This document shows, in pieces, positions 1 through 64,000 of a DNA stretch of 64,000 nt (position 1 is its first letter; each line of letters opens with the position of its first letter). A program made the position numbers and the translations under genes. The DNA is from Anaerolineales bacterium (lineage in GTDB: Bacteria > Chloroflexota > Anaerolineae > Anaerolineales > DRMV01): assembly GCA_026996855.1 (NCBI GenBank), contig JALWJZ010000103.1, forward strand, positions 1 to 64,000, given 5' to 3'. Below the pieces are notes generated by a model. The model did no database searches, was not told the origin of the DNA, and saw nothing but the letters and a program-made list of their open reading frames with translations.

Positions 1-1512
1 CCCATTCAGTGGCCCACGGCCACGCCTACCGTCACACCCACGCCCATCCCGCCGGCCTTTTGGGTGCCCCAAGGCATTCCCTGGTCCCTCCCCGGCTGGC
101 GCCGCGTCCAGGACCCCTCCCAGGCCCAGGTGCGGCTGGTGGTCCATGCCGACCAGCCCCAGGGATACCGGGTTTTCGTGGTGGCCGTACCGGCTTTTCA
201 TTGGGCACCCCTGGTCACCGGCCAGGACGTGCGGGACCACTGGGAAGGGAGGCCTTCGCGCCTGGGCGACGCGCGGCTCTTCCTTTCCCCCGAAACCCTG
301 GCCTGGTTTACCGCCGCCTGGGGGCCGCCCGCAGAAAACCGGGTGGAGACCGTACCCGCCGACGACCTGCTCCGCTACGCATGGGGCCACATGCCCGGAT
401 GGACGTTGCTCCCCTGGGAGGCGCTGAACCCCTCCTGGCGGGTGGCCATGCCCCTGCATACCTCACCCCTGACCCCGGCCTACGAACCCGCGGCCGACCC
501 CCTGGCCCTGCCCCTGGCCTGGGAAGGGGAAAACACCGCCGCCTGGCACGAGGCCTTTCCCCTGGGCAACCGGGACCCCAACCGCCTGACCACTGTGGTG
601 CTGACGGGCGTCACCGCGCTGGTGCGGGCCACCGCGTACACCATGGAAATCAAAGGCATCACCTACCCGGCGGAAAGCCTGGGGCCGCTGCTTCGGCAGG
701 CGGACATCACCCACATCAGCAACGAGGTTCCCTTCGACCCCCACTGCCCACCCCCCAACCCGGTGCAAAAGGGCCTGAAATTTTGCAGTCATCCCCGTTA
801 CATGGCCCTGTTGGAAGCCGTGGGCACCGATGTGGTGGAACTCACGGGCGACCACTTCAACGACCGCGGCCCCGAAGCCATGCATTTTACCCTGGAGATG
901 TATCGGGAGCGGGGCTGGGACTATTACGGCGGCGGGGAAAACCTGGAAGACGCCCGCCGCCCGGTGCGGCTGGAGCACCACGGCAACCGCATCGCCTTTC
1001 TGGGGTGCAACGCCAAAGGCGGCGGCTATGCAACCGCTTCCCCCACTTACCCCGGCGCCCAGGCCTGCCAGTGGGAGGACATGACCCGCCAGGTTCGGGA
1101 ACTTCGGGCCGAGGGCTATCTCCCCATCGTCACGTTTCAGCACCACGAACTGTACGTCTTCGACCCGCCCCCGTCTTTCAAGGCCGACTTTCGGCGCATG
1201 GCTCAGGCCGGCGCGATCATCGTCAGCGGAAGCCAGGCCCACCACCCCCACGGCCTGGAAATCTACGGTCCCCAGGGCGAGACCTTCATCCAATACGGCC
1301 TGGGCAACCTCTTCTTCGACCAAAAGGGGGTGGTCCCCAACGGCGATTGGGGCTTCTTCGTGTGGCACGTTTTCTACGGCGGGCGCCACCTGACCGCGTA
1401 TCCCGTGCCGTACCGCTTCGTGGATTTCGCCCGACCCGAGTTGCTATCCTGGGAGCAGGCCGAACCCCTGATGCGCCAGGTGTTTGCGGTCAGCCGGCGC
1501 ATGGAGCCGTGA
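1..1512 (+). CDS. CapA-like (poly-gamma-glutamate synthesis family) surface protein, 5' partial
   Basis: The frame is open from base 1 and begins with a Pro/Thr linker (PTATPTVTPTP), so the gene starts upstream of the window. The ORF-track start at 64 is only an internal GTG. The C-terminal two thirds resemble the CapA metallophosphoesterase-like fold: a TGVTALVRAT segment, NEVPF, TGDHFNDRG, VTFQHHE and GSQAHHPHG. CapA proteins take part in poly-gamma-glutamate or capsule synthesis in Bacillus, but most homologues are uncharacterised. The linker suggests an exported, membrane-tethered protein, which fits Chloroflexota lipoproteins. The family call is moderately secure. The substrate is unknown. 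Confidence 0.75.
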   Translation, partial: PIQWPTATPTVTPTPIPPAFWVPQGIPWSLPGWRRVQDPSQAQVRLVVHADQPQGYRVFVVAVPAFHWAPLVTGQDVRDHWEGRPSRLGDARLFLSPETLAWFTAAWGPPAENRVETVPADDLLRYAWGHMPGWTLLPWEALNPSWRVAMPLHTSPLTPAYEPAADPLALPLAWEGENTAAWHEAFPLGNRDPNRLTTVVLTGVTALVRATAYTMEIKGITYPAESLGPLLRQADITHISNEVPFDPHCPPPNPVQKGLKFCSHPRYMALLEAVGTDVVELTGDHFNDRGPEAMHFTLEMYRERGWDYYGGGENLEDARRPVRLEHHGNRIAFLGCNAKGGGYATASPTYPGAQACQWEDMTRQVRELRAEGYLPIVTFQHHELYVFDPPPSFKADFRRMAQAGAIIVSGSQAHHPHGLEIYGPQGETFIQYGLGNLFFDQKGVVPNGDWGFFVWHVFYGGRHLTAYPVPYRFVDFARPELLSWEQAEPLMRQVFAVSRRMEP

Positions 1513-1543
1513 CGGGGGCAAAAAGCGCCGCGCCTGGCATCCT

Positions 1544-1885
1544 TCAGGCCAGGCCCAAAGCCCGAAGCACCAGGCGGCCCCGAGCCTCCATCTTGGCCCG
1601 GTCCTTCTCCCCGGCGAAGAAGGCCAGCAGGTCCTCCAGAGCCAGTTGATAGCCCGGATACGGCTGGCCCTGCAACCGTTCCGCGGCCACATCGGCCAGG
1701 GCCAGGAGTTTCCGACAGCGTTTGCTGCCGGTGTGTACCACCCGTTCCAGGCGTCCCTCCTGCACCCTTCCGTAAAAGGCCACCCGGTGCCCCCCGTCCC
1801 GAGCCTCGCCCAACAGGACATAGCCCTCGGGCGGCGCATCCACCCGGTGTTTCAACCCCAACTTGTGATACTCGGCCACCTTCAT
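1544..1885 (-). CDS. Small conserved protein downstream of gamma-glutamyltransferase
   Basis: This is a 113-residue protein. I chose the ATG at 1885 because GGAGGAG lies just upstream, rather than the longer ORF-track start at 1924, which would run into the preceding gene. It probably forms a two-gene unit with the gamma-glutamyltransferase. The middle (RVAFYGRVQEG followed by a CRKLLALADVAAE helix and a GY-LALEDLLAFF segment) loosely recalls NifU/IscU scaffold-like proteins. However, it has only one cysteine and lacks the three cluster ligands, so I do not assign that function. It has no signal peptide or membrane segment. Confidence 0.6.
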   Translation of the reverse strand: MKVAEYHKLGLKHRVDAPPEGYVLLGEARDGGHRVAFYGRVQEGRLERVVHTGSKRCRKLLALADVAAERLQGQPYPGYQLALEDLLAFFAGEKDRAKMEARGRLVLRALGLA

Positions 1886-1920
1886 GCCATCTCCTCCTGC
1901 GGCGTGTTGGCTTCCTTTTG

Positions 1921-3567
1921 TCATGCGCCCTCAAACCACGGCATCGCCAGACCGTCGGCCCGGGGGTCGCTGCCGCCCCACAAAACGCCCGACGTCCTGT
2001 CCCGCACGATGACCTGGCCGCGGCCGAACACGGCCCGGGGGTACCCCGTCACCGGGCGCACGGGATGGCCCATCTCGGCCAGGCGGGCCATGGTAGCCAG
2101 GGGAATGCCTTCCTCCAGGGCCACGGTGCCCGCGGGTTCCCCGTCCAAAAGGCAGAAGCGCGGCCGGTCCAGGCTGGTTTGAGGGTCTACCTCGTCATCC
2201 ACCAACGCGACCAGAACCTGCACGTGCCCCTGAGGCTGCATGAACCCTCCCATGACCCCAAAACTGGCGAACAGGGAAGCGTCCTCTTCCCAGGTGGCCA
2301 TGCCGGGGATGATGGTATGGTACGGCCGTTTCCCCGGAGCCAGGGCGTTAGGGTGGGTGGGGTCCAGGCTGAAGTTGTGGCCCCGGTTTTGCAGGGAAAA
2401 CCCCCACCCCGGCGGCACGATGCCGGTGCCGAAGCCCATGTAGTTGCTGTTGATGAAAGAACACGCGTTGCCTTGGGCATCCACCACCGTCAGGTACACG
2501 GTATCCGAAGCCGGCAAAGGCCGGCCGTGGGTCAGGTTCAAATGGGCCCGTCGCGGGTTCAACAACCGACGGCGTTCTTCCGCGTAGGACTTGGAGAGCA
2601 AGGCCTCCAGAGGCGCGGGGTGGGTAGCCGGATCGGCCACGTAGTGGCGGGCATCGGCAAAGGCCAGGCGCATGGCCTCGATGAGCAAGTGCAGGCGCTC
2701 CGGGCCCAGGGGGTCCATGTCGGCCAGGTCGAACCCCTCCAGGATGTTCAACGCCAACAGGGCGGCCAACCCCTGACCGTTGGGAGGAATTTCCCAAACC
2801 CGAAGGCCTCGATAGGTAACGGAAATCGGCTCGACCCATTCGCTTTCGTGCGCGGCCAGGTCCTCCAGGGCAAGACACCCGCCGGCCTGTTGTACCGCGT
2901 GCACGATGGCTTCGGCAATGGGTCCCCGGTAGAAGGCGTCTTTGCCGCCTTCGGCCACGGTTCGCAGGGTACGGGCCAGACCGGGGTTACGAAAAATTTC
3001 GCCAGGACGGGGTGCGCGCCCGTCCAGGGTGAGTTCCCGTCCGTTGAACGCATGGCGCAACTGCCGACGGACGCCTTGCTCCCAGAAATACGCGGTGACG
3101 GGCGCCACGGGGAACCCTTCTTCGGCCAGGCGAATGGCCGGCGCCAGAACCCGAGATAGGGGCAGGCGTCCGAAACGTTCCACCAGGTCGCACCAGGCCG
3201 CGCACGCGCCCGGCACGGTAATGGTGTATGGGTGGAAGGGCGGCAGGGACGCCCCGAAACCTTCCCGTTGCAGCCGTTCCAGGGTCAGGGCACGGGGGGC
3301 GCGGCCGGAGCCGTTGAGTCCATACACCCGCCGGGTAGCGGCTTCGTAGTACAGGGCAAAGGCATCCCCACCGATGCCCGTGGAAGTCGGCTCGGTCACG
3401 TTGAGCACCGCGGCCATGGCCACCGCGGCATCCGCGGCCGTTCCACCGGCCCGCAGCATGTCCAATCCGGCGGCCACGGCCAGGGGCTGCGAAGTGGCCG
3501 CCATGCCCCGGGTTCCCAGGACCGGGGAGCGTCGCGAAGCAAAAGTGAAGTCAGGAAGCCGGAACAT
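1921..3567 (-). CDS. ggt: Gamma-glutamyltransferase / glutathione hydrolase family protein
   Basis: This is a 548-residue Ntn-hydrolase that transfers or hydrolyses gamma-glutamyl groups from glutathione-like amides. Family landmarks: GGTAADAAVA near residue 41, TSTGIGGDAF near 61, VPGACAAW near 118, and SDTVYLTVVD, where Thr356 aligns with the autoprocessing nucleophile of the E. coli enzyme. GFGTGIVPP and MQPQGHVQ follow. There is no obvious signal peptide, so it is probably cytoplasmic, unlike the periplasmic E. coli protein. It lies 35 bp upstream of the small gene at 1544 on the same strand. The natural substrate in an organism that may lack glutathione is uncertain. Confidence 0.9.
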   Translation of the reverse strand: MFRLPDFTFASRRSPVLGTRGMAATSQPLAVAAGLDMLRAGGTAADAAVAMAAVLNVTEPTSTGIGGDAFALYYEAATRRVYGLNGSGRAPRALTLERLQREGFGASLPPFHPYTITVPGACAAWCDLVERFGRLPLSRVLAPAIRLAEEGFPVAPVTAYFWEQGVRRQLRHAFNGRELTLDGRAPRPGEIFRNPGLARTLRTVAEGGKDAFYRGPIAEAIVHAVQQAGGCLALEDLAAHESEWVEPISVTYRGLRVWEIPPNGQGLAALLALNILEGFDLADMDPLGPERLHLLIEAMRLAFADARHYVADPATHPAPLEALLSKSYAEERRRLLNPRRAHLNLTHGRPLPASDTVYLTVVDAQGNACSFINSNYMGFGTGIVPPGWGFSLQNRGHNFSLDPTHPNALAPGKRPYHTIIPGMATWEEDASLFASFGVMGGFMQPQGHVQVLVALVDDEVDPQTSLDRPRFCLLDGEPAGTVALEEGIPLATMARLAEMGHPVRPVTGYPRAVFGRGQVIVRDRTSGVLWGGSDPRADGLAMPWFEGA

Positions 3568-3592
3568 CGGTTTTCACCCTCGCTGGAAACGA

Positions 3593-3628
3593 AGAAGTTG
3601 GACGGCGGCTTTGAACCGTCCAACTTCT
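3593..3628. repeat. 13-bp perfect inverted repeat upstream of ggt
   Basis: AGAAGTTGGACGG and its exact complement are separated by a 10-nt loop, within the 213-bp gap between ggt and the LPXTG-like gene. On the minus strand it could end the upstream seven-gene transcript, but the downstream T-tract is broken (CTTCTTCGTTTCC). A terminator or a protein-binding site are both possible. Nothing else clear was seen in this gap. Confidence 0.5.
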
Positions 3629-3780
3629 CGAGATGGCAACCCCAAAGGAATGGAAGTTTGACAAAGGGTTGGCTTTGCAAAGGCCCTCCTTGTACCCGCG
3701 CGCAACCCTCCTGGCAGGGTCGAGTTTCGCGGGGAAAGGCCCGTTCCCCCATTGCGCCCCATTCTTCCAGGCGAAGCCCT

Positions 3781-4611
3781 TTATACCGCGGCCCGCAGTC
3801 GTCGCACCAAGAGGATGAACGCCAGAAGCACCACGGCCAACCCAGCCCACAACCACATGTTGCCGCCGCCTTCGGTGCCAAAGCCCGTCTGGGGCAACTG
3901 CGTGTGCTCCGCCTGAGCCAGTGCCTGGGCGGTTTGCGTGGCTGCGGCCTGCAGGGCGGCCAGGTCCAGCGTAGGGGTGGGGGTCTGGTTCTGCAAGACC
4001 ACCACCGGCGTGGGGGTCGGCTCGCCGGCTTCGGGCGCGGCTTCCGTGGGTGCCGGCGTCGCCGCCTCGGGCGTGGCTGCAGCGGCCTGAGCCGTGGCAG
4101 TAGCGGCCTGTGCGGCTTCCGCCTGGGCGGTGGCCGTGAGCGCGGCCTGAGCCTCGGCCGTTGCAGTCAACGCGGCGGCAGCCTGGGCCGTGGCCGTAAG
4201 TTGTTCGGCCACCTGGGCCGTGGCCGTCATCCCCGCGGCCAGCACGGCCTGTTGCGCCGCGGTCTGGGTGATGGCCGCTACCTGCGTTTTCTGCGCGGCC
4301 TGTTGCCGGGGCCGTAAGACCAGCGCATACGTCCCCATGAGGCACAGGGCGGCCAGCATGAAGAGCACCAGCCCCACCACCGCAAAGATGAACATCCGAT
4401 TGCCCGGGGCCGCTTCCTCTTCAAGGACGTCCTCGGTGTCCTCGGCTTCTACGTCCGTATCTTCATAGACGTCCGTGGGAGGGAGTTCCGCCCCTTCGCC
4501 CTCCGGCGCCTCGGGATCGAAAGGCAGGAACCCGCCTTCCTCCTCTTGAGGGAGGTCGCCCATCCCCTCTTCACGGGGCTCCTCGTCGCGTGGGAACCAA
4601 CTCTCTGCCAT
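3781..4611 (-). CDS. Double-anchored Ala/Thr-rich surface protein with LPXTG-like sorting signal
   Basis: This 276-residue protein has four visible parts. Residues 1-70 are very acidic and low in complexity. Residues 73-95 form a transmembrane helix (MFIFAVVGLVLFMLAALCLM). Residues 105-230 are an Ala/Thr-rich repeat tract built on TATAQA. The C-terminus is a canonical-looking cell-wall sorting signal: LPQTG, then a hydrophobic helix and a RRLRAAV tail. It is the last gene of the minus-strand cluster that begins at 11789. LPXTG signals are sortase substrates in monoderm bacteria, but no sortase is in this window. A second membrane helix at the N-terminus is unusual for such substrates. Function is unknown. 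Confidence 0.75.
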   Translation of the reverse strand: MAESWFPRDEEPREEGMGDLPQEEEGGFLPFDPEAPEGEGAELPPTDVYEDTDVEAEDTEDVLEEEAAPGNRMFIFAVVGLVLFMLAALCLMGTYALVLRPRQQAAQKTQVAAITQTAAQQAVLAAGMTATAQVAEQLTATAQAAAALTATAEAQAALTATAQAEAAQAATATAQAAAATPEAATPAPTEAAPEAGEPTPTPVVVLQNQTPTPTLDLAALQAAATQTAQALAQAEHTQLPQTGFGTEGGGNMWLWAGLAVVLLAFILLVRRLRAAV

Positions 4612-4641
4612 CTCCGTTCTCCTCCTTTGGGGGGATGCACA

Positions 4642-5706
4642 TCAATCCACGATTTCCACGTTGTTGGCCGGTACTTCCACGAGTTGGTCGTCAATTTGCA
4701 ATTTTACCACATATCCCATGGCACCCGAAGGTAAAACGCGCGGGAATTCTTCAATTTCCATGACACGGCCCAGCCGACCTTGATACGGACCCCAAACCAC
4801 CCGAACCAGGGTTTCGGTTTCCAAGGCCCCGCCGGTGCGGGTGGGTTGAACCGCGTCGAAGGTCTCGTGCATGGAAAACAACCACGGCCACAGGCCGATG
4901 TCCCGCCGGGGAGGCTCCGCGGCCACCACCACATCCCGCTGGTGCAGTTGTTCCAACACCTGAATCGTTGACGACGAGAAGGTCGTGCTGCCAAACCCTT
5001 CCACAAGGAGCACCGGATAGGGCATCTCCAGAGCCACGGGCAGAAGGGAAGCCGGCAGAGCGGCCACCACCAGACCCTTGAGGGCAATTTCCCGGGCCTG
5101 GTGCAACGCCTCGGCATCCGCGACCTGCTCGGCGATCAACACGCTCCCGCGCAATTCGGGTGTGAGCAAAGGCGCGCTCAGGGCGCCGTAAGGGAAAATT
5201 TGCGGAAGAATCACGGCCGTGCCCACGTCCAGGCGCCCGTTGCCCCACACCCCCTGGACGAACAACCCCTGCCCGGAAACCACCGCGCCGTAAGGAGCCA
5301 GAAGTTCTTCCACGACGCCTTCCAGGCCCGCCAGCACTTGTTCTTGGGCCGTCAAACGTTGTAAGACGATGTATCCGGCTCCGATGTGCAGTACCCGACC
5401 GTCGATGGGTGCCACCAACTTGCGCTTGAACAGCCCCGGTCTTTCGGCCAGCACGTCGCCCTGGGCCACGGGTTGACCCAGGCGACAGACCACGTACTGG
5501 GCGGCCTTCTCCGGAGGCACCCGCAGAGCCTCGGTCACGGAAAGGATTTCCAAACGGTAGGTGCGTGGGCGGCGGGCGATCACGTCCTTGGGCGCCACCC
5601 GCTGGCCCAATTGCACCAGCACGCGGCCGGGCCGCCGTAACGTACGCCGCAACCGGGTGCGCACCAGGGCAAAGGCCTGACGGGCCGGACGGTAAAGCAC
5701 GGGCAT
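4642..5706 (-). CDS. Barrel-sandwich (biotinyl/lipoyl-like) plus KOW-like domain protein of the MutL-like cluster
   Basis: This 354-residue protein is unrecognised as a whole. The N-terminal half contains two segments of the type found in biotinyl/lipoyl-like barrel domains (GQRVAPKDVIARR, then GQPVAQGDVLAERPG and KRKLVAPIDGRVLHIG). The C-terminus has a KOW-like stretch (LVRVVWGPYQGRLGRVMEIEE). There is no Lys in the MKM context of a true biotinyl site, so a structural role is likelier than a cofactor role. The start is supported by GGAGG seven bases upstream. It sits 3 bp from the MutL-like gene, so the two are almost certainly co-translated. Confidence 0.6.
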   Translation of the reverse strand: MPVLYRPARQAFALVRTRLRRTLRRPGRVLVQLGQRVAPKDVIARRPRTYRLEILSVTEALRVPPEKAAQYVVCRLGQPVAQGDVLAERPGLFKRKLVAPIDGRVLHIGAGYIVLQRLTAQEQVLAGLEGVVEELLAPYGAVVSGQGLFVQGVWGNGRLDVGTAVILPQIFPYGALSAPLLTPELRGSVLIAEQVADAEALHQAREIALKGLVVAALPASLLPVALEMPYPVLLVEGFGSTTFSSSTIQVLEQLHQRDVVVAAEPPRRDIGLWPWLFSMHETFDAVQPTRTGGALETETLVRVVWGPYQGRLGRVMEIEEFPRVLPSGAMGYVVKLQIDDQLVEVPANNVEIVD

Positions 5707-5709
5707 GTT

Positions 5710-7452
5710 TCAAACCTCCTCACGTTTGAGCACATCCAACCAGCGGGCGCGGGCCTGCCAATGGCTTTCGGGGTCTTCGGGATACACCACCGGACGCCCG
5801 CGCGCATCGATGACCACCCCTTTCCAACCGCCCAACACCGTTTGCTTCAGCGTGCGGCCGCGCCCTGCACCCACATCGTACGCGCCCAGAGGTTCCACGA
5901 CGAGTTCCCCACGATAACCAGGGGGGAGGGGCAGCACCCGGAGTTCACCGGGCAATACGCTGACCGAAAGATGCTGGTTCCGCCCCCAGGAAAGGCGTAC
6001 CCGCAAAATCGGATTACGGCCTCGCATGGGGCTGCCCCACGGCACCACCACGGTGGCCAGAGGCAAGAGATGCGGCGAGCGCAGCATCTGCACCGGCACG
6101 AAGGGATTGACCTTGGCCAAAAGCCCCAAGGGGGCCAGCAAATGGGAGCCGTCCACGAACAGGGTCACGGTGCCCAACGGTTGCAACAAATCCAACGCGG
6201 TCAGAAGCAGGGCTTCGGGGTGGTTCAACGTGCTCCACACCCCGCCCCCCAGGAAGAGGGCACGATACACGGGTGGCAGGCCCCTACGCCGCCACCAGCG
6301 CCGGTCGCCGCGACCCAGGCCCTGCTCCAGCACCTGCTTCCCCACCTGATACGCCAGTCCCCGCTCCCACCAGGCATCGGTCTCGGTTTCTGGGAGCACC
6401 TCGGGATACACCGCCTTGTACAACAGAGCCTCTTCCGACCCCTCGAAACTCGCGACCCAACCTTTCAACTGCTCCACATCCACCTGGGGCAACACCTTCG
6501 ACAATCCATGCCCCACGCCCCGGGCGAAAGGCCGAATGCGTCCCTGAAGGGCGTCCCGGCCCCGGGCCACCATGCTCAAACCCGAACCCAAGTGCAGACC
6601 CAGGTAGCCGGACAGATGGTGATAAGCGCTCATCAGGCGCACCATACGATGCCAGGCCAGGGGAACGGGTTCGAAAGTGCGCACCACGTTCAGCAGCCCC
6701 TCCAGGCCAGGCAAGCGCCGCACCAAATGCTCCTTGTAAATCTCCTGCAAGGCCCTGCGCACGCCCACCAGGTTCTCCCTTTCCAACGAAGGCCGTACGT
6801 TATCGGCCACGTACACCTCGTATGCGGCTTGCAAATGCTGCTGCACCCGATGGGCCACCATGCGGTTGCCGGCATAAAGCACCAGGGGCCGGTCTTCTTG
6901 GGGGAAAAGGGGTGCGGCCATTTCCAAAACCTGCAAAAAGCCCAACAGCGCCTGACGCGCCCCTTCATCCGTACCGCCGGTGAAGAGAATCACATCGGGC
7001 GCGGCGTTGAGCAGTTGTTCCACGCGTTCCACATCGGAAAGGCCGTCGTTTACGTGAAAGCGCAGCACCGGCTCCACAGGGTACGGCTCCACGGCCCGCA
7101 ACGCGCTACGCAAAGAGAGGTTTTCCAAAATACCGATGAGGGCGATGCGCATGGGCGGCCCGGCGGAAACCAGCAGATGCACGCTGTCCACCCCTTCCCC
7201 CGTGACCTGAACCGGCGTGAGGATTTCTCCCTCTTGCAACAGGCGCAGGCCCGTAAGGGCTTCCAGGGCTTCCACCGCGGCCAGCACGCTTTCCCGCACA
7301 TCGTTCACCGGCGCTTCCCAGGTGGAAAGGGCCGTACCGATGCTCACGCACTGGTAACGGCCGTCCACCACGTCGAAAAGGAAGGCCCGGGTGAACACGT
7401 GGCCCAAATCCAGAACCAGGTACCGTTCCGTTTGCACCACCGAAGAAGGCAT
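5710..7452 (-). CDS. MutL/GlmL-like ASKHA-fold protein
   Basis: This 580-residue protein resembles the GlmL/MutL family, first seen beside the adenosylcobalamin-dependent glutamate mutase genes. ASKHA nucleotide-binding features are visible: LVLDLGHVFTRAFLFDV near residue 12 (phosphate-1 loop), VILFTGGTDEGARQ near 155, and LGLHLGSGLSMVARG near 285. No glutamate mutase (GlmE/GlmS) lies nearby. All neighbours are membrane or surface-type proteins. I therefore doubt a chaperone role for mutase here and infer an ATPase tied to the envelope cluster. The family is fairly sure and the role is open. Confidence 0.75.
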   Translation of the reverse strand: MPSSVVQTERYLVLDLGHVFTRAFLFDVVDGRYQCVSIGTALSTWEAPVNDVRESVLAAVEALEALTGLRLLQEGEILTPVQVTGEGVDSVHLLVSAGPPMRIALIGILENLSLRSALRAVEPYPVEPVLRFHVNDGLSDVERVEQLLNAAPDVILFTGGTDEGARQALLGFLQVLEMAAPLFPQEDRPLVLYAGNRMVAHRVQQHLQAAYEVYVADNVRPSLERENLVGVRRALQEIYKEHLVRRLPGLEGLLNVVRTFEPVPLAWHRMVRLMSAYHHLSGYLGLHLGSGLSMVARGRDALQGRIRPFARGVGHGLSKVLPQVDVEQLKGWVASFEGSEEALLYKAVYPEVLPETETDAWWERGLAYQVGKQVLEQGLGRGDRRWWRRRGLPPVYRALFLGGGVWSTLNHPEALLLTALDLLQPLGTVTLFVDGSHLLAPLGLLAKVNPFVPVQMLRSPHLLPLATVVVPWGSPMRGRNPILRVRLSWGRNQHLSVSVLPGELRVLPLPPGYRGELVVEPLGAYDVGAGRGRTLKQTVLGGWKGVVIDARGRPVVYPEDPESHWQARARWLDVLKREEV

Positions 7453-7567
7453 GGCGTTCGTTCCTCGAAGGCGAAAAAGGTTTCAAGCAAAAGGAAACAG
7501 ACGTTTTCCAAACTTCGTTATCGGACCTCGGGGCTTCCAGCCTGCTCAAAAGGCTGCATTTTCCGGG

Positions 7568-8218
7568 TCAGGGACCCAACAACAGGAAACGCAAAGTTTC
7601 CCACAAAAAGAGCACTCGCTCGGCCAGGGCCAGCAAGGCCGACTGGTACACCCGCAGGAACAACACCGCCAGGGTCACCACCACGACGAACCGGCCCACA
7701 ATGCGAAGCCCGCGGAAGGGATACTGCAAAGCCCGGGGCCAGTCTTCGTGTCGGCCGAAATGGAAGGCCACCAGAACGGCGATGACAAAGAGCCAACTCA
7801 ACATGCCCTGTGTAGGGGTGAGCCAGACGCGAAAGCCGCTCCATTCCTTCCAGGTGGCCAGCACCTGGGGGAAGAGGGTGCCCAGCACCACCCCCACCAA
7901 CAGGGTGGCCGCGGCCACACCCACCAAAAAGGCCAGCACCGGGGTGGCCAGCCCGCCGAAACGGGTCCCTCGCAAGAGCAGGAGCAACCCCAACGCCAGG
8001 GGAACCACCACCACCCAATGCCTCACCAGGAAGGGTTGAATCAATCGGGGGATGACGAAGGTGCGCATGACCACCGCGGCCGCATACCCCGCGGTGACGC
8101 CTACGAACACCGCGGCCACGCCCCGGAACAATTCGTGGTTTCCGAACAGGGCGTAACTCAGCACCCCTACGGTCATCACCAGGGCCACCACCAGGCCCGC
8201 CAGTTCTGCCAGGCCCAT
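7568..8218 (-). CDS. Polytopic membrane protein
   Basis: This 216-residue protein has about six hydrophobic helices and no recognised family motif. The ORF-track start lies too far upstream. The real start is the ATG at 8218, which overlaps the TAA of the preceding gene by one base (TAATG) behind GGAGGAG. Tight coupling to the zinc-ribbon gene suggests that the two proteins work together in the membrane. A gap of about 115 bp separates it from the MutL-like gene downstream. Confidence 0.65.
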   Translation of the reverse strand: MGLAELAGLVVALVMTVGVLSYALFGNHELFRGVAAVFVGVTAGYAAAVVMRTFVIPRLIQPFLVRHWVVVVPLALGLLLLLRGTRFGGLATPVLAFLVGVAAATLLVGVVLGTLFPQVLATWKEWSGFRVWLTPTQGMLSWLFVIAVLVAFHFGRHEDWPRALQYPFRGLRIVGRFVVVVTLAVLFLRVYQSALLALAERVLFLWETLRFLLLGP

Positions 8219-10398
8219 TATTGACTCCTCCGTCGGATGCGATGCACCACGGCCAGGGTCACCCCGCTGAGCATGGCCAGAACCAGGCCCAACATCATGG
8301 CGCCCTGCCACAGGCGATGCAAGTTCGCGGGCATGGGGTGTCCCGTCAGCCCGGCCAGGGCCTGGGCATCTTCAAAGCCGGATACCCACCCCCGGACCGG
8401 GTGGCCTAAGTACGGCTCCAGCACCGGGCCCAGTCCGGCGCTACCCACGAAAACCAGCGGGGTTTCCGGGGAAAGCAAGAGGCCCACCTGTTCCACCCAT
8501 TCCCGGGCCCGAATGGGCTGGTCCGTGAGCACCAAAAGCATGGCCGTGTCGCTCATCCCCTGCCATTGCGCCAGAGCCGGGTGCTCCCAGGGGTTGGGGC
8601 CTTGCACCGCGGGCGGGAAGGCGGCTTTAGGCCAGCGGGCCAGCATGGCCAGACCGGCCCGACCGCCGGGCAAGTACCCCAGCCAGATGATACGCTCCGG
8701 GGGCACACCCAATTCCGTGAGGAGCGCGTGGGCCAAGCCAGGGCCAAAGGGTTGGGTGCTCAACACCAGGTAATAGGGCTGACGCGCCTCCAACAGGCGC
8801 AGGGCCGGTTGGGCGGCCAAAGAAATCTCCGGGGCCCAGGCCGGCAAATAATCCACCGCCACCATGACCACCCCGCCTGGAGGCACGCTCTGGGCCGTGT
8901 AGAAGAACTCCTGCACCGCGGGCGAGGGTACCCGCGCCGGTAAACCGCGCCCCCATCCCCGTACCAACATGGCCAGCAAGCCCAACATAAAGGCCAGACC
9001 CACCACCAGCCGCCACAACCAGTACGGCATGGGGCGCTCCACGGCAGTACCGGCTTCACCGGGTGCCTCTTCGGTTTGCAGCAGGCGCTCCAGCCATTTG
9101 GCCCAGTACCGCTCTTCCTTGCGAAGGACCAATTTGAGCACGGGCTGCGTGGGCTGCACCATCTGCGTCAGCCGCGGCTCCACGGGTAGCACGTCGGGAA
9201 TCCCGGCCAGGGGCCCGGCCAGCACCGGTTCCAGCGGTTCCTCTTCTTCCTCCCCCGGAAGCACCACACCCTCGTCTTCACCGGCCAGCCGTTCGCGCAA
9301 CGCCCGCACCCATTCCGGGAGTTGGTCTTCCTGAACCGCCTGCGCCTCTTCCGCCTCCTCCGCGGGCCGGGATGCCGCGGCTTCTTCCAGCAGGGCTTCC
9401 AGTTCCTCTTCTCCCAACAACACCTCGGCCGATCCCGGCATCAACGGCGTCTCCCCAAGCGTCTCCCCGGAGCGGTCCTCGGTTACCACTTCGGGCCTCT
9501 CTTCCGCCTCCGGCGCCGCGGGCGGCCCCTCTTCGGCAGGGCTTTCCCCCACCAGGGAGGCCATCCAGTCGGGCACTTCGCCCGGCTCGAGCTCCGGCAG
9601 ACCCGCCTCCGCGGCTTCGGGCGCTCCCTCCGCCTCCGACGCCGCGGGCGGCCCCTCTTCGGCAGGGCCTTCCCCCACCAGGGAGGCCATCCAGTCGGGC
9701 ACTTCACCCGGCTCGAGTTCCGGCAGACCCGCCTCCGCGGCTTCGGGCGCTCCCTCCGCCTCCGACGCCGCGGGCGGCCCCTCTTCGGCAGGGCTTTCCC
9801 CCACCAGGGAGGCCATCCAGTCGGGTACTTCGCCCGGCTCGAGCTCCGGCAGACCCGCCTCCGCGGCTTCGGGCGCTCCCTCCGCCTCCGGCGCCGCGGG
9901 CGGCCCCTCTTCGGCAGGGCCTTCCCCCACCAGGGGGGCCGTCCAATCGACGGCGGCTTCCGAAGGAGCCGTGGGCGGTTCCTCGGCCGACGGAGTTTCG
10001 AGTGGAACGGGTTCTTCCGCCTCTGACAGGGTTCGTTCCGCTTCCCTGGCTTCCCGCCAGGCCTCCAGCGCAGCCCGGTCTTCGGCTTCCACCTCCGTTT
10101 CTCCCACTTCCTGCTCTACCCATTCCAGCAAACGTTCCTCGTCAATCGTCGTTTCGTCGGCTTCGGGAACCTCCGCCGTCTCTACGGATTCGACCTCCTC
10201 GTCGGCGAATTGCGCCAACCATCGGCGCAATTCTTCGTCCTCGGTCAAAGCCGAGGCAACCTCTGGGGCCGCGTCTCCCTTTCGAGGCAGGGATTCCGTC
10301 TCCCAAACGGGTTTCAGGGGAGCGCCACACTTTTCGCACTCCACCACATGAGGAGGGTTCTCATGTCCGCACCAGGTACAGCGCAATTCGTCTTTCAT
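8218..10398 (-). CDS. Zinc-ribbon protein with acidic tandem repeats and a membrane-anchored C-terminal domain
   Basis: About 726 residues. I prefer the ATG at 10398 (MKDELRCTWCG) over the ORF-track start. A short GGAAG precedes it, though the ATG at 10413 is also possible. A zinc ribbon opens the protein (C7, C10, C21, C24). A long Glu/Ala/Pro-rich region with 42-residue repeats follows. Then come a membrane helix (near YWLWRLVVGLAFMLGLLAML), an extracytoplasmic domain of about 220 residues, and a final helix with a basic tail. The repeat motif EVPDWMASL and a later LPEWVRAL are of the PDWL type I associate with Chloroflexota zinc-ribbon proteins. It may be a sensor or scaffold. No catalytic motif was seen. 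Confidence 0.7.
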   Translation of the reverse strand: MKDELRCTWCGHENPPHVVECEKCGAPLKPVWETESLPRKGDAAPEVASALTEDEELRRWLAQFADEEVESVETAEVPEADETTIDEERLLEWVEQEVGETEVEAEDRAALEAWREAREAERTLSEAEEPVPLETPSAEEPPTAPSEAAVDWTAPLVGEGPAEEGPPAAPEAEGAPEAAEAGLPELEPGEVPDWMASLVGESPAEEGPPAASEAEGAPEAAEAGLPELEPGEVPDWMASLVGEGPAEEGPPAASEAEGAPEAAEAGLPELEPGEVPDWMASLVGESPAEEGPPAAPEAEERPEVVTEDRSGETLGETPLMPGSAEVLLGEEELEALLEEAAASRPAEEAEEAQAVQEDQLPEWVRALRERLAGEDEGVVLPGEEEEEPLEPVLAGPLAGIPDVLPVEPRLTQMVQPTQPVLKLVLRKEERYWAKWLERLLQTEEAPGEAGTAVERPMPYWLWRLVVGLAFMLGLLAMLVRGWGRGLPARVPSPAVQEFFYTAQSVPPGGVVMVAVDYLPAWAPEISLAAQPALRLLEARQPYYLVLSTQPFGPGLAHALLTELGVPPERIIWLGYLPGGRAGLAMLARWPKAAFPPAVQGPNPWEHPALAQWQGMSDTAMLLVLTDQPIRAREWVEQVGLLLSPETPLVFVGSAGLGPVLEPYLGHPVRGWVSGFEDAQALAGLTGHPMPANLHRLWQGAMMLGLVLAMLSGVTLAVVHRIRRRSQ
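9494..9944 (-). repeat. 126-bp in-frame tandem repeat (about 3.6 copies) inside the zinc-ribbon gene
   Basis: The same block recurs with an exact 126-bp period (anchor points near 9551, 9677, 9803 and 9929). It encodes a 42-residue unit containing PGEVPDWMASLVGE and PAEEGPPAA. The copies are nearly identical at DNA level, pointing to recent expansion or gene conversion. Confidence 0.9.
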
Positions 10399-10440
10399 CC
10401 CATCACTTCCCATGAAAGGACATGGAAACGCCCGCAAACG

Positions 10441-11049
10441 TCATTCCTCGTAGGGGCGGTCCACTCCACCCAGCACCCGGAGGCCGGTGGCCATCAATCC
10501 CAAAGCCATGGCCAAAAGCAGCCCCCGAACGCCGGCCCGGGTCACCACGTGTTCGGCCCAATACCACACGGCTTCGGCCAGAAACACCGGCCCGATGCTG
10601 CCTCGTACGATGTCCAGAATCAGGAGAAGCGTCACCGCGCCCGCGAAAACCCAGGCCCAGGCGCGCTCCCGACGAAAAGCCATCCAAAGGCCGCGATAGG
10701 TCACCACAATGGCCAGCAAAGCCAGGAAAGCCGCTCCTCCGGGTATCAGGACGTACTCCAACAACCAGGGGGACTGGGGCCGAAGCAGGGTAAAGGCAAA
10801 AGCCGTTACCGCGGCCACCACCATGATGGCTCGGTAGGGCCAGCCGCTGCGCCGCTCCAAAATGAGTTTCCACTGACTTTGCAGGAAATAGAGGAAAGCC
10901 GCGAACACGGCCACGCCCGAGACCAACACGGCCCAATCCAAAAACAACCAGCGCAAACCTTCGAAGAGCGGCCCGGAGAACAGCAGGGCCAGCACCATGA
11001 CCGCGCCCACGCCTACGGCCACCCCCGTGCTGGGCGAAAGGCGTTTCAT
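10441..11049 (-). CDS. Polytopic membrane protein of the MutL-like cluster
   Basis: This 202-residue protein has about five to six predicted helices and no family I recognise. The start is the ATG at 11049, which overlaps the TGA of the upstream gene by four bases (ATGA) and is preceded by GGAGGT. The ORF-track start at 11112 lies inside the upstream gene. Position and coupling place it in the same transcript as the DUF6754-like and zinc-ribbon genes. Confidence 0.65.
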   Translation of the reverse strand: MKRLSPSTGVAVGVGAVMVLALLFSGPLFEGLRWLFLDWAVLVSGVAVFAAFLYFLQSQWKLILERRSGWPYRAIMVVAAVTAFAFTLLRPQSPWLLEYVLIPGGAAFLALLAIVVTYRGLWMAFRRERAWAWVFAGAVTLLLILDIVRGSIGPVFLAEAVWYWAEHVVTRAGVRGLLLAMALGLMATGLRVLGGVDRPYEE

Positions 11050-11789
11050 CCGCCACCTCCGAAAATCAGGTAGAGGGGCCCGCCCAGGAGCAACGCCAGC
11101 ACCAGAAGCCATCGGAAAACATCCTGGGCAAGCAGGGAAGCCAGGTGCGAGGCGCCGGCCCGGGCGTATGCCGGTGCCGCAAACACATCTTCACCCACCA
11201 GGGTTTCGTCCGCGGCCGCATACATCAACGCCTGGGCGCTCAGGTCTTCCGATGCGGTCAGTACCACCGGTGCGGTCTCCGTCAACAGGCCGATTTCCGG
11301 CCCAAAATGACCGACGGCCACGCTCACTTCCGTGCGCTCGGCCAGGGGAGTGCTGAGCACGCCCACCACGTAACCCCAGGGCATCAGGCCCATCAAATGC
11401 ATGCGTTCGGAACAGTCTCCAGACACGTGGTTTTCCCGGCACAAACGCCGCAGGGTGCTCCTCCCCAGGAAGTACAGCAAGCCATCGCCGGTGGTGGCCT
11501 CCGGGGGGCGGTCACCTCGCAAGGCAAACCGGCCCACAGCCTTCAAAGTGCTCAAGCCGGCCAGGCCCATGCCGCCTTCTTCGCCCCAAAGGGAACCCTG
11601 ACCCAACGCATAGTGCAGGGACCAACCCGCCTCCATGGCCAGCGCCAGGCCCCGGTACAGCGCGGTGAACAGGGGGATGGGACGCAACCGTTCGTACAGC
11701 CCCTCTTCCGTGAGGCCAAAACGGGCCAGCATGAGCACGCCGGCAAAAGCAACCATCCACAGCAGCGCCAACAATGCGCGCCAATCCAT
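11046..11789 (-). CDS. DUF6754-like membrane protein, first gene of the MutL-like cluster
   Basis: This 247-residue protein has an N-terminal hydrophobic helix, a soluble centre and a C-terminal membrane helix (DVFRWLLVLALLLGGPLYLIF). The central motif set (GDGLLYFLGRSTLRR, MGLMPWGYVVGVLS, VGHFGPEIGLL) resembles proteins annotated as DUF6754. That name comes from memory of the family and should be checked. It opens a seven-gene minus-strand run to 3781. A TATACT box on the minus strand at 11826-11821 may be its -10 element, with only a weak -35. Confidence 0.6.
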   Translation of the reverse strand: MDWRALLALLWMVAFAGVLMLARFGLTEEGLYERLRPIPLFTALYRGLALAMEAGWSLHYALGQGSLWGEEGGMGLAGLSTLKAVGRFALRGDRPPEATTGDGLLYFLGRSTLRRLCRENHVSGDCSERMHLMGLMPWGYVVGVLSTPLAERTEVSVAVGHFGPEIGLLTETAPVVLTASEDLSAQALMYAAADETLVGEDVFAAPAYARAGASHLASLLAQDVFRWLLVLALLLGGPLYLIFGGGG

Positions 11790-11930
11790 ACCGAACCTTC
11801 CCTACTTGCAGGTTACGTAAAGTATAACGCAAAAATTGAAGGCGCAAAAAGGACTTACGTGGCTCATTCGGCCCGTGCTGCGGTATACTTCTGGTGCTCA
11901 TCAACTTCCATACCGCAGGAGTGCATGACC

Positions 11931-12302
11931 ATGATTCAAGAGCCTATTCACGTGACCGATGCCGCGTTCGAGAAGACCGTGCTCAAATCCAAACTCCCCG
12001 TCATCGTGGATTTCTGGGCACCCTGGTGCGCGCCCTGCCGCTTCGTGGATCCCATCCTCAAGAAAATTGCCAAGGAGTACGCCGGGCGCCTCATCGTGGC
12101 CAAGGTGAACACCGACGAGAATCCCAAGTGGGCCGCCCACTTTGGCGTTCGGGGCATTCCCACCATGCTTTTCGTGGTCAACGGCCAGGTGGTTCACCAG
12201 CAAGTGGGTGCCCTGCCGGAACCCATCCTGCGCAGCCTGGTCGAAGAGTTCCTTCGAGTCGCAGAGCAAATGCAACAACAGAAGGAACCGCAACAGCAAT
12301 AG
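11931..12302 (+). CDS. trxA: Thioredoxin
   Basis: A 123-residue thioredoxin-fold reductant with WCAPC as the redox site, preceded by the usual IVDFWAP strand, and a cis-Pro loop (RGIPTML). The ORF-track start at 11145 is antisense read-through of the upstream operon. Two in-frame ATGs (11925, 11931) follow AGGAG. The second is better spaced. The C-terminus has a Gln-rich tail beyond the normal fold. It is divergent from the minus-strand cluster, with a TATACT box at 11884-11889 as a possible -10 element, and a strong terminator follows at once. Confidence 0.92.
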   Translation: MIQEPIHVTDAAFEKTVLKSKLPVIVDFWAPWCAPCRFVDPILKKIAKEYAGRLIVAKVNTDENPKWAAHFGVRGIPTMLFVVNGQVVHQQVGALPEPILRSLVEEFLRVAEQMQQQKEPQQQ

Positions 12303-12306
12303 CAGG

Positions 12307-12346
12307 AAACACAAGATGGGCAAGGGCATGCCCATCTTGTGTTTTT
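12307..12346 (+). terminator. Rho-independent terminator after thioredoxin
   Basis: A 16-bp perfect stem (AACACAAGATGGGCA arm) with a 6-nt loop is followed by a run of T. It lies 5 bp after the stop codon. Confidence 0.93.
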
Positions 12347-12496
12347 CGTAAACGCCATCGGATGAGCATGGGCGTGCATCGTTTCTTATACCCGATTCGA
12401 CCCGCATCCTTGGGAACACAAACAGTGCCCGACCTTCAAAAGGTGCCCAAGCCTTCCGAAACCCTCGAGTGACCGAGGGTAAGGAGACGGTCCATC

Positions 12497-13522
12497 ATGA
12501 CGGAAACATCCGGGGAATTCGTCGCATCCGCACTGCCTCCCAGGGAAAAGCAGGGCAAAGGCCGCAAACGCTGGTGGGTTTGGCTGCTTTTTTTCCTGGG
12601 TGGATTGTGCCTTTTGAGCCTGCCCCTGTTCACGTGCATGGCCTCCTGGGCTGCGCTGACGGGCAGCGCCGTGCCTTTGGGAGGAGGTGCCCCTCGCGTC
12701 TACCGGGAACCCGTACGGGGACCGGCCTTCGGCCCCGAAGTGGCCGTGGTCGTGCTGGAAGGCCCTATTGTATCCGCGCGGGGAAGCACCACCCGCCCCG
12801 TCATTGCGGCGGATCGAGTGGTGGATTTGTTGCATACGTTGAACACCTCCTCTCGCGTCCGGGCCGTGGTGCTGGCCATCAACAGCCCCGGCGGTGGCGT
12901 GGCCCCCAGCGAGCGGATTTACCACGCTTTGAAGGGCATGGACAAACCCGTGGTGGCCTACTTCCAAGACGTGGCCGCGTCGGGCGGGTATTACATCGCC
13001 ATGGGGGCCGAAGAAATCGTGGCCCATCCCAGCACCCTTACCGGTTCCATCGGTGTCATCGCCGTCTTCCCCCACGCGGAGAGATTGCTGGACAAGGTGG
13101 GCATCGGCGTGGTGGTGGTCAAATCCGGCCCTCACAAGGACATGGGGAGCATCTTCCGGGAAATGACCCCCGAGGAACGACAGCACATCCAGGACATCGT
13201 GGACGCCATGTACCTCAACTTCGTGGAAGTGGTGGCCCAGGGACGCAACCTGCCCCTGCAAGAGGTGAAGACCCTGGCCGACGGACGCATCTATTCGGGG
13301 GAACAGGCGCTGGAACTGGGCCTGGTGGACCGCCTGGGCTTCGAAGAAGAAGCCGTGGAACGAGCCGCGGCCCTGGCCGGGCTGACCCGAGAGCCCAAAG
13401 TGGTGCGTTACTACCCCGGATATTCCTCGTGGGCCTTGTTGTTCCAAAGCCAACAGCCCCGGCTTCCCTGGAACCTACAACTGCAACTGACCCCGGGCCT
13501 GTACTATCTGTGGTTGCCTTGA
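12497..13522 (+). CDS. sppA: Signal peptide peptidase SppA, S49 family
   Basis: A 341-residue membrane protease that degrades signal peptides left in the membrane. One membrane helix spans about residues 26-47. The S49 core follows: INSPGGG near 129, the nucleophile Ser162 in AASGGYY, TGSIGVI near 182, and the general-base Lys209 in VKSGPHKD. The length matches the short Bacillus-type enzyme rather than the tandem E. coli form. AAGGAG sits about 10 bases before the ATG. The downstream DUF6391-like gene begins 40 bp later and may be co-transcribed. Confidence 0.93.
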   Translation: MTETSGEFVASALPPREKQGKGRKRWWVWLLFFLGGLCLLSLPLFTCMASWAALTGSAVPLGGGAPRVYREPVRGPAFGPEVAVVVLEGPIVSARGSTTRPVIAADRVVDLLHTLNTSSRVRAVVLAINSPGGGVAPSERIYHALKGMDKPVVAYFQDVAASGGYYIAMGAEEIVAHPSTLTGSIGVIAVFPHAERLLDKVGIGVVVVKSGPHKDMGSIFREMTPEERQHIQDIVDAMYLNFVEVVAQGRNLPLQEVKTLADGRIYSGEQALELGLVDRLGFEEEAVERAAALAGLTREPKVVRYYPGYSSWALLFQSQQPRLPWNLQLQLTPGLYYLWLP

Positions 13523-13561
13523 AAACGGCTGGAACACCCTGAAGGTGGAGGAGAAAAGTCC

Positions 13562-14113
13562 ATGCGTCCCCCTGCCTGGCTTCAACGATTTTTGGAAACG
13601 CCGCCCCTGGCTCAAATCCGGCGCAATCACGGCCTGGAACATGCCACCATTCACCTGCTGGCCCAGCGCTATCCCGGTCGCTTCTTGGCCGGACACTCGG
13701 ATACCACGGGCTTCTGGCTTTGGGGCGACGTGCCGCAGGAAGCCGTGGAAGAAGCCGTGCAGGAAGCCCTGGAGCGCCTGCGCCGGGGCGAAACCTACCT
13801 GGCTGTGCACCCCGGCTGCGGCACCAATTACCTGACGATGAGCGCCTTGAGCGGCATGGCTGCCATGGCCGCCCTCAGCGGTACCGAACGCTCCTGGCGG
13901 GCCCGCTGGGAACGCTTCCCCTGGTTGCTCCTTGCAGTGCTGGTCGCGCTCATGGCCGCCCAGCCTCTGGGTCGCTGGCTGCAGACCCACATCACCACCA
14001 GCGGCGATGCCCACGGTCTGGAAGTGGTGGCCGTCAAGCGCCTGGAACGCCAGGGGCGCCCCGTGTACCGGGTCCAGACCCGTTACGCCGGCGCTTCCCC
14101 TGCGGGCGCATGA
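13562..14113 (+). CDS. DUF6391-like membrane protein
   Basis: A 183-residue protein with the motif RRNHGLEHATIHLL near residue 20, which I associate with DUF6391 proteins. A conserved-looking HPGCGTNYL follows near residue 83, then two hydrophobic stretches (MSALSGMAAMAAL; FPWLLLAVLVALMAA). His, Cys and Glu in the motifs could bind metal, but no function is known. GTGGAGGAG lies upstream of the ATG. It follows sppA closely. Confidence 0.65.
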   Translation: MRPPAWLQRFLETPPLAQIRRNHGLEHATIHLLAQRYPGRFLAGHSDTTGFWLWGDVPQEAVEEAVQEALERLRRGETYLAVHPGCGTNYLTMSALSGMAAMAALSGTERSWRARWERFPWLLLAVLVALMAAQPLGRWLQTHITTSGDAHGLEVVAVKRLERQGRPVYRVQTRYAGASPAGA

Positions 14114-14209
14114 GCAGTCGCACCAACGTCCGCTTCGCAGAACGAAATTCCGTCCTTCGCGAGGCAACGACCTGACCTCTTCACACCTTTTCACCGCCCG
14201 CGATTTCCC

Positions 14210-16630
14210 ATGCACATCTGGCGTCGTCCCCTTTCCCAATCCCGTGTCTTCCTGGCCGCGGATGCCCGTATCCCCGCCGCGGGGCCGGCGTCCGAAACGG
14301 ACGTGGTCTGGACCCTGCACCAACGAAGTGCATTGCCCCGGGTACCGGCGTTGGAAACCCGCTTAGGACTGCATGTCCGTTCCCTGGTTCTCTTTCCCGT
14401 GTTCGCCGCGGGGGAAAAGGCCCCCTGGGTAGTGGACACCGGCGAATACGCCCGTCCGCCCGAACTCTGGGCCTGCCTGCCCGATTATGCCCACGTTTAC
14501 GCCCAGCCCTTCCCCTGGCTGGAGTTCCACTGGGAAACTGCAGTGGTGGATGGCCGCACCCTTTTGAGCCGGGTGCACTGGACGTACACCGGTTCGGCCC
14601 CCCAGCCCCTGTTATGGGGTTGGGCCGGTCTGTTGCGCCCTTTGCAGGAAGGCACCACCTTCGAACCCCAGGAGGGACGGGTGGCCGCCTTTCTGCTGGG
14701 CCGAACCCCCCTGGGCTACGCCCTGCTGTACATGACCGGCGGTCCCCAGGGGGAGGTGGGGCCTTACCCCATGCTCTTGCTGCGCTACCGGCTGGCTCCG
14801 GGGGAAGCCCGCGCCTTCGCCTGGGTCTGGACCCTGGACGAGGACGTGGAAGCCGGCCTCACCCGGGCACGACGCTGGGCGGCCCGCTCCTGGGAGGCCC
14901 TGAAAGCCCAACGCGACCTGCTGGATGCCCACACACCTTACGTCTTCACCGGCCGTGCCCGGGTGGATTGGGCCCTGGGTCGGGGACGGCAGAGTGCGTC
15001 CCGTTTCCTCGTCCGAACACCTTTGGCCGATCGGGACTATCCGGTCCTGCGCCGCCTGCCCGAAGACCCGCCCGCCACCCGAGCGAACCCCGACAACCTG
15101 CCCACTTTTCCCGAACTCTGGTACTGGCTAACCCAGTACGGCATCCCCGCAGTGCAGCCCTGGGTACCCGGCCTGGTAGAAGCCTTGCTGGCCGTGCGCA
15201 ACCAAAAACAGGAACCCGACGATCGGCCCGCGCTTTGGGGCGGCCAGGCCCAGTACCTGGCCCATCCCCTGGCCATCGACCTGGCCGCACGCGTGTATGC
15301 CACCTGGCAGGATGCGGCCTTTTTGCAGCGGGTCTTCCCTCACCTTTGGGAACTCCTCCAGGCCTGGTTTGCACCCCAACACGACCGGGACCGGGACCTC
15401 TGGCCGGAGTGGGAAAACCCCGTCCAGGTGGGACTGCCCTACCTGCCCGAATTCACCTGGTGGAGCCGCAAGAGCACGGGGCTGGACATTCACAGCGTGG
15501 AAAGCCCGGCTTTGCTGGCCTTTCTGTACCGGGCCTGCCGCCAGGTGGCCAGCCTGGCCCGTCACCTGGAACGGGAAGAAGAGGCCCGAACCCTGGAAAA
15601 CTGGGCCCAGACCCTGCACGAATCCTGGAAGCACGTGTGGTCGTCCCATCGCGCGCTGGCGCCCTACCGCGACCGAGACACACACCACACCCACGGGCCG
15701 CGGAGGGTCTGGCAGGGCCGGGGAGCGGGATCCTTCCCCCTGGAAGCACCCGCGGACCTGACGCCTCCGGCGCGGCTGGTGGTCCACCTGTTCCCTCACC
15801 GCGGCCGTCCTTCCCAGTTCTCCCTCTACATCCACGGGCGAAACCCGCAAGGCCGCACGGCCCAGGCTCTTCTGGGGCCGGACCGCTTTCACTGGGCCGA
15901 GGGCCGCGGGGTGGCCACCACCGAGGCCGTCTTTGCCCGGGTGGAACGGGTGGTGGTGGAAGGCCTTGCCCGGCAAGACCGGGTGGTGCTCCGGGTGGCG
16001 GATTTGACCCGCCGCGACTTGAGCCTGCTCACGCCCCTCTGGGCCGGGTTGCTCACGCCGACCCAGGCCGACGCCTTGATTCGCCGCCACCTGGGTGACG
16101 AAGGCGGCTTCGGACGGCCCGGCGGATGGTCCGTGGAACCCGGAAGCCGGGCATCCGACCAGGGCAAAGCCGTACCCCTGTGGTGGAACGGCCTGCTGCT
16201 GGAAGGCCTCATCCAGGCCGGGAAGACCGACCTGGCGGTGCGTCGTCTGTTGAGCCTGCTGGAATTCCAGGGCAGCCTGCTGGACCGGGAAGGTTTGTTC
16301 TTCGAACTTTACCACGGAGAAATGGGCCTGGGCCTGGCCCCACCCGAAACCATGACCAGCCTGCCACCCTTGGGGCTGGTATTGCGCCTGGGGGGCATAC
16401 GTTTCCTGCCCGGCTTACGCATGGCCCTGGAAGGACCTTCCGCCTTTCCCTTCCCCCTCACCGTGGACATGTGGGGTGCGCGAGTGGTGCGTCGCCCCTC
16501 GGAAACCGAAGTGCGCCTCCCCTGGGGGGAAACCCTGCGCCTGGAAGCCCATGCCACCGGCCTGATGGACCTGCGCACCGGCGCCTGGCAGAGCCTGGAA
16601 CACCCCTCGGAAGCGATGCAAACGCTTTGA
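14210..16630 (+). CDS. (Alpha/alpha)6-barrel glycoside-hydrolase-like protein (trehalase/debranching-enzyme type)
   Basis: This 806-residue protein has the look of the MGH1/GH63-like six-hairpin family. A beta-rich N-terminal domain covers roughly the first 270 residues. Aromatic-rich barrel repeats follow (PELWYWLTQYGIPAVQPWV, DRDRDLWPEWENP, YLPEFTWWSRKSTGLDIHSVESPALLAFLYRACRQ). The acidic residues in the WPEWENP and GLDIHSVESP segments are candidate catalytic groups. There is no signal peptide, so it is probably cytoplasmic and acts on storage or compatible-solute sugars. The substrate cannot be told from sequence. It ends just before the promoter of the SAM-riboswitch operon. Confidence 0.65.
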   Translation: MHIWRRPLSQSRVFLAADARIPAAGPASETDVVWTLHQRSALPRVPALETRLGLHVRSLVLFPVFAAGEKAPWVVDTGEYARPPELWACLPDYAHVYAQPFPWLEFHWETAVVDGRTLLSRVHWTYTGSAPQPLLWGWAGLLRPLQEGTTFEPQEGRVAAFLLGRTPLGYALLYMTGGPQGEVGPYPMLLLRYRLAPGEARAFAWVWTLDEDVEAGLTRARRWAARSWEALKAQRDLLDAHTPYVFTGRARVDWALGRGRQSASRFLVRTPLADRDYPVLRRLPEDPPATRANPDNLPTFPELWYWLTQYGIPAVQPWVPGLVEALLAVRNQKQEPDDRPALWGGQAQYLAHPLAIDLAARVYATWQDAAFLQRVFPHLWELLQAWFAPQHDRDRDLWPEWENPVQVGLPYLPEFTWWSRKSTGLDIHSVESPALLAFLYRACRQVASLARHLEREEEARTLENWAQTLHESWKHVWSSHRALAPYRDRDTHHTHGPRRVWQGRGAGSFPLEAPADLTPPARLVVHLFPHRGRPSQFSLYIHGRNPQGRTAQALLGPDRFHWAEGRGVATTEAVFARVERVVVEGLARQDRVVLRVADLTRRDLSLLTPLWAGLLTPTQADALIRRHLGDEGGFGRPGGWSVEPGSRASDQGKAVPLWWNGLLLEGLIQAGKTDLAVRRLLSLLEFQGSLLDREGLFFELYHGEMGLGLAPPETMTSLPPLGLVLRLGGIRFLPGLRMALEGPSAFPFPLTVDMWGARVVRRPSETEVRLPWGETLRLEAHATGLMDLRTGAWQSLEHPSEAMQTL

Positions 16631-16656
16631 GCAGGGGCGTCTTTCCAAACTTTTCC

Positions 16657-16685
16657 TTGACAACCCGGGCCACCCGTGCTATATT
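16657..16685 (+). promoter_or_regulatory. Sigma-70-type promoter of the SAM-riboswitch operon
   Basis: TTGACA and TATATT are separated by exactly 17 bp, and TGC precedes the -10 as an extended element. It lies about 75 bp before the riboswitch. This is the clearest promoter in the window. Confidence 0.9.
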
Positions 16686-16760
16686 GCCGCCCAACCTCGG
16701 AGGGTTCCGGGGATACAACGAAATAACCTTCTCATCCTTCATTGGGTCCCTTTGGGGACC

Positions 16761-16903
16761 CCCTCATCGAGAGAGGCGGAGGGAACCGGCCCTGAGAAGC
16801 CTCGGCAACCTGCTTGCGGTGACCTGCCCTGCCCGGCAGGCACTGGGGTAAGGTGCCAACTCCGGCAGACCCTTGCCCCGGCAAGGCGTCTGGGAGATGA
16901 GGG
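16761..16903 (+). promoter_or_regulatory. SAM-I (S-box) riboswitch
   Basis: Conserved SAM-I core elements appear in order: GAGAGGCGGAGGGA, CCGGCCCTGAGAAGCC, CGGCAACC, then AAGGTGCCAACTCC and GGCAGAC. The P1 helix is closed by CCCTCATC (16761-16768) and GATGAGGG (16896-16903). A terminator hairpin follows 13 bases later, so high SAM should stop transcription before the threonine-synthase-like gene. This class normally controls methionine and cysteine synthesis or transport, which bears on the function of the operon. Confidence 0.95.
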
Positions 16904-16916
16904 ATGGCCACGCGTC

Positions 16917-16943
16917 AGACCTCTCTTCCAGAGAGGTCTTTTT
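16917..16943 (+). terminator. Riboswitch expression-platform terminator
   Basis: AGACCTCTC pairs with GAGAGGTCT across a 5-nt loop and is followed by TTTTT. It sits between the SAM-I aptamer and the GTG start at 16990, as expected for transcriptional OFF control. Confidence 0.92.
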
Positions 16944-16989
16944 CGTTAACCCGGCCGGAGACCCCGGCCAAGATCGAAGGAGGTGCGCC

Positions 16990-18237
16990 GTGAAGAACGT
17001 GGTTCTCCGCTGCAAAATCTGCGGCCAGACGTATCCCCCGGAACCTCGGTACATGTGCGAAACCTGTTTTGGCCCGCTGGAGGCCTTCGTCACACCCCAG
17101 GACGACCCCATGACCCTGCGCCAACGCATTCTCGCAGGCCCCCCGAGCCTGTGGCGCTATGTCGATTTCCTCCCGGTGGAAAGGCCCCTGGCCGGCCCAC
17201 ACACTGGATGGACCCCCCTCAAAAAAGCCGAAAACCTGGGCCGGATGTTGGGCCTGCGCCACCTGTACCTCAAGGACGATTCCGTCAACCATCCCACTCT
17301 GTCGTTCAAGGACCGGGTGGTTTCCGTGGCCCTGACCAAGGCCCAGGAATTCGGCATGGATACGGTCTCCTGCGCCTCGACGGGCAACCTGGCCAACGCG
17401 GTGGCCGCGCAGGCCGCCCACCTGGGCCTGCGCGCGGTGGTGTTCATCCCTGCGGACCTGGAACCCCAAAAACGGGTGGGTAGCGGTGTGTTCGGCCCTC
17501 TGGTGGTGGCCGTGGACGGCAACTACGACCAGGTGAACCGGTTGTGCACGGAAATCGCGGACGACCTGGGCTGGGGCTTCGTCAACATCAACCTGCGGCC
17601 CTACTACGCCGAAGGCTCCAAGACCTTAGCCTTTGAAACCGTGGAACAACTGGGGTGGCGCGCGCCGGATGCGGTGGTCGCGCCCGTGGCTTCCGGCTCC
17701 CTGTACACCAAACTTTGGAAGGGCTTTCAGGAATTCCGCCGGACCGGCCTCATCGAAGGCCCCCTGCCCCGCATGTACGGTGCCCAGGCTGCGGGTTGCG
17801 CGCCCATTGCCCAGGCGTGGAAGGCGGGCCGGGAGGAGGTCCAGCCCGTCAAACCCCGGACCATTGCCAAATCCATCGCCATCGGCAACCCCGCGGATGG
17901 GATGTTCGCCCTGCAAGTGGCCCGGGAGAGCCGCGGCGGCTTCGAGGCCGTCACCGACCGGGAAATCGTGGAAACCATGCGGCTGCTGGCCGAAACCGAG
18001 GGCATCTTCACCGAAACCGCGGGCGGCACCACCATCGCGATCCTGCGCAAACTGGCCCGAGAAGGGGCCTTCGACCCCGACGAAACCGTGGTGGCGTACA
18101 TCACCGGCAACGGATACAAGACCCTGGAAGTGGTGGCCGACGGCCTGGAAGAACCCGTGGCCATCGCACCCACCTGGGAAGACTTCGAAAACCGAGTGCT
18201 GCCTCGCTTGACCGCGCCCGTACCCGCGTTATCGTAG
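16990..18237 (+). CDS. Threonine-synthase-like PLP enzyme under SAM riboswitch control (possible homocysteine-forming enzyme)
   Basis: 415 residues from a GTG start with AAGGAGGTG six bases upstream. The ORF-track start at 16873 lies inside the riboswitch. An N-terminal zinc ribbon (C8, C11, C23, C26) precedes a fold-type II PLP domain. Lys107 in LSFKDRVV is the Schiff-base lysine, ASTGNLANA is the phosphate loop, and ETAGGTT lies near the C-terminus. By family it would convert O-phosphohomoserine to threonine. However, it is controlled by SAM and followed by a sulfur-carrier/activator fusion and a methionine-synthase-type gene. I infer that it may instead replace the phosphate of O-phosphohomoserine with sulfide carried as a thiocarboxylate, giving homocysteine. 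Family high confidence; altered reaction is inference. Confidence 0.88.
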   Translation: MKNVVLRCKICGQTYPPEPRYMCETCFGPLEAFVTPQDDPMTLRQRILAGPPSLWRYVDFLPVERPLAGPHTGWTPLKKAENLGRMLGLRHLYLKDDSVNHPTLSFKDRVVSVALTKAQEFGMDTVSCASTGNLANAVAAQAAHLGLRAVVFIPADLEPQKRVGSGVFGPLVVAVDGNYDQVNRLCTEIADDLGWGFVNINLRPYYAEGSKTLAFETVEQLGWRAPDAVVAPVASGSLYTKLWKGFQEFRRTGLIEGPLPRMYGAQAAGCAPIAQAWKAGREEVQPVKPRTIAKSIAIGNPADGMFALQVARESRGGFEAVTDREIVETMRLLAETEGIFTETAGGTTIAILRKLAREGAFDPDETVVAYITGNGYKTLEVVADGLEEPVAIAPTWEDFENRVLPRLTAPVPALS

Positions 18238-18350
18238 AGGAGGCTTTTGGCGCGCGATGCCTGGACGCGATTTCGGCAAAAGGCCCCAACCGCTCGGCGA
18301 ATCGCCATCCCGGATTCGGTTTCTCGAAAATCCGCCAAGGAGGCAAGGCT

Positions 18351-19847
18351 ATGCCCGTCACCATTCGCATTCCCGGCCCGTTGCGTCGTCTGACCAACGG
18401 CGAAAAAGCCGTGCAGGTAGACGCCCGCACCGTGGGTGAAGCCCTGGCCGCGCTGCGAGAACGGCATCCGCAACTGGCCCAACGCCTGTTCGACGAGCAG
18501 GGCCAACTCAAGCCCTTCGTCAACGTGTACCTGAACAACGAAGACGTACGCTTCTTGCAAAACCTGGAAACGCCCCTGGAAGACGGCGCGGTGCTCTCCC
18601 TGGTACCGGCCATGTCCGGCGGCGACCAGGCCTCGGATTCTACCAAGGCGAAAGAGGAAGCAACCCCCTCCCGGGGCCTCATCCCCGACGAAAACCTGCC
18701 CCCACTTTCCGAAGAGGAAATCCACCGTTACTCCCGCCACCTGCTCATGCCCGAGGTGGGCCTGAAAGGGCAGCAGAAACTCAAGGCCGCGTCGGTGCTC
18801 ATCGTGGGTACCGGGGGGCTGGGTTCCCCCGCGGCCCTCTACCTAGCCGCGGCCGGTGTGGGGCGCATCGGCCTGGTGGATTACGACGTGGTGGACGAGA
18901 CCAACTTACAACGCCAAATCGTCCACGGTACCAGCACCGTGGGTATGCTCAAGGTGGAATCGGCCAAACAACGGTTGCTGGACATCAACCCCTACATTAC
19001 GGTCGAAACCTACAACACGGTGTTGACCTCGGAAAACGCCATGGATATCCTGCCCAAGTACGACGTCATCATCGACGCTACGGACAACTTTCCCACCCGT
19101 TACCTGCTCAACGACGCGTGCGTGTTCCTGGGCAAGCCGTTGGTGTACGGCGCCATCTTTCGCTTCGACGGCCAGGCCAGTGTGTTCTACGCCAAGGAAG
19201 GCCCCTGTTACCGCTGCCTTTTCCCAGAGCCGCCCCCGCCCCACCTGGTGCCCACCTGTGCGGAAGGCGGCGTGTTCGGCGTGTTGCCCGGGGTCATCGG
19301 CGCCATCCAGGCCACCGAGGCCATCAAACTCATCCTGGGGATTGGTGAAACCCTGGTGGGCCGTCTGCTCCTCTACGACGCGCTGGACATGAATTTCGAC
19401 CTCATTCGGGTGCCCAAGAACCCCAAGTGCAAGGTGTGCGGGGAAAACCCCGAAATCACGGAACTCATCGACTACGAAGCCTTCTGCGGGATGCCCGCCC
19501 ACGACCACCTGGAGGGCAGCGCAGGGGAGGAATGGGACATCACCCCCAGGGAACTGGCGGAACGGCTGGCCCGGGGCGAGCGCATTCGCCTCATCGACGT
19601 ACGGGAACCCCACGAGTTGGAAATCGTGCGTTTCCCCGGTGCGGAAAACATCCCCCTTTCCCAATTACCCGAACGCATGCACGAACTGGACAGCAGCGAG
19701 GAAATCGTGCTCATCTGCCATCGCGGTTCCCGTTCGGCCCGGGCCTTGTATTTGCTCCAAACCGCGGGCTTTCGCCGGGTGAAAAACCTACGCGGCGGCC
19801 TGCAGGCCTGGGCCAAAGAAGTGGACCCCAGCATGGTGGTGTATTGA
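18351..19847 (+). CDS. MoaD/ThiS-MoeB/ThiF-rhodanese fusion: sulfur carrier with its own activating enzyme
   Basis: 498 residues from the ATG at 18351 with AAGGAGG seven bases upstream. Residues 1-91 are a beta-grasp sulfur carrier (IRIPGPLRRLTNG, TVGEALAAL, VNVYLNNEDVR) ending in SGG at 89-91. A linker of about 27 residues follows. Residues 118-375 are a MoeB/ThiF adenylyltransferase: GTGGLGSPAALYLAAAGVG from 153, DATDNFPTRYLLND, PTCAEGGVFGV, with zinc cysteines in CYRC and CKVC. The last 110 residues are a rhodanese domain (LIDVREPHELEIVRFPGAENIPL, active-site Cys in ICHRGSRSA). No start codon lies between the Gly-Gly and the MoeB part, so the carrier is made as a fusion. Confidence 0.92.
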   Translation: MPVTIRIPGPLRRLTNGEKAVQVDARTVGEALAALRERHPQLAQRLFDEQGQLKPFVNVYLNNEDVRFLQNLETPLEDGAVLSLVPAMSGGDQASDSTKAKEEATPSRGLIPDENLPPLSEEEIHRYSRHLLMPEVGLKGQQKLKAASVLIVGTGGLGSPAALYLAAAGVGRIGLVDYDVVDETNLQRQIVHGTSTVGMLKVESAKQRLLDINPYITVETYNTVLTSENAMDILPKYDVIIDATDNFPTRYLLNDACVFLGKPLVYGAIFRFDGQASVFYAKEGPCYRCLFPEPPPPHLVPTCAEGGVFGVLPGVIGAIQATEAIKLILGIGETLVGRLLLYDALDMNFDLIRVPKNPKCKVCGENPEITELIDYEAFCGMPAHDHLEGSAGEEWDITPRELAERLARGERIRLIDVREPHELEIVRFPGAENIPLSQLPERMHELDSSEEIVLICHRGSRSARALYLLQTAGFRRVKNLRGGLQAWAKEVDPSMVVY

Positions 19848-19861
19848 AGGAAATGGGCGGA

Positions 19862-20220
19862 TGGGCGAATGAGCGAATATGCGGATGGGCGGCTTTTGGA
19901 GTGCGGCGGCTCAACGCCGCCTTGGGAAAGCGGTAAAGCGGTAGGGCGGTAAAGCGATAAAACGGTAAGGCGATAAAGCGGGAAGGCAAATTTTTGGAGT
20001 GCGGCGGCTCGACGCCGCTTTGGGAAAGCGGTAAGGCGGATTTGCGGGCGGGTAGGGGCGCAGCGGTGCTGCGTCCCCGGCGGTGCTGCGTCCCCGGCGG
20101 TGCTGCGTCCCCAGTGGTGTCGAGCCACCGCAGTCCCCAACTGGGGTGCTTTGGGGTGCGGATATGTGAATGGGCGAATGAGCGAATATGCGAATGGGCG
20201 AATGAGCGGATATGCGAAGG
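19862..20220. repeat. Intergenic repeat cluster (GAATGAGCGAAT-type and palindromic GC-rich units)
   Basis: This 388-bp gap carries no gene. At both ends are several copies of a short unit of the form GGGCGAATGAGCGAATATGCG. Between them are two copies of a palindromic unit (GGAGTGCGGCGGCTCRACGCCGC), GCGGTAAAGCGGTAGG-type short repeats, and three copies of CGGTGCTGCGTCCCC. The macro-domain gene begins 16 bp after the last unit. Similar units recur at 28.1 and 44.9 kb. Confidence 0.85.
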
Positions 20221-20235
20221 AAAAGGAGGCGAGCC

Positions 20236-20817
20236 ATGACCAACCGAGTGCTGCGCGAGGTGACCGTAGGGTCGGCCCAGGTGCAGTTGGTGCAGGGCGA
20301 CATCACCGAGGAGCAGGTGGATGCCATCGTGAACGCGGCCAACAAATACCTGGAACACGGCGGCGGGCTGGCCCGAATCATCGTCAAGAAGGGTGGCTCC
20401 GTCATCCAGGAGGAAAGCCATCGGTGGGTGCGGACCCACGGCCCGGTGCGCCACGAGGAACCGGCCTACACCACCGCGGGCGCGCTCCCGGCCCGATACG
20501 TCATCCACGCGGTGGGGCCGGTGTGGGGCGAGGGCGACGAAGACGCGAAACTGGCCGTCGCGGTGCAGGGTTCCCTGCGCCGGGCCGAGGAACTGGGATG
20601 CACGTCCATCGCCCTGCCCGCGATTTCCACCGGCATTTTCGGTTTTCCCAAAGACCGCGCGGCGCACGTCATCTTTCGGGCCGTGAGGGATTACCTGCGG
20701 GATGCGCCAACAACCCCTCTTCGACAGGTGCGCATCGTGGTGTACGATGCCCCCACCGTGGAAGCCTTTCGGGAAGCGTGGGACACCTTCCCCTGGAACG
20801 CCGAGGCATCCGCATGA
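20236..20817 (+). CDS. Macro-domain protein (ADP-ribose/OAADPr binding or hydrolysis)
   Basis: 193 residues from the ATG at 20236, behind AAAAGGAGG. The longer ORF-track start is within the repeat cluster. Macro-domain hallmarks are clear: QGDITEEQVDAIVNAANKYL, HGGGLARII, and the phosphate loop LPAISTGIFGFPKDRAA. Such proteins bind ADP-ribose and often remove it from proteins, RNA or O-acetyl-ADP-ribose. The gene overlaps the next one by four bases (ATGA), so the two are translationally coupled. Its role in a methionine operon is unclear. Confidence 0.92.
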   Translation: MTNRVLREVTVGSAQVQLVQGDITEEQVDAIVNAANKYLEHGGGLARIIVKKGGSVIQEESHRWVRTHGPVRHEEPAYTTAGALPARYVIHAVGPVWGEGDEDAKLAVAVQGSLRRAEELGCTSIALPAISTGIFGFPKDRAAHVIFRAVRDYLRDAPTTPLRQVRIVVYDAPTVEAFREAWDTFPWNAEASA

Positions 20818-22721
20818 CCCTCGATTCTCGTGAAGCCTTCATCCAATGGCTGGAGCACCGGGCCCGGCCCATCGTACTGGACGGGGCCATGGGTACCATG
20901 CTCCACGCCCGGGGCATTTCCTTCGACGAATGCTTCGACGCCCTGAACCTGACCCGACCCGCCCTGGTCGCCGACGTGCACCGAGCCTACCTGGAGGCGG
21001 GCGCGGACATCCTGCTCACCAACACCTTCGGCGCCAACCGCTTCCGCCTGGCCGAGCACGGCCTGGAAGACCGGGTGGCCGAAATCAACCGGGCCGGGGT
21101 GGAACTGGCCCGCCGCGTGGTCATGGCCGCGTTCAAAGAGCAGGAGGTTTTGGTGGCCGGCGACGTCGGTCCCCTGGGCGTGCGCCTGGCTCCCTTCGGG
21201 CGGGTTTCCAAAGAGGAGGCCCGGAGCGCCTTTCGGGAACAAATCCAGGCCCTGGCCGACGCGGGGGTGGATTTGCTGGTCATCGAGACCATGGTCAGCC
21301 TGGACGAGGCCCACGAGGCTTTCCTGGCCGCGCGCGAGGTGGCACCGCACCTCCCGGTGGTGGTTTCCCTGACTTACACCCGGGACGACCGCACCCTGCT
21401 GGGGGAAAAGCCGGACCAGGTGGCCCGCCAACTGCGGGATTGGGGCGTGGACGTACTGGGCGCCAATTGCTCCAGCGGCCCTTCCCAGTTGCTGCGCATC
21501 CTGCGGGCCATGCGCAAAGCCGTGCCCGAAGCCCTGTACTGGATAAAGCCCAACGCAGGCTGGCCCGAACGCCTGCCCGGTGGCCGCATTTTCTACCCCG
21601 CCACCCCCGACTACTTTGCGGATTTCGCCCGCCAGTTCGTGGAAGAGGGCGCACGCTTCGTTGGCGGTTGTTGCGGCACCACCCCGGAGCACATCCGGGC
21701 CGTGGCTCAGGCCCTGAGGGAAATGCGCGTTTCTCCGGTGAGCAATGGAGTTCAGGTGCTTTCCCACCCCCGCCGCTTTCCCGAAGAAACGGAAGCGCCG
21801 CGTGAAGAAGAGGTCTATCCCAGCCAACTGGCCCGGAAACTGGCCCGAGGAACTTTCGTCTTCGCGGTGGAAATGTCTCCCCCGCGGGGCGTTTCCCTGC
21901 ACAAGACCCTTTTGCACGCCGCCTTGTTGAAAGAGGCCGGCGCGGACGTGGTCAACATCGCGGACAGCCCCATGGCCCGCATGCGCATGAGTCCCTGGGC
22001 CGTGTGCCATCGCATTCAGGAAGACGTGGGCATCGAGACCACCCTGCACTTTCCCACCCGGGGGCGCAACCTGCTCCGGGTGCAGGGCGACCTGCTGGCC
22101 GCCCACGCCCTGGGCATCCGCAACATCTTCGTGGTCATGGGCGACCCCACCTCCATCGGCGACTACCCCGAAGCCATGGACGCCTACGACGTGGTGCCCT
22201 CGGGCTTGATTAAACTCATCAAACAAAGTTTCAACCGGGGAAAGGATTACGCGGGCAACCCCCTGGACGAGCCCACCCGCTTTTTCATCGGGTGCGCCCT
22301 GAACCTGATGGCGCCGGACCCGGAGCGGGAGATGAAGGTGCTGCGGCGGAAAATCCGGGCCGGCGCGGATTTTGCCCTCACCCAACCTGTGTACCAGCCC
22401 GAGGAGGCCCGGCGCTTTTTGCAAATGTACGAGGAGCGGTACGGCCCCATACCTATTCCCATCCTGGTGGGGGTGCTGCCGCCGTACAGCCTGCGCCACG
22501 CGCGTTTCCTGCACCACGAGGTGCCCGGCATTCACATCCCGGAGGAGGTCATGCGTCGGCTGGAGCAGGCCGGCGACAAAGCCTGGGAGGAGGGCTTGCG
22601 TCTGGCCGTGGAACTCGTCGAGGCATTGAAGGAGTGGGCGCAGGGCATTTATTTGATGCCGCCTTTCCGAAAGTACTGGATGGCCGCGGAAATCCTGGAA
22701 AAAGTGACGAACGCGGCTTGA
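20814..22721 (+). CDS. Bifunctional homocysteine S-methyltransferase / 5,10-methylenetetrahydrofolate reductase
   Basis: 635 residues, similar in layout to B. subtilis YitJ. Residues 1-310 are a homocysteine methyltransferase domain: DGAMGTMLHARG near 22, NTFGANRFRL, the zinc Cys in GANCSSGPSQ, and the paired Cys in GGCCGTTPEH. Residues 340-635 are the MetF-type TIM barrel (VFAVEMSPPRG, FVVMGDPTSIGDYP, ALTQPVYQPEEARRF). Together they make methyl-THF and methylate homocysteine. The start ATG at 20814 overlaps the macro-domain stop. B. subtilis yitJ is itself S-box controlled, which supports shared control by the riboswitch at 16761. Confidence 0.92.
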   Translation: MTLDSREAFIQWLEHRARPIVLDGAMGTMLHARGISFDECFDALNLTRPALVADVHRAYLEAGADILLTNTFGANRFRLAEHGLEDRVAEINRAGVELARRVVMAAFKEQEVLVAGDVGPLGVRLAPFGRVSKEEARSAFREQIQALADAGVDLLVIETMVSLDEAHEAFLAAREVAPHLPVVVSLTYTRDDRTLLGEKPDQVARQLRDWGVDVLGANCSSGPSQLLRILRAMRKAVPEALYWIKPNAGWPERLPGGRIFYPATPDYFADFARQFVEEGARFVGGCCGTTPEHIRAVAQALREMRVSPVSNGVQVLSHPRRFPEETEAPREEEVYPSQLARKLARGTFVFAVEMSPPRGVSLHKTLLHAALLKEAGADVVNIADSPMARMRMSPWAVCHRIQEDVGIETTLHFPTRGRNLLRVQGDLLAAHALGIRNIFVVMGDPTSIGDYPEAMDAYDVVPSGLIKLIKQSFNRGKDYAGNPLDEPTRFFIGCALNLMAPDPEREMKVLRRKIRAGADFALTQPVYQPEEARRFLQMYEERYGPIPIPILVGVLPPYSLRHARFLHHEVPGIHIPEEVMRRLEQAGDKAWEEGLRLAVELVEALKEWAQGIYLMPPFRKYWMAAEILEKVTNAA

Positions 22722-22746
22722 AAGCCCTATGGCTCCGCGGTATAAA
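22718..22746 (+). promoter_or_regulatory. Promoter of the pyrophosphatase gene
   Basis: TTGAAA and TATAAA are separated by 17 bp. The -35 overlaps the stop codon of the preceding gene. It implies that hppA is transcribed separately from the SAM-controlled operon. Confidence 0.8.
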
Positions 22747-22822
22747 TAGACGGCCTGTTTGACGAAGAAAATGAAACAAAAGGTATTCCCAAATCCGAGG
22801 CGAACGAAGGAGGTCCTCAACG

Positions 22823-25150
22823 ATGGCTCAATTAAGTGCGTTCGAGTGGAGTATGTTGTGGGGTGTGCTGATTGTGGCCCTGCTGGGCCTGCTGTATGCC
22901 TGGTACCTGTGGGCTTATGTCCGGGGCAAGGACACGGGCACGCCCGAAATGCAGGAGGTGTGGCAGGCCATTCGGGCCGGTGCCGAAGCCTACCTGTGGC
23001 GGCAACTCAAGGCCATCATGCCCCTCATCGTGGTGCTCACCGTGGTGCTGTTCCTTTCCGTGTACATCGTACCGCCTACGCCCGAGGCCCGAGAGTTCTT
23101 CGCCGGGAAATCGGAGAACGAAATCCGCTTCCTGGTGGGCCTGGGCCGGGCCATCGCCTTCGTGCTGGGTGCACTGTCGTCCCTGGCCGTGGGCCAGTTG
23201 GGCATGCGGGTGGCCGTGGCCGCGAACGTGCGGGTGACCTCCGCGTCCCGCCGCTCCTTCCGGGAGGCGCTTCAGATTGCCTTCCGCGCGGGCACCATCA
23301 CCGGCATGCTGACCAACGCGCTGGGCCTGCTGGGCGGCACCATCATCTTCATGTACTACCAGATTGCCGCGCCCGACGTGCTGCTGGGCTTCGGCTTCGG
23401 CGGCACCCTGCTGGCCCTGTTCATGCGGGTGGGCGGCGGCATCTACACCAAGGCCGCGGACGTGGGCGCGGACCTGGTAGGCAAAGTGGAAGCCGGCATC
23501 CCCGAGGACGACCCCCGCAACCCCGCGGTCATCGCCGACCTGGTGGGTGACAACGTGGGCGACTGTGCGGGCATGGCCGCGGACATCTTCGAGTCTTACG
23601 AGGTGACCCTGGTCTCCGCGCTCATCCTGGGCCTGGCTCTGTGGCACGCCACGGGCCAAATTGCCTGGGTGGTCTTCCCTCTGGTGGTGCGGGCCATCGG
23701 TGTGCTGGCCTCCATCGTGGGCACCTACCTGGTGGACGAAGACCCCAAACACCCCGGCGACGCCATGCGGGGCATCTTCCGCGGGTACATGATTTCCGCC
23801 TTCATCTCCCTGGTGCTCACCTTTGCTTTTGGCTACTACTACCTGCACGTGATGCAGAACGGCCAACTGGTGGGCGGCTGGTGGCGCACGCCTCTGGCCG
23901 TGGTGACCGGGCTGGTACTGGCCGTGGTGCTGGACCGGCTCACCAATTACTTCACCAGCACCCAGTACAGCCCGGTGCAGGAAATCCGCAACGCCGCGAG
24001 CACCGGTTCTGCCACCCTCATTTTGCAAGGGCTGGTGGTGGGCATGGAATCCTCTGTATGGGCCGCGGTGGCCATGGCCGCAACCATCATGGTCTCGGTG
24101 GGCATCTTCGCCGGGGCCACCGCCGACCCCGTCACCCAGGTGGTCTTCGTGCTCTACGGCGTGGCCATGACCGGCATCGGGCTGCTCACCCTCACAGGCA
24201 ACATCGTGGCCATGGACTCCTTCGGCCCCATCGCGGACAACGCTGGTGGCATCGCGGAAATGGCCTGGTCCGGCCAGGAAGATGAAGAGACCGAAAAGGC
24301 CCAGGCCATCCTGGACCATCTGGACGCCACGGGCAACACCACCAAGGCCATCACCAAGGGCCTGGCCATCGGCACCGCGGTCATCGCCGCGGTGGCCCTG
24401 TTCGCTTCCTACCTGGTGGATGTGACCCGGGCGCAACAAGCCCTGGGCATTCCCGAAACCCAATGGCTGACCAAAACGGGCATTCGGGTCGATATTCCTC
24501 AAGTCTTCGTGGGCCTGCTCCTGGGCGGCGCGGTGCCCTTCCTCTTCTCCTCCTTCGCCATCCAGGCCGTGCGCCGGGGCGCCTCGGCCATCGTGGAAGA
24601 GGTGCGTCGCCAGTTCCGCATGGGCGTGCTGGAAGGCAAGGTGAAGCCCGATTACCAGAAGGCCGTGGACATTTCCACCGCCACCGCGCAGAAGGAACTG
24701 CTTCCCCTGGCCCTGCTGGGCGTGGTCACCCCCATCATCGTGGGCTTGTGGTTGCAGGTGGAAGCCCTGGGCGGCTTCCTGGCCGGTATCATCGTGAGCG
24801 GTCAACTCCTGGCCGTGTTCATGAACAACGCGGGCGGCGCCTGGGACAACGCCAAGAAACTCATCGAGGACGAGCCCAAGGACCCCGAAAAGGGCCTGGG
24901 CAAGGGTTCCGACCGGCACAAGGCCTCGGTAGTGGGCGACACCGTGGGCGACCCCTTCAAGGACACTGCGGGTCCGGCCCTCAACCCCATGATTAAAGTG
25001 GTCAACCTGGTGGCCGTCATCATCGCGCCCATCGTGGTCAAGTACACCCTCAGCCTGCCCGTCATCATCGTGATTCTGATTCTGGTGGGCATTCTGGTTT
25101 GGGTGATTCGCCAAGCCAAGAAACCAGCCGCCCACCTGGACGCATCGTAA
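22823..25150 (+). CDS. hppA: K+-independent H+-translocating membrane pyrophosphatase
   Basis: A 775-residue integral membrane pump with about 16 helices that couples PPi hydrolysis to proton export. The substrate-site segments are present: [35 protein letters not shown] split across 213-245, [14 protein letters not shown], and the C-terminal [18 protein letters not shown]. In the K+-dependence segment the sequence reads [10 protein letters not shown]. Lys at the position equivalent to 460 and Thr at 463 are the signature of K+-independent enzymes. GAAGGAGG precedes the ATG. A clear promoter and terminator make it monocistronic. Confidence 0.95.
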
Positions 25151-25178
25151 GCCAATCCAGGCCATACATCGTTCGTTC

Positions 25179-25208
25179 AACCCCGGTGGGGCAGCCCACC
25201 GGGGTTTT
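25179..25208. terminator. Bidirectional terminator between hppA and the XDH gene
   Basis: AACCCCGGTGGG and its complement flank a 4-nt loop, with TTTT on the plus side and a matching A-tract on the other. It separates convergent genes. Confidence 0.9.
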
Positions 25209-25211
25209 CGT

Positions 25212-28019
25212 TTATCGCGTCGTCAAGGCCAGCAGCAGGACTTCCTGGTCCACGGGCAGGCGGTCCACCCGCACGCCCACCGCGTGGTAAATGGCGTTGG
25301 TGATGGCCGGCGCGGTGGGGATGCTCACGATTTCACCCACCCCCTTGGCGCCGTAAGGTCCGCCGCGCGCGGGGTGCTCCACCACGATGGGATGCACCTC
25401 CTCGGGCATGTGCACGATGGAGGGGATGCGATAGCGGGCCAGCCGGTCGGTGACGACCCGGCCGTTTTCCACGATGAAACGCTCGGTAAGCGCGGTGCCG
25501 ATGCCCATGGCCACGCCCCCCTCGATTTGCCCCTTCAGGCCCAGGGGGTTGACGGCCATGCCCACATCGTTGGCGGAAATCACCCGCAACACCCGCACCT
25601 CGCCCGTCCGGGTGTTCACTTCCACCTCCGCGGCCTGGGCCGCGAAGGAAAAGGCAAAGTGCATGTCGCCGGGCTGGCCCAGGGGACGGGTTTCCGGCGC
25701 GTGGTAGGTGAAACGGGTGCGGGGTTCCAGGCCCGCGTCCCGCATGGCCTGCACCAGGTGCGGCAGGGCCACGGTGCGATCGCCGGCGACCAGCGCGTCG
25801 CCCCGGAAGGCCACGGCTTCGGGCGGGCAGTCGTAATACTCCGAGGCCCAGGCCTGGACGGCCTTGAGCAGGCCTTGCGCGGCCAGCCGCGCCGCGTTGC
25901 CCGTGACCGCGGTCTGCCGCGAGGCCGTGGTGGGGCCGCCGTCGGGGGTGCGGCCCGTATCCATGACCAGCACCCGTACCCGGTCCGGGCCCAGGCCGGT
26001 TTCCTCCGCGGCAATCAACTGCAGCACCGCCACCAAGCCCTGGCCCAGTTCCGCCGCGGAGGTGCGTACTTCCAGCACACCTTCGGGCAGGAGTTCCACC
26101 TCCACGGTGGATTGGTCCGGCGCGCCGCCGCCCAACCCGGTGTTCTTGAAGGCCACGGCAAAGCCCCAGGCCCGCACCAGGTGCGGCTTGCCCGGCACCC
26201 GGCGGGGTCGGAAGGGGTCCTGGCCGTCGCTCAACCGGCGCATCTCGGCTTCCACCTTCTCGATGCACTCCAGCAGGCCCACGCCCTCCCGCAGCACCTG
26301 GCCGGTGCTGGTGACCGAGCCCTCCCGCAGCGCGTTCTTGCGCCGGATTTCCACCGGGTCCATACCCAGGGCGTGAGCCAGCATGTCCATCATGCTCTCG
26401 ATGGCAAACGCGGACTGGGTGACGCCAAAGCCCCGGAACGCGCCGGCCGGGGGGTTGTTGGTGTACACCGCGTAGCAATCGGCCTTCACGTGGGGGACTT
26501 CATACGGCCCGGCGGAGTGGGTGGTGGCCCGGGTCATCACCTTTTCACCCAGGGAGGCATACGCGCCCGTGTCGCCGTAAAGTTCCGTCTGCACCGCCAC
26601 CAGGCGGCCATCTTTCTTGGCACCGATGCGCACCCGAATCTGGGTGGCGTGGCGCTTGGGATGCACCATCATGCTTTCCCGGCGGGAGAAGAGCAATTTC
26701 ACTGGCCGACCCGTGGCCTGGGCCAGCAACGCGGCGTGAATCTGCCCCGCGATGTCCTCCTTGCCGCCGAAGCCGCCGCCCATGTGCTGGCCCACGATGC
26801 GCACCTTCTCCTCCGGCAGGCCCAGCGCGGCCGCCACCTGCCGACGGTCCGCGTAGGGAATCTGAGACCCCACGTAGACATACATGCTGCCGTCGGGCTG
26901 GGGCACCGCGATGCTGCATTCCGGCTCCAGAAAGGCGTGTTCGTAAATGGGCGTGTGGAAAGTGTGCTCCAGCACCACGTCGGCCTGGGCAAAGCCCGCT
27001 TCCACGTCCCCCTTGCGCACTTTGATGTGCTTGAGGAGATTGCCGCCCTCGTGGAGCCGGGGTGCATCGGGTTGCAGGGCCTGCACCGGGTCGGTCAGGG
27101 GCGGCAGTTCTTCGATGTCCACCCGGATGGCCGCGAGGGCCTCTTCGGCCCGGTCGGGCGTGTCCGCGGCCACGATGGCCAAGGCATCCCCCACGTAACG
27201 GATGCGCTCCCCCACCCCCACCAGGATGGGCCAGTCGGACACGATGAGGCCGTGGGTGCGGGCCGCGGGCAGGTCCTCCGCGGTGAGCACCGCGTGCACG
27301 CCGGGCATCTGCCGGGCCTGGGAAACGTCCAGCCCCCGCAGTATGCCGTGGGGAACTTCGGCCCGGAGCACCCGGGCGTACAACATGCCGGGGAATTTCA
27401 GGTCGTCGGTGAAGATGGCCCGGCCGGTGACCTTGTCCACCGCGTCGGGCCGGGGCCGGGGACGCCCCACCACCCGCCCGGCCCGGATGGAGGGGGGAAT
27501 TTCGGGGCGGGGCACCGGCGTGCCTTCCCGCAGGGCCCGGGCCGCGGCCTGAATCGCGCTTTCGATGGAAGGATACCCACCGCAACGGCACAGGGTATCC
27601 TTGAGGGCGTGGCGGATGTCTTCCCGGGAAGGCTCGGGGTTGTGGCGGAGCAGCGCGTGGGCGGTCATGATTTGGCCGGGGATGCAAAAACCGCACTGCA
27701 CCGCGCCGTGTTCCACGAAGGCCTGCTGCAAGGGATGCAGCACCAGGTGGCCGTTCTCGTCCCGGGCCAGGCCCTCGATGGTAAGCACGTGCCGACCGTG
27801 GGCCTTTTCCGCGGGGAAGATGCAGGAAACCACGGGTTCGCCGTCCACCTCCACGGTGCAGGCGCCGCACTCGGCCTCCTCGCACCCGATTTTGGTGCCC
27901 GTCAGGCCCAGGCGCTCCCGCAGCAGGTACGCCAGGGTTTCGCCGGGGGCAATGCGCACCCGATGCTCCCGACCGTTGACCGTGAGGGTGATTTCGCGAA
28001 ACTCGGGGGAAGAGGTCAT
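25212..28019 (-). CDS. Fused Fe-S/molybdopterin subunit, xanthine dehydrogenase family
   Basis: 935 residues. The first 160 form the two-[2Fe-2S] subunit: C46, C51, C54 and C66 hold the plant-type cluster, then CGFCIPGQ and CRCGGYPSI hold the second. From about residue 180 the chain is the molybdenum subunit (VTGRAIFTDDLKFPGMLYARVLRA, HMGGGFGGKEDI, PPAGAFRGFG), ending with the active-site Glu in KGVGEIVS. Separate genes are usual; this fusion leaves FAD on another protein, encoded at 28666. GGAGG lies six bases before the ATG. The nearby purine-type transporter suggests xanthine or hypoxanthine as substrate, but aldehydes or nicotinate are not excluded. Confidence 0.9.
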   Translation of the reverse strand: MTSSPEFREITLTVNGREHRVRIAPGETLAYLLRERLGLTGTKIGCEEAECGACTVEVDGEPVVSCIFPAEKAHGRHVLTIEGLARDENGHLVLHPLQQAFVEHGAVQCGFCIPGQIMTAHALLRHNPEPSREDIRHALKDTLCRCGGYPSIESAIQAAARALREGTPVPRPEIPPSIRAGRVVGRPRPRPDAVDKVTGRAIFTDDLKFPGMLYARVLRAEVPHGILRGLDVSQARQMPGVHAVLTAEDLPAARTHGLIVSDWPILVGVGERIRYVGDALAIVAADTPDRAEEALAAIRVDIEELPPLTDPVQALQPDAPRLHEGGNLLKHIKVRKGDVEAGFAQADVVLEHTFHTPIYEHAFLEPECSIAVPQPDGSMYVYVGSQIPYADRRQVAAALGLPEEKVRIVGQHMGGGFGGKEDIAGQIHAALLAQATGRPVKLLFSRRESMMVHPKRHATQIRVRIGAKKDGRLVAVQTELYGDTGAYASLGEKVMTRATTHSAGPYEVPHVKADCYAVYTNNPPAGAFRGFGVTQSAFAIESMMDMLAHALGMDPVEIRRKNALREGSVTSTGQVLREGVGLLECIEKVEAEMRRLSDGQDPFRPRRVPGKPHLVRAWGFAVAFKNTGLGGGAPDQSTVEVELLPEGVLEVRTSAAELGQGLVAVLQLIAAEETGLGPDRVRVLVMDTGRTPDGGPTTASRQTAVTGNAARLAAQGLLKAVQAWASEYYDCPPEAVAFRGDALVAGDRTVALPHLVQAMRDAGLEPRTRFTYHAPETRPLGQPGDMHFAFSFAAQAAEVEVNTRTGEVRVLRVISANDVGMAVNPLGLKGQIEGGVAMGIGTALTERFIVENGRVVTDRLARYRIPSIVHMPEEVHPIVVEHPARGGPYGAKGVGEIVSIPTAPAITNAIYHAVGVRVDRLPVDQEVLLLALTTR

Positions 28020-28068
28020 GTTCGGCCTCCTTCAGGGAAGCGAAACGAAACTTATTTCAAATTCCCGC

Positions 28069-28138
28069 TTTTTGGAGTGCGGTGCTTGGGCACCGCTTTG
28101 GTATTCCAAAGCGGCACCGAGGTGCCGCACTCCAAAAG
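28069..28138. repeat. Inverted pair of the 33-bp palindromic repeat
   Basis: Two units face each other (TTTTGGAGTGCGGTGC ... GTGCCGCACTCCAAAA) with a 4-5 nt centre, giving a near-perfect hairpin of about 70 nt. Each half is itself palindromic. It lies between the XDH gene and the orphan antitoxin. Confidence 0.9.
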
Positions 28139-28164
28139 CAAGGGCGCACGGCCATGCGCCCCTA

Positions 28165-28247
28165 CCACCCATTCGCAAATCCGCTCATCCGCTCATTCGC
28201 CCATTCATCCGATTCCAAAGCGGCGCCGAGGTGCTGCACTCCCAAAA
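28165..28247. repeat. GAATGAGC-type short repeats and one further palindromic unit
   Basis: ATTCGCAAATCCGCTCATCCGCTCATTC-like repeats are inverted relative to those at 20.2 kb. They are followed by a single unit (CCAAAGCGGCGCCGAGGTGC) of the 33-bp family. No gene lies in 28020-28276. Confidence 0.8.
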
Positions 28248-28276
28248 ACGCGCCGTTGTTGTTTTTGTTTAGCCAG

Positions 28277-28561
28277 TCAGGAATCTCTGAGAATGTGTGA
28301 AGTCCTTATCGCGGTGAGGGCTTCTTCCACATCCGCGAAAGTGTCATCCTCGGGCACTTTCCGAGCCTTTTCCCGCAAGCGTTCTACAACCTGAAAACGT
28401 TGTTCCCGTTCGGTCCGCCAGCGCTCGTACAAATCAATGGAGACCAACGCGGCCATGGGCTTGCCCGCCCGCTCCAGAATCACCACCTCTTTTTCATCGA
28501 GAACCCGACGCAATATCTCGAAAAACCTAATTTGGGCTTCTCGCACATCCAAATGCAACAT
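28277..28561 (-). CDS. Phd/YefM-like antitoxin, no partner toxin beside it
   Basis: A 94-residue protein beginning MLHLDVREAQIRFFEILRRVLDEKEVVILERAGKPMAALVS, the pattern of the Phd/YefM DNA-binding fold (a prevent-host-death domain). The C-terminal half is charged and helical, as in the toxin-binding part of antitoxins. I prefer the ATG at 28561 with GGAG seven bases upstream over the GTG just before it. No toxin ORF follows or precedes it. It splits the XDH locus, between the FAD-subunit gene and the Fe-S/Mo gene. Confidence 0.75.
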   Translation of the reverse strand: MLHLDVREAQIRFFEILRRVLDEKEVVILERAGKPMAALVSIDLYERWRTEREQRFQVVERLREKARKVPEDDTFADVEEALTAIRTSHILRDS

Positions 28562-28665
28562 CACTTATCTCCACATATCGCCGTGTACACCAAAACGGTG
28601 CCCAACCCGGCTTTCGGGGTATGGCCAACGGTGCCGGTCTTTGGATGAGGACCCGCAAGACGACC

Positions 28666-29544
28666 TTACGCGGTGCCCGCCCGTGCCCAGGCCGTTTGCA
28701 GGGCCTCTTCCAGGAGCACCCCGGCCAGGAGGCGACGGTAGGTTTCGGAAGCCCGGAATTTGCTGGTGCGGAAGCGGGCCTCTCGGAGGAGGGCTTCCTT
28801 GGCCGCGGCCACCCGTTCCGGGGTCAAGGCATGGCCCCGGAGCGCGGCCTCGGTGGCGCGCAACCGGCGGGGCACCGGGCCGGAGGGACCCATGGCGATG
28901 CCCACGTCCGCGACGCGGTCGCCTTCCCGCCGGAGCCACACGGCCGCGTTGAGGATGGGCAGGGCCACCCCCTGGGGCCGCATCACCCGGCGAAAGGCCG
29001 AGGCCTGGCCCGGTCGGGCCAGGGGCAGGTAAAAACCCACCAGCAGTTCGTCGTGCCCCAGGGCCGAACGGCCCGGCCCCAGGAACAGCGTCTCCAGGGG
29101 GACCCGGCGCCGTCCTCGGGGGGAGGCCACTTCGGCCTGGGCATCCAGGGCCACCAGCGCGATGGTGCCGTCGGCCGCGGGCAGGGCGTGGGCCACGTTG
29201 CCGCCCAGGGTGGCCAGGTTGCGTACTTGCGGCCCCGCGATGAGCGCACAGGCCTCGGCCAGGGCCTGGGCGTGGGTGCGCACCAAAGGCGAAGCCGCGA
29301 CCCGGGCCACGGGCACGGCCGCGCCCACGAAAAGCCGGTCGCCCCGCACCTCCAGGGCTTGCAGTTCGTCTACGTCCGTCACGTCCACCAGGGTGTGGGG
29401 CCGGGGGTGCCGTCCGGTTTCGATGTCCAGGAGCAGGTCCGTGCCCCCGGCGATGAACGCGGCGGGTTGGGGCGCTTCGTGGATGGCCCGAAGGGCCTCC
29501 GGCACGGTGCGGGGACGCAGATAGAGGTTCCACAAACGACGCAT
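28666..29544 (-). CDS. FAD-binding subunit, xanthine dehydrogenase/CO dehydrogenase medium-subunit family
   Basis: A 292-residue protein with both FAD-contact motifs of the family: FIAGGTDLLLDIE near residue 30 and NLATLGGNVAHALPAADG near 108. It completes the electron path of the Fe-S/Mo subunit encoded at 25212. Its ATG overlaps the TGA of the ABC ATPase gene (TGATG), so transport and oxidation genes are translationally coupled. Confidence 0.9.
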   Translation of the reverse strand: MRRLWNLYLRPRTVPEALRAIHEAPQPAAFIAGGTDLLLDIETGRHPRPHTLVDVTDVDELQALEVRGDRLFVGAAVPVARVAASPLVRTHAQALAEACALIAGPQVRNLATLGGNVAHALPAADGTIALVALDAQAEVASPRGRRRVPLETLFLGPGRSALGHDELLVGFYLPLARPGQASAFRRVMRPQGVALPILNAAVWLRREGDRVADVGIAMGPSGPVPRRLRATEAALRGHALTPERVAAAKEALLREARFRTSKFRASETYRRLLAGVLLEEALQTAWARAGTA

Positions 29545-31112
29545 CAGCCCTTCTCCTTCTCCTCGACGCCGGCCATGAGCAGGCCCAGCCGCTCCACCGT
29601 GGCCTCTTCCCGGGGCATCACGGCCATGATGCGGCCCTCGTAAATCACCGCGATGCGATCCGAGAGGACCAGAATCTCGTCCAGATCCTCGGAAATCAGG
29701 AGCACGGCCGCGCCCCGGGTGCGCTGTTCCAGCAGCCGCTCCCGCACGTACTCGGTGGCGCCGATGTCCAGGCCCCGGGTGGGCTGCGCGGCCAAAATCA
29801 CCTTCGGTTCCCGGGCCAGTTCCCGGGCCAGCACGATTTTTTGCAAATTGCCGCCGGAAAGGTACCGGGCCGGAGTCTTCACCGAAGGCGTTTTGATGCG
29901 AAAGGCCTGAATCAAACGGCGGCTGTGCGCGTACACCGTGGGCCAGTGCAAAAACCCTTTACGGGAAAAGGGCGGCTTGTGATGGTCCCGCAAAATCAAG
30001 TTTTCGGCCACGGTGAATTCCTGGATGAGGCCATCCTTCATGCGCTCCTCGGGAATGTAGGCCAGGCCCAGGTCCATGCGCGCCGCGGGGGAGGCCTCGG
30101 TCACGTCCTGGTCCAGCAGGCGCACCCGGCCCCGGGTCACGGGCCGCAGCCCTGCCACCACCTGGGCCAACTCCCGCTGGCCATTGCCCGAAACCCCGGC
30201 CAGGCCCAGGATTTCACCTGCCCGCACCTGCAACGAAACGCCCTGGAGCGCGGGCGTTCCTCGGTCGCTTTCCGCGTGCACGTCTTCCAGTTCCAGCAGC
30301 ACGGGACCGGGTCTGGCGGGTTCCTTCTCCAGGTGGAAGCGCACTTCCCGGCCCACCATCCAGCGGGCCAGTTCCTCCTTGGTGGTTTCCCTGGCCGGTC
30401 GGGTGCCGATTTTGCGGCCATCCCGGAGCACGGTGATGCGGTCGCTGATGGCCAGCACCTCGTGCAATTTGTGGGAGATGAAGACCAGCCCGTGGCCCTC
30501 CCGGGCCATCTGGCGCATGACCGCGAAGAGTTCCTCCACCTCCTGGGGCGTGAGCACCGCGGTGGGTTCGTCCAGGATGAGCACGTCCGCGCCCCGGTAC
30601 AGGGCCTTGAGGATCTCCACCCGCTGCTGCTGGCCCACGGAAAGTTGCCAGATGTAGGCGTGGGGGTCCACCACCAGTCCGTAGCGTTCCCCCAATTCCC
30701 GCAAACGCCGGGCCACCACGTCCAGGTCGGTGAGCAGGCCCCGGGAAGAGGGCAGGCCCAGGGCCACGTTTTCGGCCACGGTCAGGGTTTCCACCAGCAT
30801 GAAGTGCTGGTGCACCATGCCGATGCCCAGGGCAATGGCATCCCGGGGGGAAGCGATGCGCACGGGCCGACCGTTGATGCGGATTTCCCCTTCGTCGGGC
30901 TGGTACATGCCGTAGAGGATTTTCATCAACGTGGTCTTGCCCGCGCCGTTCTCGCCCAGCAGCGCGTGGATTTCCCCCGCCTGCACGTCGAAGTCCACAT
31001 GGTCGTTGGCCAGTACGCCGGGGAAGCGCTTCACGATGCCCCGCATTTCCACATGTTGAATGCGGGGTCGGGTAGACGCGGTCGCCAGGGGGGCGGATGG
31101 CACTGAGTTCAT
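29544..31112 (-). CDS. ABC transporter ATPase, nucleoside/simple-sugar type with two ABC domains
   Basis: A 522-residue double-ABC protein. The first domain has Walker A GENGAGKTT near residue 54, signature LSVGQQQRVEIL and Walker B VLILDEPTAVL. The second has a degenerate Walker A (GVSGNGQREL) but an intact signature LSGGNLQKIVLAREL, as in RbsA/NupA-type importers. It energises the two permeases at 32263 and 33204. The start is uncertain: only a weak AGG precedes the ATG, and an internal ATG at 31046 is possible. Confidence 0.92.
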   Translation of the reverse strand: MNSVPSAPLATASTRPRIQHVEMRGIVKRFPGVLANDHVDFDVQAGEIHALLGENGAGKTTLMKILYGMYQPDEGEIRINGRPVRIASPRDAIALGIGMVHQHFMLVETLTVAENVALGLPSSRGLLTDLDVVARRLRELGERYGLVVDPHAYIWQLSVGQQQRVEILKALYRGADVLILDEPTAVLTPQEVEELFAVMRQMAREGHGLVFISHKLHEVLAISDRITVLRDGRKIGTRPARETTKEELARWMVGREVRFHLEKEPARPGPVLLELEDVHAESDRGTPALQGVSLQVRAGEILGLAGVSGNGQRELAQVVAGLRPVTRGRVRLLDQDVTEASPAARMDLGLAYIPEERMKDGLIQEFTVAENLILRDHHKPPFSRKGFLHWPTVYAHSRRLIQAFRIKTPSVKTPARYLSGGNLQKIVLARELAREPKVILAAQPTRGLDIGATEYVRERLLEQRTRGAAVLLISEDLDEILVLSDRIAVIYEGRIMAVMPREEATVERLGLLMAGVEEKEKG

Positions 31113-31126
31113 GGACGAACCTCGCG

Positions 31127-31147
31127 AAAAGGGCGGCCCGCCCTTTC
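31127..31147 (-). terminator. Weak hairpin between the substrate-binding protein and ATPase genes
   Basis: AAAGGGC/GCCCTTT with a 5-nt loop, followed on the minus strand by TTTTCG. Only seven base pairs. It could lower ATPase expression relative to the binding protein. Confidence 0.45.
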
Positions 31148-31182
31148 CCCAAAGAGGAAAGAACGGGCCGGAGCCAAAACGG

Positions 31183-32196
31183 TCACTTCAGGGGGATGGT
31201 GATTTCGCCCTTCTTGATGCCTTCGATGGTCTTTTCGGCCGCGGCTTTCACGTCGTCGGGCAGGTCGAATTGGGGGTTGTAGACCATGACGATGCCGCCG
31301 TTGGCCAGGTCGATGGCGAAGGACCGGCCGCCCAAAGTGCCCTGCTGGATGAGGTCGATCATCTGGTTGAGCACCACTTCCCAGTGGTACACCTGGTTGG
31401 CCACCACGATTTCCGGCGCCAGGGAGGTCTGGTCCGCCTGGGTGCCGAACCAGAGCACGCCGTGCTCCTTGGCCACGCCGATGGCGCCCACCACCATTTG
31501 CGCGGTGCCGGTCATCACGTCCGCGCCGGCCGCGATGTGGGTCTTGGCCGCCTCCGCGGCCAGGGAGACGTCGGAGAAGGAGCCAATCCAGTTGACGTTG
31601 ACCGTGGCGTCGGGTTTGGTGGCCTTCACCCCGGCCACGAAGCCGTCCACGTACCGCTTGGCGTCGCCGGTCTCGATGGGTCCCACCACGCCGATGACGC
31701 CGCTCTTGGTCAGCATGGCGGCCATCACGCCGTTCACGTACCCGCCCTGTTCCGAGGCGGCTTCATACGCGAAGACGTTGGGCAGGCCGAAGGTCTCCAC
31801 GGTGGTGCCCCAGGCAAAACTGGTGTTGGGGAAGTCGGGCGCGATTTCCTGCAACGAGGAGCCGTACTGGGAGCCGTGGGCGATGACCAGGTCGTAGCCC
31901 TGGGTGGCGTAGTCCCGGATGGCCGCGGCCGCGTCGTCCACCACGTACATGCCGTCGGAATAGACGAACTGGAAGTTCTCCTCGCCTCGCTCCTTCTGGA
32001 TGGCCACCAGCGCGTCGTACATGCTCTGGCTGAAGGCCAGGTCGTTGATGGCGCTGGGCATGACCACCGCTACACGGAAGGGCTTCTTGGCCTCTTCGGC
32101 CGCGGGCGTGGCCGGTTGTTGGCCTTTGCACGCGGCCAACAGGCCCAGGGCCAGCCCAAAGACCAACAGCAGGCGGAAAAGGGGATTTCTGAACAT
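31183..32196 (-). CDS. BMP-family (PnrA/BmpA-like) substrate-binding lipoprotein
   Basis: 337 residues from the ATG at 32196, which follows GAAGGAGG. The longer ORF-track start has no such site. The signal peptide ends in a lipobox (LGLLAAC, Cys23). The mature part has the BMP pattern: VVMPSAINDLAFSQSMYDAL, IAHGSQYG, GVVGPIETGDAKRYVDGFVAGVKATKP, WFGTQADQTSLAP. PnrA-type proteins bind purine nucleosides. The linked xanthine-dehydrogenase genes make a purine ligand likely here. Confidence 0.92.
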   Translation of the reverse strand: MFRNPLFRLLLVFGLALGLLAACKGQQPATPAAEEAKKPFRVAVVMPSAINDLAFSQSMYDALVAIQKERGEENFQFVYSDGMYVVDDAAAAIRDYATQGYDLVIAHGSQYGSSLQEIAPDFPNTSFAWGTTVETFGLPNVFAYEAASEQGGYVNGVMAAMLTKSGVIGVVGPIETGDAKRYVDGFVAGVKATKPDATVNVNWIGSFSDVSLAAEAAKTHIAAGADVMTGTAQMVVGAIGVAKEHGVLWFGTQADQTSLAPEIVVANQVYHWEVVLNQMIDLIQQGTLGGRSFAIDLANGGIVMVYNPQFDLPDDVKAAAEKTIEGIKKGEITIPLK

Positions 32197-32262
32197 GTCG
32201 TTCCTCCTTCGAGAAGAAAGGATGGGCAAAACCGCGACTTCTTCCGGTGGAGACCGCTCGCG

Positions 32263-33204
32263 TCAGGCCTCCCGCTCGAAGGGTTTGGTCAGGGCCGAGG
32301 GCGGCCGCGCCCGCGAGACGGTGAGCACCAGCACCACGATGGTGAGGATGTAAGGCATCATCACCGCCAGTTCCGAGGGGATGGGCACCCCCAGCACCTG
32401 GACCCACAGTTGCATGGCGTTCACCAGGCTGAAAATCAGCGCGCCGGCCAGCACGCCCAAAGGCCGCCACGCGCCGAAGTACACCAGGGCCACCGCGATG
32501 AAGCCCAGGCCGCTGGTCATGTTTTGTTGAAACACGCCCAGCAGGCCCACGGACAGGGCCGCGCCGGCAATGCCCGAGAGCACGCCCCCCAGGATGATGG
32601 TGAAGTACCGCACCCGGGCCACGGAAATGCCCAGGGAATCCGCGGCTTCGGGGTTTTCCCCCACGGAGCGGATGTTCAGGCCCAGGGTGGTCTTGTTGAG
32701 CACGAACCAGGCCAGAGGCACCAGCAGGTACGCAGCGTAGACCAGCACGTTGTGGCGGAAGAACACCGGCCCCAGGAGGGGGATGTCGCTGAGCAGGGGA
32801 ATGGGCAGGTCGGGGAAAGGCTCCACGGTGCGCACCGTGCCCAGGAGTTTCTGGAAGAGCAAATCGCTCATCCCCAGACCGAAGAGGTAGAAACCGATGC
32901 CGCTGATGCCCTGCTCCGCGTGCAGGTTCACGGTGACCACGGCCATGGCCAGGCCCATGAGCGCGCCCACCACCACCGCGGCCAGCAGCCCCAGGAGCAG
33001 GTTCCCCGTGCGCCAGGTGACGTAGAAGGCCGCAAACGCTCCCATGAGCATCTGACCTTCCACGCCCAGGTTGAGCACGCCGCTCCGCTGGCCAAAGGTC
33101 TCGCCGATGGCCGCGTAGAGGTACGGCGTGGCCAGGCGAATGCCCGAGGTCAACATGCCCAGGAGCACGCTCAGGGAAAGGACTTTCTCCAGTAGACCTT
33201 CCAT
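32263..33204 (-). CDS. ABC transporter permease, BMP-linked (NupQ-like)
   Basis: A 313-residue membrane protein of the branched-chain/ribose permease superfamily. The family segment LNLGVEGQMLMGAF lies near residue 43, with about eight to ten helices. Its ATG overlaps the TGA of the partner permease (TGATG). It acts with the permease at 33204, the ATPase at 29544 and the BMP lipoprotein. Confidence 0.92.
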   Translation of the reverse strand: MEGLLEKVLSLSVLLGMLTSGIRLATPYLYAAIGETFGQRSGVLNLGVEGQMLMGAFAAFYVTWRTGNLLLGLLAAVVVGALMGLAMAVVTVNLHAEQGISGIGFYLFGLGMSDLLFQKLLGTVRTVEPFPDLPIPLLSDIPLLGPVFFRHNVLVYAAYLLVPLAWFVLNKTTLGLNIRSVGENPEAADSLGISVARVRYFTIILGGVLSGIAGAALSVGLLGVFQQNMTSGLGFIAVALVYFGAWRPLGVLAGALIFSLVNAMQLWVQVLGVPIPSELAVMMPYILTIVVLVLTVSRARPPSALTKPFEREA

Positions 33205-34346
33205 CAGTCCTGCCCCCCGGAAGCGGAAGAAGCGGCCGCGGTCTCCTGCACCGGGCGCGGCGCTTCGGCTTCCCGCTGCAGGGCCATGCGCCGGCGCTGC
33301 CGACGGCGACGCCAGTACTCGCTGCTCACCACGAAGACCACCACCAGCCCGTTCAGCGCGATGACCAGCGCGGAAGGCACCTGCACCGCGCGCTGCATCT
33401 TGTTGGCCCCCACCAGCAGCGCGCCAAAGAGCACCGACGCGGGCACGGTGCCCAGGGGGTGCAGCCCGCCGAAGAGCGCGGCCACGATGCCGTTGAAACC
33501 CGCGTTACCCGTGAAGCCCGAGGCGGAGCCGTCGGTAATCATGCGGTAGTTCACCCCGTACACCTGAACCACCCCGGCCAGCCCGGCAAAGGCGCCGCTG
33601 AGGAGCAGGGCCAGTACGGTGTACCGCTTCACGGGAATGCCGGCGTACCGGGACGCGTCGGGGTTCTTGCCCACGGCCCGGATGCGGTAACCCCAAACGG
33701 TGTGCCACAGGAAAACGTGCACCACCACGGCCAGTACCACGGCCAGCAACGTCCCCAAATGCAACCGGGTGGGCACCCACCGGGGCAGACGGAAGGCCAT
33801 TTCCAGGGCCGCGGTCTGGGGGATTTCCGAAGCCATGGCCTTCTGGACCGGGTCGATCATGGGGCCCCGCAGCAGGTAGTTCATGATTTGCACCGCGATG
33901 GCGTTCATCATCACGGTGCTCAGGATTTCGTTGACGTTGAAGTAGGCCTTGAGCACGCCGGGAATGCCGCCCCACAACGCGCCACCCACGAAACCCGTCA
34001 GCATGGCCAGGGGAATCACCACCCAGCCGGGCCAGTCGGTGAAGGTAAGGCCCACCAGGGTGCCCAAAATCGCGCCCACGATCATCTGGCCCTCGCCGCC
34101 GATGTTGATGACGTTAGCCTGGAAGGCAATGCAAATGCCCAGTCCCACCAGCAGCAAGGGCGTGGCCTTGACCAGGGTTTCGGCCACCGCGTTGGGCGTG
34201 CCAAACGCACCTTCCACCAATGCGGCGTAGGCCGTCAGAGGGTTGACCCGCATTACCATCAGGAAGACCGCGCCCACCAACAAGGCCAGGCTCGCGGCCA
34301 GGAGGGGAAGCAAGGCATCAAACAACACATCCGTCAGGCGCTTCAC
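33204..34346 (-). CDS. ABC transporter permease, BMP-linked (NupP-like)
   Basis: This 380-residue permease is the larger of the pair and the first gene of the purine transport and oxidation locus. Visible family segments are NVINIGGEGQMIVGAILGT near 77, GNAGFNGIVAALFGGLHPLGTVPASVLFGALLVG near 285, and a basic Arg-rich C-terminal tail. A possible operator lies about 80 bp upstream. Confidence 0.92.
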   Translation of the reverse strand: MKRLTDVLFDALLPLLAASLALLVGAVFLMVMRVNPLTAYAALVEGAFGTPNAVAETLVKATPLLLVGLGICIAFQANVINIGGEGQMIVGAILGTLVGLTFTDWPGWVVIPLAMLTGFVGGALWGGIPGVLKAYFNVNEILSTVMMNAIAVQIMNYLLRGPMIDPVQKAMASEIPQTAALEMAFRLPRWVPTRLHLGTLLAVVLAVVVHVFLWHTVWGYRIRAVGKNPDASRYAGIPVKRYTVLALLLSGAFAGLAGVVQVYGVNYRMITDGSASGFTGNAGFNGIVAALFGGLHPLGTVPASVLFGALLVGANKMQRAVQVPSALVIALNGLVVVFVVSSEYWRRRRQRRRMALQREAEAPRPVQETAAASSASGGQD

Positions 34347-34426
34347 GGGAGGCCTCCTGACCGAAAACCAAAGTGTGCAAAGGGGCGGAACTTTTTGTGC
34401 TCATGGGGGAAAAATCGCTGAAGGAC

Positions 34427-34444
34427 GTGCACGCTTTTGTGCAC
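34427..34444 (-). promoter_or_regulatory. Possible operator upstream of the purine locus
   Basis: Two GTGCAC palindromes are separated by six bases (GTGCACGCTTTTGTGCAC), forming both direct and inverted repeats, about 80 bp before the first permease gene. No known regulator consensus is claimed. The remainder of the 34347-34857 gap holds the repeat at 34641 and the promoter of the downstream gene. Confidence 0.35.
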
Positions 34445-34640
34445 AAACATCGCGTTATTGAAAAGTGTGAAGACCGCGGAAAAACTCCGTGCGCACGGGT
34501 CCGGGTTGGGGCCCCGGGTACACCGGGCGGGACGTGCTTTGGAGGGGTGCACGCCAGGCAGCATGACGTCGAACCCGGCGGGAGTTGCATTCGTTTGTAT
34601 CACAATCTTCCATGGATGGCAAGAAAAGACGCCCTAAATC

Positions 34641-34781
34641 ACGCGTTTTTCAAAATCCACCAAAGCGGCAAGAGCCATCGCATTTCCTCGCGGAGACACA
34701 AAGAAAATGCCGGCCTTCTCCAGCGGATACTCCGTGTTCTCCGTGGCTCTGTGTGAGTATTTGTTGTTAGAACATGCAAAA
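34641..34781. repeat. Dispersed repeat of about 145 bp, copy 1
   Basis: This block (starting ACGCGTTTTTCAAAATCCAC and ending near AACATGCAAAA) reappears in reverse orientation at 42948-43095. The best conserved part is CTCCAGCGGATACTCCGTG and the CTCTGTGTGAG segment after it. Confidence 0.88.
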
Positions 34782-34803
34782 TACCCGGCCCTAAATTCGC
34801 TGG

Positions 34804-34812
34804 TGGTATACT
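34804..34812 (+). promoter_or_regulatory. Extended -10 element before the alpha-2-macroglobulin gene
   Basis: TGGTATACT is an extended -10 (TGn plus TATACT) located 46 bp before the start codon. No good -35 is visible, which is usual for extended -10 promoters. Confidence 0.55.
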
Positions 34813-34857
34813 GATGGTACAAGCCGGGTTCGTCCTGCACCGCCATGGGAGGGACCC

Positions 34858-37800
34858 ATGCCCCAACGGTTCTCGGTGGTTTCATGGGGATGGGGGTTGG
34901 TTTTGGTGCTTTTGGCCGTCTTCGGGAAAGGGTGCACCACGGCTACGACATACCTCACCCCCGCCCAACCCACCTCCCCTCGAATGGCCGTCCCTTCGGT
35001 GGACCCAACGCCTGCGACGCCGTCCAACTTCTCCCTACCTTCACCTCCGCCCTCGACCGCATCCCCCCGCCTGCTGCTGTGGAACCCTCTGCCCGGAAGT
35101 CTGCTGCCCATGCCCCAGGCCCGGCTTCGCCTCGTCTTCGACCGGGCCATGGATCCTGCATCGGTGGACCGGGCCGTGCAGGTCGTCGATGAACACGGGA
35201 ACCCCTTGCCGGTTCGCATCGAATGGCCCGCCCCCAACGAAGCCGTACTTCGGATTTCGGGGCTGGAACCCGAGGCCACCCTCCGGGTGCAGGTGGGCGA
35301 GCAGGCCCGGGATGCCTGGGGAGCCACCCTGGAACGGGCCTACCGGGTCGAATACCACACCCTACCTCCGTTGAAGGTGACCCATCACCAACCCACCCGC
35401 CCACGGGATGTGGACCCACGCACCGACATCGTGCTGGTTTTCAATCAGCCCGTAGTCGGCCTGGAGGAAACCCTGCACGAAACCCCGCCGCCCTTCACCC
35501 TGGAACCGACGGTAGAAGGCCGGGGCCGCTGGACCAACCCTTCTACCTACGTCTTCCGCCCCGAGCCGCATCTGGCACCCAGCACCCGCTACACCCTTCG
35601 CCTCCGAGAGGACTTGCGCGCGGCTTCGGGCGCGCCTCTGGCCCAACAGGACCGCACCTTTTCCTTCCAAACCCAGCCGGTACAGGTGGAATCCCTGGAT
35701 GTCTCTCCCACCTTCCCCAAGGTCTGGAAATGGGACGGCCCGGAATGGGTCCATATCCGGCCCTCCATCCGCCTGGAACTCAGCCTCCCCCTGCCTTTGG
35801 AATCGGTAACACCCCATTTGTGCCTGGCCCCGCAGGACGCAACGAACACCTGTCTTCCCCTGGTGGGGGAGATGACCGAAGACGACGGCGGTTCTTACAC
35901 CTTTGCCCCCGAGGAGCCACTGGCCTTCGACCAGGATTACGTGTTGAGATTCCAGATTCCCCAAACCTCCTACAAAAAGGTGTTGAAATTCCACACCATC
36001 CGCCCGGTTCTCCACCTGGTAGCCGTTCAGGGGGAAGAAATCCACCCGGTGGAGGGGAGCACGGTAGAAACGCCGGTGCATCCCTATTGGGAAGGGTTCA
36101 GCCTCCATTTCGACGGCCCGCTGGCCCCCGACCAGGAATGGGAACGCTTCCTGGAAGCGCCAGAAGGTGTGCTCCTGAACATCAACGCCCACCCCGACGA
36201 GGGGATACTGCAAATTCAGTTGCTCAAATATGAACCGGATACGGTGTACACCTTTGCCTTGAAACCGGAATTGCGCACCCCTTGGGGCACGGAAACCGAA
36301 AGCACCTGGACGTGGAAGGTGAAGACCCCAAAGCCACCCCGGTCCCTTTCCTTAGGCCTGTTCGCCAACGATGACCATCGTTTCCTCATGGCCCAGGCGG
36401 AGACCGGGAAAGGGTTGCCCGTGTACGCCACCCAGGTGGAAGACGTGGTGCTGGAATTGTTCACACCCCGAGCACCGGACGTACAGGCGTGGTTTGCCTG
36501 GAACCCGTACTCGGAGACTCCCTGGAAGATGGGCGCGCCTTTCAGCACCCGAAAGGCAACCCTCCACGCGGGCTTGAAACCCCAGGCCTTCGTCCTGCCT
36601 TTGGCCGACCAGGGCCCGTTGCCCACGGGGTTTTACCTGGTGCACGTGCGCGAAGCCGCACCACCCCCGGGAGCCGAGCCCCTGGAGACCTCCTGGTACA
36701 TGATGGCCGTGGTGAACGTGCATTTGACGGTGAAGCGAACGGCCCGGGGGCTGTGGGTGTGGGCCGTGGACATGGAGACCGGGGAACCCGTACCGGACGC
36801 CCCGGTACAGGCCTACGACCATGAAGGCCGCCTGCTCTGGGAAGGCCGCACCGACGAGCAGGGCATGGCCCGGTGGCCGTGGGAGGAAGGCGAGAAGTTC
36901 GGTGTAGAGCTAGTAAGCCTGGGCCGGCCGGGAGGCCGCGCGCCTTTTGGCTTGGGCAGTCCCTGGTGGCACGACACCATCGCCCCCTGGGACTTCGACC
37001 TGGAAGAAGCCCGAAAGGAAAGCCCCTTCTGGGTGGCCGACCTGTACACCGACCGTCCCCTTTACAAGCCCGGCGACACCGTACATTTCCGCCTTACCCT
37101 GCGCCGCAACATGGACGGACGTTACCGACTGCTCGTCGAGCCGCTTCAAGCAACGTGTCGGTTGGTGCATTGGACGTCCGATTTCGAGGAAGAGACCGTG
37201 GCGCAGACCACTGTCCACGTCAGCCAAGAAGGCGTGGGCCACGGTGCCCTCCACCTTCCCCAAGATGCCGCGCCCGGCTCCTACACCCTGGAATGCGCCT
37301 GGGGCGATACTTACGCAGAAACCGCCTCCCTGCCCCTGGAGGTAGCCCACTATCGCAAGCCCACGGTGCAGGTGCAGGTACAGGCCGCCCGAATGGGCGA
37401 AGAGGTGCAGGGGGAAATCCGCACCCGCTTTTACAGCGGCGGTGCGGCCGGAGGGTTGACGGTGGATTGGGAGGTCTACTACCGTCCCAAGCCGTTCCAC
37501 CTGCCTGGGTATCACGTGGGCGACGACTGGTGGTGGGAATCGAACGCGCCCTCGGCACCCTTCGACTTCTGGCCGGGGCCTTGGTCGGGGGAGGTCTGGC
37601 GTTCCTGGTCTCAAGGGCGGGTGAAAACCGATTCTCAGGGGCGCGGAACCCTGACCTTTGCCCTGCCCGCTTCCCCGTACGACCCGCTGGAGATTCGCAT
37701 CCTGGCCCGCACCCGGGGACCGGACGGCGTGCCCACGTCCGAGCAGGACGTGCTGGTCTACGCTCCTCAACCCTTCTACCTGGGGTGGCGCGCCGAACCC

Positions 37801-40800
37801 GCCTGGCCTCGAGAAGGAGAAGAAACCCAATTGCTGCTCCGGGCGGTGCGGCCCGATGGCAACTCCGCGCCCCATGAAACCGTCCGCTATGCCCTTTACC
37901 GGGTGGAACTGGAATGGCTTCCCTCCTCCACGGAAGAGGAGAAGTACCAGACCACCTACATTCTTGTGGACCAGGGCACGGTCACCCTGGACGAACGGGG
38001 CCAGGCTCGGGTGCTCTGGACCCCACCCACGGGTGGGCTGTACGCCCTTTTGCTGGAAAGCGGCCAGGTACGGACGCGCGGCGCCCTGTGGGTGGTGGAT
38101 TCGGGGGACTGGTGGTATCCAGGACGGCATCACCGGCTGGAAATCACCCTGGACCAAAACACCTACCGCATCGGCGAAATCGTGGAAGTGTTCGTTCCCA
38201 ACCCCTGGCCTCACCCGGCCTACGCCTGGGTAACCTTGGAGCGCCACACCGTGCACGAAAGCCGCCTGGTGCTGGTGCCGCCGGGAGGCGACCGGGTGAC
38301 CTTCACCGTCACCGAGGACCACATCCCCAACATGTTCGTGGCTGTGGTGCTCGTGGGCGGGAAAACCCAGGGCCACGTGCAGGCCCGCTACGGCCTGGCC
38401 GAGTACCGGGTGCCACCGGAAACCAGGCTCCTGCAAGTGGAAGTGCAGGCCGAACCCGAAACCGCCCGGCCCGGCGAGGAGGTCACCCTCCACCTGCGGG
38501 TGACGGATGCGGAAGGCCAGCCGGTGCAGGGGGTCTTTTCCATCGCGGTGGTGGACCAGGCCCTGTTGGACATCGCCCAGGAGCGGGTGCCTCCGGTGCT
38601 GGAGGTCTTCTACAAACCCCTTGGGCTGGGCGTCCGCACCGGGCTGGCCTCGGTGTACGATTTCACCCTCAACCAACAACCACCCCCGTGGGATCGGGAC
38701 CTGGTACGTACTGGCCTGGGCGGTGGTGGCGGAGACGTGGTCCTGGAGCATCTCCCTGCCGCGCCGTCGCGTCGGGATTTCCGCGACACGGCTTTCTGGC
38801 TGCCCGAGGTGCGCACCGACGCGCAAGGCCGGGCCACGGTGACCTTCCCCCTGCCCGACAATCTCACCTTGTGGAACGTCTGGGTACGGGGGTTGGATTT
38901 GGAAACCCGGGTAGGCGAAGCGCGCGGCCAGGTGCGCAGCACCCTGCCCGTGTTGCTGGAACCCGTCACGCCCGCCTTCTTCATGGCCGGCGACCGGGTC
39001 CAACTGGCTGCGGTGGTGCATAACAACACCGACGCCCCCCTGCCCGCGCGGGTGACCCTCCAGGCCCAGGGCTTGCAACTGGAAGGCCTCGCGACCCAGG
39101 AGGTAACCCTGCCGGCCCACGACCAGGTACGGGTGACCTGGTGGGCCGGCGTGCCTCCCGAAGCCGAACGGGTAAACCTGAATTTCGCGGTGCAGGCCGG
39201 GCCGTACGCGGACCGGGTGCAACCCAAAGGCGCACCCTTCCCCGTGTACCGCTATTGGGCCGAAGAGACCCTGGGCGACCAGGGGGTGCTGGATCCGCAA
39301 AGCGCGGCCGGGGTGGAAATTCCCCTGATGGTTCCCCAAGAGGCCCATCAGGCCCGGCTGCAGGTGGGCTTGGCCCTGTCGCCCCTGGCCTCCCTGGAAA
39401 CGCCCGTGAAAGCCCTGCAGGCCTTCCCCTACTTTTGCAGTGAACAGTTGGCCTCTCGCCTCTGGGTGCAGGCATCCTGGCTCATGGCCTTGCAACACCT
39501 GGGCCGGGACGAAACCAAAGAAGCCCAGGCTTTGCAGAGGCGCATCCAGGAAACCTGGGCCATTCTGCGGGAACGGCAACTCTCCGGAGGTTGGGCCTGG
39601 TGGTCCACGGCAAAGGAACCCGATCCCATGGTGACCGCGTACGTACTCTGGGCAGGGTGGCAGGCCCATCGGGCCGGGGTGATTCCCGAAGACGACCCTG
39701 CGCTTACCGCGGCTCGTAGCATCCTGGCTCAAATGGAGCCGGAACCCCTGGAGCGCCGTTTTTCGCCCAACTTCCTCTCGTTCCTGTTCTTCGTCATGGC
39801 CGAAACCCAGGTGCCCCTGCCCGAGGCCTGGGAGCGGTGGCTTCCCCCTGAGGCCTTGGAACCTGCAGGCTTGGCCTTCCGGGCTGCCTTGTTGCAACGG
39901 GAGGGCCTGACCGACCGGGCCGGGGAAGCCTGGAACGCCCTGGAAGACGCGGCCCGGCACGAGGCCGACGCCGGGGTGGCCTGGCCCGCCGGCCGTATCG
40001 GAGGCTTTTGGGGTGCGGACGTGGCTGCCACTGCCACGGTGACGTATGTCCTGGCCCGTTACCGGCCGGAAACGCCTCTGCTGCCTCGCGCAGTGCAGTA
40101 CCTGCTGAGCGAACGCCTGCCCGACGGCACCTGGGGTTCCACCTTTGCCACGGCCTGGAGCCTGGCCGCGCTCACGACGTATGCCCAAAGCCGGGAAGCG
40201 GTGGCGGGCCAACGTCCCTTCCGCCTGCTGTGGGATGGCGACCTGTGGCAGGAAGAGGCGCTCCGCGCCCCCAAAGACCTGACTCGGACCTTCGACCGGG
40301 AACTGACCCCGGGCCTGCATCGCCTGGGTATTTACAACCTGGGGATCGGGCCTCTGCTGTACCAGGCCCAGATCCGCTGGTCCCTACCCGCCTCCCAGGC
40401 CACTCCCCTTCAACGGGGCCTGCTCCTGGAGCGTATCTACGAGCCGGTGACTTGTGAAGAACCGCCCTGTGCGCCGCTGCCGGATTTGCACGCCGCGGCT
40501 GGACAGGTGGTGCGGGTGCGCTTGCGTTTGCACGTGTACCAGCCCCTGGCGTACGTAGTGGTGGAAGACCGTCTCCCCGCGGGCGGGGTGGCCCTCAACC
40601 CCGCGTTGAAACACGAACGGGCACTCATCGAAGCCGCGGAAGGGACACAGCCGCGCGCCTGGTCCTGGCAGGAGGGGTGGGGCTGGTGGGTCTTTGCCGC
40701 GCCAGAAGTGTACCCCCATCGGGTGGTATGGGCCGCAACCCGCGTGCCCCAGGGGACATACGAACTGACCTATTTGCTGGATTTGCGCCACCCTGGCACC

Positions 40801-40902
40801 TACCAGACCGCACCCGCGCGAGCCTGGGCCTTCTACCGACCGACCCTCCAGGCCACCACGTCGGGCGCGTTGTGGACGGTGGAGCTGGCCGAAGAACGGT
40901 AG
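34858..40902 (+). CDS. Bacterial alpha-2-macroglobulin with thioester motif
   Basis: 2014 residues. A hydrophobic N-terminal helix is followed by Cys26 (FGKGC), a poor lipobox, and then a Pro/Ser/Thr linker, so it is exported and probably tethered. Ig-like domains follow (FDRAMDPASV near 100, LVFNQPVVGLEE near 190), then MG-type domains with TDRPLYKPGDTVHFRL near 728 and the DTAFWLPEVRTDAQGRATVTFPLPDNLTLW signature split near 1310-1340. The reactive thioester is present as CSEQ with Cys1527, followed by a terpenoid-cyclase-like helical domain. Family members trap proteases that attack the cell envelope. No PbpC gene is beside it, unlike the E. coli arrangement. GGGAGGG precedes the ATG. Confidence 0.93.
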   Translation: MPQRFSVVSWGWGLVLVLLAVFGKGCTTATTYLTPAQPTSPRMAVPSVDPTPATPSNFSLPSPPPSTASPRLLLWNPLPGSLLPMPQARLRLVFDRAMDPASVDRAVQVVDEHGNPLPVRIEWPAPNEAVLRISGLEPEATLRVQVGEQARDAWGATLERAYRVEYHTLPPLKVTHHQPTRPRDVDPRTDIVLVFNQPVVGLEETLHETPPPFTLEPTVEGRGRWTNPSTYVFRPEPHLAPSTRYTLRLREDLRAASGAPLAQQDRTFSFQTQPVQVESLDVSPTFPKVWKWDGPEWVHIRPSIRLELSLPLPLESVTPHLCLAPQDATNTCLPLVGEMTEDDGGSYTFAPEEPLAFDQDYVLRFQIPQTSYKKVLKFHTIRPVLHLVAVQGEEIHPVEGSTVETPVHPYWEGFSLHFDGPLAPDQEWERFLEAPEGVLLNINAHPDEGILQIQLLKYEPDTVYTFALKPELRTPWGTETESTWTWKVKTPKPPRSLSLGLFANDDHRFLMAQAETGKGLPVYATQVEDVVLELFTPRAPDVQAWFAWNPYSETPWKMGAPFSTRKATLHAGLKPQAFVLPLADQGPLPTGFYLVHVREAAPPPGAEPLETSWYMMAVVNVHLTVKRTARGLWVWAVDMETGEPVPDAPVQAYDHEGRLLWEGRTDEQGMARWPWEEGEKFGVELVSLGRPGGRAPFGLGSPWWHDTIAPWDFDLEEARKESPFWVADLYTDRPLYKPGDTVHFRLTLRRNMDGRYRLLVEPLQATCRLVHWTSDFEEETVAQTTVHVSQEGVGHGALHLPQDAAPGSYTLECAWGDTYAETASLPLEVAHYRKPTVQVQVQAARMGEEVQGEIRTRFYSGGAAGGLTVDWEVYYRPKPFHLPGYHVGDDWWWESNAPSAPFDFWPGPWSGEVWRSWSQGRVKTDSQGRGTLTFALPASPYDPLEIRILARTRGPDGVPTSEQDVLVYAPQPFYLGWRAEPAWPREGEETQLLLRAVRPDGNSAPHETVRYALYRVELEWLPSSTEEEKYQTTYILVDQGTVTLDERGQARVLWTPPTGGLYALLLESGQVRTRGALWVVDSGDWWYPGRHHRLEITLDQNTYRIGEIVEVFVPNPWPHPAYAWVTLERHTVHESRLVLVPPGGDRVTFTVTEDHIPNMFVAVVLVGGKTQGHVQARYGLAEYRVPPETRLLQVEVQAEPETARPGEEVTLHLRVTDAEGQPVQGVFSIAVVDQALLDIAQERVPPVLEVFYKPLGLGVRTGLASVYDFTLNQQPPPWDRDLVRTGLGGGGGDVVLEHLPAAPSRRDFRDTAFWLPEVRTDAQGRATVTFPLPDNLTLWNVWVRGLDLETRVGEARGQVRSTLPVLLEPVTPAFFMAGDRVQLAAVVHNNTDAPLPARVTLQAQGLQLEGLATQEVTLPAHDQVRVTWWAGVPPEAERVNLNFAVQAGPYADRVQPKGAPFPVYRYWAEETLGDQGVLDPQSAAGVEIPLMVPQEAHQARLQVGLALSPLASLETPVKALQAFPYFCSEQLASRLWVQASWLMALQHLGRDETKEAQALQRRIQETWAILRERQLSGGWAWWSTAKEPDPMVTAYVLWAGWQAHRAGVIPEDDPALTAARSILAQMEPEPLERRFSPNFLSFLFFVMAETQVPLPEAWERWLPPEALEPAGLAFRAALLQREGLTDRAGEAWNALEDAARHEADAGVAWPAGRIGGFWGADVAATATVTYVLARYRPETPLLPRAVQYLLSERLPDGTWGSTFATAWSLAALTTYAQSREAVAGQRPFRLLWDGDLWQEEALRAPKDLTRTFDRELTPGLHRLGIYNLGIGPLLYQAQIRWSLPASQATPLQRGLLLERIYEPVTCEEPPCAPLPDLHAAAGQVVRVRLRLHVYQPLAYVVVEDRLPAGGVALNPALKHERALIEAAEGTQPRAWSWQEGWGWWVFAAPEVYPHRVVWAATRVPQGTYELTYLLDLRHPGTYQTAPARAWAFYRPTLQATTSGALWTVELAEER

Positions 40903-40933
40903 ATTCATGAGCAGCCAGTCTTCCCAAAAAACG

Positions 40934-40961
40934 AAACGGGCGGCATGAACCGCCCGTTTTT
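40934..40961. terminator. Bidirectional terminator between A2M and bpsA
   Basis: AAACGGGCGG pairs with CCGCCCGTTT over a 6-nt loop. T-runs lie on both sides, serving the two convergent genes. Confidence 0.92.
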
Positions 40962-41004
40962 CAGGAAGCCGGAGAGGAGGCTGGCGGCTATGGGGAAGGT
41001 CGGC

Positions 41005-42027
41005 TCAATACGGCGTGGCCCAACTTTCCTCGTCCCGGTACACGGCTTCGTCGATGATGCGGGTGCCCCTCACCCGGGGCCGGGGAGGACGCACGGCTTC
41101 AATGCGGTAGAAGGAGGACTTGTACCAGTCGTGGTCGATGGGTACGCCCAGTCGGCGCACGATGGGCAGTTGCTCCTGGTAACTGAAGAAGTTGCCTTCC
41201 AGTTGCGGATACACGTTGAACTGCCGCCGGATGTCGGTAATGACGAAACCCATGTCCAGAAGCATTTCCTGGATGCGGTACCATTTTTGACGAGAGGCTT
41301 CCAGGGTGGTCAGGCCGAAGTAGCCGGCGCAGCCCACACCCTTGAGCGCGCTCACGCCCCGGGATAGGAACAGTTCGATGCCCGGCAGGGTTTCCACCGG
41401 GTCGGTGACGAACACGTCGAAGCGGCCTTGCAAATCCTCCGGCAGGGCGTGTTGCACATCCACCACCCGGGCCTGCACGGGAAGGTTCTCCCGCTCGGCC
41501 CAGTCGTTGATGAAGCGGATGAGGCGCTCGTCGATGTCGATGACCACCACTTCCTTGGGCAGACCGGTGAGGGCCGCAGCCAGGCTGAGCAGGTCGTCGT
41601 CGCCCACCACGAAAAGCCGCGCGTCCAGCAGGTCGCCCCGCTCGTACAAGAAGGCCACCCGCCGCATCACGCCCTCAGGGTCGATGAAGCCCTGGTCGTA
41701 CTGGGCCGCGGCCGAAGGCCGGGAGCGGGTGATTTCCAGGTACTTTTCGAAAGCCTGCTGCAACCGCTCGCCCCAGCGGTAGCCGGTGCCCTGGCACTGG
41801 GGGCAGCGCACGTCTTCCAAAAAGGCCCCCAAGCCCCGGGCCACCGCTTCCCCCTGCTCCGTCAAGCGCACCCGGCCGTCTTCCAGCACCACCCATCCCC
41901 GCCGCTGCCACACCTGCAATTGGTGGAAGAATTCGGGCAGCGAGGCGTCCTGCATGTCCAGCAGGCGGTACACGGAAAGCGGCCCTGCGCTCAAAGCCTG
42001 AAGCCATTGCCTGTCGATGCGGTCCAT
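41005..42027 (-). CDS. bpsA: Branched-chain polyamine synthase (N4-bis(aminopropyl)spermidine synthase)
   Basis: A 340-residue aminopropyltransferase of the BpsA type known from hyperthermophiles. An N-terminal winged-helix-like region precedes a CPQCQGTGY pair, then the Rossmann-type domain with the family's GDDDLLSLAAALTG (near 142), VIDIDERLI and VTDPVETLPG. The enzyme adds aminopropyl groups from decarboxylated SAM to spermidine, giving quaternary polyamines that stabilise nucleic acids at high temperature. It starts 4 bp after speD, which makes the aminopropyl donor. This pair is the main evidence for a thermophilic lifestyle. Confidence 0.9.
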   Translation of the reverse strand: MDRIDRQWLQALSAGPLSVYRLLDMQDASLPEFFHQLQVWQRRGWVVLEDGRVRLTEQGEAVARGLGAFLEDVRCPQCQGTGYRWGERLQQAFEKYLEITRSRPSAAAQYDQGFIDPEGVMRRVAFLYERGDLLDARLFVVGDDDLLSLAAALTGLPKEVVVIDIDERLIRFINDWAERENLPVQARVVDVQHALPEDLQGRFDVFVTDPVETLPGIELFLSRGVSALKGVGCAGYFGLTTLEASRQKWYRIQEMLLDMGFVITDIRRQFNVYPQLEGNFFSYQEQLPIVRRLGVPIDHDWYKSSFYRIEAVRPPRPRVRGTRIIDEAVYRDEESWATPY

Positions 42028-42031
42028 GGCG

Positions 42032-42457
42032 CTACCCCCGTTCCAGTTGGATGTGGCGGTACGAAGCCGGGCGGAAACGCTCCAGGAAGAGTTCGAAGGC
42101 CTTGACGGCCTTGGCCGGGTCGCCGCAGGTGAAAATGTCCAGATTGACCAGGCCGTGCTCCGGCCAGGTGTGCAGAGAAACGTGGCTCTCGGCCAGGAGC
42201 ACGATGCCGGTGACGCCGTGGGGATGGAATTGGTGATAGTAGGATTGAATCTTGGACAGTTCGGCTTCTTTCACGATGCCTTCCACGATGGGTTCCACGT
42301 CTTCCACGTAGGAAATCAACGCAGGATCCACTCCGTACAGTTCGACGATAATGTGCAACCCCACCGGCGCCATCTCGCGAGGGAAGCGGGACGCGCCGTT
42401 GCTGGGAGACACGGTGTGAAACGGCACCATGGTGTTGGTGATTTGCAAGGCCTTCAT
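42032..42457 (-). CDS. speD: S-adenosylmethionine decarboxylase proenzyme
   Basis: 141 residues from the ATG at 42457 behind GGAGGTG. The ORF-track start at 42508 would run through a structured leader. It is a prokaryotic class 1B AdoMetDC. Self-cleavage at the Glu-Ser bond in AESHVSLHTWPEHG would create the pyruvoyl cofactor, and YYHQFHPHGVTG and the Cys in DIFTCG complete the active site. It decarboxylates SAM for BpsA, the next gene 4 bp downstream. The N-terminus is about 20 residues longer than the shortest family members. Confidence 0.93.
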   Translation of the reverse strand: MKALQITNTMVPFHTVSPSNGASRFPREMAPVGLHIIVELYGVDPALISYVEDVEPIVEGIVKEAELSKIQSYYHQFHPHGVTGIVLLAESHVSLHTWPEHGLVNLDIFTCGDPAKAVKAFELFLERFRPASYRHIQLERG

Positions 42458-42509
42458 TGGCACCTCCTTTGGAACGAGAAGATTTGGAATGCAAGGCTTA
42501 AACGGCAAA

Positions 42510-42572
42510 CCCGAGCGGGAAAAGCGCCGTCCTTCCCCGTGGGGGGAAGATTCGGAGCCGTGCCCGCTCGGG
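42510..42572 (-). promoter_or_regulatory. Structured element in the speD-bpsA leader
   Basis: CCCGAGCGGG and its exact complement enclose a second hairpin (CTTCCCC/GGGGAAG), about 50 nt before the speD start. With the promoter at 42893 the leader would be about 430 nt long. A second fold, GGGGCAAG with CTTGTCCC enclosing GCCC/GGGC, lies near its 5' end at about 42837-42876. A regulatory RNA is plausible. Confidence 0.5.
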
Positions 42573-42892
42573 CCTGCCCCAGGGGCTATTGGCGCGCATG
42601 GGCCGGAGGCCGCGCGCTCCTTTCACCAGGGCCACCTCAGTCATAATGCCGCGCATGGGTCCCTCGCATTTGCAGTTTCAAAAAGCAAAACACGCAGCGT
42701 TTACGCATACCAAGATGCTCCTGTTGCGCTGAACCAAGGATTTTCCTCGGATTCATGACCGATTTCAAAGAAGTGTGGGTTCGACTTTGAACGTCAGGCT
42801 CTGGAAAACGGACAAACGCCTGGAAAATGATAAAAGGGACAAGTCATACCCATGCCCTCGGGCACTCCTTGCCCCTTATAGGGAGCGTCCTT

Positions 42893-42920
42893 ATTATACG
42901 CCGGAACGGGGAAAAATCAA
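42893..42920 (-). promoter_or_regulatory. Putative promoter of speD-bpsA
   Basis: On the minus strand TTGATT and a perfect TATAAT are 16 bp apart. No gene lies between it and speD, so transcripts would carry a long untranslated leader through the 42458-42886 gap. Confidence 0.65.
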
Positions 42921-42947
42921 GCAAATTTTTGGCCGCAAAGCCAGAAG

Positions 42948-43095
42948 TTTTGCATGTTCGAACAAAGACTCACACAGAGCCACGGAGAACACGGAGTATC
43001 CGCTGGAGAAGACCGACATTTCCTCTGTGTTCTCTGTGCCTCTGTGAGAAAAGGCGACGACTTTTGCCGCTTTTGGTGGATTTTGAAAAACGCGT
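42948..43095. repeat. Dispersed repeat of about 145 bp, copy 2 (inverted)
   Basis: Reverse complement of the block at 34641-34781, with a few small differences. It sits between trmFO and the speD promoter. The 42458-43128 gap contains no other gene that I can support. Confidence 0.88.
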
Positions 43096-43128
43096 GGGCC
43101 GCAAAGCCAGGCAACCTCTTCCCCCTCT

Positions 43129-44511
43129 TCAGGAAAGGGTCGCATTTTTGAAGCGGGCCTCCTCCTCGGCCACCCGGGCCAGGAAGGTCTCCAGAACCTG
43201 CAAGGCCCGCTGGGCGTAGGCCTGATGGCGGGCGCGTTTATCCCGGATGGGCTGCTCCAGGGGCGGAAGCAGGCCGAAGTTGGCCTTCATGGGCTGGAAG
43301 TCGGCCTCGGAGGCATGGGTGATGTAATAGGTCAGCGCGCCCAGCATGGTCTCCCGGGGCAGCACCAGGGGCGGCAGGCCGTGGGCGATGCGGGCCGCGT
43401 TCCAGCCCGCGAGCAGGCCGGTGGCGATGTTGCCCACGTAGCCTTCCACGCCCACGATTTGCCCGGCAAAGAGCAGGTCGGGCCGCTTTTTGCTTTGCAG
43501 GGAAGGCTCCAGCACCGCTGGCGCGAAGATGTAGGTGTTGCGGTGCATCTGGCCGTAACGGGCGAATTCCGCGTTTTCCAGACCGGGAATCATGCGGAAG
43601 ACCCGCTTTTGCTCGGAGAACTTCAGGTTGGTCTGGAAGCCCACCATGTTGTACAGGGTGGCGGCCAGGTTGTCCTGGCGGAGTTGCACCACCGCGAAGG
43701 GCTGTTTGCCCGTGCGGGGGTCGATGAGCCCGGTGGGGCGCAGGGGGCCGAAGCGCAGCGCATCCCGCCCGCGCGCGGCCATGACCTCGATGGGCAGGCA
43801 CCCCTCGAAGAAGGGGTGTTTCCCGGCCCGGACGCCCTGCTCCAGTTCCTTCTCGAAATCGTGGAGTTCGATGCGCTCCGCGTGCACCAGGGCATCCACG
43901 AAGGCGTAGTACTGCTCCTCGTTCATGGGGCAGTTGATGTAATCGCCCTCTTCCTGGGTGCCGCGGCCGTAGCGGGAGCCGCGGAAGCACACGTCCATGT
44001 TGATGGAATCGTACACCACGATGGGCGCGATGGCGTCGTAGAAGTAGAGGTGGTCCCGGCCGGTGAAGCGGGCCAGGGCCTGGGAGAGCCGCGGGGAGGT
44101 GAGGGGGCCGCTGGCGATGATGGTCAGACCCTGGGGGATGTCGGTGACCTCTTCGCGGATGATTTCGATGTTGGGGTGGCTTTCCAGGGCTTCGGTGACC
44201 TTGCGCGCGAAGCATTCCCGGTCCACGGCCAGGGCGCTGCCCGCGGGCACTGCGCACTCCTGGGCCAGGGCCAGGAGCAGGGAGCCCATGCGGCGGATTT
44301 CTTCCTTGAGCAGCCCGCCGGCCCGGTCCACCAGGGTGGTGCCCAGGGAATTGGAGCACACCAGTTCGGCCAGGTAGCCGGTGCGGTGCGCGCCCGTGGT
44401 CTTCTTGGGGCGCATCTCGTACAGGCGGACCTGGAGGCCCCGCTGGGCGGCCTGCCAGGCAGCCTCGCTCCCGGCCAGTCCCCCGCCCACGATGGTGACG
44501 ACTCGTTCCAT
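43129..44511 (-). CDS. trmFO: Methylenetetrahydrofolate-tRNA-(uracil-5-)-methyltransferase TrmFO
   Basis: 460 residues from the ATG at 44511, preceded by AAGGAGAAGGA. The ORF-track start is too long. It is a folate- and FAD-dependent enzyme that makes 5-methyluridine 54 in the tRNA T-loop. The FAD-binding motif is [16 protein letters not shown] at the N-terminus. Other family marks are [27 protein letters not shown] and VGVEGYVGN near the C-terminus. TrmFO replaces SAM-dependent TrmA in many Gram-positive and thermophilic bacteria. It lies 16 bp downstream of the UPF0175 gene and probably shares its promoter. Confidence 0.95.
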
Positions 44512-44527
44512 GGGGGTTCCTTCTCCT

Positions 44528-44800
44528 TCAAAAAGGGTTCCAATTCTCCACCGCCGCGAATTCGTCTTCCATCTCTTGGGGGGAGTAATCCAGATAGGCA
44601 ATGCGTCGTTTCCGAAGCAACTTCAGGAATTCCGCGCGCGAAATACCAAGCAGCCTGGCCGCCTTGCCCGATGAAATCACGTTGTCCGTAAACAGGGACA
44701 ACACAAGCCATTCTTTTACGCTGTTCTGGATGCGCGTTTGATCGTATCCGAAGCGCAACAAATCAGAGGGCACTTTCACTTCCAAGGTTACTTCTGTCAT
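44528..44800 (-). CDS. UPF0175 family protein (HTH, antitoxin-like)
   Basis: A 90-residue protein from the ATG at 44800. A TTG start seven codons earlier is also open. The C-terminal motif [32 protein letters not shown] is the UPF0175 helix-turn-helix. Members are often paired with toxin-like proteins, but here the next gene is trmFO. A good promoter lies 30 bp upstream. Confidence 0.8.
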
Positions 44801-44832
44801 GGGAGTCGTCCTTTTTTTCAAGGGGTGAAAAA

Positions 44833-44862
44833 ACTATACATCACAGCAAGGCGCTTTGTCTA
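44833..44862 (-). promoter_or_regulatory. Promoter of the UPF0175-trmFO pair
   Basis: On the minus strand TAGACA and TATAGT are 18 bp apart, with the -10 about 33 bp before the UPF0175 start codon. Confidence 0.65.
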
Positions 44863-44876
44863 CTGGTGTCCAAAAT

Positions 44877-45008
44877 CCAAAGCGGCACCAAGGTGCCGCA
44901 CTCCAAAATCTAAAGCGGCGTCGAGCCGCCGCACCCCAAAACCCAGAGCGGCGCCCAGGCGCCGCACTCCAAAAGCCAAAGCGGCGTCGAGGTGCCGCAC
45001 TCCGAAAA
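44877..45008. repeat. Four-copy tandem array of the 33-bp palindromic unit
   Basis: Four consecutive 33-bp units (44877, 44910, 44943, 44976), each with a GCGGCnnCnnGGnnGCCGC-type palindromic core and a CACTCCAAAA end. The centres differ between copies while mostly keeping pairing. It is the densest example of the family in this window. No gene lies in 44801-45171. Confidence 0.93.
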
Positions 45009-45107
45009 ACGCAGAGGCCTGCACGTTGGCGAGCGGCGGTATCAATGTACCATAAGCGGCGTGGAAGGGAACGCGGTTTTGGGAGCCCAAGGGGCGTGGT
45101 CACCTGA

Positions 45108-45140
45108 AAAGTCCGGGGCACCACCGCGGCCCCGGACTTT
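45108..45140 (-). terminator. Terminator after the acyl-CoA synthetase gene
   Basis: AAAGTCCGGGGC pairs with its complement over a 9-nt loop and is followed on the minus strand by a short T-run (TTTTC). Confidence 0.82.
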
Positions 45141-45171
45141 CCCCCATGAAAACGCGGGAAGCACGAACGGC

Positions 45172-47310
45172 TCAGCCCTCCTGAACCGGGCGGAGCAGGA
45201 TGCGGGCATCCAGGACGTGCGCGCCCTGGCCCACTTCCATCACCAACAGGGGGTTGATGTCCAACTCTTGGATGGCCTCGATTTCGGTGGCCAGTTGGGA
45301 AAGGCGCATGATGCACTGGGCCAGGGCATGGATGTCGCGCGGGGGCTGGCCCCGGTAGCCGTCCAGCAGCGCCCGGGCCCGGATTTCCCGCAACATGCGG
45401 TACGCGCCCAGTTCCCGCACCGGCGCGATGCGGAAGGTGACGTCTTTCAGCACTTCCACGTACACGCCGCCCAGGCCGAACATGAGCAGGGGGCCGAAGT
45501 GGGGGTCCCGGTGCATGCCCAGGATGGTCTCCAGGCCTTTGGAGGTGGGGAGGAATTTTTGCACGTACACGCCCCAGATGTCGGCATCGGGCATGGCGGC
45601 CAGGGCCCGGGCCAGCACCTGGTTGTAGGCTTCCCGTACCTGGTCGGGGTCTTGCAGGTTGAGGACCACGCCGCCCACGTCGAATTTGTGGATGATGTGG
45701 GGCGAGACGATTTTGACCACCACGGGGTAGCCGATGTCTTCGGCCGCCCGGACGGCTTCGTCTTCGGTCCGGGCCAGGCGTCCGGGTACGGTGGGGAAAC
45801 CGTAGGCCCGCAGCACCGCATGGGCCTCGGGTTCGGGCAGGAAGGTGCGCCCTTCGGCCCGGGCCTTTTCCACGATGGCCCGGGCGGTTTCCCGGTCCAC
45901 GTCGTCGAAAATGCGCACGGGGGTACGGGGACGGTTCACCCACGCGGTGTAGCGCACCATTTCGGCCAGGGCGCGCGCCGCGGCCTCGGGGAAGCGGTAG
46001 TTGGGGATGCGAGCCTCGTCCAGGATGGCCAGTACCCGCTCCAGCCCCTCCAGGGCCATGAAGCAGGCCACCACGGGTTTGGAGGCGGGATGCCGGGTCA
46101 CCACCTGCACCACGGTACGGGCCACGGCTTCCAGGTCCACCATGATTTGCGGGGTGCAGATGACCATCACCGCGTCCACGTTGGGGTCGTCCAGCACGGC
46201 CTGGAGGGCCAGGGCGTAGCGGTCTTCCTTGGCGTCGCCGATGAGGTCGATGGGGTTCTGGACGCTGGCCGTGGGGGGCAGGTGGGACCGCAGGTGTTCC
46301 CGGGTTTCGCGAGTGAGGGGGGCCATGCGCAGGCCGTAGCGCACGCAGGCATCCGTGGCCATGATGCCCGGGCCGCCGGCGTTGGTGACGATGGCCACTT
46401 TTTCGCCCTTGGGCAGGGGTTGCAGGGCCAGGGCCCGGGCATAGTCGAAGAGTTCTTCCAGGGTGTCGGCCCGCAGCACGCCGCTCTGGCGGAAGAGGGA
46501 ATCGTACACCTCGTCGGAACCGGCCAACGCGCCGGTGTGAGAGGCCGCGGCCCGGGCGCCTTCCCGGGTGCGGCCGGATTTGATGGCCAGGACGGGTTTC
46601 TTCTCCGTTACCCGGCGGGCCAGTTCGATGAAGCCTTTGGGGTCCTCCAGGTCTTCCAGGTACAGCAGGATGACGTCGGTTTGGGGGTCTGCGGCCAGAG
46701 CCTCCAGCAGGTGGTTTTCGTGAAGCAAGGCTTTGTTGCCCACGGAAAGGAATTTGGACAGGCCGATGTTTTCGCCCACCACGTACTCCAGCGCGGCCAC
46801 GCCCACCGCGCCGCTCTGGGAAATGAAGGCGATGTTGCCGGGCAGGGGCATGGAGCGGGCAAAGGTGGCGTTGAGCCGCACCCCGGGGTCGGTGTTCATC
46901 AGGCCCAAACAGTTGGGTCCCATGAGCGCGATGCCGTACTGGCGGCCGATGTCGCGGATTTGCGCTTCCAGTCTGGCCCCTTCGGGGCCGATTTCCTTGA
47001 AGCCCGCGGTAATGATGACCGCGGCGGGAATGCCCTTGACGCCGCACTCCTCCAGCACTTTGGGCACCACCCGCGCGGGCACCACGATGACGGCCAGGTC
47101 GATGGGGTCGGGGATGTCCAGCACCGAGGCGTAAGCCCGCACGCCCATGATGCTGTAGGCTTTGGGGTTGACGGGATACACCACGCCCTGGAATTCGCCC
47201 AGGAGGATGTTGGCGAACACGGCGCGACCCACCGTATCCGGCCGGGTGGAAGCGCCGATGACGGCCACGGAAGTGGGGGAGAGCAGGGCTTGAATCTGTT
47301 GGTTTTGCAT
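45172..47310 (-). CDS. ADP-forming acetate/acyl-CoA ligase, fused alpha and beta subunits
   Basis: A 712-residue NDP-forming acyl-CoA synthetase, which makes ATP from acyl-CoA and ADP. The CoA-binding domain opens with VAVIGASTRPDTVG. GPNCLGLMN and FISQSGAVG follow. The phosphohistidine is the His in ASHTGALAGSDEVYD near residue 260. The C-terminal 230 residues are the ATP-grasp beta part (GYPVVVKIVSPHIIHKFDVGGV, ELDINPL). The fused layout is common in archaea and fermentative or anaerobic bacteria. No pathway partner lies nearby. Confidence 0.92.
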   Translation of the reverse strand: MQNQQIQALLSPTSVAVIGASTRPDTVGRAVFANILLGEFQGVVYPVNPKAYSIMGVRAYASVLDIPDPIDLAVIVVPARVVPKVLEECGVKGIPAAVIITAGFKEIGPEGARLEAQIRDIGRQYGIALMGPNCLGLMNTDPGVRLNATFARSMPLPGNIAFISQSGAVGVAALEYVVGENIGLSKFLSVGNKALLHENHLLEALAADPQTDVILLYLEDLEDPKGFIELARRVTEKKPVLAIKSGRTREGARAAASHTGALAGSDEVYDSLFRQSGVLRADTLEELFDYARALALQPLPKGEKVAIVTNAGGPGIMATDACVRYGLRMAPLTRETREHLRSHLPPTASVQNPIDLIGDAKEDRYALALQAVLDDPNVDAVMVICTPQIMVDLEAVARTVVQVVTRHPASKPVVACFMALEGLERVLAILDEARIPNYRFPEAAARALAEMVRYTAWVNRPRTPVRIFDDVDRETARAIVEKARAEGRTFLPEPEAHAVLRAYGFPTVPGRLARTEDEAVRAAEDIGYPVVVKIVSPHIIHKFDVGGVVLNLQDPDQVREAYNQVLARALAAMPDADIWGVYVQKFLPTSKGLETILGMHRDPHFGPLLMFGLGGVYVEVLKDVTFRIAPVRELGAYRMLREIRARALLDGYRGQPPRDIHALAQCIMRLSQLATEIEAIQELDINPLLVMEVGQGAHVLDARILLRPVQEG

Positions 47311-47581
47311 ACGGCCGCTCCGTCAGGAAACTTCTCACGCGCTTGAAGGATGCAAGGGGATTTCTTCCACCTTGGATTGTACCTGAGGGGCGATGGCCTT
47401 CGTGGGTGAGAAACAGCACGTTGCCGCTGGCACCTTGCGCGCGAAACGAACCTGGTCCAAAAGGGCAGGAGTTATTCCCTGGCTTTTTGGTATCCTGGGA
47501 GAGGACGGGACCGACGTGGTGCGAAAGAATCGTGTACGTTGCTCCCTACAACTCCAACACCCGCAGGGAAGGATGGAGAAC

Positions 47582-48697
47582 ATGAACGTTTCCGGCGAAA
47601 GCAAGCCTCTGGTGTACGACCTGACTTACGAAGACTGGGAGGCCTGGGTGCAGAACCAGGGCCAGCCCCGGTATCGGGCCCGGCAGATTTGGGAGGGCCT
47701 GTACAAGCACCTGTGGCACCGCCCCGAGGATTTTTCCACCCTGCCCAAGGCGTTGCGGGAAGCCCTGGCCCGGGATTTCACCTTTTCCCATCTGACGCCG
47801 GTGAAAGAGCGGCAATCCCGGGACGGCGAGACCCACAAGACCCTCTTTCACCTGCCTGACGGCGCGGCGGTGGAAACGGTGCGGATGCGTTACGTGCGAC
47901 GGCGTACCTTGTGCATCTCCACTCAGGCGGGTTGCGCCATGGGGTGCGTGTTCTGCGCTACGGGGCAGTTGGGGCTGCTGCGCCACCTCACACCGGGGGA
48001 AATCGTGGAGCAGGTGCTGTACTACGCGCGCAAACTGCGGGCCCAGGGCGACCGGGTGACCAACATCGTGGTCATGGGCATGGGGGAGCCGCTGCACAAT
48101 TACGCGGCTACCCTCCAGGCCATGGATACGCTGAACGACCCGCGCGGGTTCGGTCTGGGCGCGCGGCGCATCACCATTTCCACCGTGGGCCTGGCCCCCA
48201 AAATCCGCCAACTGGCCCGGGAGGGGAAGCAGTACAACCTGGCGGTGTCCTTGCATGCCGCGGACGACGACCTGCGGTCCGCGCTCATCCCCGTGGCTCG
48301 CAGGTACCCCCTGGCCGACCTGTTCGATGCCTGCCGGGCATACTTCCAGGCCACCAGGCGACGCATCACCTTCGAATGGACCATGATTCGGGACGTGAAC
48401 GACAGCCCTCAGCAGGCAGAGCGCCTGGCCCGGTGGATTCGGGAATACGGGCTGGTGGCCCATGTGAACGTGATTCCCCTGAACCCCACGCCGGGGTACG
48501 AGGGCCGGCCCAGCCCCCGTCAGCGCATCGAGGCCTTTGCCGCGGTGCTGGAGGCCCACGGCATCCCCTGCACCGTGCGGGTGCGCCGGGGCATCGACAT
48601 CCAGGCCGGTTGCGGTCAACTGGCCGGGGAGCGGCTTGAGAGGGGCAAAATGGCCCTCCATGTCGCTACCGGGAAAAGAGTGGGAGGAAGGGCATAG
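47582..48697 (+). CDS. rlmN: 23S rRNA (adenine2503-C2)-methyltransferase, radical SAM
   Basis: 371 residues from the ATG at 47582 (GGATGGAG upstream). The ATG three codons earlier is possible. The radical SAM cluster motif CAMGCVFC follows STQAG, and VVMGMGEPLHNY is the SAM-binding segment. The second essential Cys lies in GIDIQAGCGQL near the C-terminus. It methylates A2503 of 23S rRNA and A37 of some tRNAs. The stop is 2 bp from the next start, so the membrane-protein gene is coupled to it. Confidence 0.95.
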   Translation: MNVSGESKPLVYDLTYEDWEAWVQNQGQPRYRARQIWEGLYKHLWHRPEDFSTLPKALREALARDFTFSHLTPVKERQSRDGETHKTLFHLPDGAAVETVRMRYVRRRTLCISTQAGCAMGCVFCATGQLGLLRHLTPGEIVEQVLYYARKLRAQGDRVTNIVVMGMGEPLHNYAATLQAMDTLNDPRGFGLGARRITISTVGLAPKIRQLAREGKQYNLAVSLHAADDDLRSALIPVARRYPLADLFDACRAYFQATRRRITFEWTMIRDVNDSPQQAERLARWIREYGLVAHVNVIPLNPTPGYEGRPSPRQRIEAFAAVLEAHGIPCTVRVRRGIDIQAGCGQLAGERLERGKMALHVATGKRVGGRA

Positions 48698-48698
48698 G

Positions 48699-49700
48699 GT
48701 GACGGAAAAACGCTTCTTTCACGCTCCCCTGTCTGTGGCCCTCCTCTTTCTCGCGGCTCCTTTCCTGGCCGAAGTGCTCCCCGGTGTGAATCCTCCGGCC
48801 GAATTGATGCGCCAACCCGGGGCCGTGCTTCCCCTGGTGGTTTTGTACGGCAGCGGAGCCGTGCTGGCCCGGGAACTCACCGTGCGCTGGAAAGGTGGGT
48901 ATCCCACCCTCCTGCTGCTGAGCGCGGCCTACGGGGTGCTCGAGGAAGGCTTGCTGGTGCGCAGTTTCTTCGACCCCGCTTGGCTGAAATGGCCTGCACT
49001 GGCAGGCTATGGGCGCTGGCTGGGGGTGAACCTGGTGTGGGCGCTCCACCTGACCCTGTACCACGCCGTATTCAGCATCGCCATCCCGGTAACGCTGGTG
49101 CAGCGAGGCCGGGCCTGGCCCCTGGAGCGGCCCTGGCTGGGCCCTTGGGGGTGGTGGCTGGTGGGTGGGTTGTACCTGCTGCGATTAGGCCTGGGATGGA
49201 GGAGCGATTCCCTTTATCGGGCTTCGGCGTTCCACGTGGCGGGGGTCCTGGTGGTCACGGCTCTTTTGGCCTTCTGGGCCCGCCGCGTCGCTTCGTTTCC
49301 TCGGAAGCCCAGGGGGCAGCAGGTACCGCGGAAGGCGCCCGCCCCCTGGAGGCTGAGCCTGTGGGCGCTGGGCACTTCGACCTTGTTCTTCGTCGTTTCC
49401 TGGGGGCTGCCCTTGTGGGGCGTGCCGGCGTGGGTGGTGGTGCCGGTGCTGTTGGGCCTGGCCATGGGGGCCTTTGCCTTTCTGGCCGCCTGGGGACGCC
49501 GCGGCGGTTGGGGACCGCGCCATCGCTTTGCCCTGGCCTCGGGCGGGGTCCTCTTCTTCGTCCTCCTGGCCTGGTTGCAGGAATGGCGACCCGACCCCGC
49601 GGCCTCCCGCCAGGGCATGGCGTTGCTGGGCCTTCTGACCGCGCTGATTCTGTTTTGGGCTTATCGCGGCCTTCCCGCCCGGGAGCCGGGAGCGCTTTAG
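48699..49700 (+). CDS. Polytopic membrane protein coupled to rlmN
   Basis: 333 residues from a GTG at 48699 with GGGAGGAAGGG upstream. The ORF-track start is inside rlmN. About nine hydrophobic helices. A segment YGVLEEGLLVRSFFDP and a later HLTLYHAVFS recall the EE...R and His motifs of CPBP-type intramembrane proteases, but the spacing (EE-four residues-R) does not match. I leave the function unassigned. Confidence 0.7.
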   Translation: MTEKRFFHAPLSVALLFLAAPFLAEVLPGVNPPAELMRQPGAVLPLVVLYGSGAVLARELTVRWKGGYPTLLLLSAAYGVLEEGLLVRSFFDPAWLKWPALAGYGRWLGVNLVWALHLTLYHAVFSIAIPVTLVQRGRAWPLERPWLGPWGWWLVGGLYLLRLGLGWRSDSLYRASAFHVAGVLVVTALLAFWARRVASFPRKPRGQQVPRKAPAPWRLSLWALGTSTLFFVVSWGLPLWGVPAWVVVPVLLGLAMGAFAFLAAWGRRGGWGPRHRFALASGGVLFFVLLAWLQEWRPDPAASRQGMALLGLLTALILFWAYRGLPAREPGAL

Positions 49701-49734
49701 GCGTTTTGCTTCTTCGTTTGGAGGTGATGGCGCG

Positions 49735-50433
49735 ATGTGCACCCGCATTTCCCTGACGCTGGACCGGGAAAGCCTGGCCCGGGCCTTCCCCGAATTCGTG
49801 CCGCCCACCGAGTGGCGGCCCCGGTACAACCTCAGTCCCGGGCAGCCGGTGCTGGCGGTGCTGAACGACGGCGCGTACGCCATGCGCCCGGTGTTTTGGG
49901 GATGGCGCAAGCCCTGGGCGCCGGAGAAGCGGAGCCTGCTGGTGAACGCCCGTGCGGAGACCGCGCATCAAAAGCCCACCTTTCGCGAGGCCTTCCTCCG
50001 TCGGCGATGCCTGGTACTGGCCGACGGCTTTTACGAATGGAAGGACACGCCCCAGGGTAAGCGCCCCTGGCGTTTCACCCTGAAGGACGGCCGGCCCTTT
50101 GCCCTGGCCGGGTTGTGGGTGGAAGACCAACCCCTGCCCGACGGCACCACCGGCCCAGCCTGCCTGGTGTTGACGGTGGACGCCAACGCGCTGGTGGGGC
50201 GGATTCACCCGCGCATGCCCCTGGTGCTGCCCCGGAATATGTACGAGGTCTGGCTGGCCCCTCACGAGGTGGTGCCGTGGGACCTGAAACCCCTATTGCG
50301 ACCCTATCCCGACGAGGGGATGCGTGCGCACCCTGTGAACCCGCGTTGCAACAACCCCCGCTTCGACGACCCCATCTGCGTCCAGCCTTACGAAGAGGGG
50401 GAAGCCCAGCAACCCGGTTTGTTTCACTCGTAG
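49735..50433 (+). CDS. HMCES/YedK-like abasic-site processing protein (SRAP domain)
   Basis: A 232-residue SRAP-domain protein. Cys2, exposed after Met removal, would form the stable thiazolidine crosslink to abasic sites in single-stranded DNA. Other conserved parts are RYNLSPGQPV, NARAETAHQKPTFREAF, the Glu in DGFYEWK and the His in RIHPRMPLVL. The usual MCGR start reads MCTR here. Its 3' end overlaps the convergent glycosyltransferase gene by 10 bp. Confidence 0.92.
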   Translation: MCTRISLTLDRESLARAFPEFVPPTEWRPRYNLSPGQPVLAVLNDGAYAMRPVFWGWRKPWAPEKRSLLVNARAETAHQKPTFREAFLRRRCLVLADGFYEWKDTPQGKRPWRFTLKDGRPFALAGLWVEDQPLPDGTTGPACLVLTVDANALVGRIHPRMPLVLPRNMYEVWLAPHEVVPWDLKPLLRPYPDEGMRAHPVNPRCNNPRFDDPICVQPYEEGEAQQPGLFHS

Positions 50434-51395
50434 TACAGGCGGAAGATGCGGTCGTACAGGGCCAGGAGCACCTTGCGTACCGGCCCCAGGTGGGCCAGGC
50501 GCCGCAGCAGCCCCGCTTGCCCCCGGGTTGCGGGCGCGGTCGTGGTGCCTCCCTTCCCCCGGAGAAAGTCGGGCAGGCGGTTGCCCATGTGGTCCACATA
50601 CGGCCTGGGGGTCATGAGGCGCAGGTAGCCCTTTTCGTTCAGGGCCAGATCCAGCCGGGTGACGTCCGCGCCCATGGGGCGGTCGTAGGGGAGGGGGAGC
50701 ACATCCAGCAGCGCGGCCTTGGGGGCCACGAACTGCCAGTGGCCCGCGCCGGCGATGGCTTCCACCCCGCGGTAGCGGATTTTCAACAGCCGCAGGTTTT
50801 CGTACGCCTGCCGGATGCGGTCTTCCGGGTGGCCCAGGCTGCGCTCGAAGGCGCGGAAGTCCTCCCACGCCAGGAAGCGGCCCCATTCGGTTTCGGCCTC
50901 CGGCTCCCGTTCGGCCCAGGCCCGGGTGGCGGTCCAGCGCTCGGCCGCGTTGGGGAAGGGCCGCGCGGTGACCATGCCTACCCGGGGGAAGGCCTCCAGG
51001 ATACGCAGGGAGGCCTCCAGCCAGCCGGGCCGGAAGTACACGTCGCTGTCCGCGTAGGCGACGATTTCCCCCGGCGCGGCAAGGAAGGCCATGTTCCAGG
51101 CACCCGTCTTTCCCAAATTGGCATGGGATAGCATGAGGTAATGAATTTTTCCTTCAAGATGGTATTGCTGAAGCACGGCTCGAGTGGTAGGTTCGCTCCC
51201 GTTGTCAAACACCAGCACTTCAAAAGAATTGGAACGAACACTCTCCCACAAGCTGGTCAGGCTGGCTTGAAAGACTTGCAAACTTTCCCGATAGTAACCT
51301 GCCAAATGCGGGATGTAGGTGACAAAAACTACGGTTACCCGGGCGGGAGCATGTGCTTGATGGGCTTGTTTGGCGGGGTTCTGTCCTACACGCAT
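50424..51395 (-). CDS. GT2-family glycosyltransferase
   Basis: 323 residues from the ATG at 51395 (GGAG seven bases upstream). The ORF-track entry starts far upstream in another gene. GT-A fold landmarks: VVFVTYIP at the N-terminus, VLVFDNGSEPTTRAVL, and the metal-binding DSD in VAYADSDVYFRPGW. Sugar and acceptor are unknown. It overlaps the preceding gene by 10 bp, so the gltX-GT-GT order forms one transcript read toward 50424. Confidence 0.88.
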   Translation of the reverse strand: MRVGQNPAKQAHQAHAPARVTVVFVTYIPHLAGYYRESLQVFQASLTSLWESVRSNSFEVLVFDNGSEPTTRAVLQQYHLEGKIHYLMLSHANLGKTGAWNMAFLAAPGEIVAYADSDVYFRPGWLEASLRILEAFPRVGMVTARPFPNAAERWTATRAWAEREPEAETEWGRFLAWEDFRAFERSLGHPEDRIRQAYENLRLLKIRYRGVEAIAGAGHWQFVAPKAALLDVLPLPYDRPMGADVTRLDLALNEKGYLRLMTPRPYVDHMGNRLPDFLRGKGGTTTAPATRGQAGLLRRLAHLGPVRKVLLALYDRIFRLYYE

Positions 51396-52330
51396 GGCCG
51401 CTCCATCCTGTAGTAGCCGCGCCACCAACCATCCCGGCTCAGCAGCGCGGCCTGCCATTTGCGGCGCACGATGCGAATCAAAACCCGTTTCCACCCTCGC
51501 TCGGGGAAGCCGTCTTTGAGGAGCCACAGTTCCAGTCGGCGCAGGGGCTTCATGGGGTGCCAGGGCGCGGGGCGAAGGCCCTGGGGGTACAGGATGTGGG
51601 TGGCTTCCCATAGGGTATACATGCGGGCGTCGCCTCCGGCCAGGCGCACGTTCACCCGGCTTTCGGGCTGTTTGTAATGGGGCCTGCCGCCGGGCAGGTG
51701 GCGGTAATGGTGGTTTTGGTGCACCACGAAAACCGTCGGGGTACCGTCCACCATGCGCCAGCCCTGGGCTCGAGCGTTGTAGACCATCCAGTTGTCCCAC
51801 CCGGCCCGGCCGATGGCGAAATCGGGCATGTGCAGGGGCAGGCTTTTGGGGAAGAGGAAATAGTCCATGCCCGTGGGGTTCAGCCGGCCTTCCCGCAGGG
51901 CCCGCCGGGCCAGGTTTTGGGGCCAGGTGGTTTCGGAGAAATCCAGGTCTTCGGTCACGTCCAGGTCCCAGCGCCGCCCGGTGACCAGGCTGAAGCCTCC
52001 CGCGCGTTCCAGCACCTCCACCGCGTGAAACAGGCAGGGGGTGAAGAGGATGTCCGCGTTGGCCAGCATGAGCCAGGGCGCGGTGGCCCGCTCGCGGGCC
52101 TGGTGGAGGATGTCGGAGAGCAGCGGGGTGCCCTGGGCGTTGCGCCGCACCCGGGGCAGGTACACCAGGCCCAACTCCCGGGCGATGGCTTCCGCCCCAT
52201 CTTCGTCGCCGAAGACCAGCACCTCCAGGCCCAGGGCCTTCCAGTTGCGCAGCGCGTTGGCCTGAATGCGCCGGATGTGGGGGTCGGTGAAGGGCTTGGG
52301 CGAGGTGGCCACGGTGATGCGGGGAGTCAT
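51386..52330 (-). CDS. Glycosyltransferase-like protein
   Basis: A 314-residue protein with GT-A-like features: TVATSPKPFTDPHIRRIQANALRNW at the N-terminus (over 20 residues in length, split here for description), VLVFGDEDGAEAIA, and WLMLANADILF with a possible DxD-like NAD. It resembles hypothetical glycosyltransferases that accompany glycan loci. It starts four bases before the gltX stop (ATGA overlap). Less certain than its partner at 50424. Confidence 0.7.
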   Translation of the reverse strand: MTPRITVATSPKPFTDPHIRRIQANALRNWKALGLEVLVFGDEDGAEAIARELGLVYLPRVRRNAQGTPLLSDILHQARERATAPWLMLANADILFTPCLFHAVEVLERAGGFSLVTGRRWDLDVTEDLDFSETTWPQNLARRALREGRLNPTGMDYFLFPKSLPLHMPDFAIGRAGWDNWMVYNARAQGWRMVDGTPTVFVVHQNHHYRHLPGGRPHYKQPESRVNVRLAGGDARMYTLWEATHILYPQGLRPAPWHPMKPLRRLELWLLKDGFPERGWKRVLIRIVRRKWQAALLSRDGWWRGYYRMERPCV

Positions 52331-53886
52331 GCCGGGGCTGCCTCCGAAGCATCGGTTTGGGAAGCCAGCATCCCGGCCAGTACCTCCAGGCCCTGGCGGA
52401 GCCAGCGCAGGGTCCGCGCTTTGCCCAGCAAGGCCAGAGTTTCAAAGAGGGGCGGGCTGACCCCGCGGCCGGTTACGGCCACCCGTACCGCGCTGAAGAG
52501 TTTGCGGGGCTTCAGCCCCAATTCTTCCGAAAGGGCGCGCAATGCGGCTTCCAAATTTTCCGCGTTCCAGGGGTCCACCTCTTGCAGCCGCTGGTACACC
52601 TTTTGCAATGCCCGGTACGCGGTGGCCAGGTCCAGTTTTACCTTCTTGTGCCGCACCAGGAATTCCTCAAAGGCTTCGGGGGTGTGCTGGATGTCTTCCT
52701 CGAAGAAGAAACCGGCCAGCCGGGGGGCATCGGCCAGGGTGTGAATGCGGGTTTGGATGAGGGGCACGATGGGTAGCAGGTCTTCCGCGGTCACGTGGGT
52801 GTACCCGGCCTTGTGGAAGAAGGGCACCAATCGGCGGGCCAGGTCTTCCGGGGAAAGGGCGCGCAGGTGCAGGCCGTTGAAATGGTCCAGTTTGTCGAAA
52901 TTGACCGCCGCGGGGGAGGGCTTGAGCCGCTCCAGGGAGAACTTCTCGATGAGGTCCTGCATGGTGAAAAACTCGGTGCGGTCGTCATAGCTCCAGCCCA
53001 TGAGGGCAATCCAGTTGTTGATGGCCTCGGGCAGGTACCCGGCTTCCCGCAAATCCCGGATGAACACGCCCGCGTAGCCCATTTTGCGGATTTCTTCCAT
53101 ATCCCGTTTGCTGATTTTGCCCTTACCGCTGGGCTTGAGGAAGGTGGAGAGGTGCACCCATACGGGCTCTTCCCAGCCGAAGGCCCGGTAGAGGTGCACG
53201 TGCAGGGGAAAGGTGGACAGCCATTCGGCCCCTCGCAGCACATGGGTGATGCGCATCAGGTGGTCGTCCACCACCACGGCCAGGTGATAGGTGGGCAGGC
53301 CGTCGGACTTGAGCAGGATGTAGTCGTCGATGTCCTTGTTGGCCACGGTGATGGGGCCGCGGATGAAGTCGTGGCCGGTGATGGTACCTTCGCGCGGGGC
53401 TTTGAAGCGCACCACGTGGGGTTCCCCGGCTTCCACCCGTTTTCGGGCCTCTTCGGGGTCCAGGCGGCGGCAGTGGCCGTCGTAGCGGGGCGGCAGGCCC
53501 AGTTTGCGCTGCCTTTCCCGCATTCGGCGCAGGCGCTCGGGGGTGCAGAAGCAGTAGTACGCGTGGCCCTTTTTCACCAACTCTTCCGCGTATTTGCGGT
53601 ACAGGTGGGCCCGCTGGCTCTGGCGGTAAGGGCCGTACGGCCCGCCCACGTCGGGGCCTTCGTCCCAGTGAATGCCGAGCCAGCGCAGGCCTTCCATCAA
53701 ATCCTCTTCCGAGCCGGGCACGTAGCGCTTGCGGTCGGTGTCTTCGATGCGCAGGAGGAACTGCCCGCCGGTCTTCCGGGCCAGCAAGAAGGAGAACAGC
53801 GCGGCGCGAGCGCCGCCGATGTGCAGCCATCCCGTAGGGGAAGGGGCGAAACGGGTGCGCGCGGGGCCTTGCATGGAGTGGGTCAT
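52327..53886 (-). CDS. gltX: Glutamyl-tRNA synthetase
   Basis: 519 residues from the ATG at 53886 (GAGGAAA upstream). The ORF-track start is 37 codons too early. Class I synthetase with the HIGH-type motif in PSPTGWLHIGGAR at the N-terminus and a KISKRD form of KMSKS near residue 255. The anticodon-binding helices fill the C-terminal third. It charges tRNA-Glu and may be non-discriminating. Its upstream flank is a tRNA-Ser attachment site, so the native promoter probably lay beyond the tRNA. Confidence 0.95.
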   Translation of the reverse strand: MTHSMQGPARTRFAPSPTGWLHIGGARAALFSFLLARKTGGQFLLRIEDTDRKRYVPGSEEDLMEGLRWLGIHWDEGPDVGGPYGPYRQSQRAHLYRKYAEELVKKGHAYYCFCTPERLRRMRERQRKLGLPPRYDGHCRRLDPEEARKRVEAGEPHVVRFKAPREGTITGHDFIRGPITVANKDIDDYILLKSDGLPTYHLAVVVDDHLMRITHVLRGAEWLSTFPLHVHLYRAFGWEEPVWVHLSTFLKPSGKGKISKRDMEEIRKMGYAGVFIRDLREAGYLPEAINNWIALMGWSYDDRTEFFTMQDLIEKFSLERLKPSPAAVNFDKLDHFNGLHLRALSPEDLARRLVPFFHKAGYTHVTAEDLLPIVPLIQTRIHTLADAPRLAGFFFEEDIQHTPEAFEEFLVRHKKVKLDLATAYRALQKVYQRLQEVDPWNAENLEAALRALSEELGLKPRKLFSAVRVAVTGRGVSPPLFETLALLGKARTLRWLRQGLEVLAGMLASQTDASEAAPA

Positions 53887-54010
53887 GGCGTTTCCTCGGG
53901 TGTAAAGAGTTGGCTGCCAAAGGGTATGTACCCTTTGGCAACGGAATTTCGATGGGTCAAAGCCCAACAGGGCGTTGCGGTACTTTCCAGGCGGCAAAAC
54001 AAAAAACAGG

Positions 54011-54070
54011 CGGAGGGAGCGGGATTCGAACCCGCGGTGGGCGCGAGGCCCACAGGGGATTTCAAGTCCC
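54011..54070 (-). pseudogene. Displaced 3' part of tRNA-Ser(UGA): attachment site of an integrative element
   Basis: On the minus strand are an anticodon arm with CTTGAAA loop (anticodon UGA), a long variable arm (GTGGGCCTCGCGCCCAC), a T-arm (GCGGGTTCGAATCCCGC) and the 3' acceptor strand TCCCTCC plus G. The matching 5' acceptor strand GGAGGGA and a D-arm are missing upstream. The anticodon stem closes with a C-C mismatch, where native and element DNA probably meet. A T-run follows. This is the usual footprint of integration into a tRNA 3' half. Confidence 0.85.
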
Positions 54071-54092
54071 GAAGCCGCCAGGTGGCTCTATT

Positions 54093-54926
54093 TTACCGCA
54101 AAAGAAAGCGGTTGAAACGTCTGTGAAACTCTTGCAGTTCTTGCGTTGCAAAACGCCCGTAAAAGTGGACGGTGACGTAAATCGTACTGTGTCCCATCAA
54201 CTGGCTGAGCATAGCCAGGTTTCCCCCGTTTTCCAGAATTCGCCGTGCGAAGGCATGGCGGAACGCGTGCGGATTCCATCGCTTCACTCCAGCCCGTCTC
54301 CCAATATCCCGGAGTACGTGATAAATCGTCCACTTGGAGAGTACGAAGACGCGCGGGTCATCCGTCTGGGGTCGCTCGCGAAGCCAATCCTCCAAGGCCT
54401 TCCGTGTGGCTTCTCCAAAGAAGACGAAACGCGAGCGCTCCCCCTTCTCGTAGACCAATGCTCTGCCTGCATCCAGATCCAGGTTGTCCAGGGTGAGGGT
54501 GGCCACACCGTTCAGTCGCGCCCCAGTATCGGCGAAAAAGAGCACCAGTGCGCGCTCACGGGCGTTTCGGCAAGCCCGGAGCATTTTCAGGATGTCCTCA
54601 TCGGAGATGGCCTTGGGGGGTTGGTTGGGCAACGTCGGGAAAGCGATTCGCTCCATAGGGTTGCGTTCTATCAAACCTTCACGGTAGGCCCAACGGAAGA
54701 AGCGCCTCCAGGTTCGCAAGTAACCGTGGAGTGTGCTGACGGCCAGGCCGCGCTTTTGAAGTTCCTGATACCGATTCTGCAAATCAATGTGAGTAACCTC
54801 TGACAACTCCCGTTCGAACAAAGGTTGCAAACTGCTCTGGAGCCGTTTTTTGTACCACTTCCGGGTGGCTTCCGATTGGACGGTGAGGCTTTCGAAGAAA
54901 AGCCTGAGTGCCTCCTTGACGCGCAT
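54093..54926 (-). CDS. Tyrosine recombinase/integrase
   Basis: 277 residues. An N-terminal SAM-like DNA-binding domain (about 1-100) precedes the catalytic domain. The Arg of TGARLNGVATL, the HxxR in HAFRHAFARRI, and the final His and Tyr in LMGHSTIYVTVHFYGRF give the R..HxxR..H..Y set. It ends 23 bp from the tRNA-Ser fragment, the normal arrangement for the integrase of a tRNA-targeting element. It should catalyse both insertion and, with a helper, excision. Confidence 0.95.
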   Translation of the reverse strand: MRVKEALRLFFESLTVQSEATRKWYKKRLQSSLQPLFERELSEVTHIDLQNRYQELQKRGLAVSTLHGYLRTWRRFFRWAYREGLIERNPMERIAFPTLPNQPPKAISDEDILKMLRACRNARERALVLFFADTGARLNGVATLTLDNLDLDAGRALVYEKGERSRFVFFGEATRKALEDWLRERPQTDDPRVFVLSKWTIYHVLRDIGRRAGVKRWNPHAFRHAFARRILENGGNLAMLSQLMGHSTIYVTVHFYGRFATQELQEFHRRFNRFLLR

Positions 54927-54982
54927 GACCCACCTCCAGCGCTAATTATGTGGAGATAGGGAGGCAAATAAGGTGTGCCCTA

Positions 54983-55015
54983 AAAAAGAAACCCCGCGGC
55001 CGATAGCCGCGGGGT
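54983..55015 (-). terminator. Terminator after the RelE-type toxin gene
   Basis: ACCCCGCGGC pairs with GCCGCGGGGT over 5 nt, followed on the minus strand by TTTCTTTTTTA. It separates the toxin-antitoxin module from the integrase gene. Confidence 0.92.
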
Positions 55016-55035
55016 CGGACACACAAGAACAACGG

Positions 55036-55293
55036 TCAGCGGTACGCTTCGCGCCGGTGGACCACAGCGTGCACGTACACCCGCTTTTCGGCGTCGTTTA
55101 TGTCGTAGAGAATGCGGTACGGGCCAACGCGCAGCCTGTAGGTGTTTTCCTGGCCGCGCAATTTTTTCACGCCGGGAGGGCGGGGGTCTTCTTGGAGGGC
55201 TTGGAGGATTTGTTTAATGCGAGATACATAGTGAGCGGGTACCCGGTCCAAGTCTTTGTAGACCGACCGGTGTACCTCAACCCGATACTTCAC
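55036..55293 (-). CDS. RelE/ParE-type toxin
   Basis: An 85-residue basic protein with the RelE fold signature: MKYRVEVHRSVYKDLDRVP, IKQILQALQEDPRPPGVKKLRG, YRLRVGPYRILYDINDAEKRVYVHAVVHR. RelE members cut mRNA on the ribosome, while ParE members poison gyrase. The Arg-rich C-terminus fits RelE better. The gene overlaps the antitoxin by 17 bp. Confidence 0.92.
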   Translation of the reverse strand: MKYRVEVHRSVYKDLDRVPAHYVSRIKQILQALQEDPRPPGVKKLRGQENTYRLRVGPYRILYDINDAEKRVYVHAVVHRREAYR

Positions 55294-55480
55294 GGGCGCC
55301 CCCCATTTCTAAGCCCTCCAAGAATTCCTCCAAAGGCACGTAATTGGGGGCCTGTTTTCGAGCCTGGACCACCAACATGTCCAGGATGTCCTCCCATAGT
55401 TCAGGGTCCACCAAAACCCAGGTTTTTCCCTGGGCATCGCGCACCCATCGCGTTTGGGTTTCCAGGCGTTCTTCCAGCAT
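55277..55480 (-). CDS. Antitoxin of the RelE-type module
   Basis: A 67-residue acidic protein (MLEERLETQTRWVRD ... EEFLEGLEMG) inside the ORF-track entry 55277-56077. The ATG at 55480 has AAGGAGG in front. Its order, overlap with the toxin and acidic C-terminus define it. The sequence is not a clear RelB, Phd or RHH protein. It probably wraps the toxin with its C-terminal helices. Confidence 0.8.
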   Translation of the reverse strand: MLEERLETQTRWVRDAQGKTWVLVDPELWEDILDMLVVQARKQAPNYVPLEEFLEGLEMGGAREVSG

Positions 55481-55547
55481 AACACTTCCTCCTTTTGGCT
55501 TTGGGCTTCCATGGGAGCATTGTACCGCAAGGGACCCTTGAGATAAA

Positions 55548-55573
55548 GAAAACCCGCGGCGGGTGGCCGCGGG
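55548..55573 (-). terminator. Terminator after the SWIM/ExoX-like gene
   Basis: CCCGCGGC pairs with GCCGCGGG over 5 nt, with TTTTCTTT following on the minus strand. Confidence 0.85.
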
Positions 55574-55598
55574 GGATTTTTGTGCGCAGGCGGGTGGC

Positions 55599-56474
55599 CT
55601 ACGCGTTGGGAAAGACGGCCTTGTTGATGTCTGCATTGTGCATGGCGTGCAGGGCGCGCGCCTTGCGCTGGATGGCTCGACCATAGCCGTCCTTGGGTTG
55701 GTAGTTCTCCGCCAACCATCGGATGTAGTCGGGGTCCTCTTGAGCAATTTGCTCAAGCGTTTTCCCCTTGTGCTTCCCGAAACCCATGGTGAACGGCTTC
55801 TTGTCATTCCGCTGGTCCTGAGTGGACGGGCGGGATTGCAGGGCTTCGGGATGGTGCTGGCGGAGAAAGTCACGGGCCACTTCGGCCCATTTGCCCGGCG
55901 CATAGGGCGAGGTGGCCAACCAGCGCACATACCCCGGTGCTTCAGCCCAGACCCGGGCCAGGGTCTTGCCCACGTGCTTGCCGAAGTCCAGCACACGGGA
56001 GCCGGGGTCTTCCTGGGGCTTTTGGGCTTCTGTGGTCTGCCGGGCTTGCGGCTGTGCGGGCTGGGGTTGCCCCCCATCCTGCCATCCCAGGGCTGCGGTG
56101 AGTATCTCTGCCAGGTGGATGTGCTTGCACCGCACGGCCCGGTTGATGAAGTCCGGGCATCCGCAGGTGGCCTCGGGCTCCAGTTCCACCAGGTACGCTT
56201 TCCCGTCGCCGTTCTCGATGACGAAGGCCACGGGGCGCACCCGATAGCGGCCTTCGGCCAGGCCCTGCAGGGCCCGCTGACGCCGGACCTGGATGGGGTC
56301 GGCCTGTTGCTTTTGGGGCTTTTGGACTTGCGGCTTTTGCGTGGTCATGGCAGCACCTCCACTTTGGGATTTGGGCTTCAGGCTTTGAACGAAGGCGTTC
56401 CAGGCTTCACGGGCTTTGGGGTCCCAGGGGTCCTCGAACCCACTGGCGATGAGCCAGGCTTTCACCGCAGCCAT
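55599..56474 (-). CDS. SWIM zinc-finger protein with two ExoX-C-like/DUF3820-type modules
   Basis: 291 residues. A SWIM-type finger CGCPDFINRAVRCKHIH lies near residue 105. Two copies follow of a short module of the FGKHxGKTLxxxxxExPxYxRWLA kind (near 162 and 230), found at the C-terminus of exonuclease X-like proteins and in DUF3820. These suggest binding to DNA or protein during DNA processing. GGAGG precedes the ATG at 56474, which overlaps the upstream gene by 68 bp. An internal ATG at 56348 also has GGAGGTG and would remove the overlap. The N-terminal extension reads like real protein, so I keep the longer form. Confidence 0.7.
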   Translation of the reverse strand: MAAVKAWLIASGFEDPWDPKAREAWNAFVQSLKPKSQSGGAAMTTQKPQVQKPQKQQADPIQVRRQRALQGLAEGRYRVRPVAFVIENGDGKAYLVELEPEATCGCPDFINRAVRCKHIHLAEILTAALGWQDGGQPQPAQPQARQTTEAQKPQEDPGSRVLDFGKHVGKTLARVWAEAPGYVRWLATSPYAPGKWAEVARDFLRQHHPEALQSRPSTQDQRNDKKPFTMGFGKHKGKTLEQIAQEDPDYIRWLAENYQPKDGYGRAIQRKARALHAMHNADINKAVFPNA

Positions 56475-56787
56475 GGCTTTCCTCCAGTTCCTGGGACCGC
56501 ACCTCGGCCTCGAAGGCCAGGGTGTCCCAGAATTCCCTCTGGGCTTTGGGGTCGGTGGGCTTCAGGCGCTCGGCCAGGGCCAGCACCAGGAAGGCCCGAC
56601 GGTGGGCGGTGAAGGTGGCCACCTGCCGCAGCAGGTCCATGATGTCCCTGGTGCGGTTGATGACGAGATGGTGGATGAGCTCCGGGTGCTCCTCTTCCAC
56701 CTTCACCAGGCCCTCGATGTCCTGCCAGAGGCCCTCCAGGCGGACCAGGAAACCCGGGGCTTCCCAGCGCTCGAACAGGGGCTTCAT
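56407..56787 (-). CDS. Hypothetical protein of the integrative element
   Basis: This 126-residue protein is mostly helical, with no recognised family. GGAGGG precedes the ATG at 56787, which overlaps the stop of the next upstream ORF (ATGA). The last 20 residues (after EESHG) overlap the start of the SWIM gene and look unlike normal protein. Confidence 0.55.
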   Translation of the reverse strand: MKPLFERWEAPGFLVRLEGLWQDIEGLVKVEEEHPELIHHLVINRTRDIMDLLRQVATFTAHRRAFLVLALAERLKPTDPKAQREFWDTLAFEAEVRSQELEESHGCGESLAHRQWVRGPLGPQSP

Positions 56788-57275
56788 GGCTTTCCCTCCC
56801 GGTCAGAATTTGGGCTTTGGGGGATGGGCGTGGGCTTCCCCCATCCCATGAAACCGAACTCATCGTGGAAGTGGGCGACCAGGATGTGCTTTCGGCTTTC
56901 ACAGAAACGGCATAAGCGGCGCACCACGAGGGGGATCCGGGTGGCGCTTCCCTCCCGGACCTGGGCGCTCCACAGGGGCTTTTCGATGACCCACTGCTCC
57001 TGCCGCATCCCGTTGTCCACCAGGACCGTTGTTCCGGGTGCCAGGACCGCGATGTGGATGCGGTCGCGGACCCCGGCGGTCACGACGTCCTGGTGGAACA
57101 CCTGCTGGAAGCAGGTGGGGCACAGGGCATGGGTTCCCCAGGCGACCGGCACGGGCCGGATGGTGACCTCGGCATTGCAGAGGTCGCAGAGGACCTCGGC
57201 GATGACCGGGCCTTCTTCCAGCACCTCACCGGTGAGGGGGGCCAGCACCTTCCACGCGGTGCGCGGGCCCAGCAT
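56784..57275 (-). CDS. Zinc-binding hypothetical protein
   Basis: About 163 residues from an ATG at 57275. The ORF-track start at 57401 would translate two strong hairpins and is unlikely. Three Cys pairs are visible: CDLC, CPTC and CRFC, the first two about 27 residues apart, suggesting a zinc ribbon. It ends in a Pro/Ser-rich tail. The start is uncertain because GGAAG lies too close to the ATG and GTG codons follow shortly. Confidence 0.55.
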   Translation of the reverse strand: MLGPRTAWKVLAPLTGEVLEEGPVIAEVLCDLCNAEVTIRPVPVAWGTHALCPTCFQQVFHQDVVTAGVRDRIHIAVLAPGTTVLVDNGMRQEQWVIEKPLWSAQVREGSATRIPLVVRRLCRFCESRKHILVAHFHDEFGFMGWGKPTPIPQSPNSDREGKP

Positions 57276-57309
57276 CTTCCAGACGACCTGGCTTTGGGCT
57301 TTTTGGTGC

Positions 57310-57359
57310 GGGGCGCACCGGGAAAAAGCCGCGTCCGCGGCATCTTCCCGGTGCGCCCC
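57310..57359. repeat. Hairpin A of a paired palindrome
   Basis: A perfect 15-bp stem (GGGGCGCACCGGGAA and complement) encloses the core AAAGCCGCGTCCGCGGCATC, which itself folds (GCCGCG/CGCGGC). Confidence 0.9.
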
Positions 57360-57367
57360 ATAGGGCA

Positions 57368-57417
57368 GGGGTGTCCTGGGAAAAAGCCGCGTTCGCGGCA
57401 TCTTCCCAGGACACCCC
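57368..57417. repeat. Hairpin B of a paired palindrome
   Basis: Another perfect 15-bp stem (GGGGTGTCCTGGGAA and complement) around the same 20-nt core with one base changed. The outer stem sequence differs from hairpin A but remains fully paired. Confidence 0.9.
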
Positions 57418-57420
57418 TTT

Positions 57421-57448
57421 GTCCGCTTCCCGGAACCTGGAAGCGGAC
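57421..57448. repeat. Hairpin C
   Basis: GTCCGCTTCC pairs with GGAAGCGGAC over an 8-nt loop, 3 bp after hairpin B. Confidence 0.8.
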
Positions 57449-57490
57449 GGGCCGGCTATTCGGCTGTCAAGGTGCCGGGAAACGCAAAAC

Positions 57491-57526
57491 GCCCCACGCC
57501 GAAGCGGTCAGGCTTCGACATGGGGC
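57491..57526. repeat. Hairpin D
   Basis: GCCCCA/TGGGGC and CGAAGC/GCTTCG form two stacked stems with a 3x3 internal loop. It may be a plus-strand terminator (CTTTCG follows) or part of a longer folded RNA with hairpins A-C. Confidence 0.65.
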
Positions 57527-57542
57527 TTTCGTGCTTTCATAG

Positions 57543-57576
57543 AAAAAGCCCAAAGCCACATCGGGCTTTGGGCTTT
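57543..57576 (-). terminator. Terminator after the OB-like gene
   Basis: AAAGCCCAAAGCC pairs perfectly with GGCTTTGGGCTTT over a 6-nt loop, with TTTTT following on the minus strand. Its arms contain the AAGCCCAAAGCC motif seen upstream of several genes of this element. Confidence 0.9.
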
Positions 57577-57653
57577 GGAGGCTTTGCGGGGCTTTGCGGA
57601 GTGCGAGAGTGCTTGGGTTCAGGCTTTTCCGGTCGAAAAGGATTATAGCGAAG

Positions 57654-57983
57654 TCATTTCAGGGTTTCAACCTTCTCGGCGATGATGACGTTGGCCGCAC
57701 GGGGGATGAGTACATGGCGCAGGTGCTCAGGCAGGGCGTCCTGGGGCAGCACCCGGCGCACCAGTTGGGCCAGGGGCTGTGTGAAGTCATAGGAGCCGAG
57801 TTTGCCTTCGACCCGGATGACCTGGCCTTTTTTCACCTCAGCGCCGTTAGGGAGCCAGACGGTGACGTAGTAGTCCTCGGTGTCGGTGCGGTGATTGAGG
57901 CGGGCCCAGGTGAGCCTGCGGCCCGCATGAGGGGCCTTCCACACTTTGACCACCTTGCCGGTGAACGTGACCTGGTTTTCCAT
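57654..57983 (-). CDS. Small OB-fold-like protein (possibly single-strand DNA binding)
   Basis: A 109-residue protein. Its first 75 residues have alternating strands of an OB-like barrel: QVTFTGKVVKVWKAPHAG, TWARLNHRTDTEDYYVTVWLPNG, VKKGQVIRVEGKLGSYDF. That pattern recalls SSB-type proteins of mobile elements. It lacks the acidic SSB tail. AAGGAGG lies before the ATG. Confidence 0.55.
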   Translation of the reverse strand: MENQVTFTGKVVKVWKAPHAGRRLTWARLNHRTDTEDYYVTVWLPNGAEVKKGQVIRVEGKLGSYDFTQPLAQLVRRVLPQDALPEHLRHVLIPRAANVIIAEKVETLK

Positions 57984-58130
57984 ACGGCACCTCCTTCAGG
58001 CTTTGGATGGCCCTGTCAGGTCCTGCCGGATTGTGTCGCACAAGGGGCCTTGTGCGTCGCAAGAGGGGCTTTCACGCCGCGAAAAGCCCCGTTTTTGGCC
58101 CGTAACGCCGGAAAAACGTGTCGTACAATG

Positions 58131-58670
58131 TCACTCCCCTTCCTCTGGCCCTCTGAGTACCACATGCGCCATCCACCCTTTCACCCATTTTCCGTTGACC
58201 TTGGCCTCTACTTCAAACCAACGATAGCCCTGGTTTTCGACTTCCTTTCCTGTCCAATACACCACGGTACCGTTAGGCACCACAATCACCACTTCGGCTT
58301 CTAAACTGGGTTCCTGGCGCAAATTCGCCCCATTCGCTGCTTGGGCCTGAACTGTGAAGGCTTTAAACGGCGTGGGGGTCGGTACAGGCGTGGGAGACGG
58401 CGCGGGTGTTGGTTGCGGTTTAGGCGTGGGCGTGGGCATAGCGGCAAGGGCTTGCTGGACGCGACGTGGTACCAGGGTTTTGGTGGCGTAGAACACCCCT
58501 GCAACCGTCCCGCTGAAAAAAGCAAAAAGCCCGACTCCCATTAACACCAACGCCATCGTCCAGGATATTTGCGAAACGCGCTGTTTGAAACTTTCCAAAC
58601 GGGCTTTCCATCCGGGCTGAACGGGTTGTTCAACAGACACGCTTTGCAGTTTTTCCCAATTGGTAGTCAT
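58131..58670 (-). CDS. Membrane-anchored SH3-like domain protein
   Basis: 179 residues from the ATG at 58670 (GGAGG upstream, four-base overlap with the preceding gene). A cytoplasmic segment of about 37 residues and a membrane helix (TMALVLMGVGLFAFFSGTVAGVFY) come first. A PTPTPKPQPTPAPSPTPVPT linker precedes a C-terminal bacterial SH3 domain (GANLRQEPSLEAEVVIVVPNGTVVY). The SH3 part lies outside the cell and may bind peptidoglycan. It may tie the pilus or transfer machinery to the wall. Confidence 0.78.
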   Translation of the reverse strand: MTTNWEKLQSVSVEQPVQPGWKARLESFKQRVSQISWTMALVLMGVGLFAFFSGTVAGVFYATKTLVPRRVQQALAAMPTPTPKPQPTPAPSPTPVPTPTPFKAFTVQAQAANGANLRQEPSLEAEVVIVVPNGTVVYWTGKEVENQGYRWFEVEAKVNGKWVKGWMAHVVLRGPEEGE

Positions 58671-59845
58671 GACCACACCTCCAACCAGAAGTCTTCAGGC
58701 TTTTCCTGAGCCAAAGTGACCAAATCCGTTGCCCGACCGGGCAACCCCATGCGCCTGATGTCCGACACCAGAACGCGACGGCGCTCCGGGTTCGCGGCCA
58801 CCAAAGCCACGAACCCGCCGTTGGCTTCGGCGTTGTGCCGCCACTTGGCCGGATTCTCTTTGTCGCTGATTTCCACTTCCACGAACACACGGCGTTCGGC
58901 GTCCAGGGCCAGGTCGGGGGGCGTGGGACTGTCCACCTGGGGCAGCACTTCCACCTTGTAGCCCCGCAACCGGGCGTGCATGGCCGCGGCCAGCACACCG
59001 AGAGTGTGTTTTTCAAAGCGTTCGCCCTCATGGAGACGTATGAGCCGTTCCCAATCGCTTTCCACCGGTTCCCAACCCAACCGACGGGCCAGGTCTTTTC
59101 CTTCGGATGTGAGCCGATACACGGCCAGACTGGAAGCCACATCTGGCCGCCCGTTCAGCGTGGCTTCCACAAGAAAGCCGCGCTGGGCCATGAAGGACCC
59201 GGCCTTGCGCACCCAGGACCGGGTTGTGTTGGGGGAACGGTGGAAGGCCTGGGCCAGGATGAGCACGTGCTCCATGCGGGTGTTCACACCGAACCGGGCG
59301 AGCAGAAAGACCATCATCAGCCCGCGTTTCCAGCGCACGCCGCCGGAGCGGGCGACCTCACGATACAGGCTGGGCACACGGATTCCCCCTTCCCAATCCA
59401 CCTCTTGCAAAGCCCTGGCCCACTCTTGCAGAAGGTCCACACGATGCGGAAGCACAGGCGTTGCGTTGGATGTTGGCTCTGCGACTGCGGGTGTTTCATG
59501 CTCAGATGTTTCATGCTCAGAGAGAGCAGCCTGCTTCGGCTTGTGCTCTGGTTCTGGCTCTGGACTGCCGTTCCAGGGGCGCGTGAGCACGTCCTCGAAA
59601 AAGCGTTCCCAATCCTGGGCCGTCCAATGTTCCAAAGCCCTGGGATTGGCCTTGCGCAGGGCTTCCAATCGCTCGCCCGCGCCCAGACGGTAGGCCAGGC
59701 GCACCATGAGGGACCGGAAGGCCTGCACTTCGGCCTCGGCCCGTTTTCGCCATTGCCGTTCCAGCGCGGCCAGGCTATCGCTCAGGCCTGCGGAATCGCG
59801 GTGTAGTTCATTTCTCCAATTCACGAACGGCTTGCTCCAGAGCAT
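58667..59845 (-). CDS. Winged-helix protein with PD-(D/E)XK-like nuclease domain
   Basis: This 392-residue protein has no clear family name. The N-terminal third is helical with a charged His/Glu linker. The middle (SLYREVARSGGVRWKRG to YRLTSEGKDLARRLG) looks like tandem winged helices. The C-terminal domain has PPDLALDAERRVFVEVEIS, a D..ExE arrangement typical of restriction-type nuclease folds, followed by FVALVAANPERRRVLVSDI. A replication or transfer role on the element is plausible. The start overlaps the next gene by 38 bp and could be a GTG seven codons later. Confidence 0.55.
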   Translation of the reverse strand: MLWSKPFVNWRNELHRDSAGLSDSLAALERQWRKRAEAEVQAFRSLMVRLAYRLGAGERLEALRKANPRALEHWTAQDWERFFEDVLTRPWNGSPEPEPEHKPKQAALSEHETSEHETPAVAEPTSNATPVLPHRVDLLQEWARALQEVDWEGGIRVPSLYREVARSGGVRWKRGLMMVFLLARFGVNTRMEHVLILAQAFHRSPNTTRSWVRKAGSFMAQRGFLVEATLNGRPDVASSLAVYRLTSEGKDLARRLGWEPVESDWERLIRLHEGERFEKHTLGVLAAAMHARLRGYKVEVLPQVDSPTPPDLALDAERRVFVEVEISDKENPAKWRHNAEANGGFVALVAANPERRRVLVSDIRRMGLPGRATDLVTLAQEKPEDFWLEVWS

Positions 59846-60230
59846 GAATAGCCTGCTCCTTGGGTATCTGTCCCAGGCTCCAATCTCTCACGGCTTTGGC
59901 GGCCTGCAAGACGGCCTGTCTCTCCGGTTCCAGGGCTTCCACGCGTTGCTCATTCACCAATCGAAGCGTTTCCTCGTACAGCCATTGGCCGCGCACGGCG
60001 TCAGGGTTCCCGTCCAAAATCTCGGCCAGAGCCTCGGTTTGGCGGCGCAGCGCCGCCAGTTCGCGGTCATAGGCCCGTTCCTCCTTGAGGATTTGCCACT
60101 CCGTCCAGGTCAACAGTCGGTCTGGTGCCAGGGACTTCCCCAAAGCACCCAGGCCCACCATCACCGCCAGGACAATCAGAAAAGCGCCTATGAGCATAGG
60201 CATTCGTTTGACTTCTAATTCAATCTCCAT
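59808..60230 (-). CDS. Membrane protein with a coiled-coil cytoplasmic or external tail
   Basis: 140 residues: one N-terminal helix (MLIGAFLIVLAVMVGLGALG) and a long charged helical region (about 45-140) that could form a coiled coil. CAGGAGGTG precedes the ATG. No family was recognised. It lies in the pilus-associated gene string. Confidence 0.6.
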   Translation of the reverse strand: MEIELEVKRMPMLIGAFLIVLAVMVGLGALGKSLAPDRLLTWTEWQILKEERAYDRELAALRRQTEALAEILDGNPDAVRGQWLYEETLRLVNEQRVEALEPERQAVLQAAKAVRDWSLGQIPKEQAIHALEQAVRELEK

Positions 60231-60293
60231 GAGACCACCTCCTGGGGGCCGCCCCTGGCAGGCCGCCTAAGTGACGGCCCCAGGCGGCAGTGC

Positions 60294-60428
60294 TCAGGGC
60301 AAAAGGCGGGCGAGGGCGAGGAACCGAGCCAAAACCCACCGGTTCACAGCCTGGCCAACTTTGAGAATGAAGAGCAGTTTGAGAACCAGCAGCCAGGCCA
60401 TCATGCTGAGGGATGCAGAGCCGCGCAT
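60294..60428 (-). CDS. Small hydrophobic protein (44 residues)
   Basis: Shorter than the ORF-track limit as a separate entry. The ATG at 60428 has GGGAGG seven bases upstream. The peptide is a membrane-type helix followed by a basic, amphipathic tail (MRGSASLSMMAWLLVLKLLF...). It lies between the TadG-like and coiled-coil membrane genes and could be a minor pilus or assembly component. Confidence 0.5.
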   Translation of the reverse strand: MRGSASLSMMAWLLVLKLLFILKVGQAVNRWVLARFLALARLLP

Positions 60429-60511
60429 GGGAAACCTCCCACAAGTGATTTCCCCATGCCGCGACGAAGTGCCGGGAGCATGGGTACCCAAATGCTCCCG
60501 GCACTTTTCCC

Positions 60512-60940
60512 TCAGCGCGTGCGGAACGTGCCCTCGGCATCCGCCCAACCCTCCAACGCGACCGTACGAGGAAGAAACCACAGAGACACTTGACCACGAC
60601 TCACACAACGAATGCGACGCTCACCTACAGGATGGGCTGCAAAAGAAACCCCCTGCAAAACAGGGGCACCCTGGAGGGTGCGCAGGAACATGGCACGCCC
60701 CACCTGCAAGGCTCGCGGGGACCATTTCATGCGTTTCACGCCTGTTTGTTTGAAAGCATCCACACCGTCCTCAAAAGCCACTTGAACGGCTGCCTCGCAT
60801 CCCGCGTCCGTGGCCACCTGCAATCGGGCGTCAGCGTAAAGCAAGCGGAGGCCGTCAATGACCAACGCCATCAACGGCATGAGGACGAAGCCCAGGAGAA
60901 GGGCCGTCCATGCCAGCGACGAGGCTCGAACGGGGCGCAT
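60512..60940 (-). CDS. TadE/TadG-like pseudopilin-type protein
   Basis: 142 residues from the ATG at 60940, overlapping the TGA of the gene before it (TGATG) with AAGGAGG upstream. The N-terminal helix (SLAWTALLLGFVLMPLMALVIDGLRLLYADARLQVATDAGCEAAVQ, abbreviated in reading) has the TadE/TadG pattern: hydrophobic helix, then a helical Ala-rich stretch. Such proteins are minor pilins of Flp pili. Confidence 0.72.
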   Translation of the reverse strand: MRPVRASSLAWTALLLGFVLMPLMALVIDGLRLLYADARLQVATDAGCEAAVQVAFEDGVDAFKQTGVKRMKWSPRALQVGRAMFLRTLQGAPVLQGVSFAAHPVGERRIRCVSRGQVSLWFLPRTVALEGWADAEGTFRTR

Positions 60941-61341
60941 CACCATCCCTCCTTGCGGAAGGTGGCCCTGGCCTGGCCATGAAAATCCGACATGTTCACG
61001 CCGAACCAAGAGGCCAGGCCCTTGAAGTAGTTGGGCACGGTGAAGTCTACGATGACCTGAACCTCACCGCCTCGTTCGGACGCCGCGACGACTCGAACGC
61101 GGTATTGCCCTACCGGGGCCACGGCGATGCGCTGCATGGCCGCCTGACGTGCGAGAGCGGCCGGATTCTCCTGCGCCACGGAACCCATGCGGGCACCGTA
61201 GTTGGCCGCATTGGACGCCAGCAACCCCGCGTAGCCAAAAAGGGCCAGGTTGAAAAGCCCTATGGAGAGCAACAGAAGCAGCGGGTAGGTAAAAGCGGCT
61301 TCTTCCAATTCCCCGCGGCGTTTACGCCACCATCGCCACAT
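60940..61341 (-). CDS. TadE-like minor pilin
   Basis: 133 residues. A short basic segment ends in RRGELEEAAFTYPLLLLLSIGLFNL. The Glu-rich stretch before the hydrophobic helix is the typical processing region of TadE-like pseudopilins. NAANYGARMGSVAQ follows. GGAGGTGAG precedes the ATG. It is coupled to the gene at 60512. Confidence 0.78.
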   Translation of the reverse strand: MWRWWRKRRGELEEAAFTYPLLLLLSIGLFNLALFGYAGLLASNAANYGARMGSVAQENPAALARQAAMQRIAVAPVGQYRVRVVAASERGGEVQVIVDFTVPNYFKGLASWFGVNMSDFHGQARATFRKEGW

Positions 61342-61356
61342 CCCAATCTCACCTCC

Positions 61357-61536
61357 CTACAAACGGCTGGCCAGAGATTGGAAGGTCTGACTGACACGGC
61401 TCCCCAGCGCATACACACCAACTACGGCCACCAAGACGAAGAAAGCAATGAGTAACGCCTTTTCATCCAGTTCCCCGCGACGCTCTTCCAGCCAAAGGCG
61501 CATTTTGATAACCTTCAACATCAGACACTCGACCAT
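61357..61536 (-). CDS. Flp-type major pilin candidate
   Basis: 59 residues from the ATG at 61536 with GAAGGAGGT seven bases upstream. The ORF-track start lies beyond a terminator. The layout is that of Flp/Fap pilins: a short basic leader (MRLWLEERRGELDEKALLIAF, read as leader, processing Glu-rich site, then helix), a 22-residue hydrophobic segment and a brief tail (VSQTFQSLASRL). It is directly preceded by a terminator hairpin. Confidence 0.75.
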   Translation of the reverse strand: MVECLMLKVIKMRLWLEERRGELDEKALLIAFFVLVAVVGVYALGSRVSQTFQSLASRL

Positions 61537-61566
61537 ATCATTACCTCCTTCAGGCGGATTTAAAGC

Positions 61567-61598
61567 AAAAAGGCGTACTACCCCTCCGGTAGTACGCC
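61567..61598 (-). terminator. Terminator just upstream of the Flp-like pilin gene
   Basis: GGCGTACTACC pairs with GGTAGTACGCC (11 bp, 5-nt loop), followed on the minus strand by TTTTTG. It is only about 30 bp before the pilin start, so it acts as an end for upstream transcripts or as an attenuator. Confidence 0.93.
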
Positions 61599-61610
61599 AG
61601 TCATTTCGCA

Positions 61611-62000
61611 TTATAGAGCCATGGACGCAATGGTCAAGACCAAAGCGCCTAAAAAGAAACCCGGAAGAGCGGGAAACGGCGACCGAAACCCCTGGCCAGC
61701 CCACCACAGCATAGCACCCAACCATGCACCAATGGGCAAAACGGGATTAACCAGACTCATAGCGCTCAGGGTCAGCACATCCGCCGAACCCATCCAAGAA
61801 CGAAGAAGAAGGCCCAAACCAAACCACACCACAGCCCATATCCAGGCTTCCAGTCCTCCCATAGAGAGACGAAGGGTTATGGCCCAAAACAACATCCCGG
61901 CAAGCGTCCATGCATTCACCTGCCGCGAACGCAGGTCCTGCCAGGCGGCCAGGCCCAACAAGACCAGAAACCCTACCATACCCCAGGCAGAAGCCGCCAT
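61611..62000 (-). CDS. Prepilin peptidase (A24, TadV/CpaA-like)
   Basis: 129 residues from the ATG at 62000 with GGAGGG upstream. The first catalytic Asp lies in AAWQDLRSRQVNAW. The second lies in GSADVLTL, a variant of the GxGD motif. About five helices with no methylase domain, as in CpaA/TadV. It should cleave the leader of the pilin at 61357 and perhaps of the TadE-like proteins. Confidence 0.85.
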   Translation of the reverse strand: MAASAWGMVGFLVLLGLAAWQDLRSRQVNAWTLAGMLFWAITLRLSMGGLEAWIWAVVWFGLGLLLRSWMGSADVLTLSAMSLVNPVLPIGAWLGAMLWWAGQGFRSPFPALPGFFLGALVLTIASMAL

Positions 62001-62563
62001 CGTACCCTCCGGGCGTACTCGGTGTAACCGTCCAAAATCCCCTCTTCCCACTGAATACGCAGCAACACCGTTACGGTGAGCACCGCGGCCAGAGCCAGAT
62101 TGCGCAGGGAGGGGTTCAGAAGCACAACCGGTATCAAACTCAGGGTTTCCCCAGCATACATAGGGTGTCGAATGAACCGATAAGGGCCGTGTGTGACCAA
62201 ACCCCGGTCCGCAGGTGCAACACCAAAAGCCGCACCCAGGGAAACCATCCCCCACAAAGCCAGGCCCACACCCACCAGGCCCAATGCTTCAGCCCACCAT
62301 GTCGTATGACCCGCTTCCAATCCCTGGGGGAGAACAGCGTCTATCCATGCGATGACCTTCTGATACCAGGGAGCGTCTCTCCGGGCCGCCCGCCGATGCC
62401 AAAGGCGGAAGGCAGCCAATCCGCCGTGCAAAGCCACGGCCAAGGACAACCAATTTCCCATATCTACAAACCGGCGCAGATTGATGCCGGCCAGCAGAAC
62501 CAGGAAAGCAGTACCTATCAGGGTGAGGCAAACATGGAGAACACGGGAGCACCCAGTACCCAT
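61973..62563 (-). CDS. Isoprenylcysteine/phospholipid methyltransferase-like membrane protein
   Basis: 196 residues, four to five helices. The C-terminal motif LVTHGPYRFIRHPMYAGE with a later GYTEYARRVRWRLLPG is characteristic of the PEMT/ICMT-like SAM-dependent membrane methyltransferases. In a pilus cluster it might methylate the processed pilin N-terminus, since the A24 peptidase here has no methylase domain. This is inference. The start is uncertain because it overlaps the TadC-like gene by 46 bp and has no good ribosome site. Confidence 0.72.
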   Translation of the reverse strand: MGTGCSRVLHVCLTLIGTAFLVLLAGINLRRFVDMGNWLSLAVALHGGLAAFRLWHRRAARRDAPWYQKVIAWIDAVLPQGLEAGHTTWWAEALGLVGVGLALWGMVSLGAAFGVAPADRGLVTHGPYRFIRHPMYAGETLSLIPVVLLNPSLRNLALAAVLTVTVLLRIQWEEGILDGYTEYARRVRWRLLPGVW

Positions 62564-63378
62564 AGAAGGAACCCCACGAAAGGCATGAAGTAAAAGATAG
62601 CCGCGGCCAACACCAACTGGCTGTCCAGTTTCTTGGCCCGTGCCATAACGTCTGTGCGATATTCACGAGCCATAGCGCGGGCAATTTCCGACATGAGAAA
62701 AGCCCCCTGGGTACCCTTCCGGGCCACCATGTCCAATTGGACGGCCAGCATCAAAATTTCCGGCACACCGCGGGAAAACTTGCGGGCATAATCCAGGAAC
62801 ATGCCCACCGCAGGGGGACGGGAAAACAGCGGACGTCCGGTTTTCCGAGCCTGCTCGACGGCCTCAGCAATGAAACGGTGAAGCGGGCCTGAGAGTTGCG
62901 CGGCGCGTTCCAAAGCCAGGTCCGGTGATGCGCCCGCGGCCAGTTCCGCAGCCATGACAGTTGCCAATTCAGGAAGTTGACGTTTAGCCAATCGCTTCGC
63001 GCGGGAGGCCCGGTTTCGTACTTTGAGGATGGGGTAATACGTGAGAAGCAGGGGCAGAAACCAGGCCAACCCTTTTGGAATGCCAACAACCAGGAAAAGG
63101 GCCAGATACCCAAATGCCGTCATGACCGCGGCTTCCCCAAGGACGCGGTACGCCGTCACGTTTTTCAAGTACCCGGCTCGCTGCGCCCAGGTCAAATCCT
63201 CTCGGATACGCTTGAGGGAAAACGGGAAACGCTTGGCCAACCAAGCCCCAAATTGCTCCAAGGTACCCCCTTCTCTTCCGCGGTATTCAGCCAAAATCGC
63301 GGTCGGACGGCGAGATAGTCCCAAATCCAAGGCCCAATATACGGCCAGGCCCAAAGCAAACGCTGCGAAGAAAGTCAT
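62518..63378 (-). CDS. TadC-like type II secretion/pilus inner-membrane platform protein
   Basis: 286 residues from the ATG at 63378 (GGGAGGTG, four-base overlap with the gene before). The ORF-track start is much too long. T2SSF-domain pattern: LPELATVMAAELAAGASPDLALERAAQL near 135, then helices and a C-terminal hydrophobic pair. It pairs with the TadB-like protein encoded upstream to form the platform turned by the TadA ATPase, which is not in this window. Confidence 0.85.
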   Translation of the reverse strand: MTFFAAFALGLAVYWALDLGLSRRPTAILAEYRGREGGTLEQFGAWLAKRFPFSLKRIREDLTWAQRAGYLKNVTAYRVLGEAAVMTAFGYLALFLVVGIPKGLAWFLPLLLTYYPILKVRNRASRAKRLAKRQLPELATVMAAELAAGASPDLALERAAQLSGPLHRFIAEAVEQARKTGRPLFSRPPAVGMFLDYARKFSRGVPEILMLAVQLDMVARKGTQGAFLMSEIARAMAREYRTDVMARAKKLDSQLVLAAAIFYFMPFVGFLLWVLGAPVFSMFASP

Positions 63379-64000
63379 AGGCTCACCTCCCGAATGAGGC
63401 CCTGGATATAGAAATAGCCCACCACCCCCCAGACCACGAGAAGCACCAAAAGTACCTGATTGAACGGCTGGTAAAACAGGGCTTTGGTCTGGGGGTTGGA
63501 CATGATGACAACAAGACCGGTACCCAAGGCCAACAAAATCACTCGGATAGTACCCCATGCACCGGCCGCCGCGGCCATGGCCTCGGCGCGGGCGTCCAGG
63601 ATGTGGGTGAGGTTCTCGGCCACCATGTTGAAAGCCTCTACATAACCCACGCCGCCGGTTTCCCACACGCGCTTCAATTCCCGAAGGAACAGCACCAGAG
63701 TTGGCGAAAGCATTTCGGCTTCCTGGATGGCTTGTTGAAAAGCGCGGCCGGGTTCCCGGTGAAGCCGATGGACGAAGGTCTGCATCCACTTCCTCAGCGG
63801 GCTGTTCTGCTCCATGCTTTCGAGCACTTCATCCAGGGCTTGCAAAAGATTGGGGGTGATGGGAAGGGTGGCAGCCAGGCGGGTCAGCACCAAAGGGAGT
63901 TCCTTTTCCATGCGCTGACGAAAGTCCTTCCACTTGGTCTCTACCCAGGTGCGCACCAGGAAATAAGATGCTACAGGGGATGCAAGGACAAAGACAGGTG
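63375..64000 (-). CDS. TadB-like platform protein, 5' partial
   Basis: The frame is open to base 64000, so the GTG at 63956 is not the true start. Visible residues (SYFLVRTWVETKWKDF...) continue a membrane helix from outside the window. T2SSF-type pattern: LPLVLTRLAATLPITPNLLQALDEVL, FVHRLHREPGRAFQQAI, then two C-terminal helices. The next upstream gene is likely tadA, or further components of the cluster. Confidence 0.82.
   Translation of the reverse strand, partial: PVFVLASPVASYFLVRTWVETKWKDFRQRMEKELPLVLTRLAATLPITPNLLQALDEVLESMEQNSPLRKWMQTFVHRLHREPGRAFQQAIQEAEMLSPTLVLFLRELKRVWETGGVGYVEAFNMVAENLTHILDARAEAMAAAAGAWGTIRVILLALGTGLVVIMSNPQTKALFYQPFNQVLLVLLVVWGVVGYFYIQGLIREVSL

What the first reader, a model, noticed from the sequence alone, without database searches (positions are those of the whole stretch)
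3781..11789. Uncharacterised seven-gene envelope cluster built around a MutL-like ATPase
All seven minus-strand genes are close or overlapping. They encode membrane proteins, a zinc-ribbon repeat protein, a barrel/KOW protein, an LPXTG-like surface protein and a GlmL/MutL-like ASKHA protein. The last is annotated by homology with glutamate mutase accessory proteins, yet no mutase is present. The gene set looks like an envelope-located system with its own nucleotide-binding protein. Its function is not known to me.
Basis: inference. Interest (0 to 1): 0.66.

Follow-up and report, generated by a model that had tools for sequence, protein, structure and literature searches.

The report
Unnamed conserved bacterial cell-envelope gene machine
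Seven neighbouring genes encode a conserved but never-described membrane system of Chloroflexota bacteria: a four-protein membrane core also found in other bacterial phyla, plus an add-on actin-fold protein that probably docks on it from inside the cell; what the system does is still unknown.

Summary
Seven tightly packed minus-strand genes (3781-11789) form one operon. The same order recurs across more than 30 families of Anaerolineae and in Chloroflexia. The MutL-like gene (E) and the DUF6754 gene (A) co-occur in 70 of 150 class genomes (Fisher 4e-28).

It is not really 'built around' MutL. The core is a four-gene membrane module (A-B-C-D) that also occurs, without E, in Bacillota, WOR-3, Cloacimonadota and Hydrothermota. 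E (GlmL-family ASKHA protein), F (barrel-sandwich/swivel/KOW) and G (LPxTG-like tether) are a second module. E is not tied to glutamate mutase: the mutase is absent from this genome and occurs in 3 of 150 class genomes. E scores 67 bits against a GlmL cut-off of 475.

Best mechanism (inferred): E/F is a cytosolic platform that docks on C's cytoplasmic tail, which carries a repeated P-D-W-L peptide (796 seen, 28 expected, up to 63 per protein), as PilM docks on PilN or FtsA on FtsN. In this genus E has lost a catalytic Asp yet is conserved, which fits scaffolding better than catalysis. The cargo or signal of the A-D core is unknown. No described system matches.

The parts
11046..11789 (-). Gene A: DUF6754 (PF20539); TM, cytoplasmic Rossmann-like alpha/beta domain, TM
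   Evidence: Pfam 4.8e-11; model pLDDT 93; positive-inside counts 0.33 before / 3.96 after TM1
10441..11049 (-). Gene B: membrane protein with about six TMs, no known family (listed ORF starts at 11112; likely ATG at 11049, overlapping A's stop)
   Evidence: conserved across phyla
8218..10437 (-). Gene C: N-terminal zinc ribbon, acidic cytoplasmic tail with Trp motifs, TM, extracytoplasmic alpha/beta domain, TM
   Evidence: PF13240 2.3e-6; C-terminal domain homologous to the short stand-alone C of Bacillota/WOR-3
10324..10380 (-). Zinc ribbon of C (CxxC-x10-CxxC, residues 20-37)
9802..9834 (-). P-D-W-M motif copy 1 in the tail of C (GEVPDWMASLV)
   Evidence: motif statistics
9676..9708 (-). 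P-D-W-M motif copy 2
9550..9582 (-). P-D-W-M motif copy 3
9295..9327 (-). Variant motif (DQLPEWVRALR)
8227..9048 (-). TM - extracytoplasmic domain - TM of C (the part shared with other phyla)
7568..8221 (-). Gene D: membrane protein with about six TMs, no known family (likely ATG at 8221, overlapping C's stop)
5710..7452 (-). Gene E: GlmL/MutL-family ASKHA protein with a C-terminal extension (about residues 459-580); phosphate-2 Asp replaced by His287
   Evidence: PF13941 5e-45; motif check; tree
4642..5706 (-). Gene F: soluble protein, barrel-sandwich halves, swivel-like alpha/beta domain, C-terminal KOW
   Evidence: model pLDDT 91; Foldseek NusG 2xhc 3.6e-5, UPF0107 2hi6
3781..4611 (-). Gene G: TM anchor, Thr/Ala/Pro-rich linker, LPQTG, TM, RR tail
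   Evidence: five sortase-like genes in genome

Best explanation
The operon encodes one membrane complex made of two modules. SHOWN by conservation: (1) a membrane core of two multi-TM proteins (B, D), a membrane-anchored cytoplasmic Rossmann-like domain (A, DUF6754) and a membrane-anchored extracytoplasmic alpha/beta domain (C), inherited as an ordered A-B-C-D unit across several phyla; (2) an add-on of a GlmL-family ASKHA protein (E), a soluble barrel-sandwich/KOW partner (F) and an LPxTG-type tether (G), present in Chloroflexota and (E, F) in Symbiobacteriia. INFERRED: E/F is a cytosolic platform recruited to the membrane by the many P-D-W-L peptides in the cytoplasmic tail of C, working as PilM does with PilN and FtsA with FtsN. 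Nucleotide binding by E and the high valency of the tail would cluster core complexes and switch them through A; G would tie the cluster to the cell wall through sortase. What B/D move or what C senses outside the cell is not determined.
For: E and A co-occur in 70 of 150 class genomes (81 with E, 72 with A; Fisher 4e-28); 53 pairs lie on the same strand 2.6-8.2 kb apart. Order A-F contiguous in 27 of 37 loci; A-B-C-D in the same order in most non-Chloroflexota loci without E/F. Topology: K+R counts put A's domain inside and C's domain outside; WOR-3 copies of A carry a signal peptide and an apparent FnIII-like region before TM1 (sequence, my reading), so the N-terminus is outside. Tail motif: 796 seen versus 28.3 in shuffles over 82 tails; 16.5 versus 0.39 per 1000 aa in other proteins; consensus E-[ED]-[LVI]-P-D-W-L-x-x-L. 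In four genomes without A, B, D or C's outer domain nearby, a short motif-bearing TM protein is still encoded immediately upstream of E-F (L077, L078, L222, L223). E keeps ASKHA phosphate-1, phosphate-2 and adenosine glycines in the family, but this genus replaced the phosphate-2 Asp under purifying selection (dN/dS about 0.27-0.37), which suits a scaffold. Analogy: PilM-PilN and FtsA-FtsN bind short cytoplasmic tails of bitopic proteins (PMC7613929).
Against: No interaction is shown; docking is inferred from gene association. C tails lack the motif in Symbiobacteriia (L178, L185) and in family f60 (L198, L199) although E and/or F are present there, so the tail may bind something else or be a later addition. 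F was not detected in several Chloroflexia loci. B and D have no homologue of known function and A's fold hits are weak (best E 8e-3), so the activity of the core is open.
Confidence: 0.36

Rival explanations
1. E is a reactivase/chaperone of a cobalamin-dependent mutase, like GlmL, and only happens to be encoded in this operon.
For: E belongs to the GlmL/MutL superfamily; the genome has methylmalonyl-CoA mutases; in loci L044 and L045 a MeaB-like and a B12-binding small-subunit gene lie divergently next to A, with similarly placed genes in L042.
Against: Glutamate mutase (full-length PF06368) in 3 of 150 class genomes; two of these (G040, G072) carry an additional, separate canonical GlmL. 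E scores 67 versus a cut-off of 475 for GlmL. Cluster E of Chloroflexota falls outside the canonical clade (100/99). Strong linkage with A.
Confidence: 0.1
2. The operon is a membrane-integrity or peptidoglycan-coupled stress system: E/F links wall synthesis (PBP, LPxTG tether) with membrane repair (PspA).
For: PspA/IM30 lies downstream in 7 loci, solute-binding-like genes in 6 loci, HEAT-repeat genes mostly just upstream in 9; in L079 and L220 E-F sits between a class A PBP and PspA; LPxTG-like G.
Against: These neighbours are frequent but not universal, are absent next to the operon in this window, and A-D in other phyla does not keep them.
Confidence: 0.22
3. A-B-C-D is a transporter or channel gated through the Rossmann-like domain of A (RCK-like), with E/F only a regulator.
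For: Two multi-TM proteins plus a cytoplasmic Rossmann-like domain; KtrA RCK domains are among the better partial structural matches of A (TMt 0.43, rmsd 4.1, E 0.09); core present without E/F in several phyla.
Against: Structural matches are weak and many other Rossmann proteins score alike; B and D show no homology to each other or to transporters.
Confidence: 0.2
4. E substitutes for MreB or FtsA in these bacteria.
For: Same ASKHA superfamily; membrane-linked operon; PBP neighbour in two loci.
Against: MreB and FtsA matches are present in all 150 class genomes including this one.
Confidence: 0.03
5. The genes are an accidental housekeeping neighbourhood with no joint function.
For: E-F-G can sit apart from A-D (L236).
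Against: Fisher 4e-28 co-occurrence and conserved order over most sampled families and several phyla.
Confidence: 0.02

Closest known systems
GlmL/MutL, glutamate mutase reactivating chaperone (PF13941, NF040745, TIGR01319)
   Same: E has the same ASKHA core over its first ~460 residues
   Different: Far below the curated GlmL cut-offs; extra ~120-residue C-terminal region; encoded with envelope genes; no glutamate mutase in most genomes; separate clade; phosphate-2 Asp lost in this genus
PilM-PilN (type IV pilus) and FtsA-FtsN (divisome)
   Same: Works-like analogy: cytosolic ASKHA protein expected to dock on a short motif in the cytoplasmic tail of a membrane protein (PMC7613929)
   Different: No sequence relation found by family searches; the tail carries up to 63 motif copies; partners A, B, D and F have no pilus or divisome counterpart
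DUF6754 (PF20539)
   Same: Gene A is a member
   Different: No paper found that mentions it; here it is shown to be one part of an A-B-C-D module
NusG/Spt5 KOW proteins and RnfC/NqrA barrel-sandwich domains
   Same: F carries both domain types
   Different: F's combination with a swivel-like middle domain, and its partners, match neither transcription factors nor Rnf/Nqr complexes
KtrAB RCK potassium transporter
   Same: Cytoplasmic Rossmann-like domain beside membrane proteins; partial structural match of A
   Different: A's domain is itself flanked by TMs; B/D unrelated to KtrB by sequence searches; weak match

Membership tests
GlmL (methylaspartate mutase accessory protein) | Score above the curated equivalog cut-off (NF040745, 475 bits; TIGR01319, 204 bits) | tested here: not met
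   66.7 and 51.4 bits for window E; Symbiobacterium E 214 and 153 bits
GlmL (methylaspartate mutase accessory protein) | Co-occurs with glutamate mutase E subunit | tested here: not met
   Absent from own genome; full-length in 3 of 150 class genomes against 81 with cluster-type E
MutL superfamily (PF13941) | Above Pfam gathering score over the whole model | tested here: met
   154.5 bits versus 27, positions 1-447 of 450
Active ASKHA ATPase | Phosphate-1 and phosphate-2 Asp and adenosine glycines | tested here: not met
   Phosphate-1 Asp15 and glycines kept; phosphate-2 Asp (35 of 39 sequences) is His287 here, His and Tyr in two congeners
DUF6754 (PF20539) | Above gathering score | tested here: met
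   42.7 bits versus 27
Sortase-anchored LPxTG protein | LPxTG, hydrophobic segment, basic tail, and a sortase in the genome | tested here: met
   LPQTG-TM-RR; five sortase-like genes. Curated LPXTG model not reached (12.9 versus 47); cleavage untested
PilM/PilN-like docking pair | ASKHA protein binds a cytoplasmic peptide of a membrane partner | not testable with these tools
   Only indirect: repeated motif and gene linkage of the motif protein with E-F
Type IV pilus, divisome or secretion system | Pilin, traffic ATPase, secretin or divisome genes in the operon | tested here: not met
   No such family matched among the seven genes
Known anti-phage defence system | Match to PADLOC models | tested here: not met
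   No match up to E 0.1 for the seven window proteins or for Bacillota A and C

The most novel reading that the evidence does not exclude
A previously undescribed, multi-phylum membrane machine (A-B-C-D) which in Chloroflexota acquired an actin-fold platform (E/F) recruited by a highly repeated P-D-W-L peptide array and tied to the wall by a sortase-anchored tether: a multivalent, cluster-forming envelope complex unlike known pilus, divisome, secretion or transport systems.
Probability: 0.3. Interest if true: 0.82.

Novelty: categorically new. Interest (0 to 1): 0.62.

Why it matters
A gene set conserved in order across several phyla usually marks a real cellular machine, and none of its four core membrane proteins has a described function. 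It explains why Chloroflexota genomes without glutamate mutase can carry a MutL/GlmL-like gene: naming it after the mutase would mislead. The repeated tryptophan peptide gives a direct, cheap binding test. The complex also occurs in complete genomes whose lengths match, from memory, cultured Chloroflexus, Roseiflexus and Herpetosiphon strains, so its location and role could be tested in culturable filamentous bacteria whose envelope and gliding biology are poorly understood.

Tried and rejected
Single-protein scan of genome contigs with E: no relatives. First DUF6754 alignment too diverse for a pattern scan; a subset worked. E as a replacement for MreB or FtsA: rejected, both ring in every class genome. 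E tied to glutamate mutase: rejected. B and D as paralogues, or A and C as paralogues: no profile-profile support. Defence system: no PADLOC match. Solved-structure profile searches for A, B, C and D gave nothing firm (glutamate racemase for C at E 0.036 only); a lysozyme chain matched by F's profile over 26 residues is taken as spurious. Foldseek of A gave only generic Rossmann-like matches. Papers: none found on DUF6754 or on this cluster. No sigma-70-like promoter found by consensus, and terminator-like hits were below the shuffled mean. Functional meaning of neighbouring genes in Bacillota and WOR-3: inconsistent. The 363-aa 'C' call in L236 is a compositional false positive (an M48-peptidase-like protein).
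Full report
WHAT IS THERE. Seven minus-strand ORFs occupy 3781-11789, confirmed by a codon-usage gene caller. In transcription order: A 11789-11046, B 11049-10441, C 10437-8218, D 8221-7568, E 7452-5710, F 5706-4642, G 4611-3781. A/B overlap as ATGA and C/D as TAATG; E and F are 3 nt apart. A is DUF6754 (PF20539), C starts with a zinc ribbon, E is MutL/GlmL superfamily (PF13941), F matches barrel-sandwich (RnfC_N) and KOW models, and B, D and G match no family. G ends LPQTG-TM-RR, and the genome has five sortase-like genes. E is the only PF13941 protein found in the genome.

CONSERVATION IN CHLOROFLEXOTA. In 150 genomes of the same class, cluster-type E occurs in 81, A in 72, both in 70 (Fisher 4e-28); in 53 the two are on the same contig and strand, 2.6-8.2 kb apart. 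Of 37 A-bearing loci, 27 were called as A-B-C-D-E-F contiguous and the rest in the same order with one or two calls missing. E is found in 25 of 26 close relatives counting this genome, including all 16 high-quality ones. F was not detected in several of those. Within the genus, dN/dS to G433 is about 0.27-0.39 for A, C, E and F (0.48 for D, 0.22 for a partial G), so the genes are under purifying selection.

TWO MODULES. A collection-wide scan with a DUF6754 alignment returned Bacillota, Cloacimonetes, WOR-3, Hydrothermota and NPL-UPA2 loci, and one contig labelled Thermococci. Most have A-B-C-D in the same order, sometimes twice in one locus (L163, L168, L181), with no E or F; here C is about 275 aa and consists only of the TM-outer domain-TM part. 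E and F join in Symbiobacterium-like loci (L178, L185) and, not adjacent to each other, in L164. Conversely, E-F occurs without A-B-D nearby in L077, L078, L079, L219, L220, L222 and L223, and E-F-G lies apart from A-D in the congener G432 (L236). So A-B-C-D is the broad core and E-F(-G) an add-on; 'built around MutL' is not the best description. A small extra gene, H (~95 aa, no Pfam match), lies just upstream of A in 125 fetched loci (partly overlapping sets) but was found neither in this window nor in this genome.

TOPOLOGY AND FOLDS. Positive-charge counts place A's domain in the cytoplasm (0.33 K+R before, 3.96 after TM1) and C's domain outside (3.08 before TM1, 2.73 after TM2; 48 sequences each). 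WOR-3 copies of A carry a signal peptide and an apparent FnIII-like segment before TM1 (sequence, my reading). A was modelled at pLDDT 93 as TM-Rossmann-like-TM; structural matches are generic (best E 8e-3; KtrA RCK TMt 0.43). F was modelled at pLDDT 91; its parts match NusG/Spt5 KOW, NqrA/RnfC barrel-sandwich and a UPF0107 swivel domain. B and D have no detectable relatives among solved structures.

THE TAIL OF C. In Anaerolineae and Chloroflexia, C has a long acidic cytoplasmic extension, mostly beginning with zinc ribbons. It is packed with P-x-W-[LMVI]: 796 copies against 28.3 in shuffles, up to 63 in one protein, density 16.5 per 1000 aa against 0.39 in other proteins of the loci; consensus E-[ED]-[LVI]-P-D-W-L-x-x-L. 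The window's C has three exact GEVPDWMASLV copies and several variants. Where A, B, D and the outer domain are missing nearby, a short motif-bearing TM protein remains directly upstream of E-F (L077, L078, L222, L223). This ties the motif to E/F. Counter-evidence: Symbiobacterium and family f60 have E and/or F but no such tail on C.

E IS NOT A GLUTAMATE MUTASE ACCESSORY. Glutamate mutase is absent from this genome and full-length in only 3 of 150 class genomes; two of these (G040, G072) have their own canonical GlmL in addition. Window E scores 66.7 bits against the GlmL cut-off of 475. In the tree, the Chloroflexota cluster-type E group separately from canonical GlmL (100/99), with Symbiobacterium E on the canonical side of the midpoint root. 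The published role of MutL/GlmL is a chaperone in reactivation of glutamate mutase (PMC4682846). The phosphate-2 Asp, kept in 35 of 39 sequences, is His here and His or Tyr in two congeners, although the gene is conserved. That argues for binding or scaffolding in this genus rather than ATP turnover.

MECHANISM. The best-supported reading is a cytosolic ASKHA platform (E with F) that docks on the repeated tail peptides of C and clusters or switches the A-B-C-D core, with G as a wall tether. It is modelled on PilM-PilN and FtsA-FtsN, where an actin-like protein binds a short cytoplasmic tail (PMC7613929). Conservation and modularity are shown. Docking, switching and tethering are inferred. The substrate or signal of the core is unknown. 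Neighbour genes hint at membrane integrity or wall coupling (PspA in 7 loci, class A PBP in 2, HEAT-repeat genes in 9), which I keep as a rival.

NOVELTY. No functional Pfam, NCBIfam or PADLOC model and no paper in the library describes the system. E works like known ASKHA adaptors at most by analogy; it is a member of the MutL superfamily but not of GlmL. The four-protein core has no described relative that I could find.

Noticed in passing
upstream of A in L046:3641-3937, L171:6925-7218, L242 and ~120 other loci: Gene H, a ~95-aa protein without any Pfam match (consensus ..GLxxPAxxFLExxxPLxFLGSQ..), is an eighth member of the operon in most relatives but was not found in this genome.
   Followed up: yes
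L197:5344-5838, L178:9387-9839, L185:9250-9774, L190: A small membrane-anchored protein (possibly PH-like, my reading) precedes H/A in seven Chloroflexota and Bacillota loci.
   Followed up: partly
window 5710-7452; L235; L236: The genus of the window replaced the phosphate-2 Asp of the ASKHA protein by His or Tyr while keeping the gene under purifying selection.
   Followed up: yes
L236 (G432) 10290-13934: In a congener, E-F-G sits downstream of ABC-permease-like genes and away from A-B-C-D.
   Followed up: partly
L079 and L220: E-F lies between a class A penicillin-binding protein and PspA/IM30, followed by a solute-binding-like protein.
   Followed up: partly
L007-L017: A second kind of MutL-domain protein in the class sits in ~900-1390-aa open frames; the first ~500 residues of the L007 copy matched no Pfam family.
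   Followed up: partly
L175, L177, L187 (WOR-3, Hydrothermota): The A-B-C-D module is followed by a signal peptidase II gene and then a ~340-390-aa protein.
   Followed up: no
L168: Two A-B-C-D copies are separated by an ARPP-1 (PF20208) gene in WOR-3.
   Followed up: no
L174:3369-4103: A DUF6754 gene with H on a short contig labelled Thermococci; possibly a misbinned contig.
   Followed up: no
window 11936-12302 (+) and 12497-13522 (+): A thioredoxin-like ORF and a signal-peptide-peptidase-like S49 protease lie divergently next to the operon.
   Followed up: no
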